Shown here in pieces: positions 1 through 64,000 of a DNA stretch of 64,000 nucleotides. Made by a program: the position numbers and the translations under genes. Below the pieces are notes generated by a model, which ran no database searches, was not told where the DNA came from, and saw only the letters and a list, made by a program, of their open reading frames with translations. Source of the DNA: Roseibaca calidilacus (GTDB taxonomy: Bacteria > Pseudomonadota > Alphaproteobacteria > Rhodobacterales > Rhodobacteraceae); the NCBI RefSeq assembly GCF_001517585.1, contig NZ_FBYC01000004.1:1879501-1943500 (forward strand). Reading direction: 5' to 3'. Positions within the stretch are counted from its first letter, which is position 1. Each line of letters starts with the position of its first letter.

Positions 1-736
1 AGCCGGGATTGGCGATGGGCATATAGGGGAAGGCTTGACCGATAACCGCAACCTTCGCACCACCCCGTTCAAACCACGTGTAGTCGGGGAATTCTGCGGG
101 TTCGTCCCATTCGGAATCGTAGATGTTCTGGCCAAGGAACGGGAAGGGCAGATTGTCGACAATCTCCATCACCCGGTCGGTGCCGAAGGTCCATTCCCAA
201 TGGCTGGTCATGGCATCCACGCCCAGCTTGTTCATAACATTGACCACGTCCTGACCCTTGGTCAGATAGCTGGTCATCGACCCATGCCATGTGTCGCCGC
301 CATCCAACAGGATCGCATCGGGGCGGTCCGCCTTGATCGCCTTGACCACGGTCGCCACGCGGTCCATGCCGCCCATGCGGCCATAGGTTTTGCCCAGCGC
401 GACAAAATCGTCATAGGTCAACGCATAAGCCTCGGGCGAGCCGGGCTTGAGGTTGAACATCTCGATGAAGTCCTTGCCGACAACATGCGGCGGCTTGCCC
501 TTCACATCGCCCACGCCGACATTCCATTCGGGTTCGCGGAACCAGATCGGCTTCAGATGGGCGTGGATATCTGTGATATGGATAATCGACAGATTTCCGA
601 ACGTGTCGAATTTCAGCAAATCATCCTGCGTCAGCGTCTGTTGCGCGGCCAGTTTGCCCCAGTTGCCATAACCGGAAATGCCGTAAAGCGCCGAAGCCGC
701 GACAGAGGCTTGCAGGAACTCGCGCCTAGAAATCAT
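1..736 (-). CDS. soxB: Thiosulfohydrolase SoxB, N-terminal part (runs off left edge)
   Basis: SoxB is the periplasmic dimanganese hydrolase that releases sulfate from cysteine-S-thiosulfonate carried on SoxY. Only the first 245 or so residues are in the window. The protein begins MISRREFLQ, a twin-arginine export signal, as expected for a cofactor-loaded periplasmic enzyme. A calcineurin-like metal site is visible: DIHAH at about residues 56-60 and LLDGGDTWHG further on. The start codon at 736 is preceded by a GGAGAC ribosome-binding site. It is the last visible gene of the leftward soxXYZAB run and is separated from soxA by 143 bases containing a hairpin. Confidence 0.95.
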   Translation of the reverse strand, partial: MISRREFLQASVAASALYGISGYGNWGKLAAQQTLTQDDLLKFDTFGNLSIIHITDIHAHLKPIWFREPEWNVGVGDVKGKPPHVVGKDFIEMFNLKPGSPEAYALTYDDFVALGKTYGRMGGMDRVATVVKAIKADRPDAILLDGGDTWHGSMTSYLTKGQDVVNVMNKLGVDAMTSHWEWTFGTDRVMEIVDNLPFPFLGQNIYDSEWDEPAEFPDYTWFERGGAKVAVIGQAFPYMPIANPG

Positions 737-842
737 GAGAAGTGTCTCCTTGGGAGGGATGGCATACCGCCGGGAGGAAAGCGGACATGCCAATCTTCGT
801 AAGTGTGAATATTGTTGGCCCGAAAAAACGTCAGACCAGAGG

Positions 843-872
843 TTCGGGGCGCATTTGAAAACGCGCCCCGAA
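843..872 (-). terminator. Perfect 10-bp hairpin between soxA and soxB
   Basis: TTCGGGGCGC at 843-852 pairs perfectly with GCGCCCCGAA at 863-872 around a 10-base loop. It lies just after the soxA stop and ahead of soxB. There is no immediate T-run in the soxA direction, although a run of six T lies about 17 bases further on. It is therefore more likely a partial terminator or RNA-processing element that sets the soxA to soxB ratio than a full terminator. This role is inferred. Confidence 0.5.
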
Positions 873-879
873 GATCAGG

Positions 880-1746
880 TTACTGACGGACAGAAACGCC
901 TTCGACCGAAAGACCATTGCCGCGCGACGCGACATAGAGTTCCAGTTCGCGGAATTCCTGCGAACCGATGGCGAAGGATTCGGCCCGTGTATCGCGGATA
1001 CAGCCGCGGAACCGGTTGTGCACAGACACCATGCCTGCGTTCTTCAGACGGTAGGTTGGAAAGCCATTGATCTGGCCCTGGCTTAGATGGTCCGCACGGA
1101 TCATCATGCCCCAGCTGTCTTCGTGGCAGTTGGCGCAAGACAGTTCCAACTGGCCGAAGCGGGTGTAGTACATTTCCTTACCACGTTCCCAGAACGGTGC
1201 AGCATCGCCGTCAATCGCCACATCCACCGGCATCCCGCGCGATTGCAGCGAAATGAACGATGTCATGTTACGCATGTCTTGGCTGTTCCAGCCCCATGCG
1301 TCGGCTTCCATGCGCTCTGTCCGGCAGTTGTTAACATAGTCTTCCATGGACCACAGGTCGCCGTTTTCATTGACCTTGGGCATGACAGCGCGAACGCCTT
1401 TCATCGACTCGGACGCATCGCCATGGCAATCCGCACAGGATTGCTCGGCAGCACCTTCAGCGGTTTCCCACATATCGGCACCATCTTCGACCGCCAGCAT
1501 TGCCGGGTTGTCGAAATCGTCCATCTGCAACGAACGCGTTTCATCCGTGCGGAACAGCCAGCCCGAGTAGATCTCGGGAAGTGCGCCGTCCAGATGCGCC
1601 GGGGCTTCGGCCCGCGTTGTCAGTTGCAGTTCGCCCTCGATAATAAGCTCTGCATCCGGGTGCGGATCTGCATGGGCCGCGCCGGAAAGCGCGACCATAC
1701 AGACTGCCGCAGAGGCCATCAGCTTGCTTAGGGTAAAAGTCTTCAT
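880..1746 (-). CDS. soxA: Diheme cytochrome SoxA, sulfur oxidation
   Basis: SoxA forms the SoxAX heterodimer that oxidatively attaches thiosulfate to SoxY in the periplasm. The 288-residue product has a Sec signal peptide of about 26 residues, two c-type heme motifs (CADCH near residue 104 and CANCH near residue 204) and the conserved RGC cysteine near 249 that ligates the active-site heme. It is thus the diheme form. The start at 1746 was chosen because GGGAGGAG lies just upstream and the signal peptide begins there. A longer reading frame starting at 1770 lacks these features. Confidence 0.95.
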   Translation of the reverse strand: MKTFTLSKLMASAAVCMVALSGAAHADPHPDAELIIEGELQLTTRAEAPAHLDGALPEIYSGWLFRTDETRSLQMDDFDNPAMLAVEDGADMWETAEGAAEQSCADCHGDASESMKGVRAVMPKVNENGDLWSMEDYVNNCRTERMEADAWGWNSQDMRNMTSFISLQSRGMPVDVAIDGDAAPFWERGKEMYYTRFGQLELSCANCHEDSWGMMIRADHLSQGQINGFPTYRLKNAGMVSVHNRFRGCIRDTRAESFAIGSQEFRELELYVASRGNGLSVEGVSVRQ

Positions 1747-1781
1747 ACGTCTCCTCCCAGACTGGCGCATGACCGTTTGAA

Positions 1782-2108
1782 TTAACCGATTTTCAACTCT
1801 TCGGTTTGCGTGTAGACCGCGCCGCCATCTTCATACCAAGTGAAGACAACTTCGGTGGACTCGCCCACCATGATGTCGAACTCGACATAGGGGTTGGCGG
1901 AAACAGCGCCTTCCAGCGCCATGTCGATCACCATCTCACCGCCATATTCGCAGGTGAAGCGGTTGATGATATTGCGCGGAATGGTGTTGCCATCGGCGTC
2001 CTTGCGCAGGCCGGTTTCCATGACATGGCTGACCAGCGTCTTGACTTCGGCGGCTTGACCGGCCTTCGCGGAACGCGGCAGGCGGATGCGGGGTTTTACG
2101 TCGGACAT
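1782..2108 (-). CDS. soxZ: Sulfur carrier complex subunit SoxZ
   Basis: SoxZ is the immunoglobulin-fold partner of SoxY in the SoxYZ carrier, to which sulfur intermediates are bound during thiosulfate oxidation. The product is 108 residues, the usual family length, and begins MSDVKPRIRLP. It has no signal peptide of its own, which fits the known co-export of SoxZ with Tat-exported SoxY. It lies between soxY and soxA in the standard order, 35 bases before the soxA start. The start is preceded by a GGAGA site. Confidence 0.95.
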   Translation of the reverse strand: MSDVKPRIRLPRSAKAGQAAEVKTLVSHVMETGLRKDADGNTIPRNIINRFTCEYGGEMVIDMALEGAVSANPYVEFDIMVGESTEVVFTWYEDGGAVYTQTEELKIG

Positions 2109-2151
2109 GTGTCTCTCCTAGAAAATCGTGGGGTCGGGATCGGGGGCTGGG

Positions 2152-2565
2152 TTAGCCGCCGCAACCGCCGATGGTGACCTTCACTTCGACCGCGGCTTGC
2201 TGGAAGCTGCCATCAGGCATCTTGGCAACGGCGACCACGTTCTGCGTGCCGCCCAGACGGATGCGCGTAGAGGCGCGGTGCGAACCAGCCGCAGGGCCGA
2301 ATTTGAACACGGCTACGCCGGGCGTCGGGTTGCCATCGGCATAGATCGCGATTTCAGCAGCGCCTGCCGCTTCGACCGAAATCGGAACGGTGTTGCCGTT
2401 TTCCGCGATCTCGGGCGCGGTAATCGTCACGCCGCCTTCGGTCACGGCAGCGCCGCCCGTGTAAGCTGCGATCGCGTCATCCGCCGCCGCAGTCGCGGCG
2501 ATCGGCAGCAGGGTGATGGTCGCAACACCAAGACCCATGGCCATTGTTTCGCGTCGTGTAATCAT
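2152..2565 (-). CDS. soxY: Sulfur carrier protein SoxY
   Basis: SoxY carries the sulfur substrate on a C-terminal cysteine on a flexible arm. The 137-residue product ends in the diagnostic GGCGG motif, with the carrier cysteine at residue 135. The N-terminus MITRRETMAMGLG is a twin-arginine signal with a hydrophobic stretch ending near residue 27. It sits directly upstream of soxZ, so the SoxYZ pair is intact. The start has an AGGAAAAG site. Identification is secure from the C-terminal motif and the gene order. Confidence 0.96.
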   Translation of the reverse strand: MITRRETMAMGLGVATITLLPIAATAAADDAIAAYTGGAAVTEGGVTITAPEIAENGNTVPISVEAAGAAEIAIYADGNPTPGVAVFKFGPAAGSHRASTRIRLGGTQNVVAVAKMPDGSFQQAAVEVKVTIGGCGG

Positions 2566-2613
2566 GGACTTTTCCTTTCGATTTGACAGGAGCAGAGGGG
2601 GCGCGACGCCGCC

Positions 2614-3108
2614 TCAGTATTCGGTCAGCGTGACCAGATAGGCCACCACATCCTCGATCTGCTGAGCTGTCAGCAGGGTCGAGAAGGTTTCTGGATTGTA
2701 GGCTTTGGCCGTGTATGCGTCGCCCGGGCGAATATAATCGGCCGGGCTGTCATTGTAGAACACCGGCATCATGCTGCCCGGAAACGCGCGCTTGGCGTTG
2801 GCAACCAGCCCGCGCAATTCTGCTTCGGACCAACGCGCGCCGACACCATCAAAGGTGGGGCCGACATTGCCCTGAAACGCCACATCGGGCATGGCAGAGT
2901 TCTGATGGCAAGCCACGCAATTGCCCAAAGAGCGCTTCGACAGCACTTCGGCGCCGCGCGCCGGGTCGCCGGGAACACCCGTCAATGACATGGGGATGGC
3001 GATTTCGTCCTCCCAGACCACGTCCGCCGGTTTGATTTCTGCCGATGCAGAAGCGCCCGCGACAATCATCGCCGTTGCCAATGCTGCGCTGATGAAACGT
3101 GAATTCAT
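2614..3108 (-). CDS. soxX: Monoheme cytochrome SoxX
   Basis: SoxX is the electron-accepting monoheme subunit of SoxAX. The 164-residue protein has a signal peptide cut near residue 23, one CVACH heme motif at about residues 64-68, and a candidate methionine heme ligand in the GSMMPVF segment. The start at 3108 is chosen because CTGGGAGGA stands just upstream and the signal peptide begins there; an in-frame start at 3126 has neither. It is the first gene of the soxXYZAB run, and the operator-like sequence at 3204-3235 lies about 100 bases upstream. Confidence 0.94.
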   Translation of the reverse strand: MNSRFISAALATAMIVAGASASAEIKPADVVWEDEIAIPMSLTGVPGDPARGAEVLSKRSLGNCVACHQNSAMPDVAFQGNVGPTFDGVGARWSEAELRGLVANAKRAFPGSMMPVFYNDSPADYIRPGDAYTAKAYNPETFSTLLTAQQIEDVVAYLVTLTEY

Positions 3109-3203
3109 GGATGTCCTCCCAGACACGCTATGTGGTTTTGGCGCTCTCCCAAGCTCACCATTTGGTTACTGTAGACCATGGGATGCCGTTGCCGCAAATG
3201 AAA

Positions 3204-3235
3204 ATTCGGTTTTTTGCATATTCTTTTAGTTGAAT
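3204..3235. promoter_or_regulatory. Two adjoining SqrR/SoxR-type operators before soxX
   Basis: Two 16-base units lie directly side by side. Unit 1, at 3204-3219, reads ATTC-N8-GCAT; unit 2, at 3220-3235, reads ATTC-N8-GAAT. Unit 2 matches exactly the ATTC-N8-GAAT inverted repeat I recall for the persulfide-responsive repressor SqrR, and unit 1 has one mismatch. Unit 2 extends to TATTC...GAATA. The location, 96-127 bases ahead of the soxX start, and the presence of an SqrR/SoxR-class repressor gene at 5208 make these the likely binding sites. Function is inferred. Confidence 0.65.
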
Positions 3236-3242
3236 AGAGAAA

Positions 3243-3267
3243 CCCGCCCTCAGATCCCAAGGGCGGG
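3243..3267 (-). terminator. Hairpin terminator after soxVW
   Basis: CCCGCCCT at 3243-3250 pairs perfectly with AGGGCGGG at 3260-3267. In the leftward direction the stem is followed by TTTCTCT, a weak U-tract. It lies downstream of the soxW stop and just upstream of the soxX operators, so it would separate the soxVW and soxXYZAB transcripts. Confidence 0.6.
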
Positions 3268-3293
3268 GAATTTCATGTATCATTTTCAGATGC

Positions 3294-3863
3294 TTATTGC
3301 GCAGCGCGCATCTCTTCCAAGCGGCGGGCGACATATTTCTGGAAATGCTCGTCGCCCTCGTAACCCTTCTCCAACACCCATTCCAGCATCAGCCGGGTGC
3401 TTCCACGCTCGAACGCGCCGGGCATGACAACTGCGGCCGATTCGCGCAGGCCCCCTGATTCGGGAAGCTCTTCCGGCGCGAAGATCAAGGTCGGTGTGAA
3501 CACCACCCCCCAGTGCCGCGCCATGTCGCGTTCTTCCATGATCGTGCCGTCGAAATCGGTCACTTCCAGATTGCCGAACAGGTTCATCTGGATGACGTAG
3601 AAATCCTCGGATAGCAGGCGTTCGATCTCGGGATCGACATAGACCTCTTCATGCATCCGCGTGCAGTAGATACAGCCGCGTTGTTCGAACATCAGCAGCA
3701 GGCGTTTGCCTTCGGCATTGGCATCGGCCAGATCGTCGCGCAGGTCGCGGAAGGTTTCCACGAACCATTCGGGCTTGTGCAGGCCATCCTCGCCAATCGG
3801 AACGGCGGTGGCGGGACCGGCCAGCATCAGGCTGGCCAGCAGAGCGTAAGCAAGTCGCAGCAT
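3294..3863 (-). CDS. soxW: Periplasmic thioredoxin SoxW
   Basis: SoxW is a thioredoxin-fold protein reduced by the membrane electron carrier SoxV; together they keep the Sox carrier active. The 189-residue product has a signal peptide of about 20 residues and a redox motif CIYC at residues 64-67. It also has a cis-proline region (FTPT) typical of thioredoxins. The start at 3863 follows a CTGGGAGGAGA ribosome-binding site. A longer frame from 3923 overlaps soxV and is unlikely. It is 17 bases after soxV and co-directional, so the pair is an operon. Confidence 0.9.
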   Translation of the reverse strand: MLRLAYALLASLMLAGPATAVPIGEDGLHKPEWFVETFRDLRDDLADANAEGKRLLLMFEQRGCIYCTRMHEEVYVDPEIERLLSEDFYVIQMNLFGNLEVTDFDGTIMEERDMARHWGVVFTPTLIFAPEELPESGGLRESAAVVMPGAFERGSTRLMLEWVLEKGYEGDEHFQKYVARRLEEMRAAQ

Positions 3864-3880
3864 GTTTCTCCTCCCAGTTG

Positions 3881-4618
3881 TCAACCCAAGGTCGCGGTCC
3901 ACGGCATTTTGCGCACCATCCAATCAGCAATCAGGCTGATCGAATCGGTCGCGATCAGAACCGCGAAGAGCACCAGCATACCCCCCATAACCTTTTCCAC
4001 ATGCGCCAATTTCGACCGGTGCTTGCCAACCCAGTTCAGGAACGGGCGCGCGAACAGCGCCGCCACGACAAAGGGAAATGTCATAGAGATGCCATAGACC
4101 GCCAATAGCAGGCCGCCGCGCCAGACCTCTCCCATGCCCGACGCAACCATCAAGATGGCCGCCAAGGCCGGGCCGACACAAGGTGTCCAGCCAAAGCCGA
4201 ATGCCAGCCCCATGACATAGGACCCCACCACAGATTTCGGCGCGCCGACATTTTCTATGCGGGCCTGTCGATACAGAAACCCAATCTTGATAACGCCCAG
4301 AAAATGCAGGCCAAAACCCAGCAACACTGCGGCCGCGACCCATTTCAGAATATCGCGATAGGCGATGAACGCCTGCCCCAGCGCGGTCGCGCCCATGCCA
4401 AGAAGCACGAAAATGCTGGTCACGCCCAGCGCGAACGCAACCGATGACAGCACAAGGCGGCGCTGCGCACCGGGTGCCAAACCGCCTTCGTCGCGCAATT
4501 CCCCCATCGACAAGCCAGCCATGTAGCACAGGTAGAACGGCACGATCGGCAGAATGCACGGCGTGAAAAACGACAACAACCCCGCCAGTGCCGCGCCTGC
4601 AAAACTGATGTCGAACAT
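3881..4618 (-). CDS. soxV: CcdA-like thiol electron transporter SoxV
   Basis: SoxV moves reducing equivalents from cytoplasmic thioredoxin across the membrane to SoxW. The 245-residue protein has about six hydrophobic segments and the paired CcdA cysteines: Cys21 in FFTPCILP and Cys147 in WTPCVGP. Family length and topology are normal. It is divergent from soxS, with 72 bases between the two starts. The immediate downstream soxW confirms the identification as SoxV rather than the cytochrome-c biogenesis CcdA. Confidence 0.9.
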   Translation of the reverse strand: MFDISFAGAALAGLLSFFTPCILPIVPFYLCYMAGLSMGELRDEGGLAPGAQRRLVLSSVAFALGVTSIFVLLGMGATALGQAFIAYRDILKWVAAAVLLGFGLHFLGVIKIGFLYRQARIENVGAPKSVVGSYVMGLAFGFGWTPCVGPALAAILMVASGMGEVWRGGLLLAVYGISMTFPFVVAALFARPFLNWVGKHRSKLAHVEKVMGGMLVLFAVLIATDSISLIADWMVRKMPWTATLG

Positions 4619-4690
4619 GTGAGCGCGCTCCTTCGGGTTTGGGCCTGCATGCCGGTTGCAGCGGCCAAAACATCATATTACATTGTTCGT
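4619..4690. promoter_or_regulatory. soxV/soxS divergent intergenic region
   Basis: This 72-base region must hold the divergent soxV and soxS promoters. Its right half is AT-rich. ATTA-N8-GTAT at 4677-4692 resembles the ATTC-N8-GAAT operator before soxX with two mismatches, and ACAT-N7-ATGT at 4680-4694 is a short inverted repeat that overlaps the soxS start. In Paracoccus the equivalent soxS-soxV gap is a SoxR target. The match here is weak, so operator assignment is tentative. Confidence 0.35.
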
Positions 4691-5095
4691 ATGTTAAATA
4701 GATTTCGTCAACTCGTTGTTTGCGCCGCGCTCGCCGCGGTTGCGCCGGTCTTACCCGCCATGGCAGACCCTGCCGGTGGTTTGCGCCTGCTGATGATAGA
4801 GCAATCGGGCTGTTCCTATTGCGTGGCGTTCAACCGCGACATCGCGCCGATCTACGAAAAAACCGAGCTTGGTGCCGCCGCGCCCCTGTTTCATGCCGAT
4901 CTGAGAGAGGACATGCCCGACGGGGTTAGCTTGGCGTCGAAGCCATTCGTGACCCCCACATTCATTCTGATCGGTCCGGACGGGCAGGAACTGTCACGCT
5001 TGACCGGCTTTCCCGGCGAAGATTTTTTCTGGCCTTTTGTTGAGGATATGATCACCCAAGCGCAGGAAAGCTTAGACCAATCCGCCCTGAATTGA
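4691..5095 (+). CDS. soxS: Periplasmic thioredoxin SoxS
   Basis: SoxS is a periplasmic thiol-disulfide protein that reactivates the SoxYZ carrier. The 134-residue product begins MLNRFRQLVV, has a signal peptide ending about residue 25, and carries a CSYC redox motif at residues 41-44 plus a VTPTF cis-proline segment. The start at 4691 is chosen because the signal peptide begins there. No clear ribosome-binding site precedes it, so a short leader or near-leaderless mRNA is possible. An in-frame start at 4619 would add an unlikely 24-residue extension overlapping the soxV promoter. Confidence 0.87.
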   Translation: MLNRFRQLVVCAALAAVAPVLPAMADPAGGLRLLMIEQSGCSYCVAFNRDIAPIYEKTELGAAAPLFHADLREDMPDGVSLASKPFVTPTFILIGPDGQELSRLTGFPGEDFFWPFVEDMITQAQESLDQSALN

Positions 5096-5207
5096 GCATT
5101 TTCGCGCACAGACCGCCAAATTGATCTGCCATGAACTCGCCACGGCGGAACAGTTCTGTTACAGTCAACGTCATAAAAACGCGCCAAGGTGGCGCTGCAA
5201 GACAGTA

Positions 5208-5615
5208 ATGGGCGGATACCTAGCTTTGCCGGATGGGCAATCACTAGACCATGGCGAACCGCAACACACGGATCGCCCGGCGGTAGAAGACGCGCTTCTG
5301 CCGACCTCTGCCTTGTGCCATGAAGACCTGCAAACCGAAGCCCGCGCTGCCGCTGATTTCCTGAAAGCCATGGGGCATGAAGGGCGGCTGTTGATGCTTT
5401 ATCATCTGTGCGAACGGGATTGTTCGGTCACGGAACTGGAAAAGCTGATCCTGTCGCGCCAAGCGGCTGTCAGCCAGCAACTGGCACGGCTGCGCCATGA
5501 GAAACTGGTCACAACCCGGCGCGAGGGCAACCAGATCATCTATTCACTGGCAGATGAGCGCGTGCGCGAAGCGGTGCTGCTAATGCAACGCATGTTCCGC
5601 CAACCGAAATTCTGA
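5208..5615 (+). CDS. soxR: ArsR-family persulfide-sensing repressor SoxR (SqrR/BigR class)
   Basis: The protein is an ArsR-type winged-helix repressor, expected to silence sox genes until persulfide is present. From the start at 5208 it has 135 residues; the helix-turn-helix covers about 75-100 (SRQAAVSQQLARLRHEKL) and the wing follows (TRREGNQIIY). Cysteines are at 37, 68 and 72. Cys68, in HLCERDC, matches the first sensor cysteine of SqrR/BigR, but the second, normally in the last helix, is absent: the protein ends LLMQRMFRQPKF. The exact start is uncertain; an upstream in-frame ATG is at 5121. It follows soxS in the same direction. Confidence 0.85.
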   Translation: MGGYLALPDGQSLDHGEPQHTDRPAVEDALLPTSALCHEDLQTEARAAADFLKAMGHEGRLLMLYHLCERDCSVTELEKLILSRQAAVSQQLARLRHEKLVTTRREGNQIIYSLADERVREAVLLMQRMFRQPKF

Positions 5616-5625
5616 TCCAGATCAA
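5612..5625. promoter_or_regulatory. FNR/FnrL-like box before soxT
   Basis: CTGAT-CCAG-ATCAA differs from the FNR consensus TTGAT-N4-ATCAA at one base. It overlaps the soxR stop codon and lies 61 bases before the chosen soxT start, a plausible activator position. This would link the permease gene to low oxygen. Binding is inferred from sequence only. Confidence 0.4.
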
Positions 5626-5685
5626 GGCAAGTTTTGTGCGCCGGGATTAATGTGCCCCACACTCGAATTATCTGGAGCGCGCGAA

Positions 5686-6753
5686 ATGGACCTGATTCCC
5701 ATTGTCGACTATCTGGGCGAAAGCAATGTCGAAGCCCTGATGGGCCTGATGGTTGGCATGGTCTTCGGCATTGCCGCGCAACGGTCGCGGTTTTGCCTGC
5801 GCGCGGCAACGGTGGAATTCGCGCGCGGAGAACTGGGGCCGCGCATGGCGATCTGGCTGCTGACCTTTTCAACCGCCGTTGTTTGGGTGCAAGGCGCGCA
5901 GATGCTGGGCCTGTTCCGCGCCGATGACGCGCGGCTGATGGCCGTCGCCGGGTCGTGGTCCGGCGCTGTGATCGGCGGGCTGATGTTTGGCGCAGGCATG
6001 GTGCTGGCACGCGGTTGTTCGGGGCGGTTGCTGGTCTTGGCGGCGACGGGCAACCTGCGCTCGGTCATTGCCGGGATGGTCTTTGCGCTGGTCGCACAAA
6101 TGGCGATGAGTGGCTGGCTTGCGCCCTTGCGGCTTTGGATGGCCAGCCTCTGGACCACGGCAGGGGGGCGCAACACGCATTTGCTGGACATGGTCGGGCT
6201 TGGCCAGAACCTTGGGCTGTGGCTGGGCGTGGCAACCGCGCTCTTGGCCCTGTTTCTGGCGTTTCGTCACAAGCTGACATGGACCTCTTTGGTCTTTGCC
6301 TCTGGCGTGGGCTTCGCGGTGGCACTGGGCTGGATCACCACCTGGACGCTGGCCCAAGTGGCCTTCGACCCGATCAACGTAACCTCTGCCACCTTCACCG
6401 GCCCTTCGGCCAACACGCTGATGTTCTTTCTGGAACCCGTGCCAAGGCTGCGGTTCGATATCGGGCTGGTGCCGGGCGTGGTGCTGGGGGCGTTCTTGGC
6501 CGCACTATTCGCCAAAGAGTTGAAATGGCAGGGCTATGATGGCGCCGACGCCATGCGCCGCTCGCTGTTCGGGGCCGCCCTGATGGGTTTTGGCGGGATG
6601 CTGGCGGGCGGCTGCGCCATCGGCTCGCTCACCGGGGCGTCGGTCTTTGCCGGAACCGCGTGGCTGGCGCTGCTGTGCATGTGGATCGGCGCAGGGATCA
6701 CCGATCTGCTGGTCGATCAGCGCGGCAGCGGCCTTGCCGCGATCAAAGCCTAG
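5686..6753 (+). CDS. soxT: YeeE/YedE-family sulfur-compound permease (SoxT-like)
   Basis: The 355-residue polytopic protein has roughly nine to ten hydrophobic segments. It carries the two signature cysteine-bearing half-repeats of the YeeE/YedE family: ARGCSGRLL in the N-terminal half and AGGCAIGSLTG near the C-terminus, plus an early RFCLR segment. Family members import thiosulfate or move sulfur across the inner membrane, and SoxT relatives sit beside soxR and soxS. The start at 5686 follows a GGAG site; an upstream ATG at 5650 lacks one. Substrate is inferred from the neighbourhood. Confidence 0.8.
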   Translation: MDLIPIVDYLGESNVEALMGLMVGMVFGIAAQRSRFCLRAATVEFARGELGPRMAIWLLTFSTAVVWVQGAQMLGLFRADDARLMAVAGSWSGAVIGGLMFGAGMVLARGCSGRLLVLAATGNLRSVIAGMVFALVAQMAMSGWLAPLRLWMASLWTTAGGRNTHLLDMVGLGQNLGLWLGVATALLALFLAFRHKLTWTSLVFASGVGFAVALGWITTWTLAQVAFDPINVTSATFTGPSANTLMFFLEPVPRLRFDIGLVPGVVLGAFLAALFAKELKWQGYDGADAMRRSLFGAALMGFGGMLAGGCAIGSLTGASVFAGTAWLALLCMWIGAGITDLLVDQRGSGLAAIKA

Positions 6754-6761
6754 AAAACTGG

Positions 6762-6785
6762 GCCATCGGCCTAGCAGCCGATGGC
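6762..6785. terminator. Convergent hairpin between soxT and the pilin-like gene
   Basis: GCCATCGGC at 6762-6770 pairs perfectly with GCCGATGGC at 6777-6785 with a six-base loop. It covers the end of the leftward gene at 6771 and the region just after the soxT stop, so it may serve both convergent transcripts. No strong T-run is present. Confidence 0.5.
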
Positions 6786-7214
6786 TGAATTGAACTGGGC
6801 ACGCAGTTCATCGGCGGTGGGTTGCCCGGGCACAGGGTAATCCCCGCGCGATTCCAGCTCCTGCGCCATCAATTCAATGAGGTCGAGATATTGCCCGGCA
6901 GACATACCCTCTGTGCCGGTCCCGTCCCATGTGCCTTCGGTATAGTTCCCAGAGTCCATATTGCGCCTGAACCACTCAACGCGACGGCCATAATAATATC
7001 CCAGATTCTCCGAATCCTGATTAGAGGCGTAGTCCGCTTCCCGTTCACTGGCAAAATCTTGCGGCAGATAGCGTGGCGCATACCGCCCTGTCAAAGAAGC
7101 TACGGACGCACAAGACAAGCTATTGCCAATATCTGCTCCAAGATCATTTACTCCAACCCTGACAGCCGCGACAACGCTGATACCAAGCCCCAGGATCGCT
7201 GCCGACAAAATCAC
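6771..7214 (-). CDS. Flp-pilin-like small membrane-anchored protein, interrupted by UGA
   Basis: The frame opening at GTG 7214 encodes 147 residues: an N-terminal hydrophobic helix (VILSAAILGLGISVVAAV) followed by a hydrophilic, probably extracytoplasmic part with two cysteines. Reading upstream in the same frame to ATG 7262 gives MRDFITSESGAVTVD, then UGA (7215-7217), then VILSAAILG. That is the usual N-terminus of Flp/Tad pilin-like proteins of this family of bacteria (E-x-GAVTVDWV), with UGA where Trp would stand. Either the gene is broken by a nonsense change or translation starts at the GTG. The C-terminal part is not recognised. Confidence 0.55.
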   Translation of the reverse strand: MILSAAILGLGISVVAAVRVGVNDLGADIGNSLSCASVASLTGRYAPRYLPQDFASEREADYASNQDSENLGYYYGRRVEWFRRNMDSGNYTEGTWDGTGTEGMSAGQYLDLIELMAQELESRGDYPVPGQPTADELRAQFNSAIGC

Positions 7215-7410
7215 TCAGTCCACGGTGACGGCGCCACTTTCGGATGTAATGAAATCTCGCATAGCCCTAACCATTATTCATCAAAGCACTCGTTCCGGCG
7301 ATATGAACCTACCCAGAAATTTGGCGCAAATATGTTAACCAGATGAATTAACGTGAAATCATAAGCCTGTTTTCAAGGCCGGGCGGACCACCACGGCCCG
7401 TTCAACACAA

Positions 7411-7434
7411 AGAAGGCACCCAAAGATGCCTTCT
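7411..7434 (-). terminator. Terminator after the metallo-hydrolase gene
   Basis: AGAAGGCA at 7411-7418 pairs perfectly with TGCCTTCT at 7427-7434. In the leftward direction it is followed by TTTGTGTTG. It is positioned 54 bases after the stop of the leftward gene at 7489. The 226 bases between 7263 and 7488 otherwise show no gene. Confidence 0.6.
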
Positions 7435-7488
7435 GCCCTTGTTTGTGCCACCATCCCTGCGGTTCTGGTGTTCGCCCGGCTGTCAGCC

Positions 7489-8442
7489 CTACTCCCACTC
7501 CATCTCGGAAAAGACCACGCCCGCATTCTTGGTCGCAAGCTCTTCGAACGTGTCCAGATGGGTATAGGGTGATTGATCGACATAATAGGCCGTGGACAAA
7601 TCCCGCCCTTCATCCAGATGTTCCCCGATCTTTTCACGCAGATACACAAGGTAATCGCGCGTAAACCGCCGCACCTGCGCCAGATTGGTCGGGTGGCCGT
7701 GGCCGGGGATGACATAGGTCGGGTTCAACGGCTCGAACGCGGTTTCCCATGTTTCGATCCAGCAGCTTGTGCAGGTGCCCTCAAAAATTGGCGGCATGCG
7801 TTCCTGAAACGCGATGTCCCCCGCAATCATCAGCGATTGCTCGGGCAGCCAGACCTGCGTGTCACCGGGGCTATGGGCAGGGCCAAGATGCAACACCTCT
7901 ATGCGGAAATCGCCCAACGATGCGTCATAGCTGTCTTCGAATGTCAGCGTCGGCGCCATGGGCACGGTGCCTTCGGCATTCTCTTGCGCGTAGTTCTGCA
8001 AGGCTTGTAGCCCCTGCCCCGCTTCGCGTTCATATTCATGCGCGGCGTCAACATGGGCCAACACGGGCACGCCCTGTTCAATCCAGTAATTATTGCCCAG
8101 CATGGCGTGGCCTTGTCCATTCTCGGCAATGACCAGCTTCACGGGCTGGTCTGTGCGTGCGCGGATTTCGGCATGCAGCGCCTCTGCCAGCTTGTAAGAG
8201 GCGCCGGAATTGACCACCACCACCCCGTCGCCGGTGATGATGAAACTCAGGTTGTTGTTATGGCCTGCATTTTCATAGGTGGGCGGCGCAGTTGCGCCAA
8301 TGGACGACCAAACATTGGGGATCACCTCGACCGGTTTGTTATACAGCACCGATTGCGGGTATTTGTCGGCAATGTCCTCAGAGGCCAGCGCGCTGCCAGC
8401 CCACAGCGCCGCGGTCAGGGTCAGCAGAATGGGGCGTGCCAT
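7489..8442 (-). CDS. Periplasmic metallo-beta-lactamase-fold protein, SoxH-like, altered metal site
   Basis: The 317-residue protein has a signal peptide of about 20 residues and the metallo-beta-lactamase fold seen in SoxH and in quinoprotein-relay hydrolases. The later ligands are recognisable: His190 in GPAHSPGD, Asp209 in IAGDIAF and His248 in IPGHGHPT. The first motif, normally HxHxDH, reads NGQGHAMLGN, so only one histidine (112) remains and zinc binding must differ. It is separated by three bases from the gene at 8446 in the same direction. Proximity to sox genes suggests a role in sulfur or alcohol oxidation, but no substrate can be named. Confidence 0.75.
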   Translation of the reverse strand: MARPILLTLTAALWAGSALASEDIADKYPQSVLYNKPVEVIPNVWSSIGATAPPTYENAGHNNNLSFIITGDGVVVVNSGASYKLAEALHAEIRARTDQPVKLVIAENGQGHAMLGNNYWIEQGVPVLAHVDAAHEYEREAGQGLQALQNYAQENAEGTVPMAPTLTFEDSYDASLGDFRIEVLHLGPAHSPGDTQVWLPEQSLMIAGDIAFQERMPPIFEGTCTSCWIETWETAFEPLNPTYVIPGHGHPTNLAQVRRFTRDYLVYLREKIGEHLDEGRDLSTAYYVDQSPYTHLDTFEELATKNAGVVFSEMEWE

Positions 8443-8445
8443 GCC

Positions 8446-9366
8446 TTAGACCTCCGGGTTGAAGCGGTAGCCACCACCAGACAGCTTTTCAACACGACCC
8501 AGCCCACCATCATGCACATGGAACCCGGCAACCAGCAGGTCATCGGCGGTAATGCGGTCCAAAAGCGCTGCACGGCTGGCGGCCCCCATCTGCGGATCTT
8601 GGTCGGCCGCAGATTCGAATTCGGGACGCTCAAACGCCACATGGCCGTTGCCAATGGCATCGCCCGTTACAAGCACGCCCTGCCCGCCAAGCTGCACCTG
8701 ATAGGACATGTGGCCGGGTGTGTGGCCGGGGCTGGCAACGGCCAGAACGCCCGGCACGACCTCTGCCCCGTCTTCGATCAGCATGACCTGATCGGCGATA
8801 ACCTCCAGCCGTCGGGCCGCGCCAACTGCGAAGGACTGCCGCTCTGCGCCGATCGTGTCGATCGTGTTCGGGTCCATCCAATAGTCCCATTCCGCACGGC
8901 CCATGATGATCTGGGCATTCGGCAGGAAGGGTTCGTCGAAATCATCCAGCAAGCCCCAGATGTGGTCTGGATGGGCATGGGTTATGACCAGATGGGTAAT
9001 CTCTTCGGGGGCCACGCCCATTTCGTCCAGCGTGTCGGGCAACATGCCCGCGCTTGGCATGAAATCGAACCCCGCCCCCACATCAAACAGCACCGTCCGG
9101 TCACCATCGCGCAACAGCGTGTGGTTGCAGGGCGGTGTCACCTGCTCCCCAGTCAGGCCGTAGCGGTCGCGCAGCTCTGCCAGAAACTCGGCTGGCAGTT
9201 GTTCCAGTGTGGTGTCGAACGGCAGAACAAGATTGCCATCGGACACCATATCCAGACGCGCAGAGCCCACTTCAAGCGTGGTCGCGGCAAAGGCACGGCG
9301 GGGCAACAGACCTTGCGCGACCAGCGTGGCTGCAAGCCCGGATTGCAGAAAAAGACGACGATGCAT
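8446..9366 (-). CDS. Tat-exported metallo-beta-lactamase-fold hydrolase
   Basis: The 306-residue product begins MHRRLFLQSG, a twin-arginine signal with a hydrophobic core and an AFA cleavage site near residue 27. It has a complete metallo-beta-lactamase site: THAHPDH at 129-135, SPGHTPGH, GDAIGNGH and a late FHVHDGG. The start at 9366 was chosen for its signal peptide and GAGGGAG site; the longer frame from 9444 has neither. It is upstream of and nearly fused in operon with the SoxH-like gene. In P. pantotrophus the sox cluster also ends with tandem metallo-hydrolases (soxG, soxH), so this pair may be their counterpart. That equivalence is inferred. Confidence 0.75.
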   Translation of the reverse strand: MHRRLFLQSGLAATLVAQGLLPRRAFAATTLEVGSARLDMVSDGNLVLPFDTTLEQLPAEFLAELRDRYGLTGEQVTPPCNHTLLRDGDRTVLFDVGAGFDFMPSAGMLPDTLDEMGVAPEEITHLVITHAHPDHIWGLLDDFDEPFLPNAQIIMGRAEWDYWMDPNTIDTIGAERQSFAVGAARRLEVIADQVMLIEDGAEVVPGVLAVASPGHTPGHMSYQVQLGGQGVLVTGDAIGNGHVAFERPEFESAADQDPQMGAASRAALLDRITADDLLVAGFHVHDGGLGRVEKLSGGGYRFNPEV

Positions 9367-9482
9367 GATTAACTCCCTCAAGAAAGACCCGCGTGTCGCG
9401 GGACGATGCCGGAAAGGCGAGGGAGAGCGCAGGTTTCCGTGCACCCTGTTTAATATATGGCGGAAGCTGAATGCAAGCCTCG

Positions 9483-10103
9483 TCAGAGGTTGCGCATCTG
9501 CAATTCGCGCGCGACCTCTGCGCGGACCAGCTTGCGGATGTTGCGGGTGATACGCTCGCCCAATTCGCCCTGCAATTCCTGCCGCACGATTCGGGCGACC
9601 ATTTCGGCAAGCGCGTCTTCATCGATCACGGTCTCTGCCGGGTCAGGGGCCTTGGTCGGGGCAATGGCCAATGCTTCTTCCAGCCGCGCAAGGGTCGTCT
9701 CCAGTTGGCTTTCGCTTTCTGGCAAAGGGGCCTCTGCCATAGGGGCCGGCGCGGTCTGCATCTGAACTTGGGCCGCGTCGCGTCCGGCCTGCGCAATTCT
9801 GGTCAGCAAGGGCGCGCGCATCGGCGCATCTGCAAAGCTCGGATGCCCGTGCTGGGAGACAATACCCGGTTGGGGTGCATTGGCCTGCTGCGCCCCGGAC
9901 GAAGGCGCGGGCGGTGTTGCGTTATCCGCGGCTGTGGGCGTTGCAGACGTGCCAGCGCCACCATCAACCCTTAAAGCAGATGTCAGGACCAGCTTTCCGG
10001 GCGACGCGGGTTTGGGCTGCGCAGGGCGTTCCTCATGCGTCACAAGCCGTCGGATGGATGACAACACATCTTCAATCTCGTGCCGCGACATCGCCTCGGT
10101 CAT
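9483..10103 (-). CDS. PopZ-like (DUF2497-type) polar organising protein candidate
   Basis: The 206-residue protein has a short N-terminal helix (SRHEIEDVLSSIRRLV), a long Pro/Ala-rich low-complexity middle from about 28 to 135, and a charged C-terminal helical region (LAEMVARIVRQEL ... RKLVRAEVARELQ). This layout, with an EDVLSSIRRLV start and C-terminal assembly helices, is that of alphaproteobacterial PopZ-type scaffolds that gather at cell poles. Overall resemblance is motif-level only, so a generic hypothetical protein remains possible. It is transcribed away from tolC-side genes in the same direction with an AAGGGCAAG site. Confidence 0.5.
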   Translation of the reverse strand: MTEAMSRHEIEDVLSSIRRLVTHEERPAQPKPASPGKLVLTSALRVDGGAGTSATPTAADNATPPAPSSGAQQANAPQPGIVSQHGHPSFADAPMRAPLLTRIAQAGRDAAQVQMQTAPAPMAEAPLPESESQLETTLARLEEALAIAPTKAPDPAETVIDEDALAEMVARIVRQELQGELGERITRNIRKLVRAEVARELQMRNL

Positions 10104-10228
10104 GTCTTGCCCTTTCCCCTACCCACAACGAAACCATCATGGCGCGATCTGGCGTCGCGCTTTAACTCTTCAGGACGTAAGCGTAACGCGTCGCGGGCTG
10201 TCAGACAATCATCTATGCGCGCTTAGGG

Positions 10229-11596
10229 TTACTGTGGCTTGTTCAAGGCCCGCAGAACACGGTCCAGCGCCTCTCCCTGAGCAGAGAGAGCGGGCGCGTC
10301 CTTGACCACGTTGTAATAGGCTTCCGGGTCATAGGTCGCAATCCCCAAGCCCAAGTGGTCCACCGTCAGCAAACCCATGCTGGACAGCAGCTGATAGGTC
10401 GCGGTTTGCAAACCGGCCTCTGCCTGCAACAGGGTGGTGCGGGCGTCGAGCAGGTCGTTCTCGGCGTTCAGAACATCAAGCGTGGTGCGCGCGCCAAGGC
10501 GGGCTTCCTCGCGGGTGCCTTCAAATGCGCTTTCCGCAGCGGCCACCTGTTGGCGGCTGGCGGTGATGCGTGCGCGGGTCACGTCAACGTTAGCCCATGC
10601 CAGCGCCACGTTCTGCAACACCTGCGCAACCGTCTGGTGCAGCCCGGCGCGGCTGGCATCGCGCTGCGCAATGGCCTTGCGCGACAAGGCCCGCAGTTGT
10701 CCGCCTTGGTAAATCGGGCGCGTGTATGAGATGCCCGCGCTCAGGTTGACCGAATCGTTGGTCGCGTTCGAGAAGCTTTGTCCGATCCCGGCAGACCCGG
10801 TGACAGAGCCGCGATGCTGGGCTGCGGCGCGTTCGGCCGCCAGATCAGATGCCGTTACTTCGAACTGCGCTTTCAGAATTTCAGGATGCGTGCGCCGCGC
10901 GATATCTTGCGCCGCTTCCAAAGATGCCGCCGTGCGCGGCAAAGCCGGGGCAGGCCGCAAGCTTTGCGGATAGCTGCCGGTCACCAGCTTGTAGCCTTCG
11001 CGCGCAGCGGCAAGATCGCCTTCGGACGCGGCAAGCTGCGACCGGGCGGCGGCAAGCCGTGCTTCGGCCAAGGACACGTCTGTGCGCGTCACTTCGCCCA
11101 GTTCGAACCGTTCACGCGCGGCACTCAGTTCACGGGTGATGACCCGCACCGTGGCCTGCTGCAACAGCACGGCTTCAGTTGCCGTGCGCACATCCATAAA
11201 GGCGGAGACGGCATTGAACAGAACTTCTTGTTCCAAGCCAAGCAAGGCCTGCCGCGTGGCCAGAACCTGCGCTTTTGACGCTTCCTTGGCCAATTTTCCG
11301 CGCCCGAAATCGATCAGGGTAATCTCGGCATTCAGATTGAACGACAGCTCCAAAGAACTGGTGTTCCGCGAATTCCTTTGCCCTTGGACCCCGGCGGCGA
11401 AATTGACCACCGGGCGCATTTGCGCAACGGCGACGGCCACATCTTCGTCGGCGGCGCGCAGCAAAGCGCGGTTTTGGTCCAGAATGTTGGAATTCTGGTA
11501 GGCCGCGACGAATGTGTCGGCAAGCGATTGGGCCATGACGGGCAGCGGTGCAAGCAACGCGGCCGCAACACAAATAGCGTTCAAATGTCGGATCAT
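10229..11596 (-). CDS. tolC: TolC-family outer-membrane channel
   Basis: The 455-residue protein has a signal peptide ending near residue 22 (VMAQS) and the duplicated OEP helical-hairpin architecture of TolC: two repeats rich in long Ala/Gln/Glu helices with GEVTRTDVSLAEARLA in the first half and GARTTLDVLNAENDLLDA in the second. These repeat motifs are diagnostic. It acts as the outer-membrane exit duct for type I secretion and multidrug efflux. No inner-membrane partner is adjacent. The methyltransferase-like gene upstream at 11622 is co-directional with only 25 bases between, an arrangement common in this bacterial group. Confidence 0.92.
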   Translation of the reverse strand: MIRHLNAICVAAALLAPLPVMAQSLADTFVAAYQNSNILDQNRALLRAADEDVAVAVAQMRPVVNFAAGVQGQRNSRNTSSLELSFNLNAEITLIDFGRGKLAKEASKAQVLATRQALLGLEQEVLFNAVSAFMDVRTATEAVLLQQATVRVITRELSAARERFELGEVTRTDVSLAEARLAAARSQLAASEGDLAAAREGYKLVTGSYPQSLRPAPALPRTAASLEAAQDIARRTHPEILKAQFEVTASDLAAERAAAQHRGSVTGSAGIGQSFSNATNDSVNLSAGISYTRPIYQGGQLRALSRKAIAQRDASRAGLHQTVAQVLQNVALAWANVDVTRARITASRQQVAAAESAFEGTREEARLGARTTLDVLNAENDLLDARTTLLQAEAGLQTATYQLLSSMGLLTVDHLGLGIATYDPEAYYNVVKDAPALSAQGEALDRVLRALNKPQ

Positions 11597-11621
11597 GGTC
11601 GCAGCCTTTTAATATTTTGTC

Positions 11622-12275
11622 TTACAAGCTGAAGGCGCGTTCACGTTCGAAACCGGGAAGCACGGGGGCACCGGCATTGAATTCGTCGCGCCATGCGATC
11701 CGGCCCTGTTGCTTCACGCCGACCCGGACAACACCCAGCGTGCCCTCGACGAACAGGCAGGCAACCCGGCCCCCGTCGCGCAGTTGCTGGGCCAGTGTGT
11801 CGGGGAACTGCTCTGCCCCGCCTTGCAGGATCATCGCGTCATAAGGCGCGTAATCCGGCGCACCGGCAACCAGCGGCCCGGTGTGCAGCACAACGGTGTC
11901 GCAGCCCGTCGCGCTGAGCGCGGTTTGCGCGTCTGCGGCAAGGGACGCATTTTCTTCAACCGCCACAACACCTTGCGCGATCTGCGCCAGAACGGCCGCC
12001 GAATACCCGGTGCCGCAACCAATATCGAGCACAAGGTCACGATCGCCAACTTCCAGCGCGTCCAACATCTTGGCGAATGTCCGAGGCTCCAGCAGAACGC
12101 GGCCTTCACCCAGATCAATGTTGTTGCCCATATAGGCTGCCTCGACCAGACGCGCGGGCGTGAACACTTCGCGCGGGATACGCAGCATCGCGTCAATGAT
12201 CGGGAACTTCGTCACATCCGAGGGGCGCACTTGCGTATCCACCATCATGGTGCGACGGGCGGTGAAATCCGGCAT
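11622..12275 (-). CDS. Protein-L-isoaspartate O-methyltransferase family protein
   Basis: The 217-residue protein has the Rossmann methyltransferase motif LVLDIGCGTGYSAAVLA near residues 80-95 and the upstream REVFTPARLVEAAYMGNNI region characteristic of the isoaspartyl methyltransferase (Pcm) family. It would bind S-adenosylmethionine. It lacks the full-length Pcm substrate residues I would need to see to be sure of isoaspartyl repair. The start at 12275 is supported by CCGGAGAG upstream and the family N-terminus; a longer frame from 12347 is not. It precedes tolC in an apparent operon. Confidence 0.85.
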   Translation of the reverse strand: MPDFTARRTMMVDTQVRPSDVTKFPIIDAMLRIPREVFTPARLVEAAYMGNNIDLGEGRVLLEPRTFAKMLDALEVGDRDLVLDIGCGTGYSAAVLAQIAQGVVAVEENASLAADAQTALSATGCDTVVLHTGPLVAGAPDYAPYDAMILQGGAEQFPDTLAQQLRDGGRVACLFVEGTLGVVRVGVKQQGRIAWRDEFNAGAPVLPGFERERAFSL

Positions 12276-12422
12276 GATGTGAACTCTCCGGTTCAGTTTC
12301 TGTCCGCTAGTGCTTGCCATAGAACGTGCCACATCGCAACATCGCATCGCGCGGCGGCCACGGGTTTTGCGTTGGTGCGTGGCATGCTAGGTCATACCCC
12401 AGATAGCGAAGGGAAAAAGACC

Positions 12423-12872
12423 ATGCATTATTCCGTTTATCTGGCCGGTGAAATCCACACCGATTGGCGCGACACGCTGATCGCCGCATCTAGCGGGTTG
12501 CCAGTTTCGTTCAGCACGCCCGTGACCGACCATGCTGCCTCTGACGATTGCGGCGTGGCCATTTTGGGGGCAGAGCCGACCAAGTTCTGGCACGATCACA
12601 AAGGCGCCAAGCTAAACGCCATCCGCACCCGCAAAGCCATAGAGGAAGCGGATATCGTCGTTGTCCGCTTTGGCGAGAAATACAAGCAATGGAATGCCGC
12701 TTTCGACGCAGGCTATGCCGCCGCGCTTGGCAAATCGCTGATCGTTATGCACGGCGCTGACCATCAGCACGCGCTAAAAGAAGTGGACGCCGCCGCCCTT
12801 GCCGTGGTCGAAACACCCGAACAAGTGGCCCAGATCCTGCGATACGTGACCAACGGCACCCTGCCCGGCTGA
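12423..12872 (+). CDS. YtoQ-family protein
   Basis: The 149-residue cytoplasmic protein begins MHYSVYLAGEIHTDWR and contains the YtoQ-family segments SFSTPVTDHAASDD and GAEPTKFWHDHKGAKLN. The fold resembles nucleoside 2-deoxyribosyltransferase-like domains; no reaction has been firmly assigned to this family as far as I know. The start at 12423 fits the family and follows AGGGAAAAAGACC. Much longer open frame upstream (from 11709) is antisense to the methyltransferase gene and should be ignored. It is divergent from that gene. Confidence 0.85.
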   Translation: MHYSVYLAGEIHTDWRDTLIAASSGLPVSFSTPVTDHAASDDCGVAILGAEPTKFWHDHKGAKLNAIRTRKAIEEADIVVVRFGEKYKQWNAAFDAGYAAALGKSLIVMHGADHQHALKEVDAAALAVVETPEQVAQILRYVTNGTLPG

Positions 12873-12941
12873 TTTCGCTTTACAGACGAGCAAGGCGACC
12901 GCATTAACCCTTTTGCTGTTCAATTGCATCAGGAGCACAAC

Positions 12942-13325
12942 ATGCTTAACGAGTTCAAAGCGTTCATCGCGCGCGGCAATGTCATGGATATGGCCGTCGG
13001 CATCATTATCGGCGCGGCGTTTACCGCTATCGTCACCTCTTTGGTGGACGATCTGGTCAACCCGCTGATCGGGCTGGTTATCGGCGGGGTCGATTTCAGC
13101 GCCATCAGCTTCGGGCTAGGCGATGCGCAATTTATGGTCGGCAATTTCATCAATGCGGTCATCAAATTTCTGATCATCGCATGGGTCGTGTTCCTGCTGG
13201 TCAAAGGCGTGAACCGTGTCGCCAATTTGGCCAAGGCGGAAGAAGCGCCGGTCGAAGACGCGCCAAAAGGCCCGACCAGCGAAGAGCTGCTGGCAGAAAT
13301 CCGCGACGCGCTGAAAGCCCGCTAA
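12942..13325 (+). CDS. mscL: Large-conductance mechanosensitive channel MscL
   Basis: MscL is the homopentameric inner-membrane emergency valve opened by membrane tension. The 127-residue product has the conserved first helix ([19 protein letters not shown]), the pore-lining glycine pattern, the second transmembrane helix ([17 protein letters not shown]) and an amphipathic C-terminal helix ending in [13 protein letters not shown]. Start at 12942 follows AGGAG six bases upstream; an in-frame ATG at 12924 precedes the ribosome-binding site and is rejected. Length is normal for the family. Confidence 0.97.
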
Positions 13326-13343
13326 GCCCCTCTTGCCAAGCTT

Positions 13344-13366
13344 GGGCGCGCAGGCTATGCGCGCCC
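13344..13366 (+). terminator. Perfect 9-bp hairpin after mscL
   Basis: GGGCGCGCA at 13344-13352 pairs perfectly with TGCGCGCCC at 13358-13366 around a five-base loop, 18 bases after the mscL stop. No T-run follows. It lies 51 bases before the next start, so it could be a weak terminator or an attenuator for the queuosine transporter gene. Confidence 0.45.
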
Positions 13367-13417
13367 TGCCCTGATCGGGCACAAGTCTCCGCAACCTTGC
13401 CAAAACGGACCATAGAT

Positions 13418-14053
13418 ATGACCCGCACTTACCTGCCCGGCGTTATCGCCATGGCGGCCGTTGTCGTCGCCTCGAATATTCTTGTTCAATTCCTGTTCGG
13501 AAACTGGCTGACATGGGGGGCCTTTACCTACCCGCTGGCCTTTCTGGTCAATGACGTGATGAACCGCGTCTACGGCCCTCAAGCCGCGCGCCGCGTGGTC
13601 TGGGTGGGTTTTGGCGTGGGCGTGGCCTGCTCGCTGATCGGCACACAGATCATGGGCGAATTCGGCCCGCTGGTAACATTGCGCATTGCGCTGGGATCGG
13701 GCATCGCTTTCCTGACCGCGCAACTGATCGACGTGGCCATTTTCGACCGTCTGCGCGAAGACAAGCACGGGGGCGCATGGTGGCGCGCGCCGCTGGCCTC
13801 TACGCTTGTCGGCTCCACGCTGGATACTGCCTTATTTTTCAGCATCGCGTTTTCTGCCACTCTTGTGTTTCTGGAACCCGGCAATGACGTGTCATGGGCC
13901 GGTGAATATCTGCCGCTGCTGGGTTTTGGCCCGGAACTGCCGCTGTGGGCGTCGCTGGCGGTGGCTGACTGGGCCGTCAAACTGTCGCTGGCGCTGCTTG
14001 CGCTGGTGCCCTTCCGCCTGATCGTTTCGAAAATGACGCAACCTGTCGCATAA
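13418..14053 (+). CDS. Queuosine precursor transporter (YhhQ/QPTR family)
   Basis: The 211-residue polytopic protein has six or so hydrophobic segments and the family signatures TYPLAFLVNDVMNRVYG near the N-terminus and GSTLDTALFFSIAF near residue 130. Members salvage queuosine bases such as preQ0 or preQ1 for tRNA modification. The start at 13418 (MTRTYLPG) is consistent with the family N-terminus; a much longer frame running back through mscL is not real. No preQ1 riboswitch could be recognised in the 92-base leader, although I could not fold it rigorously. Confidence 0.85.
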   Translation: MTRTYLPGVIAMAAVVVASNILVQFLFGNWLTWGAFTYPLAFLVNDVMNRVYGPQAARRVVWVGFGVGVACSLIGTQIMGEFGPLVTLRIALGSGIAFLTAQLIDVAIFDRLREDKHGGAWWRAPLASTLVGSTLDTALFFSIAFSATLVFLEPGNDVSWAGEYLPLLGFGPELPLWASLAVADWAVKLSLALLALVPFRLIVSKMTQPVA

Positions 14054-14059
14054 TTTCTT

Positions 14060-14090
14060 TTGACAAACACAAAATATGTGCCACCATTCT
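14060..14090 (+). promoter_or_regulatory. Promoter-like element for the small 14.1-14.28 kb transcript
   Basis: A perfect TTGACA -35 hexamer stands at 14060-14065. At spacings of 17-19 bases only weak -10 candidates occur (around 14083-14090, CCATTCT). The element lies immediately after the transporter stop and before the small ORF at 14125. It is a promoter candidate from position and the -35 match only. Confidence 0.4.
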
Positions 14091-14124
14091 ATTCAACAGC
14101 AACGCAATGAAAGGAGGTGGTCCA

Positions 14125-14181
14125 GTGTCTAGAGTGATGTTGGAGAGAGGTGCGAAGACAGTCATAGGGGGCAAAACCTGA
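14125..14181 (+). CDS. 18-residue ORF with exceptionally strong Shine-Dalgarno
   Basis: GTG at 14125 opens a short frame ending with TGA at 14181, encoding (M)SRVMLERGAKTVIGGKT. Seven bases upstream of the start ends the core of AAAGGAGGTGGTCC (14110-14123), which can pair along its whole 14 bases with the 3' end of 16S rRNA, counting one G-U pair. An overlapping ATG at 14107 in the same frame would make a 24-residue peptide but would place the ribosome-binding sequence inside the coding region. I do not recognise the peptide. It is followed by a terminator at 14253, so the unit could be a leader peptide, a regulatory RNA or a stand-alone microprotein gene. Confidence 0.45.
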   Translation: MSRVMLERGAKTVIGGKT

Positions 14182-14252
14182 CGGCAGCCCCGATGGGGAC
14201 CCCTTTTGATTGAGCCTTGCTCTAATTGGCTCCATCTCCTGAAGCTCGTTTA

Positions 14253-14280
14253 GGGCCGTCCAAAAATTGGGCGGCCCTTT
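14253..14280 (+). terminator. Rho-independent terminator before arfB
   Basis: GGGCCGTCC at 14253-14261 pairs with GGGCGGCCC at 14269-14277 with one G-U pair and an AAAAATT loop, followed directly by TTTCGTT. It closes the transcript containing the small ORF at 14125 and leaves only 15 bases before the arfB start. Confidence 0.75.
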
Positions 14281-14292
14281 CGTTAGGCGGCA

Positions 14293-14718
14293 ATGATTAC
14301 CATGCGCATAAATGACGACATCACCCTGCAAGATTGGGAACTGACCGAAACATTCACCCGATCGCAAGGGCCGGGCGGGCAGAATGTGAACAAGGTCTCA
14401 TCCGCCGTGGAATTGCGGTTCGAAGCCGCGCGCAGCCCCAACCTGCCAGACCCGGTCAAGGCGCGCCTGCGGCGGCTGGCCGGGCGGCGCTGGACACAGG
14501 ATGGCGCTGTGCTGTTGCGGGTTGAGGAGACGCGCAGTCAGGCCCGCAACAGAGAGATCGCGCGCGACCGTTTGGCCCAACTTATTCTAGAAGCCACGAA
14601 ACGGCCCAAACCGCGTATTCCCACGCGCCCGACCCTTGCCAGCAAGCGCAGACGGCTAGAGGCAAAGACACACAGGGCCAGCATCAAATCTTCGCGAGCG
14701 GCACCGCGACCAGACTGA
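14293..14718 (+). CDS. arfB: Alternative ribosome-rescue hydrolase ArfB
   Basis: ArfB enters the A site of stalled ribosomes and releases the nascent chain from peptidyl-tRNA. The 141-residue product has the catalytic GGQ motif within GPGGQNVNKVSSAVELR near residues 26-43 and the basic C-terminal tail (KRRRLEAKTHRASIKSSR) that occupies the empty mRNA channel. It is too short to be a release factor 1/2. The start may be 14293 or the ATG at 14302; the first has AGGCGG just upstream. It lies directly after a terminator. Confidence 0.92.
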   Translation: MITMRINDDITLQDWELTETFTRSQGPGGQNVNKVSSAVELRFEAARSPNLPDPVKARLRRLAGRRWTQDGAVLLRVEETRSQARNREIARDRLAQLILEATKRPKPRIPTRPTLASKRRRLEAKTHRASIKSSRAAPRPD

Positions 14719-14818
14719 CATTGCCGTTAGAACAGGCATGTTCGCCACGACAGGCCGGACCGGTACAAAATTGTTACATTTGCCTGTTAGGCGGGCCGAA
14801 ATCAGGAATAGTAAATAT

Positions 14819-15274
14819 ATGAAAGCGGCATCTCGGCCCCGTGATATTTTGGCAAATGCGCTTGAATTTGTGCGCCCGTCCTTCGTGCAGGTCGCCGCCA
14901 TGTGCGTGCGTCAAGGTAAGGATGGCCCGGAGGTGCTTCTGATCCAGACGCTGACCCGCAAATTATGGATGGTCCCGAAAGGCTGGCCAATGGATGGGCT
15001 GTCCTTGTCAGACGCCGCCGCGCAAGAGGCGTGGGAAGAAGCCGGCGTGCGCGGTCCGATTGCACAAACCCCGCTTGGGGCGTTCAGCTACACCAAGATC
15101 AAATCAAGCGGCTTGCCGGTGCAATGCCGCGCGCAAGTGTTTCGGTTGGACGTAACCCACCAATCCGACGACTACCCCGAGGCCAAGAAACGCGTGCGCC
15201 GATGGGTCCGCCCTGAAAAGGCCGCAGAGATGGTTCAGAACGCGCAACTTGCGCGCTTGCTGGCGTCTTTGTAA
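14819..15274 (+). CDS. Nudix hydrolase
   Basis: The 152-residue protein carries a Nudix box in the segment GLSLSDAAAQEAWEEAGV (about residues 61-78), preceded by WMVPKGWP as in diphosphoinositol-polyphosphate-type Nudix enzymes. The usual REUxEE reads QEAWEEAG, so the first arginine is replaced by glutamine while the metal-binding glutamates remain. It would hydrolyse a nucleoside diphosphate-linked compound; the substrate is not known. Start at 14819 (MKAASRPRDI) has AGGAA ten bases upstream; a longer frame from 14738 has no such site. Confidence 0.85.
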   Translation: MKAASRPRDILANALEFVRPSFVQVAAMCVRQGKDGPEVLLIQTLTRKLWMVPKGWPMDGLSLSDAAAQEAWEEAGVRGPIAQTPLGAFSYTKIKSSGLPVQCRAQVFRLDVTHQSDDYPEAKKRVRRWVRPEKAAEMVQNAQLARLLASL

Positions 15275-15386
15275 CCAAAATACGACACATCCGGCACTCT
15301 TGGCAGAAAAGCACCCGCCGTTGCCGCCCATTACGATGGGTGCTAATCGTCGCGCGTTACAAATTCCTTACAAAGGAGCCGCAGGC

Positions 15387-16853
15387 GTGGCGGAACAGTT
15401 CGAGAAATCCTGGCAAACCCTCAACAAGGACCTTGATCGGATTTCCGCACTGGAGCAGGCCACGGCCTACACTGCGCGCCCGCTTGTCGCCGCAGGCGGG
15501 GCGCTGGCCTTCATGGCGCTTGCCGGGATCATGGCCGCCGCGCTGATCGGGTTTGACCCGATTGGGCTGATCGTGGTCGCTGCCGCGATTTTCGGGGCCT
15601 ATATGGCGCTGAATATCGGTGCGAATGACGTGGCCAACAATATGGGCCCGGCAGTGGGTGCGCGCGCCCTGACCATTGGCACAGCGCTGATTATCGCCGC
15701 CATCTGCGAAACTGCCGGGGCGCTGATCGCCGGGGGCGATGTGGTCGGCACAGTGTCGCTTGGCATCATCTCGCCCACGGCGGTGGCCGAGACCCAGACC
15801 TTTATCTGGGCGATGATGGCTGCGCTGCTGGGCGGGGCGCTTTGGGTCAATCTGGCCACCTGGGTCGGCGCGCCGGTGTCAACGACGCATTCCATTGTCG
15901 GCGGGGTTATGGGGGCAGGCATTGCCGCCGCCGGGTTCGGCGCCGTCAACTGGGTGATGATGGGACAGATCGCGGCAAGCTGGGTCATCTCTCCGCTGCT
16001 GGGCGGCTTGTTTGCCGCAGCGTTTCTGGCTGTCATAAAATCGCGGATCATCTACCGCCCCGACAAGATTGCGGCCGCGCGCTACTGGGTGCCCATTCTG
16101 ATTGGCATCATGGCCGGATGTTTCACGACCTATCTGGCGTTGAAAGGGTTCAGCAAGATTTACACGGTCAGCTTTCAGAATGCACTTCTGGCCGGGCTGG
16201 CGGTCGGGCTGGGAATGACCTTCGCCATGCGCCCCGTGATCCGCCGTCAAAGCGAGGGGATGGAAAACCGCAAGAAATCTCTTAAGGTCTTGTTCAACAT
16301 CCCGCTTATTTTTTCGGCAGCGTTGTTATCCTTCGCGCATGGTGCCAATGACGTGGCCAATGCCGTTGGCCCGGTCGCCGCGATTGTCCATGCCGTGCAG
16401 GATGGGGGCGCGTCAGACAGCGTTGGCATTCCGTTTTGGGTCATGCTGATCGGCGCGGTCGGCTTGTCCGTGGGGCTGCTTCTGTTTGGCCCAAAGCTCA
16501 TCAATATTGTCGGCAGCGAGATTACACGCCTGAACGCCATGCGCGCCTATTGCGTTGCGTTGGCAGCCGCGATCACGGTGATTTTCGCGTCATGGCTTGG
16601 CTTGCCTGTCAGCTCTACCCATATCGCCATCGGAGCGGTTTTCGGGGTCGGCTTTTTCCGCGAGTGGTATCACGAGCGCGTGCTGAAGGTAGTGCAGGTT
16701 GACCTAACCTCGCCGCCCGAGTTGCGCACACGCAAGAAAGTGGTGCGGCGCGGCCATTTCGTGACCATCCTTGCCGCTTGGGTCGTCACCGTTCCATTGG
16801 CTGCGGCATTGTCGGCAGCTCTGTTCTACGCAATGCAATTCATAACGCTGTGA
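15387..16853 (+). CDS. PitA-family inorganic phosphate permease
   Basis: The 488-residue polytopic protein contains the two PHO4/Pit signature repeats: NIGANDVANNMGPAVGA in the N-terminal half and FAHGANDVANAVGPVAA in the C-terminal half, with the paired VSTTHSIVGG and VSSTHIAIGA motifs. It would import inorganic phosphate with protons or cations. I chose GTG 15387 because AAAGGAG lies eight bases before it; the same frame is open back to 15249. An N-terminal cytoplasmic stretch of about 30 residues precedes the first membrane segment. Confidence 0.9.
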   Translation: MAEQFEKSWQTLNKDLDRISALEQATAYTARPLVAAGGALAFMALAGIMAAALIGFDPIGLIVVAAAIFGAYMALNIGANDVANNMGPAVGARALTIGTALIIAAICETAGALIAGGDVVGTVSLGIISPTAVAETQTFIWAMMAALLGGALWVNLATWVGAPVSTTHSIVGGVMGAGIAAAGFGAVNWVMMGQIAASWVISPLLGGLFAAAFLAVIKSRIIYRPDKIAAARYWVPILIGIMAGCFTTYLALKGFSKIYTVSFQNALLAGLAVGLGMTFAMRPVIRRQSEGMENRKKSLKVLFNIPLIFSAALLSFAHGANDVANAVGPVAAIVHAVQDGGASDSVGIPFWVMLIGAVGLSVGLLLFGPKLINIVGSEITRLNAMRAYCVALAAAITVIFASWLGLPVSSTHIAIGAVFGVGFFREWYHERVLKVVQVDLTSPPELRTRKKVVRRGHFVTILAAWVVTVPLAAALSAALFYAMQFITL

Positions 16854-16875
16854 TATCAGCCAGCGACATCGCGCA

Positions 16876-17313
16876 TTAGCTGCGGCGCACCCGGATAATT
16901 ACGTCCACGCGCGCAATCTCTGCGCCTTCGGGCGCGGCGGGCAGGCGGGCGATTTCCAATTCGGACGCAGGCGCGTCGCTCAGATCCTGCGTATCTTCCC
17001 AGAAGAAATGCGGGTGATCGTCGGTGCAGGTGTCGAAATAGGATTTCTGACCATCCACCGTGATCTCGTTCATAAGGCCTGCTTCGCAGAAAGCCCGCAA
17101 CGTGTTGTAAACCGTTGCCAAAGATACGCTTTCGCCCCGTTCTTTCGCGGCCATGAACAAGCCTTCGGCGGTCACATGGCGGTCGCAGCCATCGCCCACA
17201 AGCAAGCTTGCCAAGGACAAGCGTTGGCGCGTCGGCCGCACCTGCGCGCGGGACAACCAGTGAGCACCCTTTTGCAGGGCAGCGTCGGTGATATCTGCGA
17301 AATTTGTATCCAT
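16876..17313 (-). CDS. irr: Fur-family iron response regulator Irr
   Basis: The 145-residue protein has the Fur-family winged helix (RPTRQRLSLASLL ... VSLATVYNTLRAFCEAGLM) and a reduced metal region with HPHFF in place of the zinc-rich Fur sequence, as in Irr. Irr represses or activates iron genes under iron limitation and responds to heme. Its position divergent from fabA is the usual alphaproteobacterial placement of irr. The start at 17313 is immediately preceded by AAGGGGG, which is very close to the ATG, so the true start could be a little downstream, but no better one is visible. Confidence 0.88.
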   Translation of the reverse strand: MDTNFADITDAALQKGAHWLSRAQVRPTRQRLSLASLLVGDGCDRHVTAEGLFMAAKERGESVSLATVYNTLRAFCEAGLMNEITVDGQKSYFDTCTDDHPHFFWEDTQDLSDAPASELEIARLPAAPEGAEIARVDVIIRVRRS

Positions 17314-17438
17314 CCCCCTTAAATACGCGTACGCAGCACAAATTTCAAATGAAAACAGGTCGCAGGAAACATCACGCGGTCTTGCGGCCTGTCAAATGAG
17401 GGTGATACACCCGTGCAACGCTATAAAGGAGTGCCGAA

Positions 17439-17948
17439 ATGTCCCAGTTCCCGACCTCGTTTGACAAAGAGGGCCTGCTGGCCTGCGCCCGTGGCGAACT
17501 GTTCGGCCCCGGCAACGCACAGCTGCCCGCACCGCCCATGCTGATGATGGATCGGATCACCGATATCTCGGCTGATGGCGGCTTGCATGGCAAAGGGCAT
17601 GTGGTCGCAGAGTTCGACATCACGCCCGATCTGTGGTTTTTCGACTGCCATTTTCCGGGCAACCCTATTATGCCCGGCTGCCTTGGGCTGGATGGGCTGT
17701 GGCAATTGACCGGTTTCAACCTTGGCTGGCGTGGCTGGCAAGGGCGCGGCTATGCGCTTGGCGTCGGAGAGGTGAAACTGACCGGCATGGTCCGCCCCGA
17801 CCGCAAGATGCTGACCTACAAGGTCGACTTCACCAAGGCGATCCAGACACGGCGCCTGACAATGGGCGTGGCCGACGGCGTGGTCGAAGCCGACGGCGAG
17901 GTGATCTATCAAGTGAAAGACATGAAAGTGGCCCTGTCAGAGGGCTGA
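17439..17948 (+). CDS. fabA: 3-hydroxydecanoyl-ACP dehydratase/isomerase FabA
   Basis: FabA dehydrates 3-hydroxyacyl-ACP and isomerises the trans-2-decenoyl intermediate to the cis-3 form, the branch point of unsaturated fatty-acid synthesis. The 169-residue protein has the catalytic histidine in [16 protein letters not shown] (near residue 70) and the catalytic aspartate in LGLDGLWQ. Length and motifs are normal. AAAGGAG stands ten bases before the ATG. fabB and fabI follow on the same strand with nsrR-like and a remnant gene inserted between. Confidence 0.96.
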
Positions 17949-17992
17949 CGCCCCCGGTGCCACCCGACGCCCCATGATATAAAAAAGCAAGT

Positions 17993-18006
17993 TTGATTCA
18001 GATCAG
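17993..18006. promoter_or_regulatory. FNR/FnrL-like box before the nsrR-like gene
   Basis: TTGAT-TCAG-ATCAG matches TTGAT-N4-ATCAA with one terminal mismatch. It lies about 50 bases before the start of the Rrf2-family gene at 18056. A near-FNR box before a nitric-oxide/Fe-S sensing repressor is functionally sensible. Binding is inferred. Confidence 0.5.
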
Positions 18007-18055
18007 GACATTTCACGCAATTCCGGTTACATAAGATCAAAGGAAAGCGGAAAAG

Positions 18056-18526
18056 ATGCGCCTGACCACCAGAACAAACCTGGCCCTGCGGGTCTTGATG
18101 ACCTGCGGGATCAATCACGGCGAAAAGCTGCGCACCGCGGATATTGCGGAACGCTGCAACGCGTCGGTTCATCATCTGTTGCAGGTGGTGCATACTTTGC
18201 AAGAACACGAGTTCATCGAAACGCTGCGCGGGCGCAGCGGCGGGCTGAAGCTGGCGCGTGACAGCGACGCGATTTCGATCGGTGAAGTGTTTCGCATTTT
18301 CGAATCCGGCACACCCTTCGCCGAGTGTTTCGCGCCCGACAGCAATACCTGCCCGCTGGTCGGCTCTTGCCGGTTGCGCAACTATATCCAGCGCGCACTG
18401 GACGCCTTCTATCACGAGTTGGACCTGATTACCCTGCAAGACTTGGTGCGCGGCAATTGCGGCTTGCGCGAGTTGCTTGCCATGGCGCCCGATCCGTCGC
18501 AAAGCTGCAAAGGGCAGATGGCGTAA
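18056..18526 (+). CDS. nsrR: Rrf2-family Fe-S regulator, probably NsrR
   Basis: The 156-residue protein is an Rrf2-type winged-helix repressor: MRLTTRTNLALRVLMTCG start, helix-turn-helix in LRTADIAERCNASVHHLLQ, and wing LRGRSGGLKLAR. A cluster of three cysteines in ECFAPDSNTCPLVGSC (near 96-110) is the NsrR/RirA-type iron-sulfur ligand set. The spacing and the start MRLT are those of NsrR, which senses nitric oxide, but RirA-like function cannot be excluded. AAAGGAAAG precedes the start. It lies after fabA and before a fragment of an amine oxidase. Confidence 0.72.
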   Translation: MRLTTRTNLALRVLMTCGINHGEKLRTADIAERCNASVHHLLQVVHTLQEHEFIETLRGRSGGLKLARDSDAISIGEVFRIFESGTPFAECFAPDSNTCPLVGSCRLRNYIQRALDAFYHELDLITLQDLVRGNCGLRELLAMAPDPSQSCKGQMA

Positions 18527-18541
18527 CACAAGGCACCCGCG

Positions 18542-18811
18542 ATGGTGCCACTGCGCGCCATGTTCGGCAACCGCTTTCCCGCGCCCGTTGCGGCACAGAT
18601 CACCCGCTGGGGGCAAAACCCGCTTAGCCTTGGCAGCTACAGTTTCAACGCGGTGGGCACAGGTCCACAAACCCGCCGCGCGCTTGGCGGTGCGGATTGG
18701 GACGGCGCGCTGTGGTTCGCAGGCGAAGCGACAGAGCCCGGTTTTTTCGGCACCGCCCACGGGGCCTACCTGTCGGGTCAGAGCGTGGCCAAGGCCATCT
18801 TGCAGCAATGA
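18542..18811 (+). pseudogene. C-terminal remnant of a flavin amine oxidase
   Basis: The 89-codon frame encodes only the last part of a flavin monoamine oxidase: TRWGQNPLSLGSYSFNAVG, then WFAGEATEPGFFGTAHGAYL, the C-terminal FAD-binding motif. The N-terminal Rossmann FAD domain (about 350 residues) is missing, and directly upstream lies the intact nsrR-like gene. It is thus a decayed fragment left after a deletion or rearrangement. It cannot be a functional oxidase. A start at 18542 is nominal. Confidence 0.8.
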
Positions 18812-18905
18812 GCCGCCAAGTTGACCAAGCGGCACGGCTTGCGCCTTGCCGAAATGGCACATCTACCCTAGACAGGCGGGCGGCATAAATACAAAGGGGG
18901 CGCCA

Positions 18906-20135
18906 ATGCGTCGCGTGGTCATTACAGGTCTGGGTGTCATTTCACCCATTGGAAACAACGCCGAAGAAGTGTCGGACAGCCTGCGCAAGGGACGGTCGGG
19001 CATTGTCTTTGCCCCGGAATACGCCGAGCACGGCTTTCGCAGCCAGGTCAAGGGCGAACCCAAGATCGTGCTGGAAGACCATATCGACAAGCGCAACCTG
19101 CGCTTCATGGGGCCGGGCGCGGCTTATAATTTCTTGTCCATGGAGCAGGCGATTGCCGATGCCGGGCTGGAAGAAAGCGATATTTCCAACCCGCGCACCG
19201 GGCTTGTGACCGGGTCGGGCGGGCCGTCCACCTCGAACCTGTTTCAGGCGCATAAGATCGTGGTCGAAAAGGGCAGCCCCAAGCGCATGGGGCCTTTCAT
19301 GGTCACGCGCTGCATGTCGTCCACCAATTCGGCCTGTCTGGCAACGCCCTTCAAGATCAAGGGCGTGAATTATTCGATCACCTCGGCCTGTTCGACATCT
19401 GCGCATTGCATCGGCAATGCCGCCGAACTGATCCAGATGGGCAAGCAGGATATCGTCTTTGCCGGCGGGGGCGAGGAACTGGACTGGACCCTGTCCTGCC
19501 TGTTCGACGCGATGGGCGCGATGTCGTCGAAATACAACGACACACCAGAAAGCGCCGCCCGCGCCTTCGATGCCACCCGCGACGGGTTTGTCATTGGCGG
19601 CGGTGGCGGCATGCTGGTGTTGGAAGAACTGGAACACGCGAAAGCCCGCGGTGCCAAGATTTATGCAGAGGTGACGGGCTACGGCGCCACATCCGACGGG
19701 CATGACATGGTCGCACCATCGGGCGAGGGTGGCGAGCGGTCGATGCGGCTGGCCTTGGGCACCCTGCCCGAAGGGCGCCGCGTCAGCTATATCAACGCGC
19801 ATGGCACCTCTACACCTGCGGGCGACGTGACAGAGGTCGAGGCCATTCGCCGCATCTGGGGCGAAGGCAATGTGCCGCCGATATCTTCGACCAAATCGCT
19901 GACTGGGCATTCTTTGGGCGCGACCGGCGTGCATGAAGCGATCTATTCGCTTCTGATGATGCAGGGCAATTTCATCACCGCCAGCGCCAATGTGACAGAG
20001 TTGGACCCCGCGATCCGGCCCGGCGAAATCGCCACTTCACTGGTCGAGAATGTCGAGCTGGATTCGGTTCTGTCCAACAGCTTCGGCTTTGGCGGAACCA
20101 ACGCAACGCTGCTGTTCAGCGCCTATCGCGACTGA
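18906..20135 (+). CDS. fabB: 3-oxoacyl-ACP synthase I FabB
   Basis: FabB elongates the cis-unsaturated acyl-ACP made by FabA. The 409-residue enzyme has the KAS triad: the cysteine in [15 protein letters not shown] (near 165), His in [11 protein letters not shown] (near 300) and His in TGHSLGATG (near 335). The start at 18906 ([11 protein letters not shown]) follows AAAGGGGG; a longer frame from 18846 lacks it. It is 10 bases from fabI, so the two are co-transcribed. Confidence 0.96.
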
Positions 20136-20145
20136 GGAGACTGTC

Positions 20146-20934
<789 letters not shown>

Positions 20935-20943
20935 AGAAGGGGC

Positions 20944-20962
20944 TGCGCCCTCTCTGGGCGCA
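20944..20962. terminator. Hairpin between fabI and crcB
   Basis: TGCGCCC at 20944-20950 pairs perfectly with GGGCGCA at 20956-20962 around a five-base loop, 10 bases after the fabI stop and 35 bases beyond the leftward crcB stop. There is no T-run. It is placed to end both convergent transcripts. Confidence 0.45.
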
Positions 20963-20996
20963 CACCCATTCCCTCGGGCCGGGTATGTCGCGCAAG

Positions 20997-21329
20997 TTAA
21001 AGCCGCTTGCCAACAGACAGGCCCAACGCGACCCCGCCCAACGACAGGGCCAGCGTTGCCGCAATGTAGCTCGCGGCGGATATGAACTGACCCGTCTGTA
21101 AAAAGCCGAGCGTTTCATACCCAAAAAGCGAAAACGTTGTAAAACCACCGCAAAATCCGGTCATGCCAAAGGCCCGCGCGCGGCCCGACAAGGGCATGGG
21201 CGCAAGTAGCCCGATCAGCACCGATCCAATGAAATTGGCGCAGAGCGTGCCGTAGAGCGGCAAGACCCACCACAGCCCTGCCCGCGCGCCCGCGCCAAGC
21301 GCGGCACCAAGGGCGACCCACAGGCTCAT
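20997..21329 (-). CDS. crcB: Fluoride channel CrcB/Fluc, second subunit
   Basis: The 110-residue protein has four hydrophobic segments and the Fluc signatures NFIGSVLIGLL and GFCGGFTTFSLFGYET. Fluc channels export fluoride as dual-topology dimers. The start at 21329 overlaps the stop of the upstream crcB by four bases (ATGA). A longer open frame runs back to 21770 but is only the other crcB read out of frame. No fluoride riboswitch was seen upstream. Confidence 0.9.
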   Translation of the reverse strand: MSLWVALGAALGAGARAGLWWVLPLYGTLCANFIGSVLIGLLAPMPLSGRARAFGMTGFCGGFTTFSLFGYETLGFLQTGQFISAASYIAATLALSLGGVALGLSVGKRL

Positions 21330-21679
21330 ACCGCGCCCAACCAAAAGCCCAGCGCCACAGCCCCCACCGAAAGCACGATAGACCCGGCCATATTGATCCC
21401 GGCCCAAAGATAGGCACCCGATTGCCACATCTGCACGGTGTTCAATGCGAAACTCGACACCGTTGTGTAGGCACCCAGAATTCCCGTAACGGCAAACAGC
21501 CACACCAGACTGCCCGGCGCTGCATGGGCCACCAATAGACCCATCGCAAAACTGCCGGTCACATTTACCGCCGCAACACCGCGCGCCCCGGTCAGCCGCG
21601 CACAAAGCCAAGCCCGGCCAAGCCCGCCCAAGGCACCACCCGTAAGAACGGCCAAAACTGACCCAAAATCCGGCTCCAT
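21326..21679 (-). CDS. crcB: Fluoride channel CrcB/Fluc, first subunit
   Basis: The 117-residue protein has four hydrophobic segments and the Fluc elements GGALGGLGRAWLC, NVTGSFAMGLL and GILGAYTTVSSFALNT. It differs from its neighbour, so the two likely form a heterodimer, as found where crcB genes are paired. It overlaps the second crcB by ATGA. Length is normal for the family. Confidence 0.9.
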   Translation of the reverse strand: MEPDFGSVLAVLTGGALGGLGRAWLCARLTGARGVAAVNVTGSFAMGLLVAHAAPGSLVWLFAVTGILGAYTTVSSFALNTVQMWQSGAYLWAGINMAGSIVLSVGAVALGFWLGAV

Positions 21680-21797
21680 ACCCTGTGCTTAGCCGATTTC
21701 CATACAGCACACCAAGCCGAAACCCACTGCCCGTGATTGACTTGGCGTGACACGGCACGGTAAGCGGCAAGCCAGCAACAACAAAAGGCCGCAGACC

Positions 21798-22763
21798 GTG
21801 TCATCCCAAGTGATCGAAGATGCAATCAAGGCTGGCCGCGACGTGCTGCATACGGAAGCGCGCGCTCTGCACCGGATGGCCGACAATCTTGGACCGGAAT
21901 TTGCGCAAGCCGTGGAAACGCTAACCGGGCTAAAAGGCCGGCTTATTGTCGTCGGCATTGGCAAATCCGGGCATGTGGGGCGCAAGATGGCCGCGACCTT
22001 TGCCTCGACCGGGACGCCCGCGCATTTCGTGCATGCATCGGAAGCCAGCCACGGTGATCTTGGCATGATTACCCAAGACGATTGCTGCATCCTGCTGTCC
22101 AATTCCGGCGAGTCGCGGGAATTGAGTGATGTGATCAACTACACACGCCGGTTCAACATTCCGATGATTGCCATTACCCGCGTGCTGCACAGCACGCTGG
22201 GCAGCCGTGCCGATATCGTGCTGGCCTTGCCAGACGAACCCGAAGCTTGCGCCATTGGCATGGCGCCGACCACTTCGACCACGGCCAGCATGGCGCTGGG
22301 CGATGCGCTGGCCGTCGCGGTTATGCGCCGCAAAGGGTTTGACCCTGAAAATTTCCACATTTTTCACCCCGGCGGCAAGCTGGGTGCGCAATTTCTGCGC
22401 GTGTCGGACCTGATGTATACCGGCGATCTTCTCCCGCTGGTGCAAGAAGATACGCCCATGCCCGATGTGCTGATGCGGATGACGGGAACCGGCTATGGCG
22501 TGGCGATCATCGTTGATGGACAGCGCCTGACCGGTATCATCACCGATGGCGATCTGCGCCGCAACATGGACGGCTTGATGACCCGCCGCGCAGGCGATGT
22601 GGCCACCCGAAACCCCAAGACCATCACCCCGGAATCATTGGTGTCAGAAGCCGTGGCGGTGATGAACGCCAAGAAGGTGACAGCGCTTTGCGTGGTGAAC
22701 GACACAGAAAGCCTGTCAGGCTTGATCCGGCTGCACGACTGCCTGCGCGCCGGTGTGGTATGA
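21798..22763 (+). CDS. kdsD: D-arabinose 5-phosphate isomerase KdsD
   Basis: KdsD converts ribulose 5-phosphate to arabinose 5-phosphate, the first step to Kdo of lipopolysaccharide. From GTG 21798 it has 321 residues: an SIS domain (VVGIGKSGHVGRKMAATFASTGTPA and later SNSGESREL) and two C-terminal CBS domains from about 200 to 318. The start is a choice between GTG 21798, with AAAAGG nine bases upstream, and GTG 21747 without such a site. The waaA-type gene follows, matching a Kdo function. Confidence 0.9.
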   Translation: MSSQVIEDAIKAGRDVLHTEARALHRMADNLGPEFAQAVETLTGLKGRLIVVGIGKSGHVGRKMAATFASTGTPAHFVHASEASHGDLGMITQDDCCILLSNSGESRELSDVINYTRRFNIPMIAITRVLHSTLGSRADIVLALPDEPEACAIGMAPTTSTTASMALGDALAVAVMRRKGFDPENFHIFHPGGKLGAQFLRVSDLMYTGDLLPLVQEDTPMPDVLMRMTGTGYGVAIIVDGQRLTGIITDGDLRRNMDGLMTRRAGDVATRNPKTITPESLVSEAVAVMNAKKVTALCVVNDTESLSGLIRLHDCLRAGVV

Positions 22764-22833
22764 CGCGGGCTCTATTTGTTACCTATGATCTGCGGCCGAC
22801 TACTGTGGCGGCTAGTATCACGGAACCCTTGCG

Positions 22834-24030
22834 ATGACACCGCGTCGCCCGCTGCTACTGCAAGCCTATCTCGGTCTCAGCCGAATGCTACCAAGCCTGT
22901 GGCACGGACTGGCTAAACAGATTCACCGGCACCAAGCTGCCAAGCGGGACCGGTTCCGCGAACGGCTGGGACATTCGAGCATACCGCGCCCAAGCGGTCG
23001 GGTAATTTGGGTGCATGCAGAGTCTGTAGGCGAGGTGAGCACAGTCGCCAGCCTATTGCACGATATCGCCGAGCACGGCCATATCGTGATAACGACAACA
23101 ACGCAAAGCGGAGCCGAACGGGTTGAAAGTCTGGGGTCGGAACGCATCCTGCATCAGTTCAAACCCGCCGATACACCGGTTGCGATTGGGCGTTTTCTTG
23201 ACCATTGGCGCCCCCGCGCCGCTGTGTTCGTAGAAAGCGACATGCCGCCGGTTGCGCTGTCCATCTTGCGACAACGCGGCATCGCCCGTGCGCTTTTAGC
23301 GGCCCGTCCCTCGGGAACGCGGCGCAGGGCCCCGAAAATCGCTGCGGCTCTACTTGCAGAATTTGACCTCGTGACCGCCAGTTCGCAAAGCGTGGCGGAC
23401 GAGCTTGAGGGCCTAAAGGTCAAGGTCCATCATGTCGAAGACCTGAAAGCCTATCAAAGCGCGGTGACGGAACCGTTACCTTGGTCTGAGGCACAACGCA
23501 CAAGGCCCATCTGGTTGGCCGTATCGGCGCATCCCGAAGAGTATGATTTGCTTTTTGCCGCCCACGATCACCTCCAAGCCCGTGAGCCGACCGCGCTGAT
23601 GGTGATCGCGCCGCGCCATCCCGTGTCAAGCCGGGCATGGGCCCCAAAGCGCTTTGCACCGGTGTTTTTTTCGGATGGTCATCAACCAAAAGATGACACA
23701 GGGCTGTTCGTGATGGATGCATTTGGCCACGTGCCACAACTTCACCTGTTAAGCCATGTTAGCTTTATCGGCGGATCCTTGGGCAAGCGGGGCGGCCATA
23801 GTCCGTGGGAAGCTGCGCGCGCAGGGAGCTACATTCTGACCGGGCCAGATATTGCCAATAACGCACCCGCCTATAACGGGCTTGCGCATGAAATCATCAC
23901 GACGCCTAACGCGCTTGCCGATGCGGTTTGCAAGGCATGGGCTGCGCCCCGCCCTGCGCCAATCTTGCGTAGCGCCAAGAACAGCCAGACCACCCGCGCC
24001 GTGCTGGACATGTTGCAGGCCCAATGCTGA
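22834..24030 (+). CDS. waaA: 3-deoxy-D-manno-octulosonic acid transferase (KdtA/WaaA family)
   Basis: WaaA (GT30) attaches Kdo to lipid A on the cytoplasmic face of the inner membrane. The 398-residue protein shows the family pattern: HAESVGEVSTVASLL in the N-terminal GT-B domain (the Glu-containing ASVGE-type motif), VFVESDMPPVAL, VSAHPEEYDLL, VMIAPRHP-like and FIGGSLGKRGGHSPWEAA in the donor-binding domain. It has no obvious N-terminal anchor beyond a hydrophobic stretch. It follows kdsD with 70 bases between. Bases 22764-22833 contain no gene. Sequence similarity is lower than in typical WaaA, so a paralogue is possible. Confidence 0.8.
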   Translation: MTPRRPLLLQAYLGLSRMLPSLWHGLAKQIHRHQAAKRDRFRERLGHSSIPRPSGRVIWVHAESVGEVSTVASLLHDIAEHGHIVITTTTQSGAERVESLGSERILHQFKPADTPVAIGRFLDHWRPRAAVFVESDMPPVALSILRQRGIARALLAARPSGTRRRAPKIAAALLAEFDLVTASSQSVADELEGLKVKVHHVEDLKAYQSAVTEPLPWSEAQRTRPIWLAVSAHPEEYDLLFAAHDHLQAREPTALMVIAPRHPVSSRAWAPKRFAPVFFSDGHQPKDDTGLFVMDAFGHVPQLHLLSHVSFIGGSLGKRGGHSPWEAARAGSYILTGPDIANNAPAYNGLAHEIITTPNALADAVCKAWAAPRPAPILRSAKNSQTTRAVLDMLQAQC

Positions 24031-24373
24031 TGACACCGTGGTTCAACATTGCCCTCGCGGCCAAGCTGACGACCGGATCGCGCCGCGCGGAATTAGTGGC
24101 GCTTCTTGCCGCAAAACCGATACCGTCACAGGCCCCACGCCTTATCGTGGCGACGCCGCGCCGCTTTGTCAGTCTACCAAAACTCCTGAAACCAAATGAA
24201 GCCATCGATGCAATGTTGCGCACGTTTCGCGCGACATTTGATTTAGCCGCCGAACAAGGGCTAACCGCCCGGCTGGAGCTTTTTCAAAATTATATATAGA
24301 TTATGTGCCTGATGTTGCTGCGGCCAACGGCGAAGAGGCCGTCGCCCATACGATGAGCGGACTTGCCGGATGA
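24024..24373 (+). pseudogene. Short ORF broken by a TA-repeat frameshift, family unknown
   Basis: A frame from ATG 24024 overlaps the waaA stop and encodes 91 residues up to TAG at 24297. At 24290-24298 there is a TATATATA run. Skipping one TA unit keeps the frame open: the protein would continue from LFQNYI as DYVPDVAAANGEEAVAHTMSG and stop at 24371-24373. This pattern suggests a slippage frameshift at a dinucleotide repeat in a gene of about 116 codons or in a fragment of a longer one. I do not recognise the family. The 100 bases from 24374 to the next gene show nothing. Confidence 0.45.
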
Positions 24374-24476
24374 CGCCTCTATGAGCTGAAATCTTCGCCA
24401 ACCGATTCGAACAACGATTGCCGCGAGTTAAGCTTCAATCTTGACGAACGGCGCAGTCTTGCCTAATGGACAGAGG

Positions 24477-25601
24477 ATGAAATCGCAGCGCATTATCGCC
24501 TATCTGGCAGAGCCCAATGCCGAGAAACAGGCCTTATTCAGAGCTGTGGCCAGAAGGCTTGGGTACGGGCAGTCCTTGGCGTCATGGCCCATATCGATCC
24601 GGGGCTACCCCGAGACGGCGGCGCGAGCGGAAGAATGTCTGGGCCGGGCCAAGAAACAGCCGCGCGGAACATTAGGTAGGGCGTTGAAGCGAGCGTTCCT
24701 CAAGGGGCGTTACAACTGGGCGCGGCGCTGGTTTTCCGCGAGGCCCGGAGCCGTGGCTATGTGCTGGCAGGGACTGACAGGCACGCGGCGGGCCTTCATT
24801 GAAGGCGCACGCGATGCCGGCGCGCCGACGCTCTTCGCTGAGCTGGCCCCGCTGCCGGGCCGCTGGACTTTGGACGCGCAAGGCGTGAACGCGGAAAACT
24901 CGGTCCCGCGACGGTGGGAGGCCTATGACGCGGTTGCCCCTAATTATGAGCTGCTCGCAGGGCTCCGCGAGGCTTTCGAGGCGCGTCAGCCGCGGCGACG
25001 CGACGTCGGCCAGAGCGACGCGCCGCTCCCCGAGGACGCGCGTTTTCTCTTCGTACCCTTGCAGGTGCCCGATGACAGCCAGATGATCCTCTTTGCCGGC
25101 TGGTGCGGCGGGCTGGAGGGGTTCATCGACGCGCTGGCGGAGGCCTCGGCGGCCCTACCCGAAGGCTGGCATCTGCGGCTCAAGGAGCACCCTTCGGCGA
25201 AACGCTCCGTCCGCGCGCGCATCGAGCGGCATATCGCGGCGGGCGCGCGGCTGGAGCTCGACAACGCGCGCGACAGCTTCGCCCAGCTCGAAGCGAGCGC
25301 GGGAGTTCTGACCGTGAACAGCTCGATGGGGCTCCAAGCTATGTTCTTCGACAAGCCGGTAATCGTCACCGGCGAGGCCTTCTTCGCCTTCGAGGGGGTG
25401 GCGCATCCAGCGGGCAGCCCGCAGGAGCTCGCACAGCTTCTGGCTGATCCGGACGCGCTCGGCCATGATGGCGACTTGCGCGCGCGCTTTCTGACCTGGC
25501 TGGCGCACGATTATTACATCGACTTCGACGGAAAGGCGCTGATCGACTCCGCGCAGCTTGGTCGGATCACGAAAAAGATAGAGGGGCCGCAGGATTCCTA
25601 A
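24477..25601 (+). CDS. Capsular polysaccharide biosynthesis/export protein (KpsS/LipB-like)
   Basis: The 374-residue cytoplasmic protein resembles the capsule Kdo-transferase/KpsS-KpsC group: LFVPLQVPDDSQM, HLRLKEHPSAKRSVR and the late VNSSMGLQAMFFDKPVIVTG motif. These are the residues of the GT-B like donor site in KpsS-type proteins. It probably acts on a phosphatidylglycerol-Kdo linker or a related capsule acceptor. GC is higher than in neighbours, and the surrounding genes are broken or accessory, which points to acquired DNA. ATG 24477 has GAGG close by; upstream TTG 24441 is possible but weak. Confidence 0.7.
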   Translation: MKSQRIIAYLAEPNAEKQALFRAVARRLGYGQSLASWPISIRGYPETAARAEECLGRAKKQPRGTLGRALKRAFLKGRYNWARRWFSARPGAVAMCWQGLTGTRRAFIEGARDAGAPTLFAELAPLPGRWTLDAQGVNAENSVPRRWEAYDAVAPNYELLAGLREAFEARQPRRRDVGQSDAPLPEDARFLFVPLQVPDDSQMILFAGWCGGLEGFIDALAEASAALPEGWHLRLKEHPSAKRSVRARIERHIAAGARLELDNARDSFAQLEASAGVLTVNSSMGLQAMFFDKPVIVTGEAFFAFEGVAHPAGSPQELAQLLADPDALGHDGDLRARFLTWLAHDYYIDFDGKALIDSAQLGRITKKIEGPQDS

Positions 25602-26379
25602 CCGCCATTTCAGCCTGTTCAAGACCTTCGTCGACCGCGAGCGAGGCGTGGCGCTTCTGCTCAATCCGAAGGTGCTCACGACGTTCACACGGCGCTTTCT
25701 GACCGATGGCATGCGAGAGTTCCATGGGCTCTCAGACCCGTCGGCAGGCCGCTATCGGCTGGTGAAGAATGCGCGGCGTTTTCCCATGGCACGGCTCAGG
25801 GATTACCTGCATTTCCGCACTCACCACGACGACTACAAGATATTCGCCTTCGTCCGCAACCCCTATGCACGGGTCTATTCCGGCTGGAAGGACAAGTTCT
25901 ACGACGGGCACAAGGGCTCTGACTACGGGCGGCTCTCGGGCTATCCTAGGTCCATGCGGCGCGGTGAACTGAAAAAGGCGAGGGCCTATTGTCGGAAACA
26001 TGGCCTGCCGGGGGCCGCTGAAGGCGAGCTGGTGCCATTTGCCAGCTTCGTACGCTACATGGCTGACCAGCCGCCGGGGGAGCGCAACCAGCACTGGGAC
26101 CAGCAGGTGCTTGTCCTGCAGCAGCCCAAGTTCAGGCTGGCGGGCGCTTACAAGATCGAGCATGAACTTGACAAGGGCATCAGGACGATCGCAGAAGCGC
26201 TGGAATTCGACCCTGACTGGGCCGTTACTCAGCTTAGCCGCAAAGCGAATGTCTCGAGCCGTTACGATGGCTCTGCGCACCCGATGACCGATGAGGTGGC
26301 CGAGGAAGTCTTTCACGCCTGCGAACCGGATTTCGACGTATTCGGCTATGACAAGGAAAGTTACCGGGAGCTTTGGTAG
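25594..26379 (+). CDS. Sulfotransferase-family protein with no standard start codon
   Basis: The reading frame has the carbohydrate sulfotransferase pattern: an N-terminal RHFSLFKTF-type segment, KIFAFVRNPYARVYSGWKDKFYD as the 3'-PAPS binding loop, and QHWDQQ further on. The homologous N-terminus begins before the first GTG (25648), in a stretch with no ATG, GTG or TTG; the first in-frame codon after the preceding stop-overlap is ATT 25594. It may initiate at ATT, be coupled to the upstream gene, or be 5'-truncated. The product would sulfate a surface glycan. GC and codon use match the KpsS-like gene rather than the flanks. Confidence 0.65.
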   Translation: MPNRHFSLFKTFVDRERGVALLLNPKVLTTFTRRFLTDGMREFHGLSDPSAGRYRLVKNARRFPMARLRDYLHFRTHHDDYKIFAFVRNPYARVYSGWKDKFYDGHKGSDYGRLSGYPRSMRRGELKKARAYCRKHGLPGAAEGELVPFASFVRYMADQPPGERNQHWDQQVLVLQQPKFRLAGAYKIEHELDKGIRTIAEALEFDPDWAVTQLSRKANVSSRYDGSAHPMTDEVAEEVFHACEPDFDVFGYDKESYRELW

Positions 26380-26438
26380 CCCGCGCGTTCGTGCACTTCG
26401 AGCCGGGGGACGAGCAAGTCGAAGGTGCGCGAGGCGAC

Positions 26439-26723
26439 CTAGAACCCATATCGCGCGATGCAAGCCTGTTCCAAGAATGCAAGCGAAGCGCCTGCCCCCT
26501 CGCCCGCCTGCGCCACGTTGGTAAAGGCCTGGAACACCCGGTCAAGCTGGCGGTCATAGGCCAGATCGACCTTGGAGGACGGCAGCAGCGGCACAAAGCT
26601 GAAATTTAGCGCCGTGCCTTCGGGGAAGCACCCGGCGATGAACTTTACCAATTCGACACTGGTTGCTTGGCAGCCCCAATTGCCACGAAACCCGGTGAAA
26701 TTGATGATAACGATCCGTTTCAC
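26439..26723 (-). pseudogene. Truncated polysaccharide pyruvyl transferase
   Basis: The 94-codon frame encodes MKRIVIINFTGFRGNWGCQ followed by TSVELVKFI, the characteristic N-terminus of polysaccharide pyruvyl transferases, but stops at 26439 after ARYGF, whereas family members are about 350-400 residues long. It faces the sulfotransferase gene. The remaining two thirds of the gene are not present nearby. It is best read as a decayed gene at the edge of the accessory block. Confidence 0.75.
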
Positions 26724-26807
26724 TTCTAGTCCTTCCTTGCCGGGTGTTCCATTGTTCGTGATAGGATAGAAGCTAGGCGAGCACCAATGGGTTTCGGTAA
26801 GACATAG

Positions 26808-26889
26808 TCAGGGTATCCGCATGGGACTGGCCTCTTTGAAAGGATCATGGGGCTTGTCGCCGATTGAGCAGTCAGGTGCAAGATCGGGT
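26808..26889 (+). repeat. Copy A of a direct repeat flanking the HAD-acyltransferase-UbiA-GtrA cassette
   Basis: About 80 bases here are closely similar to 31888-31971 in the same orientation. Shared landmarks are TCAGGG at the left end, CATGGG, a ggCCTcttTGAA-type block, and the best-conserved core CTTGTCGCCGATTG followed by GGTGCAAGAT. The two copies are 5.1 kb apart and lie outside the cassette of 26919-31714. No protein can be assigned to the repeat. Confidence 0.65.
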
Positions 26890-26918
26890 AGCAGGCCAAC
26901 GTGCCCCTTGCCCGCGGA

Positions 26919-27551
26919 TCACGCACCATCTGTGGAGGTCAGGCGCAGCATGGGAATACCCATCTTTCGCACCTGCGCATGCAATTTCGGGCTTTCCGTG
27001 ACAAGCACCGCACCGGCGGCCTTGGCCCAGACATGCAGATCAGCGGCCCCGTCGCCAACATAGACAAAGCCTTGCGCGCCGTAGCGCTTGCTCAGAAAAG
27101 CTGCCTTGTCGCGCCCCTTGAGGTTGTTGCCAAGGGTGGACGCATGAACCTCATCAAAAAGCTCCAGATGCCCAGCGATCGCCCGCGCCGTGCCGTCCTC
27201 TGCTGCCGTGGCCAGCACAACCCGCCGCCCCGCCGCGCGCCATAGGCGGATCAGCGCCAGAACGGCGGCATTGTAGCGCAGGCCCGCAGGATCGAACGGA
27301 GCGCGCTGCGCCACGGCGCGCTTAAGGCCGGGACGCCCCCCTTGCGCCAAGGCCGCAGCCAACAGCACCGACGACCAAGGCGCGCGCCAAAGCAGCTGGA
27401 CCAATCCGCGCCGCAACATGTCGCCCGGCACAAGCGTGCCGTCCAGATCGACAGCCAGCACCGCGTCAGGACAGGCAGCCAACAGGCCGGCCGCGTCATA
27501 GAGTGCCGGTTTGCTGTTCATCTGCACAAAATCGACATGGTGATGCGCCAT
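26919..27551 (-). CDS. HAD-family phosphatase (UbiA-associated type)
   Basis: The 210-residue protein is a HAD hydrolase: motif I AVDLDGTLVPGD (Asp35 and Asp37), motif II VVLATAA, the lysine in NLKGRDKAAFL, and motif IV VGDGAADLHVW. It matches the N-terminal domain of HAD-UbiA fusions known from other bacteria, and here the UbiA partner is encoded separately at 30335. A likely role is removal of the 5-phosphate from decaprenyl-phosphoribose or a related polyprenyl-phosphate sugar, by analogy with the mycobacterial Rv3807c step. It is divergent from the acyltransferase gene. The start (27551 or 27521) is uncertain. Confidence 0.72.
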   Translation of the reverse strand: MAHHHVDFVQMNSKPALYDAAGLLAACPDAVLAVDLDGTLVPGDMLRRGLVQLLWRAPWSSVLLAAALAQGGRPGLKRAVAQRAPFDPAGLRYNAAVLALIRLWRAAGRRVVLATAAEDGTARAIAGHLELFDEVHASTLGNNLKGRDKAAFLSKRYGAQGFVYVGDGAADLHVWAKAAGAVLVTESPKLHAQVRKMGIPMLRLTSTDGA

Positions 27552-27644
27552 TTTTTGTTAGCATGGTTACCCAAAACCTACATAACTGCATAGATACCGC
27601 GCCAGAGTTTCCTTAATCTCAAGGTGGATTGTCAGAGTGTGAGC

Positions 27645-30338
27645 ATGGTCGGCGACATTCCTCGATTGCCTGCCAAAACACTTGGCATCGGCAGGATCGC
27701 GACCTTTGACGGGTTGCGCGGGGTTGCCGCACTGGTTGTCGTGGTATTTCACTTTCTTGCAATGCTTCATCCCGACTGGGTGTCTGATTACGCCCAAGCG
27801 CCTGCCTTGTTGCTCGCAACCCCTCTGGCGGTTTTCTGGAACGGTTTTTTCGCAGTCGCAGTGTTTTTCGTGCTGTCGGGCTTTGTCATGGCCGCCGCGG
27901 CAGAACGGCGTCACGCAAACCTGTTGGAGAACGCGCTGCTGCGCTACCTGCGGCTGGCGCTGCCTGTTTTGGCCAGCATTCTACTGGCCTACCTGTGGCT
28001 TAGACTGATGCCCAACGCCGCAGGCAACCTGGCCCGCAGTCTAGACGCCCCTTCGGAATGGCTGGCCTTCACGGCCCAAGGGCCGCTGCCCGGTTTGGGC
28101 GCTGCCATCCACGACGGGCTGGCGGGCAGTTTCATTACCGGCATGTCACCTTTCAACAATGTGTTGTGGGCCATGCAAGTGGAACTGGTCGGTTCGCTGT
28201 TCCTGTTCGCGGCCTACTGGCTGGGCGGGTTCGGACCTTGGGTGCGCTTTGCCGCATTGGCCGGGTTCGCCCTGTTGGGCCTGCTGGTGCTGCGCGATAT
28301 CTATCTATGTTTCGTAACCGGCGCGCTTTTGTACGAGGGCCACAAAGCTGGGATCTGGCTGAGGTTGCCGCCGGTCACAGGGCTGCTGGCGTTGGCCTTG
28401 GGGATGATGCTGGGCACGCCCGGCGGCAGATTTGCAATAAGCTGGCTCCCCGAATTCGTGCCGGACCGTTTGTATCCGGGCAACCCTTGGGGCTTGGCAC
28501 CCGTCGCGGGTGCCACGCTCATTCTGCTGGCGGCGCTTCAGCTTCGGACCCTGCAAAACTGGTTCAAAACTGCGCCACTGCAATGGCTTGGACGGGTTTC
28601 CTTCGGGCTATACTTGGTGCATGTGCCGATTCTTTATACTTTCCTTGCGTGGGAAAGGCTGACCCTTGGGCTGCCTGAATTGCTGCTTTTCCCTGCCTAT
28701 CTGGCTGCGGTGCTGGCCTTGGCGTATCTGTTCACACTTGTTGTGGACGAACCAACCTTGCGCTTGTTGGGCCGAATTCGCGAACAGCTTGCCCGCCTGC
28801 GCAGCCTAACCCGCGTGCCCAGCCTGACCGCCAGCGCCACCGCGCCGGTCTGGCCATGGGTCTTGTTGGCCAGCGCGGGCCTGATGGCCACGACCCTGAT
28901 AAATGGCGGTGTCGCCATCTATTACGACTCTGCCATTTACCTGCACCGTCCCGAGGGGATGTTGAGGCTACTTTCGTCTATGCCATTCATGGACCTCGTG
29001 CCAACAGACGCAGCGCCTGCCGCTGCCTTGCCGCAAGACAGCAACACGACAGGCGCTACCGCGCCCGCGCTTCAATTCAGCGGGCGGTCCATATTCTACC
29101 AGATCTTCGCTTGGTCAGGGCTGGAAGCCGGGCGGCTATGGTCACTGGCGGCGGCGCATGCGGTGATGGTGGCCTACCCGGCGGCCTTGCTGCTGGCGCA
29201 TGGGCTTGGCAGGGCACCGCGCTGGGGCTTTATTCTGGGTCTCAGCGCGTTGGGGCTGTTGACCCCGCTTGGACTGTCGATTGGCACGGCCATGCCCGAT
29301 ATCTTGGCGGGGGTGCTGGTGCTGGCTCTGACGGCGCTAATGGTCGGGTGGCAAGCGCTTCGCTGGTGGGATCGGACCTTGCTGTTGGCGCTGGTCGGCT
29401 TTGCGATGTTGTCGCATACCAGCCACCTTCTGTTGGCACCGGCGCTTGTCATCGCCGTGCTGTTGTTGCCCTTGCGCAGTGCCGCAATGTGGCGCACCGC
29501 CGCCATGATCGGGCTGGTCTGCACGGCGGTCGTAGGGTTCGAGCAGCTTCACAAGACGCTGCGCAACCAAGGCAGCGATACGATCCATGTCACGCGCCCG
29601 CATCTGACCGCACATCTGGTCGATGACGGGCCGGGCGTTGATTACCTGCGCCGCGCCTGTCCAGATGTCGGCTTCCGACTATGCGCGTATGTCGATCACC
29701 TGCCTATCGAGTGGCGCGACTTCCTGTTTGGTGGGTCCGAACCGGGCACGCGTTTCTTCGCCGATGGCCCGCCAGAGTTGCAAAAAGCCATCAGCCTAGA
29801 GCAATTCGCCTTCACGCGCGCCGTTGTCGCGGATGACCCGGTCGCGGTATTGGATTTCGCAACAGCTGCCTTCCTGCGCCAAATGGTCATGTTCGACCCG
29901 GCAGGGCTGCTACTGCCCGCCTATTTGATGGAGCGCATGGACGACAGGGCGCTGGCCCTTTTCGACGCCTATCCTGACTGGATGAAAGCACAATTGCGCA
30001 CGCTTGCCGTGGTCGAACAAGAGCACCTGCTCTCGATGCTGCATATCAGCACCATCGGCTTGACGCTGCTTGCACTGGCGGTGCTGGGACAGGCGCTCTA
30101 TCGGGGCGCAGAGCACCGCGCGCAACGCGAACTGGTGCTTGTCTGCGCGGCGCTACTACTTGGCGTCATGCTCAATGCGGCGATTTGCGGGGTTCTGGCA
30201 TCGCCCTATGACAGGTTTCAGGCGCGCATCATCTGGCTGGTCCCGCTGGCCGGGCTGGCGCTGATCGCGGCACGCCGCGCGCCCGCTGCGCGCAGAAACG
30301 GTCCCGACCCACATAAACCGGAAAGACCTTTCACATGA
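27645..30338 (+). CDS. Acyltransferase-3 domain fused to a second polytopic (GT-C-like) domain
   Basis: The 897-residue membrane protein has two parts. Residues about 20-385 are an AT3 acyltransferase: RGVAALVVVVFH gives the R-x10-H motif (Arg25, His36), and GLYLVHVPILY lies near the end. From about 400 onward a second set of some ten hydrophobic segments begins with INGGVAIYYDSAIYLHRPEG, an acidic extracytoplasmic loop of the kind seen in GT-C transferases and related alphaproteobacterial membrane proteins. The double-domain form is unusual. It probably transfers an acyl group and a sugar at the periplasmic face. Start at 27645 is uncertain (GTG 27624 is also open). It overlaps ubiA by four bases. 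Confidence 0.75.
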   Translation: MVGDIPRLPAKTLGIGRIATFDGLRGVAALVVVVFHFLAMLHPDWVSDYAQAPALLLATPLAVFWNGFFAVAVFFVLSGFVMAAAAERRHANLLENALLRYLRLALPVLASILLAYLWLRLMPNAAGNLARSLDAPSEWLAFTAQGPLPGLGAAIHDGLAGSFITGMSPFNNVLWAMQVELVGSLFLFAAYWLGGFGPWVRFAALAGFALLGLLVLRDIYLCFVTGALLYEGHKAGIWLRLPPVTGLLALALGMMLGTPGGRFAISWLPEFVPDRLYPGNPWGLAPVAGATLILLAALQLRTLQNWFKTAPLQWLGRVSFGLYLVHVPILYTFLAWERLTLGLPELLLFPAYLAAVLALAYLFTLVVDEPTLRLLGRIREQLARLRSLTRVPSLTASATAPVWPWVLLASAGLMATTLINGGVAIYYDSAIYLHRPEGMLRLLSSMPFMDLVPTDAAPAAALPQDSNTTGATAPALQFSGRSIFYQIFAWSGLEAGRLWSLAAAHAVMVAYPAALLLAHGLGRAPRWGFILGLSALGLLTPLGLSIGTAMPDILAGVLVLALTALMVGWQALRWWDRTLLLALVGFAMLSHTSHLLLAPALVIAVLLLPLRSAAMWRTAAMIGLVCTAVVGFEQLHKTLRNQGSDTIHVTRPHLTAHLVDDGPGVDYLRRACPDVGFRLCAYVDHLPIEWRDFLFGGSEPGTRFFADGPPELQKAISLEQFAFTRAVVADDPVAVLDFATAAFLRQMVMFDPAGLLLPAYLMERMDDRALALFDAYPDWMKAQLRTLAVVEQEHLLSMLHISTIGLTLLALAVLGQALYRGAEHRAQRELVLVCAALLLGVMLNAAICGVLASPYDRFQARIIWLVPLAGLALIAARRAPAARRNGPDPHKPERPFT

Positions 30339-31335
30339 CCCGTGACGATAGCATTGAACAGCGGCATCGGCGCCAAGCCCGGGCGGCAAATATCAAAGAC
30401 TACCTGCGCTTGGCCCGCTTTGACCATTCCACCAAACATATGTTCATCCTGCCCGGCATTGCACTGGCGCTGTTGCTGCGCGGCGATCAAGGAGAGCCTT
30501 TGCTGAACATCCCCTTGGGGTTTCTGGCAGCGATCTGTGCGGCTTCGGCGAATTATGTCATCAATGAATGGCTTGATCGTGATTTCGACCGCCATCACCC
30601 CGAGAAATCCGAACGCGCCGCCGTGCAGGTGTCGCTGGATATACGACTGGTCTACGCATGGTATGGCACATTGGCGCTTGCGGCAGTCGCACTTGGCTTT
30701 GCAATTCATGGCGGGTTTGGCGTGACAATCCTGTGCTTTCTGGCCGCCGGGCTGGTCTATAACGTGCCGCCGCTGCGCAGCAAGGACCGGCCCTATCTGG
30801 ACGTGGTGTCGGAATCCGTCAACAATCCGCTACGGCTGATGCTGGGCTGGGCCATGATCGACCCGGTCACCTTGCCGCCAGTGTCGGTTCTGCTCAGCTT
30901 TTGGTTTGGTGGCGCATTCCTGATGAATACCAAGCGCTTGGCCGAGTTCCGCGATATCGTGGCAGATTTGGGCCAAGCGCGCCTTGCGCTTTATCGCAAG
31001 TCTTTTGCCCATTACACCGAAGCGCGGCTGTCGGTGGCAAACCTGACCTATGCGCTTTTATGCGTGATGTTCCTTGCAGTCTTCGTGGCGAAATACCGCA
31101 TCGAATATGTGCTGCTGTTCCCGATTGTCGTGTATCTGTGCAGACGGGGTCGGTCGCGCGCAAACCGGAAAAGCTGTTTTCCGAAATTCGCCTGATGGCG
31201 GCAAGCGGTGCCGCGACGCTGGTCTTCGTTTTGACCACCATCTTTGACATACCGGTTCTGGACATGCTGGCCGAACAGCATTTCATCGACTTGCACGGCT
31301 TTGCGACCATTCCCGATCCGTCCCATGCGCCATAG
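30335..31335 (+). CDS. UbiA-family prenyltransferase, C-terminal frameshift
   Basis: The protein carries both UbiA aspartate-rich regions: NEWLDRDFD at about 77-85 and SKDRPYLDVVSESVNNPLR, the second typical of decaprenyl-phosphate phosphoribosyltransferase-like UbiA members. The frame beginning at 30335 leaves the family sequence after FPIVVYL and ends at 31195. A second frame, shifted by one base, continues with the family C-terminus (SVARKPEKLFSEIRLM, then a membrane segment IFDIPVLDM) to 31335. Thus the gene has an indel near 31130-31145. It may be a real mutation, removing the last membrane helices, or an assembly error. Confidence 0.75.
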
Positions 31336-31336
31336 G

Positions 31337-31714
31337 ATGACCCGAACTGTGCCCCGGCAACGCTTTTTCCGCTATATCCTGACCGGCGGCGCGGCGGCTC
31401 TGGTCGATCTGGGCGGCTTTGCGATGTTGTTGCAGTTTCCCGTGCCGATCGCGCTGGCCGGGACAGCGAGTTTCGCACTTGCCGTTTTGGTTAACTACAC
31501 GCTGACCTCGCGCTTTGTGTTTCAGGTGCAACCGGGACTGCAGCGCCTGCCAGCGTTTGCCCTTGGGGCTTTGGCCGGGCTTTGCATCAACATGGGGGGC
31601 ACATTGGGGCTAAGCGCCTTGGGCTTTGCACCGGTTTTGGCAAAATGCGCCGGCATCGGCATGGCCTTTCTGTTCAACTATGCGATCAACGCTGCGGTGA
31701 TATTTCGTCGGTAA
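31337..31714 (+). CDS. GtrA-family membrane protein
   Basis: The 125-residue protein has four hydrophobic segments and the GtrA signatures FFRYILTGGAAALVDLGGF, NYTLTSRFVF and FLFNYAINAAVIF. GtrA proteins assist transfer of polyprenyl-linked sugars across the membrane; Rv3789 does so next to the mycobacterial arabinan genes. It follows ubiA directly. Start is 31337 or an ATG at 31325 that overlaps the UbiA C-terminus; ribosome-binding sequence is weak for both. Confidence 0.82.
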   Translation: MTRTVPRQRFFRYILTGGAAALVDLGGFAMLLQFPVPIALAGTASFALAVLVNYTLTSRFVFQVQPGLQRLPAFALGALAGLCINMGGTLGLSALGFAPVLAKCAGIGMAFLFNYAINAAVIFRR

Positions 31715-31752
31715 AGGGCCGCGCGAAAACACCCGACAGGCGCGAAGCACAG

Positions 31753-31783
31753 AGCTTGTCCCCGAAGAGGGCGGGTGCGAGGT
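31753..31783 (+). repeat. Short degenerate relative of the flanking repeat core
   Basis: CTTGTCCCCG and GGGCGGGTGCGAGGTGGG here resemble the core of the repeat copy at 31888-31971 (CTTGTCGCCGATTG then GGGCGGGTGCAAG). It stands on the other side of the antitoxin remnant, so the remnant is bracketed by related sequences. The match is partial and the call tentative. Confidence 0.35.
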
Positions 31784-31787
31784 GGGT

Positions 31788-31870
31788 TTAATCGAGCGCT
31801 TGCTCTAACGCCTCGCGGATCAGGCGCTGGTAGGGGATGCCGCGTTCTTTCGCACCGACACGGCAGAGGC
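31788..31870 (-). pseudogene. C-terminal remnant of a BrnA/CopG-like antitoxin
   Basis: On the minus strand, ending at TAA (31788-31790), the sequence reads KERGIPYQRLIREALEQALD, the conserved C-terminal dimerisation segment of BrnA/CopG-type ribbon-helix-helix antitoxins. Upstream coding sequence of an antitoxin is not recognisable. No toxin gene lies next to it. It is a decayed fragment. Confidence 0.6.
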
Positions 31871-31887
31871 CGCCAGAGCAGCCCGGA

Positions 31888-31971
31888 TCAGGGCAGGTGT
31901 CTGCATGGGTCAGGCCCCTTGGAACGGATCACGGGACTTGTCGCCGATTGGGGGGGCGGGTGCAAGATGGT
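31888..31971 (+). repeat. Copy B of the direct repeat flanking the cassette
   Basis: This copy matches 26808-26889 in order and orientation, with the conserved core CTTGTCGCCGATTG and GGTGCAAGAT. It is followed by about 55 bases without a gene before the DUF2335 stop. Together with copy A it brackets the intervening four genes. In the 313 bases between 31715 and 32027 nothing else is visible apart from this repeat, the degenerate relative and the antitoxin remnant. Confidence 0.65.
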
Positions 31972-32027
31972 GTTGGTTGGGGCAGGCGGGTGGATACACA
32001 AGCTCATATCGAAGCAAAGCGATGAAA

Positions 32028-32507
32028 CTATGTATCTTTCTTACCGTTGAAATATTTGACAATCTGGGGAACCAGCCCGGAGGCCGCGAATGCTATTGCG
32101 ACCGCTGGCTGTCCGATGACAGCACAATATATCGCTCCGCCAACTAAGCCCAAAGAAACAACAACGGACCCAAAAACGCGAGCAAAATCATTAAAGACCA
32201 ACCAACCGTTGTCCCTTGAGCGGATTGCTTGCTCTTTCTCGGCCATCGACATGATCCTATCAGCCATACCGGGGAGGACCGCTTCGTATTGATGCAGCAT
32301 TTGCGGCGGAGGTAGCGGACCCGCATACATGGCAGACTGCACGATGGACCTGATTTCGTCGGCTTCTTCGGTCTCCAAACTGTTTACTTCGGAGAGATCA
32401 ACATCATCACCTTGCGGCTCAGCCGAAGTTACAGTCCCTTTTTCGTGTTCATCCGACTTCTGTTGGTCAGACCCACTTTCATTTTCGCGCAACTGATATC
32501 GCCTCAT
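32028..32507 (-). CDS. DUF2335-type two-helix membrane protein
   Basis: The 159-residue protein has an acidic hydrophilic N-terminus, the DUF2335 signature AGPLPPPQMLHQYEAVLPG near residue 63, and two C-terminal hydrophobic segments (VFGSVVVSLGLVGGAIYCAVI and AVAIAFAASGLVPQIV). Its biochemical function is unknown to me; members are often found near phage or defence genes. It overlaps the upstream hypothetical gene by 29 bases, so the two are translationally coupled. Local GC is clearly below the rest of the window, suggesting transfer. Confidence 0.75.
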   Translation of the reverse strand: MRRYQLRENESGSDQQKSDEHEKGTVTSAEPQGDDVDLSEVNSLETEEADEIRSIVQSAMYAGPLPPPQMLHQYEAVLPGMADRIMSMAEKEQAIRSRDNGWLVFNDFARVFGSVVVSLGLVGGAIYCAVIGQPAVAIAFAASGLVPQIVKYFNGKKDT

Positions 32508-32970
32508 TCACCGCATGTGAAAAATAATTTTCAATATTCATCCTGTCTTCCATTACCCCACGAATGCCCGACGCTGGACGGCTGAGGCCCAAATTGATCG
32601 AGCTATCATACATATCTGAGAAAAGATCTGAGAGCTTCGCCGCCCGTTTGAAATGTTCGGAACTCTTACGATCAACAACATTTCCTACATGCGGCATTGC
32701 AAGCGCATCCGCCAATTCGGCGAGCTTCTCACTTTGCTCACGCATAGCCGCTAGCACACTCATTAGATGCACGTATCGCTCCGATATCTTGGCGAGCTCC
32801 TCGGTGGTAGCTGGTGAAACATCAAAGGTGCTAACGTCATCTCGCATCGACTTCGCTAGGTCTTTGTCTACTACTTCTTTCATCATTTTGATGGATTTTG
32901 CCAAGCGCATCGTTGCTTCACGCCTAGCGCTCTCTCTAGGGTCCGAATCCTTAACAGCTCGAGGGTTCAT
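32479..32970 (-). CDS. Hypothetical protein coupled to the DUF2335 gene
   Basis: The 163-residue protein is largely helical and charged, with no membrane segment or signal. A predicted coiled region lies around YVHLMSVLAAMREQSEKLAELADAL. I do not recognise a family. It is the first gene of a two-gene unit, overlapping DUF2335 by 29 bases, with AAGGTG before the start at 32970. Low GC and isolation between a repeat-bordered block and ettA point to an acquired two-component module. Confidence 0.7.
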   Translation of the reverse strand: MNPRAVKDSDPRESARREATMRLAKSIKMMKEVVDKDLAKSMRDDVSTFDVSPATTEELAKISERYVHLMSVLAAMREQSEKLAELADALAMPHVGNVVDRKSSEHFKRAAKLSDLFSDMYDSSINLGLSRPASGIRGVMEDRMNIENYFSHAVNEAISVARK

Positions 32971-33089
32971 ACCGACACCTTAGCTCCCGTCGCATTCTTG
33001 TGGAGTTACGACACACATTATCGAAGGTATATACCAATAACCGCTGAATCAATGGTTGAGACGCATCAATAATAGTTGCGCGCTACCCC

Positions 33090-34745
33090 TCACCTCGTAA
33101 ACTTCTTATACTTCACCCGCTTCGGCTCCAGCGCGTCCGGGCCCAGCCGCCGCTTCTTGTCTTCCTCGTAGGCCGCGAAGTTGCCTTCGAACCATTCGAC
33201 ATGCGCCTCGCCCTCGAAGGCCAGAATATGCGTGCAGAGGCGGTCAAGGAAGAAGCGGTCGTGGCTGATGATGACCGCGCAGCCTGCGAAATCTTCCAGC
33301 GCGGCTTCCAGCGCTTGCAGGGTTTCCACGTCCAGATCGTTGGTCGGCTCGTCCAAGAGCAGCACATTCCCGCCCGCGCGCAAGAGCTTCGCCATATGCA
33401 CGCGGTTGCGTTCCCCGCCGGACAGAAGGCCAACATTCTTCTGCTGGTCGCCGCCCTTGAAGTTGAAGGCAGAGCAATAGGCGCGGCTGTTCACTTCGGC
33501 GTCGCCCAGTTGAATAACGTCCAACCCGTCCGAGATTTCTTCCCACACGGTTTTGTTGCCATCCAGCGCGTCGCGCGACTGGTCCACATAGCTTAACTGC
33601 ACGGTGTCGCCGAATTCTACGGTCCCGGCATCGGGCTGCTCCTGCCCCGTCAGCATGCGGAACAGGGTCGATTTCCCCGCCCCGTTCGGCCCGATCACGC
33701 CGACAATGCCACCGGGAGGCAGCGCGAAGGACAGGTTTTCGATCAGCAGCTTGTCCTCGAACCCTTTGCGCAGGTCGGTCACTTCGATGACCTTGCCGCC
33801 CAAGCGCGGGCCGTTGGGGATGATGATCTGGGCGCGGCCAACCTTCTCGCGCTCGGACTGGTTGGCCTTTTCCTCATAGGCGGAAATGCGGGCCTTGGAT
33901 TTGGTCTGCCGGGCCTTGGCCCCGGCCCTGATCCATTCCAATTCGCGCTCCAGCGATTTCTGGCGCGATTTGTCCTCGCGCGCTTCTTGGGCCAAGCGCT
34001 TGGCCTTTTGCTCCAACCACGAGGAATAGTTGCCCTCGTAAGGAATGCCGCGGCCACGGTCGAGTTCCAGAATCCAGCCGGTGATGTCATCAAGGAAGTA
34101 ACGGTCATGGGTCACGATCAGGATCGTGCCCTTGTAGTCGATCAGGTGCTGTTGCAGCCATGCGACCGTTTCGGCGTCCAGATGGTTGGTGGGTTCGTCC
34201 AGCAGCAGCATGTCGGGCGCTTCCAAAAGCAGCTTGCAAAGCGCCACGCGGCGGCGTTCGCCGCCCGACAGGGTTTCGACATTCGCGTTGTCCGGCGGGC
34301 AGCGCAACGCCTCCAGCGCGACATCGATCTGGCTGTCCAGATCCCACAGGTTTTCCGCGTCGATCTGGTCTTGCAGTTCGGCCATTTCCTCTGCGGTCTC
34401 ATCGGAGTAGTTCATGGCCAGCTCGTTATACCGCTCCAGCTTGGCCTGTTTTTCCGCCACGCCCAGCATGACATTGCCGCGCACATCAAGCGCGGGGTCC
34501 AGATGCGGTTCCTGCGGCAGGTAGCCGACCTTGGCGCCCTTGGCCGCCCATGCCTCGCCGGTGAAATCCTTGTCAGCCCCGGACATGATGCGCAGAAGCG
34601 TGGATTTGCCCGCGCCGTTCACGCCCACCACGCCGATTTTCACCCCGGGCAGGAAAGACAGGCGGATATTTTCAAAACACTTCTTGCCACCCGGGTAGGT
34701 CTTGGACACGCCATCCATGTGGTAGACATATTGATACGACGCCAT
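33090..34745 (-). CDS. ettA: Energy-dependent translational throttle EttA (ABC-F)
   Basis: EttA binds the ribosomal E site and gates entry of 70S initiation complexes into elongation according to ATP/ADP. The 551-residue protein has two ABC cassettes: Walker A GVNGAGKST and GPNGAGKST, signature LSGGERRRV and LSGGERNRV, and Walker B LLLLDEPTNHLD and LLLDEPTNDLD. The linker region RQTKSKARISAYE is the ABC-F P-site tether. Length and C-terminus KRVKYKKFTR agree with EttA. AGGAGC precedes the start. Confidence 0.96.
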   Translation of the reverse strand: MASYQYVYHMDGVSKTYPGGKKCFENIRLSFLPGVKIGVVGVNGAGKSTLLRIMSGADKDFTGEAWAAKGAKVGYLPQEPHLDPALDVRGNVMLGVAEKQAKLERYNELAMNYSDETAEEMAELQDQIDAENLWDLDSQIDVALEALRCPPDNANVETLSGGERRRVALCKLLLEAPDMLLLDEPTNHLDAETVAWLQQHLIDYKGTILIVTHDRYFLDDITGWILELDRGRGIPYEGNYSSWLEQKAKRLAQEAREDKSRQKSLERELEWIRAGAKARQTKSKARISAYEEKANQSEREKVGRAQIIIPNGPRLGGKVIEVTDLRKGFEDKLLIENLSFALPPGGIVGVIGPNGAGKSTLFRMLTGQEQPDAGTVEFGDTVQLSYVDQSRDALDGNKTVWEEISDGLDVIQLGDAEVNSRAYCSAFNFKGGDQQKNVGLLSGGERNRVHMAKLLRAGGNVLLLDEPTNDLDVETLQALEAALEDFAGCAVIISHDRFFLDRLCTHILAFEGEAHVEWFEGNFAAYEEDKKRRLGPDALEPKRVKYKKFTR

Positions 34746-34877
34746 GGCATTTGCTCCTGATCTGTTTGGCCCGACACCTACAGCCGCACAGGGTCTGTCG
34801 CAAGCAAATCACACAAGGGTGATGTTATGATCTTTGACGCCGTTGCGTAGGGTTCAGCAGTCACTATGGAGGATAAA

Positions 34878-35303
34878 ATGATTTCTCGCCGCGCCGTTCT
34901 GGCCGCTTCGCTGCTGGCCCTGCCCGCGTCGCACCTGTTTGCCCAAGCGACCCCCGTGCTCGATGGCCATGACCCGGTGGCCTATTTCACCGAAGGTACC
35001 CCGCGCCGGGGTGATCCGGCCTATGCGTTCGATTGGGACGGCAAACGCTGGCATTTCGCATCGGCGGCCAACAGGGATGCCTTTGCCGCCGCGCCCGCAG
35101 CTTACGCCCCGCAATACGGGGGCAACTGCGCCTGGGCGGTGGCCGAGGGCTACCTGGCCCCGGTGGACCCGGACGCCTGGGCGATCGTGGACGGAAAGCT
35201 GTATCTGAACGCGAACCGACGAATCCAACGCCGTTGGGAACGGGACATTCCGGGCTTTATCCGACGGGCCGATGCCAACTGGCCGGGTCTGCGCAACAAC
35301 TAG
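34878..35303 (+). CDS. Tat-exported YHS-domain protein
   Basis: The 141-residue protein begins MISRRAVLAASLLALPAS, a twin-arginine signal, followed by a single YHS-like domain (DGHDPVAYFTEGTPRRGD and WHFASAANRDAFAAAPAAYAPQYGG). YHS domains bind metals, often copper or other soft metals. The start at 34878 was chosen for its signal and the GGAGG site six bases upstream; a start at 34866 overlaps that site. It stands alone, 108 bases before the ABC operon, and faces away from ettA. Confidence 0.8.
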   Translation: MISRRAVLAASLLALPASHLFAQATPVLDGHDPVAYFTEGTPRRGDPAYAFDWDGKRWHFASAANRDAFAAAPAAYAPQYGGNCAWAVAEGYLAPVDPDAWAIVDGKLYLNANRRIQRRWERDIPGFIRRADANWPGLRNN

Positions 35304-35411
35304 GCAGACGGGCGCGACGTCAGGTCAGTCGGGGGCAAGGGGCGAAAGCGCCCTTGCCATTGCCGTGTTTTTAGGCAGAAATGGCGGGCAGGTTCGAACC
35401 AGCAAGGTCAC

Positions 35412-36185
35412 ATGCCCGACACGCCCGTTATCGAGATCCGCGACCTGCACAAGGCCTATGGGCCGCTGGAGGTGCTGAAAGGGGTCAGCCTGACCGCGCA
35501 GAAAGGCGACGTGATTTCGCTGATCGGGTCGTCCGGGTCGGGCAAGTCCACTCTTTTGCGCTGCTGCAACCTGCTGGAAGACAGCCAGCAAGGCGACATC
35601 CTGTTCGAAGGCGAACCCGTGCGCTGGCGCGGCACAGGCGGCCATCGCCAACCTGCCGACCGCGCGCAGGTGACGCGCATTCGCACCAACCTGTCGATGG
35701 TGTTTCAAAGCTTCAACCTGTGGTCGCATCTGAGCGTGTTGCAAAACGTCATGGAAGCGCCGCTGCATGTGCTGAAACAGGATCGCGCGATTGTCGAGCC
35801 GCGCGCCCGCGCGCTGTTGGACAAAGTCGGCATTGGCGACAAGGCCAATGTCTACCCCGCGCAAATATCGGGCGGGCAGCAACAACGCGCCGCGATTGCC
35901 CGCGCGCTGTGCATGGAACCGCGCGCCTTGTTGTTCGATGAACCGACCTCGGCGCTGGATCCTGAACTGGAACAAGAAGTGGTGCGCGTGATCCGGGCAC
36001 TGGCCCAAGAAGGGCGCACCATGCTGATTGTAACCCATGACATGCGCATGGCCGCCGATGTGTCCAACCATGTCGTGTTCCTGCATGATGGCCGCATCGT
36101 GGAAGAGGGGCCACCCGACACCCTGTTCGGCAATCCGCAATCCGAGCGGCTGAAGCAGTTCCTCAGCCACAGTCAACCCAACTAG
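35412..36185 (+). CDS. ABC transporter ATP-binding protein (polar amino acid/opine type)
   Basis: The 257-residue cytoplasmic ATPase has Walker A GSSGSGKST, the Q-loop SMVFQSFNLWSH, signature SGGQQQRAAIARAL, Walker B LLFDEPTSALDP and switch His in IVTHDMRMA. The HisP/GlnQ-type insert RGTGGHRQPADR is present. It is the first gene of a run that continues with a binding protein, two permeases and polyamine-related enzymes, so the substrate is probably a polyamine or a related cationic compound. Confidence 0.93.
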   Translation: MPDTPVIEIRDLHKAYGPLEVLKGVSLTAQKGDVISLIGSSGSGKSTLLRCCNLLEDSQQGDILFEGEPVRWRGTGGHRQPADRAQVTRIRTNLSMVFQSFNLWSHLSVLQNVMEAPLHVLKQDRAIVEPRARALLDKVGIGDKANVYPAQISGGQQQRAAIARALCMEPRALLFDEPTSALDPELEQEVVRVIRALAQEGRTMLIVTHDMRMAADVSNHVVFLHDGRIVEEGPPDTLFGNPQSERLKQFLSHSQPN

Positions 36186-36210
36186 CCCTAAACCAACCGG
36201 GAGTAATGAC

Positions 36211-36948
36211 ATGAAAAAACTGATCCTTGGCCTGTCGCTGGCGGCCTTCGGCGCAAGCGCCGCTTTTGCACAAGACGTGGTGCGCATGGGTTCTGAAGGC
36301 GCTTACCCTCCATATAACTTCATCAACGACGCCACGGGCGAACTGGACGGGTTCGAGCGCGAATTGGGTGATGAAATCTGTGCCCGCGCCGAACTGACCT
36401 GCGAATGGGTCATCAACGATTGGGACACGATCATTCCCAATCTGGTCTCGGGCAACTACGACACGATCATGGCGGGTATGAGCATTACCGAAGCCCGCAA
36501 GGAAGTCATCTCGTTCAGCCAGAACTACCTGCAACCCGAACCCTCGGCCTTTGTCGCGCTGGAAGGCACCGATGCCGACGTGACCATGTCGGGCGTGGTG
36601 GCCGCGCAGTCTGGCACCATTCAGGCAGGCTATATCGCGGAATCAGACGCGGACCTGCTGGAATTCCCGACGCCAGACGAAACCATCGCGGCGCTGCGCA
36701 ACGGCGAAGTTGACGCGGTTCTGGCCGACAAGGCGTTTCTGGAACCCTATGTGACCGACTCGGCAGGGGAACTGGTCTTTCTTGGCGATGACGTGCTGCT
36801 GGGCGACGGGATCGGTGTTGGCACCCGCCAAAGCGATGACGAGTTGCGCGCCACCTTCGACGGCGTGATTGCCGAGATGAAAGCCGACGGGTCGCTGAAC
36901 GCCATGATTACCAAATGGTTTGGCGAAGAAACGCCGCTGTTCGAGTAA
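36211..36948 (+). CDS. Periplasmic substrate-binding protein of the ABC transporter
   Basis: The 245-residue protein has a signal peptide cut near residue 19 (FAQD) and the family-3 solute-binding fold: VRMGSEGAYPPYNFINDATG, GFERELGDEICARAEL and DWDTIIPNLVSGNYDTIMAGM. These are typical of amino-acid and amine binders. The ligand cannot be named, but gene neighbours favour a polyamine or amino-acid derivative. A hairpin follows, as often between a binding-protein gene and permeases. Confidence 0.92.
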   Translation: MKKLILGLSLAAFGASAAFAQDVVRMGSEGAYPPYNFINDATGELDGFERELGDEICARAELTCEWVINDWDTIIPNLVSGNYDTIMAGMSITEARKEVISFSQNYLQPEPSAFVALEGTDADVTMSGVVAAQSGTIQAGYIAESDADLLEFPTPDETIAALRNGEVDAVLADKAFLEPYVTDSAGELVFLGDDVLLGDGIGVGTRQSDDELRATFDGVIAEMKADGSLNAMITKWFGEETPLFE

Positions 36949-36955
36949 GGCAAAC

Positions 36956-36982
36956 GGGCGGGGCCGCCGGTCGGCCCTGCCC
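36956..36982 (+). terminator. Stem-loop after the binding-protein gene
   Basis: GGGCGGGGCCG at 36956-36966 pairs with CGGCCCTGCCC at 36972-36982, with one G-U pair and a five-base loop. It lies 8 bases after the binding-protein stop and before the first permease. Such stem-loops commonly stabilise the upstream message and lower permease expression. No T-run follows. Confidence 0.6.
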
Positions 36983-36996
36983 CCCTGCCCGCGCGC

Positions 36997-37878
36997 ATGT
37001 TCGGCTTTTGCTCTGACCCTTCGGTCCTTGAAGGTTTCGACTGGTTCGCCTGTTACCTGACCTCGGCGACACATCAGAACTTTTATTGGGCGTTTTTTCT
37101 GGTGATGGTGCTGCTGGCCGTCACCGCACCCATGTCGCTTGGCATGGGCATGCTGGGCGCGTTGGCCCTGCGGGCGCGCATCGCGCCCTTGGTCTGGTTC
37201 GGCAAAGTCTACGTCAATATCGTGCGTGGCGTGCCCGATATCGTGTTCTTCCTGTTCGTGCCGATCGCCCTTGGGCAGGGGCTGGAATGGATGCTGCATC
37301 AGGCGCGCTGCCCCGAATGGACAGAGCCGATCCGCCAAGGCACTGATTTCCTTGTCTGCCCAGAGGCCAAACTGCCGCCCAACGGGTCGCCGCAATGGAT
37401 GTATAACGCCTATTCCTTTGGCATGGCGGTGCTGGCCTTTGCGCTGGTCTTTGGCGCTTTCGTGGCCAATACGCTGCACGGTGCCATGCAGGCCGTGCCG
37501 CACGCCCAAGTGGAAACCGCCGAAGCCTATGGCATGACCCGCGCCCAAACCTTTCGCCGCGTGGTGCTGCCGCAGATGTGGGTCTATGCGCTGCCCGGCC
37601 TGTCGAATATCTGGCAAATCCTGATAAAGGCGACTCCGCTTCTGTTCCTGCTGGGGCTGCAAGACATCGTCTATTGGGCGCGCGAGTTGGGCGGGCAGAA
37701 AACCTCGCTTTACAGCTACCCGCACCCCGATTGGCGGATGTGGTATTTTCTGTCGCTGCTGGTGTTTTACCTGTTCCTGACATGGGCCAGCGAACGGGTC
37801 TTCGCGTGGCTAAGCCGCCGGCTGTCGCATGGCCAAGCCACCGCTGCGGGTGAACGGCTGCGAAAGGCGGGCGCATGA
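36997..37878 (+). CDS. ABC transporter permease 1
   Basis: The 293-residue protein has the HisM/HisQ permease pattern: hydrophobic segments and the EAA loop AEAYGMTRAQTFRRVVLPQMW near residue 175, which contacts the ATPase. The N-terminus is longer than average, with a periplasmic insertion around 100-130 rich in Trp/Pro. Its last codons overlap permease 2 by four bases (ATGA). Confidence 0.9.
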   Translation: MFGFCSDPSVLEGFDWFACYLTSATHQNFYWAFFLVMVLLAVTAPMSLGMGMLGALALRARIAPLVWFGKVYVNIVRGVPDIVFFLFVPIALGQGLEWMLHQARCPEWTEPIRQGTDFLVCPEAKLPPNGSPQWMYNAYSFGMAVLAFALVFGAFVANTLHGAMQAVPHAQVETAEAYGMTRAQTFRRVVLPQMWVYALPGLSNIWQILIKATPLLFLLGLQDIVYWARELGGQKTSLYSYPHPDWRMWYFLSLLVFYLFLTWASERVFAWLSRRLSHGQATAAGERLRKAGA

Positions 37879-38726
37879 GAACCTGTTGGGAGAGCTTCGA
37901 GGCTTATGGCCTGCGCGCGCTTGGCCGTGACTATGGCGAACGGCTTTTGCCGCGGGGTTTGGACATTACCTTTTGCGATCAGGTGTTCCTGATCGGTTCG
38001 GGCCTGATGTGGAACATCTACTTCGCCGCTCTTGCCATCGCCATCGGCTTTGGGCTGGCGGTTGCCGTGGCCATGGCACGCTTTAGCGATATCCCGTGGC
38101 TGTCGCGCCTTGCGGGTCTGTTCATTTTCGTGTTTCGCGGCTCACCGCTCTTTATCCAGTTCTTTTTCTTTTATGCGGCTTTCGTGCTCTTGCCCCGGAA
38201 CGGCATCGACATTCCGCTGGGATTCATCACGCTGACGGTCGACACATCTGCGCTGACCACGGCGCAGGTGGGCGGGCTGTTCGTGCTGGTGCTGAACACC
38301 ACCGCCTATTCCGCCGAATTGTTCCATGGGGCCCTGCAATCCATCCCGAAAGGCGATCTGGAAGCCGCGGATGCTTACGGAATGCATGGCTGGACCAAGT
38401 TTCGCCGGGTGATCTTTCCAAATATGCTGCGGCTGGCATGGCCCAGCTACACGAATGAGGCGATCTTCCTGACCCATTCCACTACGCTGGTGTTCCTGTC
38501 CGCTTTCCCCGCGCGCCAACAGGTGGGCGAGGCATTCTATTACGCCCGCTACTTCGTGGACCAGACCTTCAACCCCTTCGTGGCCTATCCGCTGGTCGCA
38601 GCCTATTTCGTGGCCCTGACATTGGTGATCGTCGGCCTTTACGGGTTGGCAGGGCGGCATTTGAACCGGCATTTGCCACGGGCCCGGCGCGTGCGGTTCC
38701 GGTTCCGCCCGCAATATATTCGTTAA
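37875..38726 (+). CDS. ABC transporter permease 2
   Basis: The 283-residue membrane protein has the same architecture, with the EAA loop ADAYGMHGWTKFRRVIFPNML near residue 170 and several membrane segments. Together with permease 1 it forms the heterodimeric channel. It overlaps the preceding gene by ATGA and lies three bases before the glutamine-synthetase-like gene, so transport and catabolism are one operon. Confidence 0.9.
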   Translation: MRTCWESFEAYGLRALGRDYGERLLPRGLDITFCDQVFLIGSGLMWNIYFAALAIAIGFGLAVAVAMARFSDIPWLSRLAGLFIFVFRGSPLFIQFFFFYAAFVLLPRNGIDIPLGFITLTVDTSALTTAQVGGLFVLVLNTTAYSAELFHGALQSIPKGDLEAADAYGMHGWTKFRRVIFPNMLRLAWPSYTNEAIFLTHSTTLVFLSAFPARQQVGEAFYYARYFVDQTFNPFVAYPLVAAYFVALTLVIVGLYGLAGRHLNRHLPRARRVRFRFRPQYIR

Positions 38727-38729
38727 GCC

Positions 38730-40049
38730 ATGGACCCAGATTCTTTACGCCAGATTCGTGTGGTCATCCCTGATCTGAACGGAATTGCCCGCGCCAAGCG
38801 GATGCCTGCCAGCGCCTTGCCCAAGCTGATGGCGGGGCAGGTGAAGATGCCGCTCTCGGCGCTCAATCTGGACATACTGGGCAATGATATCGCCGACAGC
38901 CCGCTTGTGTTCGAAACAGGCGATGCAGATGGCTTTCTGCGCCCCACCGCGCGCGGGCTTTTGCCCATGCCGTGGATCGGGCCAGAGGCCGCGATGCTGC
39001 CCATGGCCATGCACGATGAAGGGGACCACCCCTTTGCGGGCGACGCGCGCCATGCGCTGGCCGCGATAATCGACCGGCTGGCCGCGCGCGGTCTGACCGC
39101 CGTGACCGCGACAGAGCTGGAATTCTACCTGATCGACGATAGCAGCGGCCGCTTTCAGCCCCCGGTCAACCCGACCACGGGGCGGCGCAGTTGGGGCGCG
39201 GCAACGCTTTCGATGCAGGTGATGGACACGTTCAACCCGTTCTTTGATGCGCTTTATGCAGGCTGCGAAGCCTTGGGCATTGACGCCGAGACTGCCACAT
39301 CAGAGGCCGGGCCGGGCCAGTTCGAGATCAACCTGAACCACGGCGCCGACCCAATGCGCATGGCCGATGACACATGGTTGTTCAAGCTGCTGGTGCGCCG
39401 GCTGGCGCGGGCGCATGGCTTTGCCGCCAGTTTCATGGCCAAGCCTTACCCCGACGCATCGGGCAGCGGGCTGCATGTCCATGCCTCGCTGTTGGACCGC
39501 GACGGGCGCAATATATTCGATGATGGCACGGCGCGCGGGTCGGATGCGCTGCGGCATGCCATTGGTGGGCTGCTGGCGACGATGGCGGATGCGACGCTTA
39601 TCTTTGCCCCCCATGCGGGCGGCTATGATCGGCTGGTGCCGGGCGCCCATGCGCCCACCGGCATTGGCTGGGCCTATGAAAACCGCACCGCATCGGTCCG
39701 GGTGCCCAATGGCCCGCCCGCCGCGCGACGGCTGGAACACCGGGTGCCCGGCGGCGATACCAACCCCTATCTGGTGCTGGCCGCTATTCTGGGCGGGATG
39801 GAGCTGGGTCTTGCCGACCAGATCGCCCCGCCGCTCCCGCTGACCGGCAATGCCTATGCGCAGAATCTGCCCCAGATCCCTGCAGACTGGGAGGATGCGG
39901 TCGCACGCTTTGCCGCGTCTGATGCTATGCCACGGCTGTTCCCGCACCGGCTGATCGACAATTTCACCCGCACCAAGCGGCAGGAAATCGCGGCCCTCGC
40001 CGCGATGGAACCGCAAGAGCTGGCCATGCTATACCTTGATAGCGTCTAG
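38730..40049 (+). CDS. Glutamine-synthetase-family ligase (PuuA-like), first copy
   Basis: The 439-residue protein has the GS catalytic core: ELEFYLID and AGPGQFEINLNHGADP metal/glutamate ligands, FMAKPYPDASGSGLHVH (ATP-binding) and the arginine in YENRTASVRVP. Members of this group make gamma-glutamyl amides of amines such as putrescine. It lacks the longer N-terminus of housekeeping GlnA. With a second GS and an oxidase downstream, it is likely part of a gamma-glutamylation route. The GS1 substrate could differ from that of GS2. Confidence 0.85.
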   Translation: MDPDSLRQIRVVIPDLNGIARAKRMPASALPKLMAGQVKMPLSALNLDILGNDIADSPLVFETGDADGFLRPTARGLLPMPWIGPEAAMLPMAMHDEGDHPFAGDARHALAAIIDRLAARGLTAVTATELEFYLIDDSSGRFQPPVNPTTGRRSWGAATLSMQVMDTFNPFFDALYAGCEALGIDAETATSEAGPGQFEINLNHGADPMRMADDTWLFKLLVRRLARAHGFAASFMAKPYPDASGSGLHVHASLLDRDGRNIFDDGTARGSDALRHAIGGLLATMADATLIFAPHAGGYDRLVPGAHAPTGIGWAYENRTASVRVPNGPPAARRLEHRVPGGDTNPYLVLAAILGGMELGLADQIAPPLPLTGNAYAQNLPQIPADWEDAVARFAASDAMPRLFPHRLIDNFTRTKRQEIAALAAMEPQELAMLYLDSV

Positions 40050-40145
40050 CCACCCGCCGCAGGTGGCGGACCTTGTCACTGGGCTTGCGGGCGACGCGGG
40101 TGCGCGATAGCGTCAGATATTGGCAACCCTGAAAGACTCTAGGCG

Positions 40146-40832
40146 ATGAAGATCGGTATCCTCGAATGCGGGCGCCTGCCCGATGAGATGAGCGCGCAAA
40201 CCGGGCAATACCCGCCCATGTTCATGCGCCTGCTGGATGGGCAAGGCTTTGCTTTTCAGGCATGGCATGTCGAGGACATGGTGTTCCCGAACAGCGTGTC
40301 GGACGCCGATGGTTGGCTTGTGACCGGCTCGCGCCACGGGGTCTATGAAGACCACGCTTTCATCCCGGTTCTGGAACAGTTCATCCGCGATGCTTTTGCC
40401 GCCGATGTGCCGGTGGTCGGTATCTGTTTCGGGCATCAGATCATGGCGCAGGCACTGGGGGGCAAGGTTGCGAAATACGCCGGTGGCTGGGCTGTCGGCG
40501 CGCAGGATTACAGCTTCGATACCGGGCCAGTGCGGCTGAATGCCTGGCATCAGGACCAGGTCATCACGCCGCCCGATGGCGCGCAGACCGTGGCCAGCAA
40601 TGCGTTCTGCGCCCATGCCGCACTGCTGTATCCGGGGCGCGGCTTCTCTGTTCAAGCCCATCCCGAATTCGAGGATGGTGTCATTCAAGGGTTGATCGAC
40701 CATCGCGGCCCCGGCGTGGTGCCGGACCCGCTTTTGCAGCAGGCGCAGGCCGGTCTGGGCCGCGCCGACAGCCGCGCGATGGCAGATCGTATTGCGGCGT
40801 TTTTCAAACAACATGCGGGTGTGCGCGCATGA
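40146..40832 (+). CDS. Class I glutamine amidotransferase-like protein
   Basis: The 228-residue protein has the triad of class I amidotransferases: nucleophilic Cys in GICFGHQIMA, and His and Glu in VQAHPEFEDG. It is of the short, GMP-synthase-like type (YhbO/GuaA-like) rather than a full PuuD, though a gamma-glutamyl hydrolase role on gamma-glutamyl intermediates is plausible. It overlaps the next GS gene by ATGA, which ties it to the pathway. Confidence 0.8.
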   Translation: MKIGILECGRLPDEMSAQTGQYPPMFMRLLDGQGFAFQAWHVEDMVFPNSVSDADGWLVTGSRHGVYEDHAFIPVLEQFIRDAFAADVPVVGICFGHQIMAQALGGKVAKYAGGWAVGAQDYSFDTGPVRLNAWHQDQVITPPDGAQTVASNAFCAHAALLYPGRGFSVQAHPEFEDGVIQGLIDHRGPGVVPDPLLQQAQAGLGRADSRAMADRIAAFFKQHAGVRA

Positions 40833-42184
40833 GTTCCTGGCAGGATCAGATTCCGCAAGCGGCGCGCGATTACTTGGAAGGCCGCAGGCTGGACGAGGTG
40901 GAATGCATCATCGCCGACATGGCCGGTGTCGCGCGCGGCAAGGCCATGCCCGCGTTCAAATTCGATGACAGCGCAAAATACTATCTGCCGACCTCTATTT
41001 TCCTGCAAACCATCACGGGCGGTTGGGCAGATTTCCGCGACGGGGCCGATCTGGAACCTGACATGATCATGCGGCCCGATTTCAGCACCGCGACGGCGGC
41101 ACCATGGACCGCGGACTGGACCCTACAGATCATCCACGATGCAGAGGATGCCGACGGCGCGCCCATATCGACCGCGCCGCGCAACGTGCTCAAGCGTGTT
41201 TTGAAACTATACAATGACAAAGGCTGGCAGCCGGTTGTCGCACCAGAGATGGAGTTCTTCTTCGTCGGGCGCAACACGGACCCGAACATGCCGATCATCC
41301 CGCCTATGGGCCGGACGGGTCGGCGCGCGGCGGCGCGGCAGGCCTATTCCATGTCGGCGGTGGATGAATACGGCAAAGTCATTGACGACATTTACGATTT
41401 TGCCGAAGCCATGGGGCTGGAGATTGACGGCATCTTGCAAGAGGGCGGCGCCGGGCAGGTGGAAATCAATCTGGCCCATGGCGACCCGTTGGTGCTGGCC
41501 GATCAGGTGTTTTACTTCAAACGCATGATCCGCGAGGCGGCGCTGCGCCACGACATGTTCGCCACCTTCATGGCCAAGCCAATAGAGGGCGAGCCGGGCA
41601 GCGCCATGCATATTCACCATTCGGTGCTGGATATGGCCACCGGGCAGAACCTGTTTTCAACCGATGCGGGCGCCAGCACAGACACATTCCTGCATTTCAT
41701 TGGCGGCTTGCAGCGGCACCTGCCCCGTGCTGTCGCGTTGATCGCGCCCTATGTAAACAGCTACCGCCGCTACGTCCCCGATTTCGCGGCCCCCATCAAT
41801 CTGGAATGGGGGCATGACAATCGCACGACAGGGCTACGCGTGCCAATCTCCTCACCATCTTCGCGGCGGGTAGAAAACCGGCTGGCGGGCATGGATTGCA
41901 ACCCTTATCTTGGTATCGCGGCCTCTTTGGCCTGTGGGTATCTGGGGCTGATCGAACAACACAGCCCGCGCGAGGAATGCCGCACCAACGCCTATATGGA
42001 CGAGGATGAACTGCCCCGCACTTTGGGCGATGCGGTGTCGCTGTTCGAAGATGCGAGCGCGCTGCACGATATTCTGGGACCGGAATTCTGCAAGACCTAC
42101 GCCGCCGTGAAACGCGACGAATACCACGAGTTCTTGCAGGTCATCAGCCCGTGGGAACGTGAGCATCTGCTGTTGAACGTATGA
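40829..42184 (+). CDS. puuA: Glutamine-synthetase-family ligase (PuuA-like), second copy
   Basis: The 451-residue protein carries GS motifs PEMEFFFVG, GGAGQVEINLAHGDP, FMAKPIEGEPGSAMHIHHS and the arginine in HDNRTTGLRVP. It is closest in organisation to gamma-glutamylputrescine synthetase. The four-base overlaps on both sides, with the amidotransferase and with the oxidase, place it in the middle of a tightly coupled set. The first copy at 38730 shares motifs but is divergent in the N-terminal part. Confidence 0.82.
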   Translation: MSSWQDQIPQAARDYLEGRRLDEVECIIADMAGVARGKAMPAFKFDDSAKYYLPTSIFLQTITGGWADFRDGADLEPDMIMRPDFSTATAAPWTADWTLQIIHDAEDADGAPISTAPRNVLKRVLKLYNDKGWQPVVAPEMEFFFVGRNTDPNMPIIPPMGRTGRRAAARQAYSMSAVDEYGKVIDDIYDFAEAMGLEIDGILQEGGAGQVEINLAHGDPLVLADQVFYFKRMIREAALRHDMFATFMAKPIEGEPGSAMHIHHSVLDMATGQNLFSTDAGASTDTFLHFIGGLQRHLPRAVALIAPYVNSYRRYVPDFAAPINLEWGHDNRTTGLRVPISSPSSRRVENRLAGMDCNPYLGIAASLACGYLGLIEQHSPREECRTNAYMDEDELPRTLGDAVSLFEDASALHDILGPEFCKTYAAVKRDEYHEFLQVISPWEREHLLLNV

Positions 42185-43476
42185 ACCTGCTATTTGCCAA
42201 TGATCGCGCCGGGCAGTATCCGCCAAGCTACTACGCAGAAACTGCAACACCTTTGCCCTTGCAAGCGTCGCTTCGGGGGGCTGTGCAAGCGGATGTCTGC
42301 ATTATCGGGGGTGGCTATACCGGGCTATCGGCTGCGCTGCATTTGGCGCAGCGCGGCTATTCGGTGCGCTTGCTGGAAGCCCACCGCGTGGGGTTTGGCG
42401 CGTCCGGGCGCAATGGCGGGCAGATCGGTCCGGGCCAGCGCATAGAGCAAGACGCAATCGAACGCATGGTCGGGCATGAAGATGCCCGCGCGCTGTGGCA
42501 GATGGGGCTGGACGCGCGCGATCTGGTGCATGAGCTGATTGCGCATCATGGCATCGACAGCCCTATTTCACCCGGTGTTATCCATGCCGATTGGCAGGCC
42601 AGCGGTGCGCGCCACAGCCACGCATATGCCGAGAAACTGGCGCGAGATTACGGCTATACGGATATAGAGGCGCTGGACCGCGCACAGATACAGCAGATCG
42701 TGCAGTCCCCGGCCTATCAGGGCGGCATTCTGGACCATGGCGCAGGTCATTTGCACCCGTTGCGCTATGCGCTTGGGCTTGCACGCGCGGCCCTTGCGGC
42801 GGGCGCGGTGATCCATGAAAACGCTCTTGTGGTGGCGATAGAGCCGGGGGCAAAACCCATCATCCGCACCCAGAGCGGGCATGTGCAGGCCGATCATGTG
42901 ATCTTGGCTGCGAATGGCTATCTAGGCGGACTGGTGCCGCAAGTGGCGGCCCGGGTCATGCCGATCAACAATTTCATCATCGCCACCGAACCGCTGCCCG
43001 AAGGCACCGTGCTGACGCGCAATCATGCCGTGGCCGACAGCAAGTTCGTCATCAACTATTTCCGCCTGTCCCAAGACAACCGGCTGCTGTTTGGCGGCGG
43101 GGAAAGCTATGGCTACCGCTTTCCCGACATTCTGCGCACCGTGCGCAAACCCATGTTGCAGGTGTTTCCGCAACTGGCCGACACGCGCATTACCCATGCA
43201 TGGGGCGGCACATTGGCGATCACCATGACCCGCCTGCCCTGCTTCCGGCGGGTTGCGCCCAATATCCTATCGGCATCGGGCTATTCGGGCCACGGCGTGG
43301 CCCTGGCCACGCTGGCCGGACGTATCATGGCAGAAACCGTTGCAGGCCAATCCGAGCGCTTCGACCTTGTGGCGCGCCTGCCGCTGCCTGCCTTTCCCGG
43401 CGGGCGGGCGCTGCGTAACCCGCTTTTGGCCTTGGCCATGACATGGTTCAGCCTGCGCGACCGCTTGGGGATTTGA
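42181..43476 (+). CDS. puuB: FAD-dependent gamma-glutamylputrescine oxidase-like (PuuB)
   Basis: The 431-residue DAO-family flavoprotein has the FAD-binding CIIGGGYTGLSAALHLAQ near residue 40, followed by GFGASGRNGGQIGPGQR, which is typical of PuuB/OrdL oxidases. It would oxidise the gamma-glutamyl amine made by the GS-like ligase to the aldehyde. It overlaps GS2 by ATGA and ends convergent with phaR. No aldehyde dehydrogenase (PuuC) gene is in the window. Confidence 0.85.
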   Translation: MNLLFANDRAGQYPPSYYAETATPLPLQASLRGAVQADVCIIGGGYTGLSAALHLAQRGYSVRLLEAHRVGFGASGRNGGQIGPGQRIEQDAIERMVGHEDARALWQMGLDARDLVHELIAHHGIDSPISPGVIHADWQASGARHSHAYAEKLARDYGYTDIEALDRAQIQQIVQSPAYQGGILDHGAGHLHPLRYALGLARAALAAGAVIHENALVVAIEPGAKPIIRTQSGHVQADHVILAANGYLGGLVPQVAARVMPINNFIIATEPLPEGTVLTRNHAVADSKFVINYFRLSQDNRLLFGGGESYGYRFPDILRTVRKPMLQVFPQLADTRITHAWGGTLAITMTRLPCFRRVAPNILSASGYSGHGVALATLAGRIMAETVAGQSERFDLVARLPLPAFPGGRALRNPLLALAMTWFSLRDRLGI

Positions 43477-43479
43477 ACG

Positions 43480-44019
43480 CTACTTGTTCATTTTCGACAG
43501 CTTTTCCTGCAATTCGGCAAGCTGTTTCTTGATGTCGTCCAGATCGTCGCCACTGCTCGCCGTGTCAGGCTCTTTGACACCGGGCCAACCCGCCATCATG
43601 GACTTCATGAAAGCTTGCTGCTGGCGCTGCATTTCCTCAAAACCGGGCATGGCGGACATCGGGTTCGCGCGCGTCATATTATCGACAATCTGCGATTGCC
43701 CCTCGCGCAGCATCTCGAAGGACATGGCAAGGAATTGCGGTACGACGCTTTGCGCCTGCGTGGTGTAGCTGCGCACAAGATCGGTCAGCACGTCGATCGG
43801 CAACACGCTTTCGCCACGGCTTTCATGCTCTGCCACGATCTGAAGCAGGTATTGCCGCGTCAGGTCGTCGCCAGATTTCAGATCGACGATCTGCACCTCG
43901 CGCCCGTCACGGATGAAGCCTGCAATATCCTCGAGCGTGACGTAATCGCTGGTTTCGGTGTTATACAGCCTGCGGCTGGCATAGCGCTTTATCAGCAGCG
44001 GTTTTGCGTCTTGTGCCAC
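43480..44019 (-). CDS. phaR: Polyhydroxyalkanoate synthesis repressor PhaR
   Basis: PhaR represses phasin and itself and is released when PHB granules form. From GTG 44019 the protein has 179 residues: an N-terminal DNA-binding domain (LLIKRYASRRLYNTETSDYVTL) and a PHB-binding region with QIVDLKSGDDLTRQYLLQIV, ending in a coiled-coil tail (KKQLAELQEKLSKM). The GTG start is preceded by GGGAGGGG; an ATG at 44103 overlaps the phaP terminator and is unlikely. It lies after phaP, the usual order. Confidence 0.93.
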   Translation of the reverse strand: MAQDAKPLLIKRYASRRLYNTETSDYVTLEDIAGFIRDGREVQIVDLKSGDDLTRQYLLQIVAEHESRGESVLPIDVLTDLVRSYTTQAQSVVPQFLAMSFEMLREGQSQIVDNMTRANPMSAMPGFEEMQRQQQAFMKSMMAGWPGVKEPDTASSGDDLDDIKKQLAELQEKLSKMNK

Positions 44020-44039
44020 GAGGACCCCTCCCTTGGGTT

Positions 44040-44050
44040 TTGCAGTGCAG
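44040..44050. promoter_or_regulatory. Degenerate PhaR site before phaR
   Basis: TTGC-AGT-GCAG differs by one base from the CTGC-N3-GCAG sequence recognised by Paracoccus PhaR. It lies 21-31 bases before the phaR GTG start and could mediate autorepression. Weaker than the two sites ahead of phaP. Confidence 0.4.
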
Positions 44051-44079
44051 CAGAGCCTAGGGGAGTATGAAACAAAAGA

Positions 44080-44108
44080 AAAGGGCGCGCATGTCATGCG
44101 CACCCTTT
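44080..44108 (-). terminator. Terminator after phaP
   Basis: AAAGGGCGCGCAT at 44080-44092 pairs with ATGCGCACCCTTT at 44096-44108 with one mismatched or wobble pair and a three-base loop. In the leftward direction it is followed by TTTCTTTTG, a reasonable U-tract. It ends the phaP message before phaR. Confidence 0.7.
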
Positions 44109-44163
44109 AGTTGCGGTCAACTGTCGGGAGGAACAGATCCGCAAGGGAGAGAACCGAAGCGCC

Positions 44164-44607
44164 TTACTTGGCGGTTGCGGCTTTCGTTGCTTTCGTGGCC
44201 GTGTCGGTGGCTTTCTTGACAGCAGCAGTGGTTTCTTCCTGCATGTCTTTGCCAGCAGCCATCAGCAGCTCGACGGTGTCCATCTGCACTTTTTTCGCGA
44301 TTTCAGCGAATGCAGCGACATGTTCAGCAGCGGTTTCAGCCGAAGCCGACGCGAAATCGGTCATGGCTTTGGTGTAGTCAGCCGGGTCTTCCTTGGCGGT
44401 CGACAGCTCACCAGCTTTTGCCAGCGTTGCCTTGGTCCATTTGGTCGAAACTTCGGTCGACTTTTCGGCAGCTTCCAGAGCGACCTTGCTCATCTTCTCG
44501 CCCAAAGCGGCTTGGGTCTTGAACATGTCGGTGAACGCGGTGGTGTCCATCGGCATTGCGCCCATCATGTCTTTCATCATTTTGGTGTAGTCGGTGGTGG
44601 TAGCCAT
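44164..44607 (-). CDS. phaP: Phasin PhaP
   Basis: PhaP coats polyhydroxybutyrate granules and is strongly induced when they form. The 147-residue product is Ala/Lys/Thr-rich and helical, with the phasin core FKTQAALGEKMSKVALEAAE and an AATAK C-terminal tail. It has no membrane segment. The start has AGGAG nearby. Two PhaR sites lie 67-110 bases upstream and explain its control. It lies between phaC and phaR. Confidence 0.92.
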   Translation of the reverse strand: MATTTDYTKMMKDMMGAMPMDTTAFTDMFKTQAALGEKMSKVALEAAEKSTEVSTKWTKATLAKAGELSTAKEDPADYTKAMTDFASASAETAAEHVAAFAEIAKKVQMDTVELLMAAGKDMQEETTAAVKKATDTATKATKAATAK

Positions 44608-44673
44608 TGTGCTTCTCCTAGCGAAATCTTCCGGCAGGTCCCATCATGTTTCCTGCCTCTGCAAACAATATGC

Positions 44674-44690
44674 ATGCTGCGGTGCAGCAT
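44674..44690. promoter_or_regulatory. PhaR operator 1 before phaP
   Basis: ATGCTGC-GGT-GCAGCAT is a perfect seven-base inverted repeat that contains CTGC-N3-GCAG, the PhaR recognition sequence defined in Paracoccus denitrificans. It is 67-83 bases before the phaP start. Confidence 0.8.
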
Positions 44691-44704
44691 TTCAACTTTT
44701 TTTT

Positions 44705-44715
44705 CTGCGATGCAG
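44705..44715. promoter_or_regulatory. PhaR operator 2 before phaP
   Basis: CTGC-GAT-GCAG is a second exact match to CTGC-N3-GCAG, 14 bases beyond operator 1 and about 100 bases before the phaP start. Tandem sites of this kind control phasin genes in Paracoccus. A T-rich run between the two copies may be the promoter. Confidence 0.75.
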
Positions 44716-44742
44716 CATTTTTCTGCGCGCTTTGCGCCAAGC

Positions 44743-46545
44743 CTATGACATGGCGTCGTTTTTCGTGCTTATCACATAGGTTCCCGGTGCATCGGCCAAG
44801 GCCGGAAAGCCCGAATCGCCCGGAATGCGCGCCGGAATCTTAGCCCCTGACCGCTTGCGGAGCCACGCTTCCCAGCGCGGCCACCACGACCCTTCGCTGA
44901 ATTCGGCGGCCTCGACCCATTCTTCTGGCGTGCCCTTCACCTCTGGCCCGGCATGATGGCCATATTTCTTCTTGGAAGGCGGGTTGATGATTCCGGCAAT
45001 ATGCCCGGATTGCGAGCGCACGAAGGTTTTGTCGCGGCTGCCCATCTTGGCGATGCCGCGAAAACTGGATTTCCACGCGGCGATGTGGTCAGTCTCGCAG
45101 GCCACGGCAAAGAGCGGGTGTTTCACATCCGACAGCGACACATCCTCGCCGCAGATGCGGAACGTGGCAGCGGCGAACCGGTCCTGCTGGCACAGCCCGC
45201 GCAGATATTCCACGCACATCTTGCCCGGCAGGTTGGTGCCGTCGCCGTTCCAATACAGCAGGTCAAAGGCCGGCGGCGCTTCCCCCATCATATAGCTGCG
45301 AATGGCCGGGCCATAGATCAGGTCGTTCGAGCGCAGGTAAGAGAATGTCCGCGACATGAAGAAGCTGTCCAAATAGCCATTCTCGTTGCACTCGGCCTCT
45401 ATCCCGTCGACGAAATCATCTTCCAGAAAGACACCCACTTCGCCCCGGTTAGAGAAATCCGTCAGCGTGGTGAAGAAGGTCGCCGCGCGCACTGATTTGT
45501 CCTTGCGCTTGTTCATCAACGCAAGCGTCAGCGCCAATGTGGTTCCGGCAATGCAATAGCCTATGGCGTTGACCTGCGGCTCGCCCGTGATCTCGCGCGC
45601 GACACGAATCGCTTCAAGATATCCGTCGCCGACATAGTCATCCATGCCGATATCGGAATAGCTAGCATCGGGGTTCACCCAAGACACCACGAACAGCGTA
45701 TAGCCCTGATCCACAATCCATTTTATCAGGCTGTTCTGCGGTTTCAGGTCCATCACATAATATTTGTTGATCCATGGCGGAAAGATCACCAAGGGCGTGC
45801 GATACACCTGCTCTGTCGTCGGACTATACTGTATCAGTTCGAACAGATGGTTGCGGAACACCACCTTGCCGGGCGTCGTCGCCAAGTTCTGCCCCAGCTT
45901 GAAAGCTTCCTTGTCAGCCAATGTGACCTGCAATTCACCCTTGTTTGCTTCAACATCGCGCACAAGGTTTTCCAAGCCGCGCACAAGGCTCTCGCCCTCG
46001 GTCTCGACCGCTTTCATCAGCGCGTCGGGGTTCGTGGCCAGAAAATTCGTCGGGGCCATCATGTCGACAAGCTGCGATGTAAAATACTGCAAGCGGCGCT
46101 TTTCACGATCGTCGATGGATTCCAGATCTTCGATCGCGTCATGCATCGATTCTGACGCAATCATGTATTGCTGCTTGATATAGTTAAAGTATGGATGGGT
46201 CTTCCAAAGCGGGTTCGAAAAGCGGCGGTCATCGGGGGTCTTGTCCTCTGGCGCCTTCAACTTGCCGCTTTGCAGCATCTTTTGCGCATCCAGATGGTGC
46301 TTGAGAGATTTGCCCCAAAATTCGAGCTGTTGTTCCAATGCCTTGGAGGGGTTCTTCGCCATTTCCGTCCAATAGGCGGTGACGCCGTGCAAGAACAGGT
46401 CCGGGTCGGGCGCTTGCAAGCTGGGACGCGGCGGTTTGCGATGCGCCAAGGCGTTGGTCAGGCGCTCGGTCAATGCTTCGATCCGCGCCATATTTTCCTT
46501 CAGGCGTTCAGCTTTTTTATCATCATCATATTCAGAAGTTGTCAT
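44743..46545 (-). CDS. phaC: Class I polyhydroxyalkanoate synthase PhaC
   Basis: PhaC polymerises (R)-3-hydroxyacyl-CoA into PHB. The 600-residue protein has the lipase-box variant GYCIAG with the catalytic cysteine at residue 331, and the later catalytic His in SGHIAG. The segment FPPWINKYYVMDLKPQNSL and the size agree with class I synthases of the Rhodobacter group. It is divergent from phaZ and followed by phaP and phaR. Confidence 0.96.
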   Translation of the reverse strand: MTTSEYDDDKKAERLKENMARIEALTERLTNALAHRKPPRPSLQAPDPDLFLHGVTAYWTEMAKNPSKALEQQLEFWGKSLKHHLDAQKMLQSGKLKAPEDKTPDDRRFSNPLWKTHPYFNYIKQQYMIASESMHDAIEDLESIDDREKRRLQYFTSQLVDMMAPTNFLATNPDALMKAVETEGESLVRGLENLVRDVEANKGELQVTLADKEAFKLGQNLATTPGKVVFRNHLFELIQYSPTTEQVYRTPLVIFPPWINKYYVMDLKPQNSLIKWIVDQGYTLFVVSWVNPDASYSDIGMDDYVGDGYLEAIRVAREITGEPQVNAIGYCIAGTTLALTLALMNKRKDKSVRAATFFTTLTDFSNRGEVGVFLEDDFVDGIEAECNENGYLDSFFMSRTFSYLRSNDLIYGPAIRSYMMGEAPPAFDLLYWNGDGTNLPGKMCVEYLRGLCQQDRFAAATFRICGEDVSLSDVKHPLFAVACETDHIAAWKSSFRGIAKMGSRDKTFVRSQSGHIAGIINPPSKKKYGHHAGPEVKGTPEEWVEAAEFSEGSWWPRWEAWLRKRSGAKIPARIPGDSGFPALADAPGTYVISTKNDAMS

Positions 46546-46666
46546 GAAGTGAATTTCCCCCTACCCTTTGCATGCGCAGCATCCTGTCGTTCAGGATAGT
46601 CGCCGCGCAACTTGAGTTAAAGGGACGATTGGCGCAGCCTGATCGAACGCTGTAAAGGGATACCAC

Positions 46667-47944
46667 ATGAAGGGCATGGCCACCTACGATATGATGGAAG
46701 CCATTCGCAACTCCAACGAATGGATGGGCGCCTCTGCAAGGGCCTTTGCCTCTTACCCGGTCTGGGGCTTGGTTCCTCACCCCATGTTCAAGGTGATGTC
46801 CGCTTGGGGGCGCGTCACGGAACGCAGCTTCGCCCGCATGGTCATCAAGCCGGATTGGAACATCAATTCCGTTGTGACCGAAGATGGCCGCGATAATATC
46901 GTGGAAGAAGTTGTTGAAATTGCGCGTCCTTTTGGGGATCTGCTGCGCTTCCGCGTTCAGGGCCGCCCTGACAAGCCGCGCCGCGTTCTGCTTTGCGCGC
47001 CGATGTCGGGGCATTATGCGACCCTGCTGCGCTCGACCGTGACCAGCCTGCTGCCCGATTGCGAGGTCTGGGTGACCGACTGGCACAATGCTCGGGACAT
47101 CCCCGTGTCAGCGGGCAAATTCGACATTGAAGATTATACGCTCTACATGACAGAGTTCATGCGCCACCTTGGCCCGGACACCCATGTGATCGCCGTGTGC
47201 CAGCCGGTGCCGCTTGCACTGGCCGCAACCGCCTATCTGGCAGAACTGGAACCCGAATCGCAGCCGCGCACGCTGACCCTGATCGGCGGCCCGGTGGACC
47301 CGGACGCAGCCCCAACCGAAGTCACCGATTTCGGCGAACGCGTGACCATGGGGCAACTCGAACATCTGGCCATCCAGCGTGTCGGGTTCAAATATAAGGG
47401 CGTAGGGCGCTTGGTCTATCCGGGGCTGATGCAGCTTGGCGGGTTCATCTCGATGAACCTTGAACGCCACGCACAGGCGTTTTCGGACAAGATTGCCGCC
47501 GAAGCGAATGGTGAGGGCGGTGAGCGAGACAAGTTCAACCGCTTCTATGACGAGTATCTGTCGGTGATGGACATGACCGCAGAATTCTACCTGTCCACGG
47601 TCGAACGCATTTTCAAAGATCGCGAAATCGCGCGCAATGCCTTTAACGTCGATGGGCATAAGGTCGATCTTGGCAAGATCACCAAGGTGGCGGTCAAGAT
47701 TGTCGAGGGCGAGAAAGACGATATCAGCGCACCGGGCCAATGTCTGGCCGCGCTGGATCTGTTGACCGGCCTCGACGACACGCAAAAGGCCAGCCATCTA
47801 GAACCGGGTGCAGGCCATTACGGCATTTTCGCCGGCAAGTCATGGCGCAACAATATCCGCCCGCTGGTGATGGACTTCATGGACATGCATTCGGATGGCG
47901 GGGACGGCACTCGCCGCCTTAAAATCGCGGCCTCTAACGGATAA
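46667..47944 (+). CDS. phaZ: Intracellular polyhydroxyalkanoate depolymerase PhaZ
   Basis: PhaZ mobilises stored PHB. The 425-residue cytoplasmic enzyme begins MKGMATYDMMEAIRNSNEW, contains LLCAPMSGHYATLLR, the nucleophile Cys of AVCQPVP (near residue 180) and the late His of EPGAGHYGIF. Lack of a signal peptide places it with the intracellular depolymerases. It is divergent from phaC with 121 bases between. A strong terminator follows. Confidence 0.94.
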   Translation: MKGMATYDMMEAIRNSNEWMGASARAFASYPVWGLVPHPMFKVMSAWGRVTERSFARMVIKPDWNINSVVTEDGRDNIVEEVVEIARPFGDLLRFRVQGRPDKPRRVLLCAPMSGHYATLLRSTVTSLLPDCEVWVTDWHNARDIPVSAGKFDIEDYTLYMTEFMRHLGPDTHVIAVCQPVPLALAATAYLAELEPESQPRTLTLIGGPVDPDAAPTEVTDFGERVTMGQLEHLAIQRVGFKYKGVGRLVYPGLMQLGGFISMNLERHAQAFSDKIAAEANGEGGERDKFNRFYDEYLSVMDMTAEFYLSTVERIFKDREIARNAFNVDGHKVDLGKITKVAVKIVEGEKDDISAPGQCLAALDLLTGLDDTQKASHLEPGAGHYGIFAGKSWRNNIRPLVMDFMDMHSDGGDGTRRLKIAASNG

Positions 47945-47947
47945 CCA

Positions 47948-47974
47948 AAAACCCCCGCCACTGGCGGGGGTTTT
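47948..47974 (+). terminator. Strong Rho-independent terminator after phaZ
   Basis: AAAACCCCCGCC at 47948-47959 pairs perfectly with GGCGGGGGTTTT at 47963-47974, three-base loop, with the T-run as part of the stem. It is 4 bases after the phaZ stop. Confidence 0.9.
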
Positions 47975-48015
47975 GCGTTTGGGGGTATGCGCTTGCGGTG
48001 ACAGGCGGCTTGCCG

Positions 48016-49410
48016 TCAATTCCCCAGCACGGCGTTCAACCCCTGCCGGGTTTCCGCCGTCGCAAGCTGCGTGTGCAAGCGCTCGAACTCCGACTTGGCC
48101 TGCACCCGCTCGCCGGCATTGAGAAAGGCATAGGCCCGCAAGATCGACAGGTCGCGGCGCAGCCCGCCCTTCAACTTTTCCAGCGCGTTAAAGTAAGCGA
48201 TGGACTGGCGGTAATCGCCGTTGCGATAGGCTTTCACCCCGCGCTGATCCAGCACGATGCTTTCGACCTCTGCGCGCTGCGTGTCGGTTAGCCGCGCGCG
48301 GGTGGCGGTCTGCGCGCCCTGCTCTGTCATGTTCATGCTCAGGTAGGAAAGCGCCAAACCATAATGCGCATCGCGCCCGACATTGGGGCCAATCGCATCC
48401 CCGGCAGATGCCGCTGCTTGAAACCCGACAAGCGATTCGGTCGGGCGGTCATGGCTGTATAGGCACCATGACCGTTCATACAGAACATCCAGCGAGCGTG
48501 GGTTTTGTGACGCAGCGATGCAGCGCGCATATTGCTCGCGTTCCTTGAGCGCGCGGACCTCGGCCACGCGCCCGTCGCCGCTGACAGGCAGGCGCGACGG
48601 GGTCGCCGACTCTGGCGCTGGGCGTGGCGCAGCCGCCACGGCTTGCGCGCGCGGCGCGGGCGCTGCTGCGGGTCGCGGGGTCGGCGCACCACCGCCCAAC
48701 AACCGCTTTTCCAGCGTATTCAGCCGCTGGGTTTCCGCTTTGTTGGCGTCGCGCGCCACGTCGAACATACTGGATAGTTCAGACCGGCTTGCCACTGCCG
48801 ACGCCTTTTCCAGCGTCGGTTCCATCTGGCTATAGCCGGTGCAGGATTGCACCGTGTTGCGGTAGGTCGTGACCGCGGCGGCATCCTGCCCGGCCAGCAC
48901 ATACATATCCGACAGAAGCCATGCGTTGTTGATCCGCTCACAGCTCATAATCTGGGGCGAGCGGCGGGCAATTGCGATTGCATCCGTGGCATTGCGCGCC
49001 GCCGTGGCCGAGGTGAACGCGTCCTGCGCCTCGTTCGTTTCCAGCACGCGCAATAGGTCGGCAGGCGGTGTCCAGCCGGGCACAGACTGACGGCTCGTGT
49101 CAATCTCGCGGCGTGCTGCAGCATAATCCCGGCGTTCGATCAAGCGCCAGATCGCGCCCTCATCAACCGTCGCGGCGGCTGCGCGGGGCGCCAGCAGCTC
49201 GTTCATGTCCGAAGGGGGGCGCCAATCGGGATGGGCCGCGCGCAGGCGGCGCAATTCGGCACGGGTTGCATTCTCGTCGCCCTGTTGCAGGTAATAACGC
49301 AAGGCGCGCAGATCATCGTAGCTGGCGGTTTGCGCATGCGCGGCCCCACCCGCCAAACAGGCCAGAACAACAGCAATAAGGGCGGGGTGACGAATATGGG
49401 ATCGGGTCAT
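48016..49410 (-). CDS. TPR-like exported protein of the cellulose operon
   Basis: The 464-residue protein has a signal peptide (cleavage near AHAQ) and helical repeats of the TPR/Sel1 type, with a low-complexity Pro/Ala linker near 240-270. It probably acts as the periplasmic scaffold for cellulose export, a partial counterpart of BcsC, but it has no outer-membrane barrel. The start at 49410 overlaps the bcsZ stop by ATGA, so it is the last gene of the coupled bcs set. Confidence 0.7.
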   Translation of the reverse strand: MTRSHIRHPALIAVVLACLAGGAAHAQTASYDDLRALRYYLQQGDENATRAELRRLRAAHPDWRPPSDMNELLAPRAAAATVDEGAIWRLIERRDYAAARREIDTSRQSVPGWTPPADLLRVLETNEAQDAFTSATAARNATDAIAIARRSPQIMSCERINNAWLLSDMYVLAGQDAAAVTTYRNTVQSCTGYSQMEPTLEKASAVASRSELSSMFDVARDANKAETQRLNTLEKRLLGGGAPTPRPAAAPAPRAQAVAAAPRPAPESATPSRLPVSGDGRVAEVRALKEREQYARCIAASQNPRSLDVLYERSWCLYSHDRPTESLVGFQAAASAGDAIGPNVGRDAHYGLALSYLSMNMTEQGAQTATRARLTDTQRAEVESIVLDQRGVKAYRNGDYRQSIAYFNALEKLKGGLRRDLSILRAYAFLNAGERVQAKSEFERLHTQLATAETRQGLNAVLGN

Positions 49411-50477
49411 AGCGGCACACATTCCGGCAGGGTTTCATGGGCGGCGATCATGGCAAACAAATGCAATGTCGCCGGGTAGTAGGGCTGATCGGGCGTGAAG
49501 GGCGGGATAAGCGCGCCGGGGCCAGCACCTTCGGTGCAGGTGATTAGACCGGCAACCGCCTGATACCCAGCATCGGCAGATGTTTCGAGCACGCTGCCAG
49601 AGATCGGCTCTAGCACAGTGGGCACATCTACACCGGGTTGCACCGTGCGGGCATAGACCCCCGCCATGCGCCGCACAGCCAGATGGCGCGGACTGCGCGA
49701 CCATGTCAGGAATAGCGGCACGCGCATTGCTTCGTATCCGGTATTCGCCGACAACGCCTCGGATGCCGTGATCCCGTCTGCCGATACATCAACCCAATCC
49801 GGCACCAACCCGTCTTGGGCAAGCTGATCCAGAAACGCCTCGCCATGCTGTGCGCAAATGGCAAGCTCGCTGACCCCGGTCACCGCCGCAACCTCTCGCA
49901 TGGCCAGCGGCATGTAGTAGGACGGGTTTATCGTGACATGGGTTTCCTTGTTGAACCCGAATTGCGCGGGCAGCAGCAAGGTGCGCCCCGAAGCACCCGG
50001 CATCGGCACAATGCAGGTGGCTGCCAGCGCTTGTGCAATCTCTTTGGCGCGGGTCATGTAGGCGCGGTCCTCGAACCGCGCCGCCGCCCGGACCAGCGCC
50101 CAAGCATAGAACAAATCCCCGTCCGACGCATTGTTGCGGTCCGGCACGGCATTGACCGCATCGGGCAACCAACGCCACGCCAGCAGCGGGTCAGAACGGA
50201 TGGCCAGATTGCGCTCTGTCCATTGGAACATCTTGGCGAAGGCTTCGGTATCGTCGAAATGCGACGCCAGAAGCATTCCATATCCCTGACCTTCGGAATG
50301 GCTGGCCTGATCTTGCAACGTATCGACCACGCGGCCATCGGGCCTCATGAACCGGTCGCGCCATGCCTGCCACAGGGGCTGCGCGGTCTGACCGAACTCT
50401 GGAACTAAACCTTGGGCCATGCTGGACCCGGCGAAAACCGCAGCGGCGCTGCCATAAAGAAAATCGCGACGTTTCAT
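49407..50477 (-). CDS. bcsZ: Cellulose-operon endoglucanase BcsZ (GH8)
   Basis: BcsZ cuts nascent cellulose in the periplasm. From 50477 the protein has 356 residues: a Tat-like start MKRRDFLYGSAAAVFAGSS, the GH8 acid in HSEGQGYGMLLA and an aspartate in NNASDGDLFYAWAL. The family (alpha/alpha)6 barrel pattern is consistent. The ATG overlaps the bcsB stop by ATGA; an in-frame start at 50666 is inside bcsB and unlikely. Confidence 0.92.
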   Translation of the reverse strand: MKRRDFLYGSAAAVFAGSSMAQGLVPEFGQTAQPLWQAWRDRFMRPDGRVVDTLQDQASHSEGQGYGMLLASHFDDTEAFAKMFQWTERNLAIRSDPLLAWRWLPDAVNAVPDRNNASDGDLFYAWALVRAAARFEDRAYMTRAKEIAQALAATCIVPMPGASGRTLLLPAQFGFNKETHVTINPSYYMPLAMREVAAVTGVSELAICAQHGEAFLDQLAQDGLVPDWVDVSADGITASEALSANTGYEAMRVPLFLTWSRSPRHLAVRRMAGVYARTVQPGVDVPTVLEPISGSVLETSADAGYQAVAGLITCTEGAGPGALIPPFTPDQPYYPATLHLFAMIAAHETLPECVPL

Positions 50478-52690
50478 AGTTTCTCTCTGGTTGAGATGAC
50501 AAGCCGCAATGCGACCAAGGCCGACACCAAAGCCAGGAACAACATCAGGAATGTGTAAAAAATCGGACGTGCGGACACGAAATTTCCCATCGCAGTGCGG
50601 AAATTCTGCAAGGACCACGGTTCCAGCAAGATCGGGCGACGGTCCGGGGCGATCCAATTGTCCCAACGCCCGTCATGGCCAAGAATAGACACCTGCCCGC
50701 GCGGACCGCGACCATAGGCGCGCGCGCCGGCGATGGAAGACGCGATCTGCGTGATATCGCTATCGGGGCTGCGCAGCATCCAGATTTCATCGGGACGGTT
50801 CGGGTCCAGATGGAACAGCACCGCCTGCCCGCGCCGCTCTGACAACCAAGCGTTCAACTGGTCGCCATTCGACGGGAAAATCCTGTCGCGCACCCAATAC
50901 ACTTTATCAAGCATAAGCGCCCAGATATTACTGAAAGCTGCGCTCAGCCCACGCTCTTGCTGGCGGCGTATGGCGAAAGGGTCATCCGTCGCGCGCTGTT
51001 CGGCAAGCAGGGCTTCGTATTCGGGTGTTATCAGCACCGTGTCTTCCAGCAATTTGCGGTCAGCCCGATGATGCGCCATCGGCACCGCGCCCAGATCGTC
51101 TATCGAAACCAGATGCAGCGTCGAGGGCCGAATATCGCCGCGCGACCGCGCCAGCGCCGCAGACAGGGTCAGGATATCCAAGTCCGAATAGGCCCGACCG
51201 CTCAGTTCGTTCTTGCGCAGGCTGTCCGGCGTCAGCGCGCTGAAAGCAAGGTCCATGTCGGGGATCGACATGGGCGGGCTGTAAGGCACAAACAAGCTGG
51301 AGGTTTCGCCAATCTGCAAGAATGGCTGGTCATAGGCAGGGCATGGCAGGTCCTCTGGGTCGCCCGGCACCATCATCTCGAATGTCAGCGTGTTGGTGCC
51401 CGGCTGCATGATGCGCGCCTCGAAATCGATCGGGAAGCGCACGATGGGCGCGCCACCCTCGCCGCGCAACGGCAGCAGCCGCACGGATTGACCATTGACC
51501 CGGATCAGCAACAACGCGCCTTCCGGCAGTTCTTCGGCATAGGCATAATCCAAATAGATACGCGCCTTTTCGGCGGTCAGGATCAGCCAGTCATCCGGCA
51601 GGCGGAACGGGTGGTTGCGGATCGCATAGCGCTGCGAAAAGCTTTCGGTGTGAATGCCGAAATCGGAAAAGCTGTTCTCGGCATCTGGGGTCAGCAAAGG
51701 GGCAAGGTTGGCCTGCGCCTGCGGTTCCAATTGCGGGATTTGGTCCAGCAGGTCCGCCGGGCGCGTGCCTTGTGCGACCTCCAGCACCATGACACGCGCG
51801 CCATCGCCGCCCACATGAAAGCTGACACGCGATTGCGCAGCAGGCAGGATGGTAATGCGCGCCTGCGCCGGGGTTTCGTTCTGCAAAGTCCAGTAATCGG
51901 TGAAAGCAAAGACCACGGGCGCGCCCACCAGCGCTTGGTTAAGATGCCGCACCAGCGCACGCCGCCAAGTGGCCGACTCTGCGCCCAAACTATCGATGCC
52001 GCGAATTTCAACTGGCGCCAGCCCCGCCGATTGCGCGGCCAGACCCATCATGAAACCGTCCGGCCCGGCACCACCGGCACCAGCGTCCAGAACAACACCG
52101 CTGCGGGCCAGATCAATATCGGTCCACAGGTCGAATGACGCTTCGGGACCACAAAAGATGCGGTGGCCCTGACGAAATTCGATCTGCACCGCGTTGCGCC
52201 CCGCGCGCAAGGTGTCGGGGGGCAGAATGATCTCGTCACTGCCCTCGGAGTCGAAATTGTCAAGCTGGGTGCGCCCCAGATCGACCCCGTTCACCAGAAC
52301 CCGCATGAACGAGCGTTCCGGCAGCAGGTTAATGCTGGAGATGGTCACAAGTTGCAGCCGATGTGTGCGACCGGGATCGGCAACATAAAGGTCAAAACTG
52401 ACCAATTCGCGTTCACCCGTAACCCGCGCAAGCGGGCCGTCGCGCCGCAATTGCAAATCGGTCAAGCGCAAGGGCGATACCCATTCGCGCGGCTGTTGCG
52501 CGGCCTGATCGGCTTCTGCCGGAGTATATTGGCGCAGACGATCGCTTGGGTCGGTTGCGCTTTGCTGTTGTTCGGCCTGCGGCTGGTCTTGCTCTGGAAG
52601 CAGGATCAAGCCGCCTTGCGACAAGGCCACGCCCGGCACAAGACCAAATGTGACCGCCATGGCTGACAGGAAAGTGCTCACACGGTTCAT
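50474..52690 (-). CDS. bcsB: Cellulose synthase periplasmic subunit BcsB
   Basis: BcsB forms the periplasmic channel and carbohydrate-binding domains that guide nascent cellulose. The 738-residue protein has a signal peptide (VALSQGG), two jelly-roll/flavodoxin-like halves and a C-terminal membrane anchor (YTFLMLFLALVSALVALRLV) that joins BcsA. It overlaps both bcsA and bcsZ by four-base ATGA junctions. Length is normal. Confidence 0.94.
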   Translation of the reverse strand: MNRVSTFLSAMAVTFGLVPGVALSQGGLILLPEQDQPQAEQQQSATDPSDRLRQYTPAEADQAAQQPREWVSPLRLTDLQLRRDGPLARVTGERELVSFDLYVADPGRTHRLQLVTISSINLLPERSFMRVLVNGVDLGRTQLDNFDSEGSDEIILPPDTLRAGRNAVQIEFRQGHRIFCGPEASFDLWTDIDLARSGVVLDAGAGGAGPDGFMMGLAAQSAGLAPVEIRGIDSLGAESATWRRALVRHLNQALVGAPVVFAFTDYWTLQNETPAQARITILPAAQSRVSFHVGGDGARVMVLEVAQGTRPADLLDQIPQLEPQAQANLAPLLTPDAENSFSDFGIHTESFSQRYAIRNHPFRLPDDWLILTAEKARIYLDYAYAEELPEGALLLIRVNGQSVRLLPLRGEGGAPIVRFPIDFEARIMQPGTNTLTFEMMVPGDPEDLPCPAYDQPFLQIGETSSLFVPYSPPMSIPDMDLAFSALTPDSLRKNELSGRAYSDLDILTLSAALARSRGDIRPSTLHLVSIDDLGAVPMAHHRADRKLLEDTVLITPEYEALLAEQRATDDPFAIRRQQERGLSAAFSNIWALMLDKVYWVRDRIFPSNGDQLNAWLSERRGQAVLFHLDPNRPDEIWMLRSPDSDITQIASSIAGARAYGRGPRGQVSILGHDGRWDNWIAPDRRPILLEPWSLQNFRTAMGNFVSARPIFYTFLMLFLALVSALVALRLVISTREKL

Positions 52691-55107
52691 GCGTTCGTCC
52701 CACGATCAATCGCCGCGCCGGTGCGGGCCGCCTCGGCCATCATGCGTTGGGATCGGCTGAGCATCTGCTTCATCGGGTGAACAGGTTCGCTCAACACTGG
52801 GTCAAAGGCTTCCCCGAAGGCAAGGATATGGGCCGGATGCTCTTCGACGATCGCCACTTTGCGCTCGCGTTCCTCGGCACGTTTACGGCGTGCCGGTTCA
52901 TTGGCAATCATTCGCATAACATGCGCGACAGAGGTGAAAGCCAGCGTAAAGACATACCCCATGCCCTTGAGCATTGGCATCGGCTTGTTTCGGCTTTCGC
53001 GCACGCGCTCCCACACGGCCGAGTCGCCGAAGATAAGATGCGCGATGGTTTCCCGCACGATCATCGGCTGTTCCGGGTCATAGCGCACACCCAACACCAC
53101 GCCAGACGGATCGCGGCTGATATTGACCACCTGCACGCGCACCGCATTTTCCAGATGCGGCGATTTCGGGAATTCGGGCGTAAAGTAGAACACCGCGCCC
53201 TTTTCCAGCCGCTCCAGTTCGGCCAGATCGGTGTCGGGGCCGGGGGTCAGCTTCAGCTTGCAACCGCTGGTCGAGGAATCGAGCACGGTCGCGGCGGTGA
53301 AGGTATAGTGTTCACCCGCCCCGATTGCGGCCACCGCGGGCACGTTCATTTCAACCCGCGGCACCACGCGGCGCTGACGACGCTCTCCAATCGCGCCCAG
53401 AGCGGCCGAAAGGATGATGAAGTTGAAGACCGCCCAGCCGCCCACAATCATCAGGATGTTGTGGTCGCCGGGGAACAGAAGCCAACGAATACCGGCCGCG
53501 ATGACACCCAAAAGCGTGATGCCCCAAAGAACAAGAAGCGGGCGGTAGATGGGTGACAGGAAATCTTCTTCCAGCACCTCGTCCTTGGCGGTCACGTTGA
53601 ACTTCGCGCCGCGCGGCTTGAAGATGGTGCGCAACACCACGCCAGACAGGTAGGGCGCCTGCGCGGTTTCATACAGCTCTGAAATCAGCGGCCAGCGGAC
53701 GCGGGCGTAAAGCCCGTTTTGCACCATGAAGCTGATCGCCATGTAGCTGGACATATAGACCGCGACTTCTTCGATGGTGGCGACGAAGATCTGCAATTCG
53801 AAGAACAGATAGGCCAAGGGCGCAAGGATGAAGGTCATCCGCACCAAGGGGAATAGCCAGAAGGTCATCGAATTCAGGTAGCAGAGCCGTTGGCTCAGGC
53901 TCATGCCCTTGCGGCGCAGGGGGTTCTTCAGCCGCAAAAGCTGCATCATGCCAGTCGCCCAGCGCCCGCGCTGTTCGATGAATGTGGTGAAAGTTTCCGG
54001 CTGAAGCCCAGCGATCATGGCGTGATCGACATACAGGCTTTTCCAGCCCTTGCTGTGAATTTCCAGCGCGGTTTCGGCATCTTCGGTGATCGTTTCACCG
54101 GCAAAGCCGCCCACCGAATCCAAGGCCGCCCGGCGCAAAACCGAAGCAGAACCGCAAAAGAACGCCCCGCCCCAGCGGTCCAGGCCCCGGTGGCCCTGAT
54201 GGTAGAACATTTCATTTTCCGGCGGGCAATCGGCGCGCAGGCCAATGTTGCGATCCACCGGGTCCGGGTTCAGGAAGAAATGCGGCGTCTGCACAAGGAA
54301 CAGCTTTGGGTCGACTACAAAATAGCCAACTGTGCGCGCCAGAAAATCGCGCGCCGGGACGTGGTCGGCATCGAACACCACGACCAGTTCACCATCCAAC
54401 CGCTCCAACGCGGCGGACATGTTCCCGGCCTTCGCATTGAGGTTCTGCGCGCGGGTTGAATAGACGATGCCCAACTCGGCACATAGCGCCTGCAAATCGG
54501 CACGGCGCTTGCGCGCGGCCTGCGCCTTGACCGGGTCGTCGCTGTTGCACCGTTCATCCGTGCCGCCATCGTCACACAAAACGACGGTCCGTTTGTTCTG
54601 CGGGTAATGCATGTTCTTGGCCGCCGACAAGGTGACCGACAGCATCTCGACCGGTTCGTTATAACTGGGCACCAGAATATCGACCGTGGGCAGGCTGCTG
54701 GCAGCCACTTTGGGCGGCAGCTTGCGCTCGATCGGGTCAGCGGTGATGAAGGAACTGACGAAGAACACGCAGATTGCGTAGGTTTCGACAATGAACAACG
54801 CGACCGCAATCGTAAAGGACAGCGGTTCATCGAAGGGCGGCAGCGTAGAGGTGATCCGCCAGAACCAATAGCGCATCACGATGGCAGAGGCCATTGCCAG
54901 CAGCGCGAAACGCGCCACGATGGATTTCATGGTAAAGGGTTTTAGCACTGCGACGCCAAGAACCGCAAACAGGCCCAAGGCCCCCTGCACGGCGTTCGAT
55001 GTCGGTATGCTGGCTAGAAATGCAAGCGGTATGACAATAGCGAACCAAAGCAGGGCAAGCACAATCTCGCCCGGCCGCAGTCGCCTTGTGGCAATAAGCA
55101 GGCTCAT
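52687..55107 (-). CDS. bcsA: Cellulose synthase catalytic subunit BcsA (UDP-forming)
   Basis: BcsA polymerises UDP-glucose and exports the chain. The 806-residue protein has membrane helices around a family-2 glycosyltransferase: ILVPSYNEP, VVFDADHVP (DxD), TEDAETAL and QRGRWATGM (Q-x-x-R-W). A C-terminal PilZ domain is visible from RRVVPRVEMN to DSSTSGCKLKL, the cyclic-di-GMP site. It is thus allosterically switched by cyclic-di-GMP. First gene of the coupled BcsA-BcsB-BcsZ-TPR set. Confidence 0.96.
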   Translation of the reverse strand: MSLLIATRRLRPGEIVLALLWFAIVIPLAFLASIPTSNAVQGALGLFAVLGVAVLKPFTMKSIVARFALLAMASAIVMRYWFWRITSTLPPFDEPLSFTIAVALFIVETYAICVFFVSSFITADPIERKLPPKVAASSLPTVDILVPSYNEPVEMLSVTLSAAKNMHYPQNKRTVVLCDDGGTDERCNSDDPVKAQAARKRRADLQALCAELGIVYSTRAQNLNAKAGNMSAALERLDGELVVVFDADHVPARDFLARTVGYFVVDPKLFLVQTPHFFLNPDPVDRNIGLRADCPPENEMFYHQGHRGLDRWGGAFFCGSASVLRRAALDSVGGFAGETITEDAETALEIHSKGWKSLYVDHAMIAGLQPETFTTFIEQRGRWATGMMQLLRLKNPLRRKGMSLSQRLCYLNSMTFWLFPLVRMTFILAPLAYLFFELQIFVATIEEVAVYMSSYMAISFMVQNGLYARVRWPLISELYETAQAPYLSGVVLRTIFKPRGAKFNVTAKDEVLEEDFLSPIYRPLLVLWGITLLGVIAAGIRWLLFPGDHNILMIVGGWAVFNFIILSAALGAIGERRQRRVVPRVEMNVPAVAAIGAGEHYTFTAATVLDSSTSGCKLKLTPGPDTDLAELERLEKGAVFYFTPEFPKSPHLENAVRVQVVNISRDPSGVVLGVRYDPEQPMIVRETIAHLIFGDSAVWERVRESRNKPMPMLKGMGYVFTLAFTSVAHVMRMIANEPARRKRAEERERKVAIVEEHPAHILAFGEAFDPVLSEPVHPMKQMLSRSQRMMAEAARTGAAIDRGTNA

Positions 55108-55129
55108 AAACTAAACTCCTGAAATAGGG

Positions 55130-55771
55130 TCAATCCGGCAATCCAAGGCCGAACGCACTCGCACCAATCGGGGCCAAGGCACGCTCGACCGACCCCGAAA
55201 CACAGTTTCTCATCATGATATCCAAAGCATCCGTGCCACGCGGCAAGGCGCGGCTGGCCGTTTGCGTCCGGCGAAATGCCAGCACGCAGACCAAATCGCC
55301 ACCCGGGCGCATGGTCGCATAGGTTATGTCGCCAAAGCTGTCGGATGTCGCGGTCAGATCCCCTTCGGCGATCTCGGCAAACGGGCTGGGCGCGCCGCCA
55401 AATTGCATGATCTGCTCAGTCAGGACAAATCTTGTCCCGCGCGCCAAAGACCCGCTCTGCGCCCGCAGAAATATGGTGTTCTCTCCGGCCAGCGATGTCG
55501 GGTTTGGCAAGGTGATCCGTTGTTCGATCGCACCGCCCAAATCACGTTCCATGACCAACATGGCCGACGGAACGCTGATAAAGGCCCGCGACGCGGGAAC
55601 AACCCGAAACTCGGTCACGGCCTCTGCCAATTCGGTCGGGCTGTCGCTATTGCCCGGCAGGCGGATACCGCAGGCCGAAAGCGCGACAAGCCCGGCCAAC
55701 AGCATGACAAGGCGCAGGAAACTGAAAGAAAACGTCGCCCGTGCGGGCGCTACTGGGTAATAATGCTGCAT
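55130..55771 (-). CDS. bcsN: Cellulose biosynthesis protein BcsN
   Basis: BcsN is a lipoprotein present in alphaproteobacterial cellulose operons. The 213-residue protein has a lipoprotein signal (VALSACG, lipobox cysteine near 34) and the family segments AFISVPSAMLVMERDLG and FGDITYATMRPGGDLVC. It is upstream of bcsA by 22 bases, so co-transcribed. The ATG at 55771 leaves a charged n-region; a start at Met23 would truncate the signal. Confidence 0.82.
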   Translation of the reverse strand: MQHYYPVAPARATFSFSFLRLVMLLAGLVALSACGIRLPGNSDSPTELAEAVTEFRVVPASRAFISVPSAMLVMERDLGGAIEQRITLPNPTSLAGENTIFLRAQSGSLARGTRFVLTEQIMQFGGAPSPFAEIAEGDLTATSDSFGDITYATMRPGGDLVCVLAFRRTQTASRALPRGTDALDIMMRNCVSGSVERALAPIGASAFGLGLPD

Positions 55772-56186
55772 TGTTCTGCCCGATCATGGCACAGGGCACA
55801 TAGCAGAGCACCGCCACGAAGAACGGTCTGCGTGCACACGCAATAACTCTGGTCAAGTGACCTGCACATAGGTTGCCTCTGCCTCTGCGGGTATCCTTCT
55901 ACCGGGATTTGCCCACGACCGCCCCTTTGCGGGACGCTTTATGATTAAGGTTATCTTACCGAATTGTCAGCGTTATGGCAAGATTCCATCGAATTACGGG
56001 CCACGCGATGGCCTTCTCATTCGCGACACAGCTTGCGCGGGACTAGAACTCGCGGCGGATATGCTTAAAGACGTAGGTATGATGCCTGATTATCGAATAT
56101 CTATGCGCTGGCAACCTTGATCCCCAACATACAGTGTATACCGACGCACCGGGGCATATGTTGCGCATTGGCCACAAATACGGCTG
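55772..56186. other. 415-base gap between bcsN and folA
   Basis: No credible ORF of either strand was found; the short frames present overlap stops or have no ribosome-binding site. The region must hold the bcs promoter, since bcsN is transcribed leftward from it. No convincing terminator, operator or repeat was recognised, apart from a modest AT-rich part around 55930-55980. Confidence 0.5.
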
Positions 56187-56666
56187 TCACTTGCGCAGAT
56201 ATTCGCACAACCGACATGACGGAGCCGCGCTGCGCAGCTCGATCTGGGCAGTTTTGCGCCATGTTTCCAGCGCCACGGGTGGAAAGAACGTATTGGCATC
56301 GGCGATGGTCAGATCAACCTCTGTAATCAGCAGCCTATCGGCCTGAGGTAGGAAGGCCCCATAGATGCCGGCACCCCCGATGGCATAGACACGCGCATAG
56401 CCCGCCGCTTCCGCCATGTCGCGCGCTGTCGTAAGGCTGGCCACCAGCGCGCCCTCTTCGTGTAGCGGGCGCGACGTGACCACGATATTCAGCCGCCGGG
56501 GCAAAGGACGTTTGGGCAGACTTTCCCATGTGTTGCGCCCCATGATCAGCGCGCCGCCCAAGGTTTCGCGCTGGAAAAAGGCCAGATCTTCTGGCGCTGA
56601 CCATGGAATGGTATTGCCACGCCCGATCGCGCCGTTTTGCGCCCGCGCTACGATCAATGTCAGCAT
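56187..56666 (-). CDS. folA: Dihydrofolate reductase
   Basis: FolA regenerates tetrahydrofolate needed after thymidylate synthesis. The 159-residue protein has the family start LTLIVARAQNGAIGRGNTIPW and NADPH motifs GRNTWESLP and AIGGAGIYGAFL. Its start overlaps the thyA stop (TGATG). Length is normal. Confidence 0.94.
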   Translation of the reverse strand: MLTLIVARAQNGAIGRGNTIPWSAPEDLAFFQRETLGGALIMGRNTWESLPKRPLPRRLNIVVTSRPLHEEGALVASLTTARDMAEAAGYARVYAIGGAGIYGAFLPQADRLLITEVDLTIADANTFFPPVALETWRKTAQIELRSAAPSCRLCEYLRK

Positions 56667-57445
56667 CAGACAGCCACCGGGGCCTTGATGGCAGGGTGCG
56701 GATCATACCCGTGAATCCGGAAGTCGTCATAGGTGAAATCGAAGATACTGTCAGGGCGGCGCAATATCTCCATTTGCGGCAAGGGGCGCGGTTCGCGCCC
56801 AAGCTGCGTGGTCACCTGCTCCATATGGTTGGAATAGATATGCGCGTCGCCCATCGTATGCACGAAGGTTCCCGGCTCCAGCCCGCAAACGCGCGCCAGC
56901 ATCATCTGCAACAACGCATAAGACGCAATGTTGAACGGAACCCCCAGAAACATATCGGCAGACCGTTGGTAAAGCTGCAAATGCAGCTTGCCCGCCAGAA
57001 CCCGCACTTGCCACAGCGTATGGCAGGGCGGCAGTGCCATATCGGGCACGTCTGCCGGGTTCCAAGCCGAAACGATCAAACGGCGGCTGTCGGGATTGGC
57101 CTTTATCTGCGCAACCAAGGTTGCGATCTGGTCCACCCCGCCAAAATCGCGCCATTGCTTGCCATAGACGGGGCCAAGATCGCCGGAGGCGTCCGCCCAT
57201 TCATCCCAGATAGAGACGCCGTTGGCTTTCAGATATGCGATATTCGTGTCGCCAGACAGAAACCACAACAGCTCATGAATGACAGATTTCAGATGAACGC
57301 GCTTTGTTGTGACAAGCGGGAAACCATCGGCCAGATCATAGCGCATGGACAGGCCGAACACCGAAAGCGTGCCTGTGCCTGTGCGGTCGTCACTTGGCGT
57401 GCCATGCTTAAGAATATAGCGCAAACCATCTAGATATTGTTGCAT
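56666..57445 (-). CDS. thyA: Thymidylate synthase ThyA
   Basis: ThyA methylates dUMP to dTMP using methylenetetrahydrofolate. The 259-residue protein has the catalytic cysteine in LPPCHTLWQ (Cys141) and the dUMP-binding segment [20 protein letters not shown]. It is co-transcribed with folA. The start at 57445 matches the family (MQQYLDGL); a longer frame from 57517 is not supported. Confidence 0.95.
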
Positions 57446-57574
57446 GGCCCTACCCGCCCACATCATGCTGTAAGCCGTGACAATGCCCGGATTCGCTGCC
57501 GTTGAAAAGCCCCCCAAACGGGTTGATCGCCGCGCGAATGGTCATACCTGACACTCACCACAAGGAGAGACGAG

Positions 57575-57997
57575 ATGCGCTACCTGCACACAATGGTTCG
57601 GGTCAAGGATTTGGACGCCTCTATGGCGTTCTACAAGCTACTTGGTCTGGAAGAGATCCGCCGCCACGACAGCGAGGCCGGGCGATTTTCGCTGATCTTC
57701 ATGGCCCCGCCGGGCCAGCCCGAATGCCCGGTAGAATTGACATGGAATTGGGATGGCGACGACGCCCTGCCCTCTGACAGCCGACACTTCGGGCATCTGG
57801 CCTATGAGGTGGATGATATCTACGCCACTTGCCAGCACCTGATGGAAAATGGCGTCACCATCAACCGCCCACCGCGCGACGGACGCATGGCTTTCGTGCG
57901 CTCGCCCGACAATATTTCAATCGAATTCTTGCAGAAGGGCGCCGCCCTCGCCCCGGCAGAGCCTTGGGCCAGCATGGAAAATACCGGGCACTGGTAG
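57575..57997 (+). CDS. gloA: Lactoylglutathione lyase (glyoxalase I)
   Basis: GloA isomerises the methylglyoxal-glutathione hemithioacetal. The 140-residue protein begins MRYLHTMVRVKDLDASMAFY, has metal ligands in VELTWN and HFGHLAYEVDD, and SIEFLQ near the end. An AAGGAG site lies 9 bases before the start at 57575. It ends convergent with the ExeA-like ATPase gene. Confidence 0.9.
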   Translation: MRYLHTMVRVKDLDASMAFYKLLGLEEIRRHDSEAGRFSLIFMAPPGQPECPVELTWNWDGDDALPSDSRHFGHLAYEVDDIYATCQHLMENGVTINRPPRDGRMAFVRSPDNISIEFLQKGAALAPAEPWASMENTGHW

Positions 57998-58001
57998 CGC
58001 G

Positions 58002-58838
58002 TCAGTCCCGCAGCGGCGCAAAGAAGATGCCATCGTCCAGAACCGACTGGACGGTGGCGCGTTTCACGACCTGATCGCTTTGCGCGAACGCATAGGTCAG
58101 CGACATATCGCAAAGCTGGTTAATCAAACGCGGCACACCGCCTGTCACCTCATGGATCAGCATGGCCGCTTGCTTGCTGAACACATTGGGCTTGCCCCCG
58201 GCCACTTTCAGACGGTGCGAGATATAGTGCAGCACGGTTTCGGGTTGCATGTATGGCAGGTGATAGTTCGCTGCGACACGTTGGGCGAATTGCACCAGCT
58301 CTCGGCGGCGCACATGATCGCGCAGTTCCGGCTGGCCGATCAGGAAAAGCTGCAATACTTCTTCCTTGCCAAGGTTGATATTGGTCAGCATCCGCAATTC
58401 TTCCAGCGCTTCCAGCGACAGGTTTTGCGCTTCGTCGATCACCAGCAGCACGCGCCGCCCTTCGTTGAATTCCTGAATCAGAAATTCCTGCACCTTCAGG
58501 AATTTCGACTCGTCGCTCAGGTCGCTTTGCGTCAGTTCCGGCAGCAGCCATTGCAATATTTCGCGCGTGTTGGGGCGGGTGTTGGTGACAAGCGCAATCG
58601 AAAGACTGTCATCCTCGTCAGCTTCCTCGATGAAATGCTGCAACAGGACTGTCTTGCCCGCGCCGATCTCGCCGGTCAGCAGCGTGATGGGGGCCCGTGT
58701 GGACAGGCCATATTGCAACATGGCATAGGCCCCACGCGCAGTATCGGACCAGAACAGGAACTCGGGGTCGGGCGTCAAAGAGAACGGCCGTTGCTTGAAC
58801 CCGAAATGGTCCAGATATGACGAAAATCCATGTGCCAT
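58002..58838 (-). CDS. ExeA-like AAA ATPase
   Basis: The 278-residue protein has a short N-terminal helix (FGFKQRPFSLTPDPEFLF), the Walker A motif GEIGAGKT near residue 55, and Walker B VLLVIDEAQN near 135. These are the features of ExeA/GspA and of the ATPase that accompanies polysaccharide export and PEP-CTERM systems. Because the downstream plus-strand gene at 59268 is a sugar transferase, a role in surface-polysaccharide assembly is likely. No peptidoglycan-binding C-terminal domain is seen. Confidence 0.8.
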   Translation of the reverse strand: MAHGFSSYLDHFGFKQRPFSLTPDPEFLFWSDTARGAYAMLQYGLSTRAPITLLTGEIGAGKTVLLQHFIEEADEDDSLSIALVTNTRPNTREILQWLLPELTQSDLSDESKFLKVQEFLIQEFNEGRRVLLVIDEAQNLSLEALEELRMLTNINLGKEEVLQLFLIGQPELRDHVRRRELVQFAQRVAANYHLPYMQPETVLHYISHRLKVAGGKPNVFSKQAAMLIHEVTGGVPRLINQLCDMSLTYAFAQSDQVVKRATVQSVLDDGIFFAPLRD

Positions 58839-59137
58839 GATGCTTCTGCCCCTTGCGACAATACCCGCAGCTTCATGGCGATACCGTTACGACATGACGA
58901 AATTCAAGCGCAAACGCGGCAACTGCAAGGCAACTGCTATCGCACTGAATGCCGTTACGATGCGAATCGTTTTGCCCAATGACGCCAGACAGGCGCGCCT
59001 GTGACGAAACCTCTGCCTTGGCACGGAGGAAACAAACTGCAAACTTGCACAGCTTTGTTCCACCATAGGTGACAATTGAAATCCAATCTCTTCTGGCGGC
59101 AACGATCTTCACGCTTTCTTAATGAAAAACAGCAAGG

Positions 59138-59152
59138 TTAAGGATAGGTTAA
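59138..59152. promoter_or_regulatory. CtrA-like site upstream of the sugar transferase
   Basis: TTAA-N7-TTAA is present, followed by A, close to the CtrA consensus TTAA-N7-TTAAC. It lies about 116 bases ahead of the sugar-transferase start at 59268, in the 429-base gap between the two divergent genes (58839-59267), which otherwise shows no gene. CtrA control of surface polysaccharide would be sensible. Binding is inferred. Confidence 0.45.
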
Positions 59153-59267
59153 ATTTGTGACCGACCAAAACCATAATCGCGCCACGAATGTCTGGCCATA
59201 TGCCAGGAACGCAAGTGTGCGGCCCGAGTGTCAGGTGACATGTGTGCGATTGGTAAGGGTGAATACG

Positions 59268-59963
59268 ATGACGATTACGTTTCAACACAAAAAGATGGAG
59301 GCCACAGAAGTGGTGGCCAAAGATAGCTACGATCAACTAGGCAGTTCGGCCGGATTCTACGCGCGCTACGGCAAGCGCGCTCTGGATCTGGCGATCGTCC
59401 TTCCGTCGTTGCCCATCATCATTCCCATCGTGTTGCTCTGTGCGCTGGCCAACCTCGCGTCGCGCAATCCGGTGTTCTACACACAACTGCGCTTGGGCCA
59501 GCATGGCCGTGTTTTCCGCATCTGGAAACTGTCAACCATGCGCCCGAATGCCGAGAAGATGCTGCAAGACCTGCTGGCAAATGACCCCGCACTTGCGCGC
59601 GAGTGGGAGACCACCCAAAAACTGAAAGACGACCCTCGGGTGACGCGTTTGGGCGATTTCCTGCGCCGCACCTCCCTCGACGAAATTCCGCAGCTGTTCA
59701 ATGTCCTGAAGGGCGATATGAGCCTCCTTGGCCCGCGCCCAATGATGCTGAACCAGATCGAACTCTATGGGCCAACGCTGGATATCTATCTGTCGATGAA
59801 GCCAGGCATTTCCGGCAAGTGGCAGGTATCCGAGCGCAACAATGTCCACTTCCGTCGGCGTGCCCAGATAGATGCGGAATATGCGTCCGAACTTAGCCTT
59901 GCCAGTGATCTGAAGCTGGTTTGGGAAACCATCCGCACGCTTATCCGCAGCACGGGCTACTGA
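59268..59963 (+). CDS. Undecaprenyl-phosphate sugar phosphotransferase (ExoY/WbaP-like)
   Basis: The 231-residue protein is a bacterial sugar transferase: a single membrane segment (LDLAIVLPSLPIIIPIVLLC), then WKLSTMRPNAE, DPRVTRLGDFLRRTSLDEIPQL and GDMSLLGPRPM, and PGISGKWQ. It starts exopolysaccharide synthesis by moving a sugar-1-phosphate to the lipid carrier. I chose ATG 59268 because AAGGGTG precedes it; the frame is open to GTG 59157. It precedes the rhomboid gene by six bases. Confidence 0.88.
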   Translation: MTITFQHKKMEATEVVAKDSYDQLGSSAGFYARYGKRALDLAIVLPSLPIIIPIVLLCALANLASRNPVFYTQLRLGQHGRVFRIWKLSTMRPNAEKMLQDLLANDPALAREWETTQKLKDDPRVTRLGDFLRRTSLDEIPQLFNVLKGDMSLLGPRPMMLNQIELYGPTLDIYLSMKPGISGKWQVSERNNVHFRRRAQIDAEYASELSLASDLKLVWETIRTLIRSTGY

Positions 59964-59969
59964 CCGCGG

Positions 59970-60728
59970 ATGCGCCCCAACATTCGGTCTTCTGCGACGG
60001 TGAGTCGGCCTGCGCGCGCAATGCGGCCTGCGCAGGATGACTTGCAAACCGTGGAAGAGAGTGTCAAAGCCGCGCTTATGGCGCCACGCAACATCGTCTT
60101 TCCGACCGTTTCCAACAGCCCGGCTGTGCTTTGGCTGGTCGCGCTGACCTGCGCGCCCGAGATCCTGCTGACGCTGGGTGAAACCGGCCTTTTGGGCTTC
60201 GAGCGGTTGCGCGGCGTTTTCCTGATGTATGGCGCATTCTGGGACGGGCTGTTGCGCGGCTGGGACCCGGTTTATCCCGGCCAGCCTGTAACAATGTTCT
60301 TCACCTATGCGGCGCTCCATGGTGGCATGCTGCACCTTGTTGGCAATATGGTTGCCGTGCTGGCGCTTGGCGGGATCGTCGTGGCGCGGATCGGGGCGCG
60401 CGGCTTCTTGCTGCTGTATGCTGTCAGCGTATTTACCGGCGCGATGGGCTATGCATTGCTGTCAAATGCAGATGCACCCATGGTGGGCGCATCTGGCGCG
60501 GTCTTTGGCCTGATCGGTGCGTGGAAATTCTGGGAATGGCAGTTGCGCCACCATTTGGGCAGCCCCATGCGCCCGCTATGGCGGTCACTCGTTGGGCTTG
60601 CCATACTGAATGTCGTTTTGTGGCTGCTCTTGTCCGGAATGCTGGCTTGGGAAGCGCATCTGGGCGGGTTCATAGGTGGCGTGCTTTTCGCGGCAATCGC
60701 CACCCCGACCCTGCGTTACCGCATCTAG
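59970..60728 (+). CDS. Rhomboid-family intramembrane serine protease
   Basis: The protein has about six membrane segments, the catalytic serine in [10 protein letters not shown] and the histidine in WEAHLGGF, plus GMLHLVGNM, a typical rhomboid loop. It would cut membrane-bound substrates. The N-terminus is ambiguous: 59970, 60021 and 60078 are all possible starts; the catalytic domain begins after the last. Its stop overlaps the tpiA end. Confidence 0.85.
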
Positions 60729-61453
60729 GCCGCATCCAGCGCGGCAATGATGGCGCTAAAATCCGCCGCTTTCAGCGAAGCGCCCCCGACCAACGCCCCA
60801 TCCACATTGGCCAATGCGAAGATGTCTGCCGCATTGCCGGGCTTGACCGACCCACCATACAGCAACGAGATCTCTGCATCTGGCACAGCCGCGCGCAGCG
60901 CGTCATGCACTTCGGCAATCTGCGCTAGCGTGGGGGTGCGGCCTGTGCCAATGGCCCAGACGGGTTCGTAAGCAATGACCGTGTTTGCGGCAGTTGCAGC
61001 CTTGGGGGTGGAATCGCGCAACTGCCCCAGCACCACGTCCAGCGTGCGGCCTGCGTCGCGCTCTGCTTCGGTTTCGCCTACGCAGATGATCGCCGTCAGA
61101 CCAGCGTCATGCGCGGCACGCGCCTTGGCCGCAACCAGATCCGAGCTTTCGCCATGGTCAGCGCGCCGTTCGGAATGCCCAAGGATCACATGGCGCGCGC
61201 CCGCATCGGCCAGCATGGCCGCAGAGATATCGCCAGTATGCGCGCCGCTCTGGCCGGTGTGGCAATCTTGGCCGCCCAACAGCAGGCGGCTGCCATCGGC
61301 AATGGCAGCCATCGGGGCCAACAGCGTGGCAGGCGGGCAGATAAGAACACCGCAATCCGGCTCTGGCTGGGCCGCGATCAAGGCGCGCAGCTCTTCCAGA
61401 TCGGCGCGCAGGCCGTTCATCTTCCAATTACCGGCGGCAAGTTTGCAAGGCAT
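60725..61453 (-). CDS. tpiA: Triose-phosphate isomerase
   Basis: TpiA interconverts dihydroxyacetone phosphate and glyceraldehyde 3-phosphate. The 242-residue enzyme has the N-terminal AAGNWKMNG with the catalytic Lys, GHSERR with the catalytic His, and the glutamate loop [11 protein letters not shown], plus YGGSVKPGN. Start at 61453 follows CAGGAGG; a start at 61477 lacks it. Short for the family but complete. Confidence 0.96.
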
Positions 61454-61508
61454 CCGTCGTCCTCCTGTTATTTGCAACAGGGATACGCGGCGCCCGACGC
61501 GGATGCAA

Positions 61509-61901
61509 TCAACCTTGGGCGCGGGCCGCGTTCATGCGTTCGGTCAGCGTTTCGACATCATCGAACTTGATCGATTCACCGCAGCCGCAAGCATCGGTCA
61601 CATTGGGGTTGCGAAACTTGAAGGCGCTTTCCAGCAGCCCGGTTTCATAGTCAATCTCTGTGCCGAACAGGAACATTTGCGCCATGGGGGCGATCAGCAC
61701 GCGTGCGCCGTCCTGCTCGATCACCTCTTCATGTTCGCCAACATCCTGCGCGGTTTCCATCGTGTATTCCATACCCGCGCAGCCGCCCTTCTTGACGCCC
61801 ACGCGCAGGCCCTTGGCCCCTTCACGCTCCATCAGGCGTTTGATCTGCCGCACGGCAGCGGGGGTCATCGTCACCGGAGATTTGCCGGGAATGCCAAACA
61901 T
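61509..61901 (-). CDS. HesB/IscA-family iron-sulfur carrier
   Basis: The 130-residue protein has the three A-type carrier cysteines: Cys41 in [10 protein letters not shown] and Cys105/Cys107 in DACGCGES. It delivers Fe-S clusters to target proteins. The ATG at 61901 begins [14 protein letters not shown], the usual SufA/IscA start. A longer frame from 62294 runs through the acetyltransferase gene and is not real. It follows the acetyltransferase gene by two bases. Confidence 0.92.
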
Positions 61902-61903
61902 GG

Positions 61904-62467
61904 TCAGCCTTCTTTCTGTTTCTGCGGTCGGGCCGGGTTGCCCATGACAGTCACGCCTGCGGGCACGTCGCGCGTGACCACGGCCCCTGCGGCGATAATC
62001 GCGCCATCCCCCACAGTCACACCGGGCAGGATGATCGCGCCGCCGCCGATCCACACATCCGCGCCAATGGTAACCGGGCGGCCCCATTCGGCCCCCGTGG
62101 CGCGGGTTGCCGCATCGCGCGGGTGGTCGGCGGTCAGGATTTGCACATTCGGGCCAATCTGGCTGCGCGCGCCAATATGCACCGGGCAGACATCCAGCAC
62201 GACAAGGTTGAAATTCGCAAAGCACCCCGGCCCGAAATGTATATTCACGCCGTAATCGACATGAAATGGCGGGCGGATCACCGCGCCGTTCCAAGTGCCC
62301 AGCAGGGCTTGCATCAACTCGGCGCGCTGCGCATCGCCGTAGATGGTCTGGTTATAGTCGCGCATCAACCGCTGCGCGCGGGTGCGCAGCGCCACCAGTT
62401 CCGGGCAACCCGGATCATAGGGCGCGCCCGACAGCATCTTGTCACGTTCGGACAAGACCACGTCCAT
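61904..62467 (-). CDS. Maltose O-acetyltransferase-family protein
   Basis: The 187-residue protein has an N-terminal Maa-type segment ([18 protein letters not shown]) and a left-handed beta-helix of hexapeptide repeats ([40 protein letters not shown]). It would acetylate a sugar hydroxyl using acetyl-CoA. The start at 62467 overlaps the upstream stop by one base (TAATG), so it is coupled to the SufT-like gene. Confidence 0.9.
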
Positions 62468-62817
62468 TACATGAACCCCAGTTCCAGACGCGCTTCGTCC
62501 GACATCATGTCCATGCCCCATTGCGGGTCGAAGGTCATTTCCACGTTCACCGATTGCACACCGGGTACGGCTTCCATCGCGTTTGCAACCCAGCCGGGCA
62601 TTTCACCCGCCACGGGGCACCCCGGTGCTGTCAGCGTCATGATAACGTCCACCTCGCCCGCGTCCGAGATCGTGATCGTGTAGATCAGGCCCAGATCAAA
62701 GATATTGACGGGGATCTCGGGGTCATAGACCGTTTTGCAGGCTTCGACCAATGGCTCATACAGCGGGTGGTCGGTGCTGGAGGGCTTTATCAGCAGATCG
62801 CCTTCATCCTGTGGCAT
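62467..62817 (-). CDS. SUF-system Fe-S assembly protein (DUF59/SufT-like)
   Basis: The 116-residue protein has the DUF59/MIP18 motif [17 protein letters not shown] and [16 protein letters not shown] with the reactive cysteine. Such proteins help mature iron-sulfur enzymes. It starts an operon with the acetyltransferase and IscA-type genes. Length is normal. Confidence 0.9.
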
Positions 62818-62888
62818 GGCGCGGCCCTTCCTTTGGCTAAACTATTTCCTGAGCGAATATATAGGAAAATCCCCTGACCCGTCCAGTG

Positions 62889-64000
62889 CTACAGCACATA
62901 CCGGCTTAGGTCGGCGGAACGGGCCAGATCGCCGATGTTGCGCTCCACGAAAGCGGCATCCACCATCACCGTTTGCCCGGACCGGTCGGGCGCGTGGAAC
63001 GACAGCTCTTCGAACACGCGCTCCATGACCGTATAAAGCCGCCTTGCGCCGATATTCTCGACCGATTGGTTCACCTCGGCGGCAATGCGCGCAAGCGCGG
63101 CAATTCCATCTTCGGCAAAGCTGACCGCCACTTGCTCTGTCCCCATCAGCGCCGTGTATTGCCGTGTCAGGGCATTGTCGGTTTCGGTCAGGATGCGCAC
63201 GAAATCGGCTTCGGTCAGCGGGCGCAACTCCACCCGGATCGGCAGACGCCCCTGCAATTCTGGCAGCAGGTCCGACGGCTTGGCGACATGGAACGCGCCA
63301 GAGGCAATGAACAGGATATGGTCGGTCTTGACCGGCCCATGCTTGGTGCTGACGGTCGTGCCTTCAATCAACGGCAGCAGGTCGCGCTGCACACCCTCGC
63401 GGCTGACATCGGCCCCGCGCGCATCGGCCCGCGCACAGACCTTGTCAATTTCATCAAGAAAAACAATGCCGTTTTCCTGAACAGCCTCTAGTGCAGCGGC
63501 TTTCACCGCTTCGTCATCCAGCAGCTTGTCGGCCTCTTCCGCGATCAGCAGGTCATGGCTTTCCGACACTGTCACTTTCTTGCGGACGGTGCGCCCGCCC
63601 AATGCCTTGCCGAAGATTTCACCGATATTCATCATCTGTGGCGGCTGGCCGGGCATGTCGAACATGCCGCCCATCGGGTTGGATGTGTCGGCGAGTTCGA
63701 TCTCTATTTCCGTGTCATCCAATTCGCCTGCAAGCAGCTTGCGGCGGAACATTTCGCGCGTGGCCTCGCGGGCATCTTTCCCCGCAATCGCCGCGATCAC
63801 GCGGTCCTCTGCGGCCTTGTGGGCGCGCGCTTTCACCGCGTCGCGCATCTGCTCGCGGGTCTGGGCAATCGCTGCATCGACCAAATCGCGGATAATCTGT
63901 TCCACGTCGCGGCCCACATAGCCCACTTCGGTGAATTTCGTCGCCTCGACCTTGATGAACGGCGCCCGCGCCAGCTTCGCCAAACGGCGGCTGATCTCTG
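62889..64000 (-). CDS. hslU: ATP-dependent protease ATPase subunit HslU (N-terminus outside window)
   Basis: HslU unfolds substrates for the HslV peptidase. The visible C-terminal 370 or so residues include [25 protein letters not shown], the Walker [13 protein letters not shown], the insertion domain around 130 residues before it, and the C-terminal tail ending ADLSRYVL that inserts into HslV. The Walker A part lies beyond the right edge. The apparent ATG at 63983 is internal and not the gene start. Confidence 0.95.

Follow-up and report, generated by a model that had tools for sequence, protein, structure and literature searches.

The window, a 64,000-nucleotide stretch of a Roseibaca calidilacus contig, holds a set of four genes that our analysis confirmed as genuine. 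On the minus strand, 26919..27551 encodes a HAD-family phosphatase, predicted to be a phosphoribose 5'-phosphatase (PRP; PF12710, 39.5 bits; PRK08238), with a DLDGT motif at residues 35-39 that begins with D35. The other three genes lie on the plus strand. A single open frame of 904 codons from a GTG (27624..30338) encodes a fusion of an AT3 (Acyl_transf_3) domain (27684..28799 by HMM span; PF01757) with a GT-C domain without Pfam match (28824..30311, assigned by HMM span, conservation, an AF2 model and Foldseek); counted from the in-frame ATG at 27645 the protein has 897 residues, in agreement with the numbering of the initial annotation. It is followed by a truncated gene for a UbiA-type polyprenyl-phosphate phosphoribosyltransferase (PPPRS; 30335..31195; PF01040, 72.6 bits), also recognised by its motifs, and by one for a GtrA family membrane protein, a predicted polyprenyl-phospho-pentose flippase (31325..31714; PF04138, 64.3 bits when the ORF is begun at TTG 31244), whose start at 31325 is that of the ORF caller and which is kept near UbiA in relatives. 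Both the gene order and the AT3-GT-C fusion are repeated in genome G324 (locus L048, identical with L052) at 55-79% identity, so that the arrangement in the window is not due to chance.

By their NCBIfam matches, the HAD and UbiA proteins correspond to the two halves of PRK08238, a fused family, the former aligning with positions 11-181 of 482 (166.3 bits) and the latter with positions 183-425 (58.7 bits). UbiA also matches decaprenyl-phosphate phosphoribosyltransferase models, with up to 59 bits, and all these scores fall below the curated thresholds for equivalogs. Among PDB sequences UbiA matches just one at E <= 0.01, the decaprenyl-phosphate phosphoribosyltransferase 8j8j (E = 6.2e-6). 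The protein, 79% identical to its counterpart in L048, carries NExxDxxxD at residues 77-85 (N77, E78, D81, D85) and KRLAE at 200-204 (R201-E204). A polyprenyl-phosphate pentose donor module, as proposed in the initial annotation, is supported; that annotation had overlooked both the interruption of UbiA and a pair of 78-nt direct repeats directly outside the cassette.

DNA alignment with L051 and L052 reveals a 25-bp out-of-frame deletion in UbiA at 31136..31141 (plus strand). Its 5' flank is CTG (31136-31138), with the break after 31138, and by tblastn positions the site spans 8 nt in the window versus 33 nt in L027, L028, L049 and L050. The truncated protein would keep about 268 native residues of about 344, followed by a wrong-frame tail; the 3' end of the gene (31147..31333, plus strand) is conserved out of frame (tblastn, 64.5% to L048 and 63% to L049). 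Because of this deletion the window copy of the cassette is probably inactive, and the function proposed here applies to relatives with an intact cassette, such as L052. Three further UbiA-family genes are found elsewhere in the same genome. The repeats (26812..26889 and 31896..31973, both plus strand) were considered as mobile-element attachment sites, a reading we rejected, as they are remnants of the 5' end of the waaA (Kdo transferase) gene of the genus, with upstream sequence in the left copy; the stretch around the right copy shares 93-97% identity with the sole waaA 5' end of L150-L152. The out-of-frame deletion and the waaA remnants on both sides make it fairly likely that the window cassette is a decaying remnant without present function, which is compatible with the explanation preferred below. 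However, its remaining three genes are open, the UbiA tail is still conserved, so that the lesion is either recent or a sequence error, and decay of this copy would have no bearing on the family in intact relatives. On the left, in the same variable island, there is a Kdo transferase gene unlike the waaA of the genus (22834..24030, plus strand; PF04413; about 30% identity to L150 and L151 by BLASTP). The context also includes genes for a capsule-synthesis-like protein (24477..25601, or from TTG 24441, plus strand; PF05159, 60.1 bits) and a sulfotransferase family protein (25648..26379, plus strand; PF03567, 46.5 bits).

In the fusion protein, the Acyl_transf_3 match covers residues 27-371 (90 bits against a curated cut-off of 31) and includes R32 and H43, an R-x10-H pair that we take to be the motif of the AT3 family. 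Residues 400-904 have no Pfam match, and no solved PDB chain matches the GT-C half significantly in sequence. Its AF2 model (pLDDT 88.6, pTM 0.90) was compared with the PDB by Foldseek, which placed ArnT first (5f15, probability 0.98), then AglB and oligosaccharyltransferase entries. The ten best PDB matches are all ArnT, AglB or chains of oligosaccharyltransferase-containing complexes, with E values of at least 8.8e-3, none therefore at E <= 0.001, and low TM-scores (at most 0.37 by query length). The model and these matches agree with the initial proposal that residues 400-897 are GT-C-like; a fold other than GT-C did not emerge. Conserved in this half are D435-x3-Y439, located in the loop that follows its first membrane helix, as well as M557-P558-D559, H598, R864, R868 and W871, and only about 21 residues, with no strand in the model, follow the last hydrophobic segment. 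A model of the whole fusion was usable but weaker (pLDDT 76.7, with 41-84 by blocks of ten in the AT3 part); its Foldseek matches with a probability above 0.5 were oligosaccharyltransferases and other GT-C enzymes, and no AT3 structure was among the 50 matches listed. The same fusion is present in L052, and also in L051, where an in-frame TAA interrupts the AT3 part. That a single protein both transfers a pentose and acylates is plausible and gains indirect support from the AT3 neighbourhoods described below.

The association of this GT-C with the donor genes is strong and is seen in its phylogeny. In a tree of 44 GT-C sequences (the window and 43 of 80 loci, these being the best 80 of 140 relatives), the ten UbiA-linked sequences (the window and L051-L059) and L060 form one clade (99/96), although exact placements are unsure because several branches, such as L055, L058 and L060, are long. 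The genome of L060 encodes a UbiA synthase elsewhere (50% identity), so that the GT-C subclade goes with the synthase in 11 cases out of 11; outside the clade it was found in one of the 17 genomes searched (E <= 1e-20), plus L105, where HAD and UbiA are fused. In profile searches among L051-L059, UbiA lies near the GT-C gene in 9 of 9 loci, HAD in 8 of 9 (not found in L056) and GtrA in 7 of 9 (not found in L053 and L054). One row of the UbiA profile was faulty, L050 having been read out of frame with 11 stops as X; UbiA was independently seen by tblastn in L027, L028, L048, L049, L050, L052, L053, L059, L155, L156 and L159. Within the genus, the 19 and 13 kb fetched from two of the four UbiA-bearing genomes (G310 and G311) contain no GT-C relative. 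As some fetched loci end at contig ends, an absent neighbour is weak evidence. Plasmid p9146 of Paracoccus aestuarii carries GT-C, UbiA, HAD and GtrA together, and on a plasmid of Rhodobacter sp. CZR27 HAD, a truncated UbiA and GT-C are naturally fused, with intact UbiA and GtrA genes next in line. The co-occurrence elsewhere on which the initial annotation had staked its proposal is thus found in L051-L059 and on both plasmids. One might argue that the GT-C half uses an ordinary polyprenyl-phospho-hexose and that UbiA, HAD and GtrA adjoin it by accident, given that the wider GT-C family mostly goes without this UbiA (none in 16 of the 17 genomes searched outside the clade) and that some GT-C relatives lie beside GT2 genes (checked by Pfam in L030 only) or beside genes that, from their first residues, we presume to be epimerase-like. 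Such an accident, which we consider unlikely, is countered by the clade of UbiA-linked sequences, by plasmid p9146 and by the fusion of HAD to GT-C.

As to the sugar, the ALO domain (PF04030) of DprE1-type enzymes was over the cut-off in none of 13 genomes (that of the window and 12 with the cassette or parts of it), with one sub-threshold match in G334, in a search that did detect the domain in the control Corynebacterium glutamicum. The cassette likewise contains no gene recognised as an epimerase, and from these two observations ribofuranose is the default prediction. The arabinose donor envisaged initially was not borne out; in view of the missing DprE1-type domain, we rejected the arabinose route as the default. 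A mycobacteria-like route, in which DprE1/DprE2 encoded elsewhere would yield polyprenyl-phospho-arabinofuranose for a GT-C arabinofuranosyltransferase, might be read from the resemblance of UbiA to decaprenyl-phosphate phosphoribosyltransferase and from the existence of rhizobial arabinosylation operons; with the ALO and epimerase results against it, we regard it as improbable. We give equally little credence to another pentofuranose, such as xylofuranose, formed with the help of an epimerase like Citrobacter ORF13 whose gene would lie outside the cassette: the published GT-C does take ribo- and xylofuranosyl donors (PMC11127046), but no epimerase was recognised in the cassette.

The AT3 domain is fused to GT-C in three genomes, and in L059 (Rubellimicrobium rubrum) it stands alone (48-49% identity) and adjoins the four genes. 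Of the 8 loci with a close AT3 orthologue, 6 have a UbiA or phosphoribosyltransferase gene nearby, against none of 6 controls taken from the distant AT3 matches (Fisher one-sided test, p = 0.009). The comparison is small: L137 and L162 are closely related, three of the six controls come from gammaproteobacteria, and the phosphoribosyltransferase queries come from two of the tested loci. For the two other orthologues, on pDE of C. sphaeroides and in C. azotoformans, the 8-kb flanks fetched contained neither kind of gene. Most UbiA-linked GT-C loci lack AT3, which is therefore accessory.

We judge it likely, as the best explanation, that these genes form a horizontally moving surface-glycan decoration cassette which works like the three-component pentofuranose systems. 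Gene order, domain identities, the GT-C-like model, co-inheritance, plasmid and otherwise varied settings and the lesion are direct results of computation, and the following course is proposed. By homology, UbiA would move ribose-5-phosphate from PRPP to polyprenyl phosphate, the HAD phosphatase would strip the 5'-phosphate to give polyprenyl-phospho-ribofuranose, and GtrA would flip this lipid to the periplasmic face. There the GT-C half, on the evidence of its predicted fold and conserved acidic loop, may put the pentose on a surface glycan made elsewhere, perhaps Kdo-based or capsular. The AT3 half would bring an acyl (most likely acetyl) group through the membrane and attach it to the pentose or an adjoining residue. 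The proposal physically couples acylation and pentose transfer, marks an AT3 subfamily whose likely substrate is ribofuranose-bearing glycans, and adds a GT-C group without Pfam match that is tied to donor genes by phylogeny, a natural HAD-GT-C fusion and a small plasmid. One might speculate further, and more tentatively, that the 904-residue protein is a single-chain transferase-acyltransferase whose AT3 acylates either the donor, polyprenyl-phospho-ribofuranose, or the ribofuranose that has just been transferred, and whose GT-C founds a new glycosyltransferase family within a plasmid-borne module of four to five genes that swaps its GT-C and acyltransferase parts. If so, the AT3 subfamily would be a dedicated ribofuranose acyltransferase for both lipid-linked and direct PRPP-dependent ribosylation.

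Several known systems resemble the cassette in part. The initial annotation likened it to the mycobacterial DPA route; the UbiA-type phosphoribosyltransferase (Rv3806c) and a small exporter have their parallels, Rv3789 being of the SMR type (PMC11127046), but none was seen for Rv3807c in the cassette or, over the cut-off, for DprE1 in the 13 genomes. Rv3807c is unrelated to HAD-family phosphatases (PMC11127046), so that equating the cassette HAD with it was wrong and the cassette lacks a phosphatase of that type; its proper counterpart is the HAD phosphatase domain found in Citrobacter ORF15. Unlike the window, the mycobacterial route (Rv3806c, Rv3807c, DprE1/E2, Rv3789) has no acyltransferase fusion. 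Nor is occurrence outside actinobacteria new, as such systems are known from Citrobacter and others and, as reported in PMC5080398, from the rhizobial noeCNHOP operon for D-arabinofuranosylation of Nod factors. The latter is likewise an alphaproteobacterial polyprenyl-phospho-pentofuranose operon with a proposed phosphatase gene; it differs from the cassette as an arabinose pathway acting on Nod factor. According to PMC9558356, OafA/OafB similarly place AT3 in a two-domain membrane protein modifying surface glycans, with SGNH rather than GT-C as second domain, and the commonest AT3 fusions are with SGNH and alanine racemase; the window fusion has no SGNH match, although the same Pfam library detects SGNH in L150. 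The GT-C half shares with ArnT an acidic residue in the loop that follows the first membrane helix.

The closest parallel is the three-component system for extracytoplasmic pentofuranose addition described in 2024, as in Citrobacter youngae O1/O2, where ORF15 is PPPRS and PRP, ORF14 a MATE flippase and ORF12 the GT136 transferase (PMC11127046). In both, a UbiA-type PPPRS and a HAD phosphatase go together with a flippase and with a GT-C for pentose transfer outside the cytoplasm, the last being suggested in the window by the model and its Foldseek matches (E at least 8.8e-3). The window UbiA has the PPPRS motifs N-(D/E)-x2-D-x3-D and R-x2-E, with NE in place of the published ND (PMC11127046), and D-x3-Y recurs in the proposed active-site loop (D31/Y35 in the Citrobacter GT-C, D435/Y439 in the window). 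A phage stand-in for GT136, a single unannotated contig, led nowhere; set against the description of the founding member ORF12, the window GT-C half lacks the beta-rich CBM that in GT136 follows the last membrane helix at the C-terminus. HAD and UbiA are separate genes in the cassette, as opposed to the ORF15 fusion, and GtrA stands where Citrobacter has MATE, of which there was none among the Pfam matches of the cassette and scanned neighbours; the cassette thus works like a three-component system without being a member as regards the MATE flippase. The Citrobacter system has no acyltransferase fused to its GT-C. Our best reading is that the cassette is a variant of that system (PMC11127046) with another type of GT-C, GtrA in place of MATE and a fused acyltransferase.

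The initial annotation read the interval 26919-31714 as a candidate polyprenyl-phosphate pentose donor and transfer system of four genes, and all four are indeed present as ORF calls: a HAD phosphatase (26919-27551, minus strand) and, on the plus strand, a 904-aa membrane protein (27624-30338), UbiA (30335-31195) and GtrA (ending at 31714). Pfam identifies HAD, UbiA and GtrA, and in the 904-aa protein an Acyl_transf_3 (AT3) domain at residues 27-371, with no match in residues 400-904. The AT3 part contains an R-x10-H stretch, which we take to be the AT3 catalytic motif, and HAD has the catalytic motif DLDGT. In NCBIfam, with scores below the curated cut-offs, HAD corresponds to the first half and UbiA to the second half of the fused family PRK08238, UbiA being about equally close to this family and to decaprenyl-phosphate phosphoribosyltransferase. 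The latter enzyme (8j8j) is also the one protein of solved structure to which UbiA shows sequence similarity at E <= 0.01. Set against the residues in PMC11127046, UbiA has the catalytic motifs NExxDxxxD and KRxxE.

A GT-C-like second domain had also been proposed for the 904-aa protein, and structural prediction agrees. The AlphaFold model of the C-terminal half, built with 44 sequences, reached a pLDDT of 88.6 and a pTM of 0.90, and its first PDB match in Foldseek was ArnT (E 8.8e-3, probability 0.98), followed in rows 2-10 by AglB and chains of oligosaccharyltransferase-containing complexes, and further down by AftB, ALG9, AftA, PglB, Pmt and DPY19. Half of the 50 rows shown are GT-C (25, probability 0.25-0.98), the other 25 lying at probability <=0.21. 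None of the PDB matches passes E 0.001, so the fold evidence is of medium strength; a GT-C is the most likely identity of the C-terminal half. In several GT-C structures the proposed catalytic Asp is found in the loop that follows the first membrane helix; the corresponding loop of this half carries D435 and Y439, and ArnT has a similar Asp/Tyr pair. The spacing of D435 and Y439 equals that of D31 and Y35 in GT136, the GT-C family of Citrobacter ORF12 (PMC11127046). The spread of Lys/Arg residues (6 in the 39-residue link before the GT-C half, 6 in the 21-residue tail and 4 in the 74-residue loop after the first GT-C helix) fits a GT-C half that would start in the cytoplasm, and thus a direct fusion to an AT3 domain with a cytoplasmic C-terminus. 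A simple scan gives nine hydropathy peaks in the AT3 part; stand-alone AT3 domains have ten helices (PMC9558356).

The expectation that the four genes occur together elsewhere held in a neighbourhood survey. Scanning genome contigs with a GT-C alignment yielded 140 relatives, of which the best 80 were taken on. Among the nine closest loci (L051-L059), UbiA lies near GT-C in all nine, HAD in eight and GtrA in seven; among the best 80 of the 140, ten have UbiA inside the fetched flanks, the tenth of them (L105) as a fused HAD-UbiA about 5 kb from GT-C. In a tree of 44 GT-C rows, the ten UbiA-linked rows (window and L051-L059) form one clade with L060 (support 99/96), a locus without UbiA in its fetched flanks, yet with UbiA at 50% identity in its genome. 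Outside the clade, UbiA at E <= 1e-20 was found in one (L090) of the 17 genomes searched, which were drawn from 33 rows and did not include that of L105, also outside the clade. The tree and these counts suggest that other donors probably serve the wider GT-C family, one subclade being tied to polyprenyl-phosphate pentose donor genes.

Own genome included, a GT-C relative (E <= 0.001) is present in 17 of 295 genomes of the family, and UbiA in 4 of 37 genomes of the genus: the window genome and G324 have the whole cassette, G310 has UbiA with HAD and GtrA and no GT-C match in 19 kb, and G311 shows only UbiA in the 13 kb before a contig end. At E <= 1e-20, UbiA is present in 6 of 385 alphaproteobacterial genomes (own included). 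The neighbours scanned were those in three of the five loci other than the window: L132 and L134 have genes resembling GT-C enzymes of other families close by (PMT_2 and GT87), and the one neighbour taken in L133 is a GT2. The donor module thus appears to be combined with different transferases. Rhizobium johnstonii pRL10 has UbiA, HAD and GtrA, with no match of the cassette-type GT-C within 8 kb.

Two further lines of evidence, independent of each other, tie the genes together more firmly than neighbourhood does. The first is the Paracoccus aestuarii plasmid p9146 (9,146 bp; NZ_CP067174.1), which has GT-C, UbiA, HAD (spanning the origin of the record) and GtrA together; mobV is annotated, yet the PLSDB type is non-mobilizable. 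This plasmid also has BrnT/BrnA genes. The second is an 885-aa protein of Rhodobacter sp. CZR27 (L156:5341-7998) consisting of HAD, a truncated UbiA with the Asn and one Asp of the motif replaced, and a cassette-type GT-C, followed by an intact UbiA and then GtrA. In one lineage, then, the phosphatase is fused to the cassette-type GT-C, and in another AT3 is. The record names the 885-aa protein merely haloacid dehalogenase-like hydrolase. An unverified phage contig of 6.6 kb, obtained from human faeces (L169, MT837543.1), encodes a UbiA-like stretch (31% identity).

The AT3-GT-C fusion occurs in three places (the window, L051 and L052). In L051 one in-frame TAA (L051:8335-8337) interrupts its AT3 part; this may be a MAG sequence error. 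Rubellimicrobium rubrum (L059) has the orthologous AT3 (48-49% identity) as a separate gene adjoining GT-C, UbiA, HAD and GtrA. Close AT3 relatives are rare: at E <= 1e-30 they are present in 3 of 295 family genomes, own included, and at E <= 1e-45 the own genome stands alone among the 385 of the class. Stand-alone close orthologues (41-51% identity) were compared at eight loci, the five C. sphaeroides records being treated as one and represented by a single fetched record. Six of the eight have a partner gene within about 6 kb, UbiA in L059 and a phosphoribosyltransferase in L137, L138, L158, L160 and L162, and neither was found in the 8-kb flanks of AT3 in C. sphaeroides pDE (L157) and C. 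azotoformans (L161). Neither was found in any of six control AT3 loci below 40% identity (L163-L168; Fisher p 0.009). This comparison includes two near relatives among its test loci (L137 and L162) and three gammaproteobacterial loci among its controls; its phosphoribosyltransferase queries were taken from two test loci (L137 and L138), and it leaves out nine more distant matches and one further record. The phosphoribosyltransferases match PF00156 above the cut-off in L158, barely so in L160 and below it in L138; those of L137 and L162 lack this match and were assigned from their 49-84% identity to the others, the L162 protein being so named in the plasmid record. At least two of these proteins have a DIDG stretch, as in HAD enzymes, and are reminiscent of cytoplasmic ribofuranosyltransferases (PMC11127046). 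The proximity of close AT3s to UbiA or phosphoribosyltransferase genes points to ribofuranose-bearing glycans as the likely AT3 substrate.

A deletion has probably inactivated the window cassette itself. Its UbiA lacks 25 bp after 31138 when compared with L051 and L052, both in frame, and about 75 C-terminal residues are gone; L027, L028, L049 and L050 are also without the deletion (tblastn positions). As the DNA 3' of it is still conserved, the loss would be either recent or a sequence error. With the L051 TAA, two of the three fusion cassettes show an apparently disabling change.

Direct repeats of 78 nt (79% identity; 26812-26889 and 31896-31973) surround the cassette, with no third copy in the own genome (next matches E 0.38 and 0.71). 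The sequence is found in single copy in 5 of 36 other genus genomes (E <= 0.01), none with a UbiA match, where it lies at the start of a Kdo transferase gene (by Pfam in L150, by like first residues in the others). The site is syntenic with the window, on the right from about 33087 in all five and on the left up to about 22763-22770 in four, L154 being cut on that side. The own genome has no close copy of this waaA (best match 33-34%); a distant Kdo transferase lies at 22834. The repeats are thus remnants of the 5' end of the genus waaA, and the cassette is part of a variable surface-glycan island located at waaA. The L150 island holds an AT3-SGNH protein (L150:5550-7550), an FkbM methyltransferase and a protein with a sub-threshold GT8 match, so that acyltransferases of different build occupy one locus. 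In G324 (L052) the cassette is in another setting, the only matches to the window outside it being scattered and ABC-transporter-like. A 94-aa ORF (26439-26723, minus strand), without Pfam match, looks like the first part of a polysaccharide pyruvyl transferase gene and is possibly a remnant.

The cassette is a real, conserved module, on plasmids and in different settings; its function is most likely ribofuranose transfer with acylation, and its fusion enzyme is a bold, testable proposal. SucT resembles AT3 proteins. Acylated arabinan has a precedent in mycobacteria, whose lipoarabinomannan and arabinogalactan bear succinates that depend on SucT (PMC10503756). The two commonest partners in AT3 fusions are SGNH and alanine racemase (PMC9558356), and we found no AT3-GT-C fusion in the part of the published literature covered. 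Rhizobial noeCNHOP already places such pentose donors in Alphaproteobacteria (PMC5080398). A three-component system has been described in which GT136 is combined with a MATE flippase and a UbiA-type polyprenyl-phosphate phosphoribosyltransferase that carries a HAD phosphatase domain (PMC11127046). The cassette should not be filed under GT136: it would work like that system, but differs in its flippase, its type of GT-C, the split of its genes and its acyltransferase.
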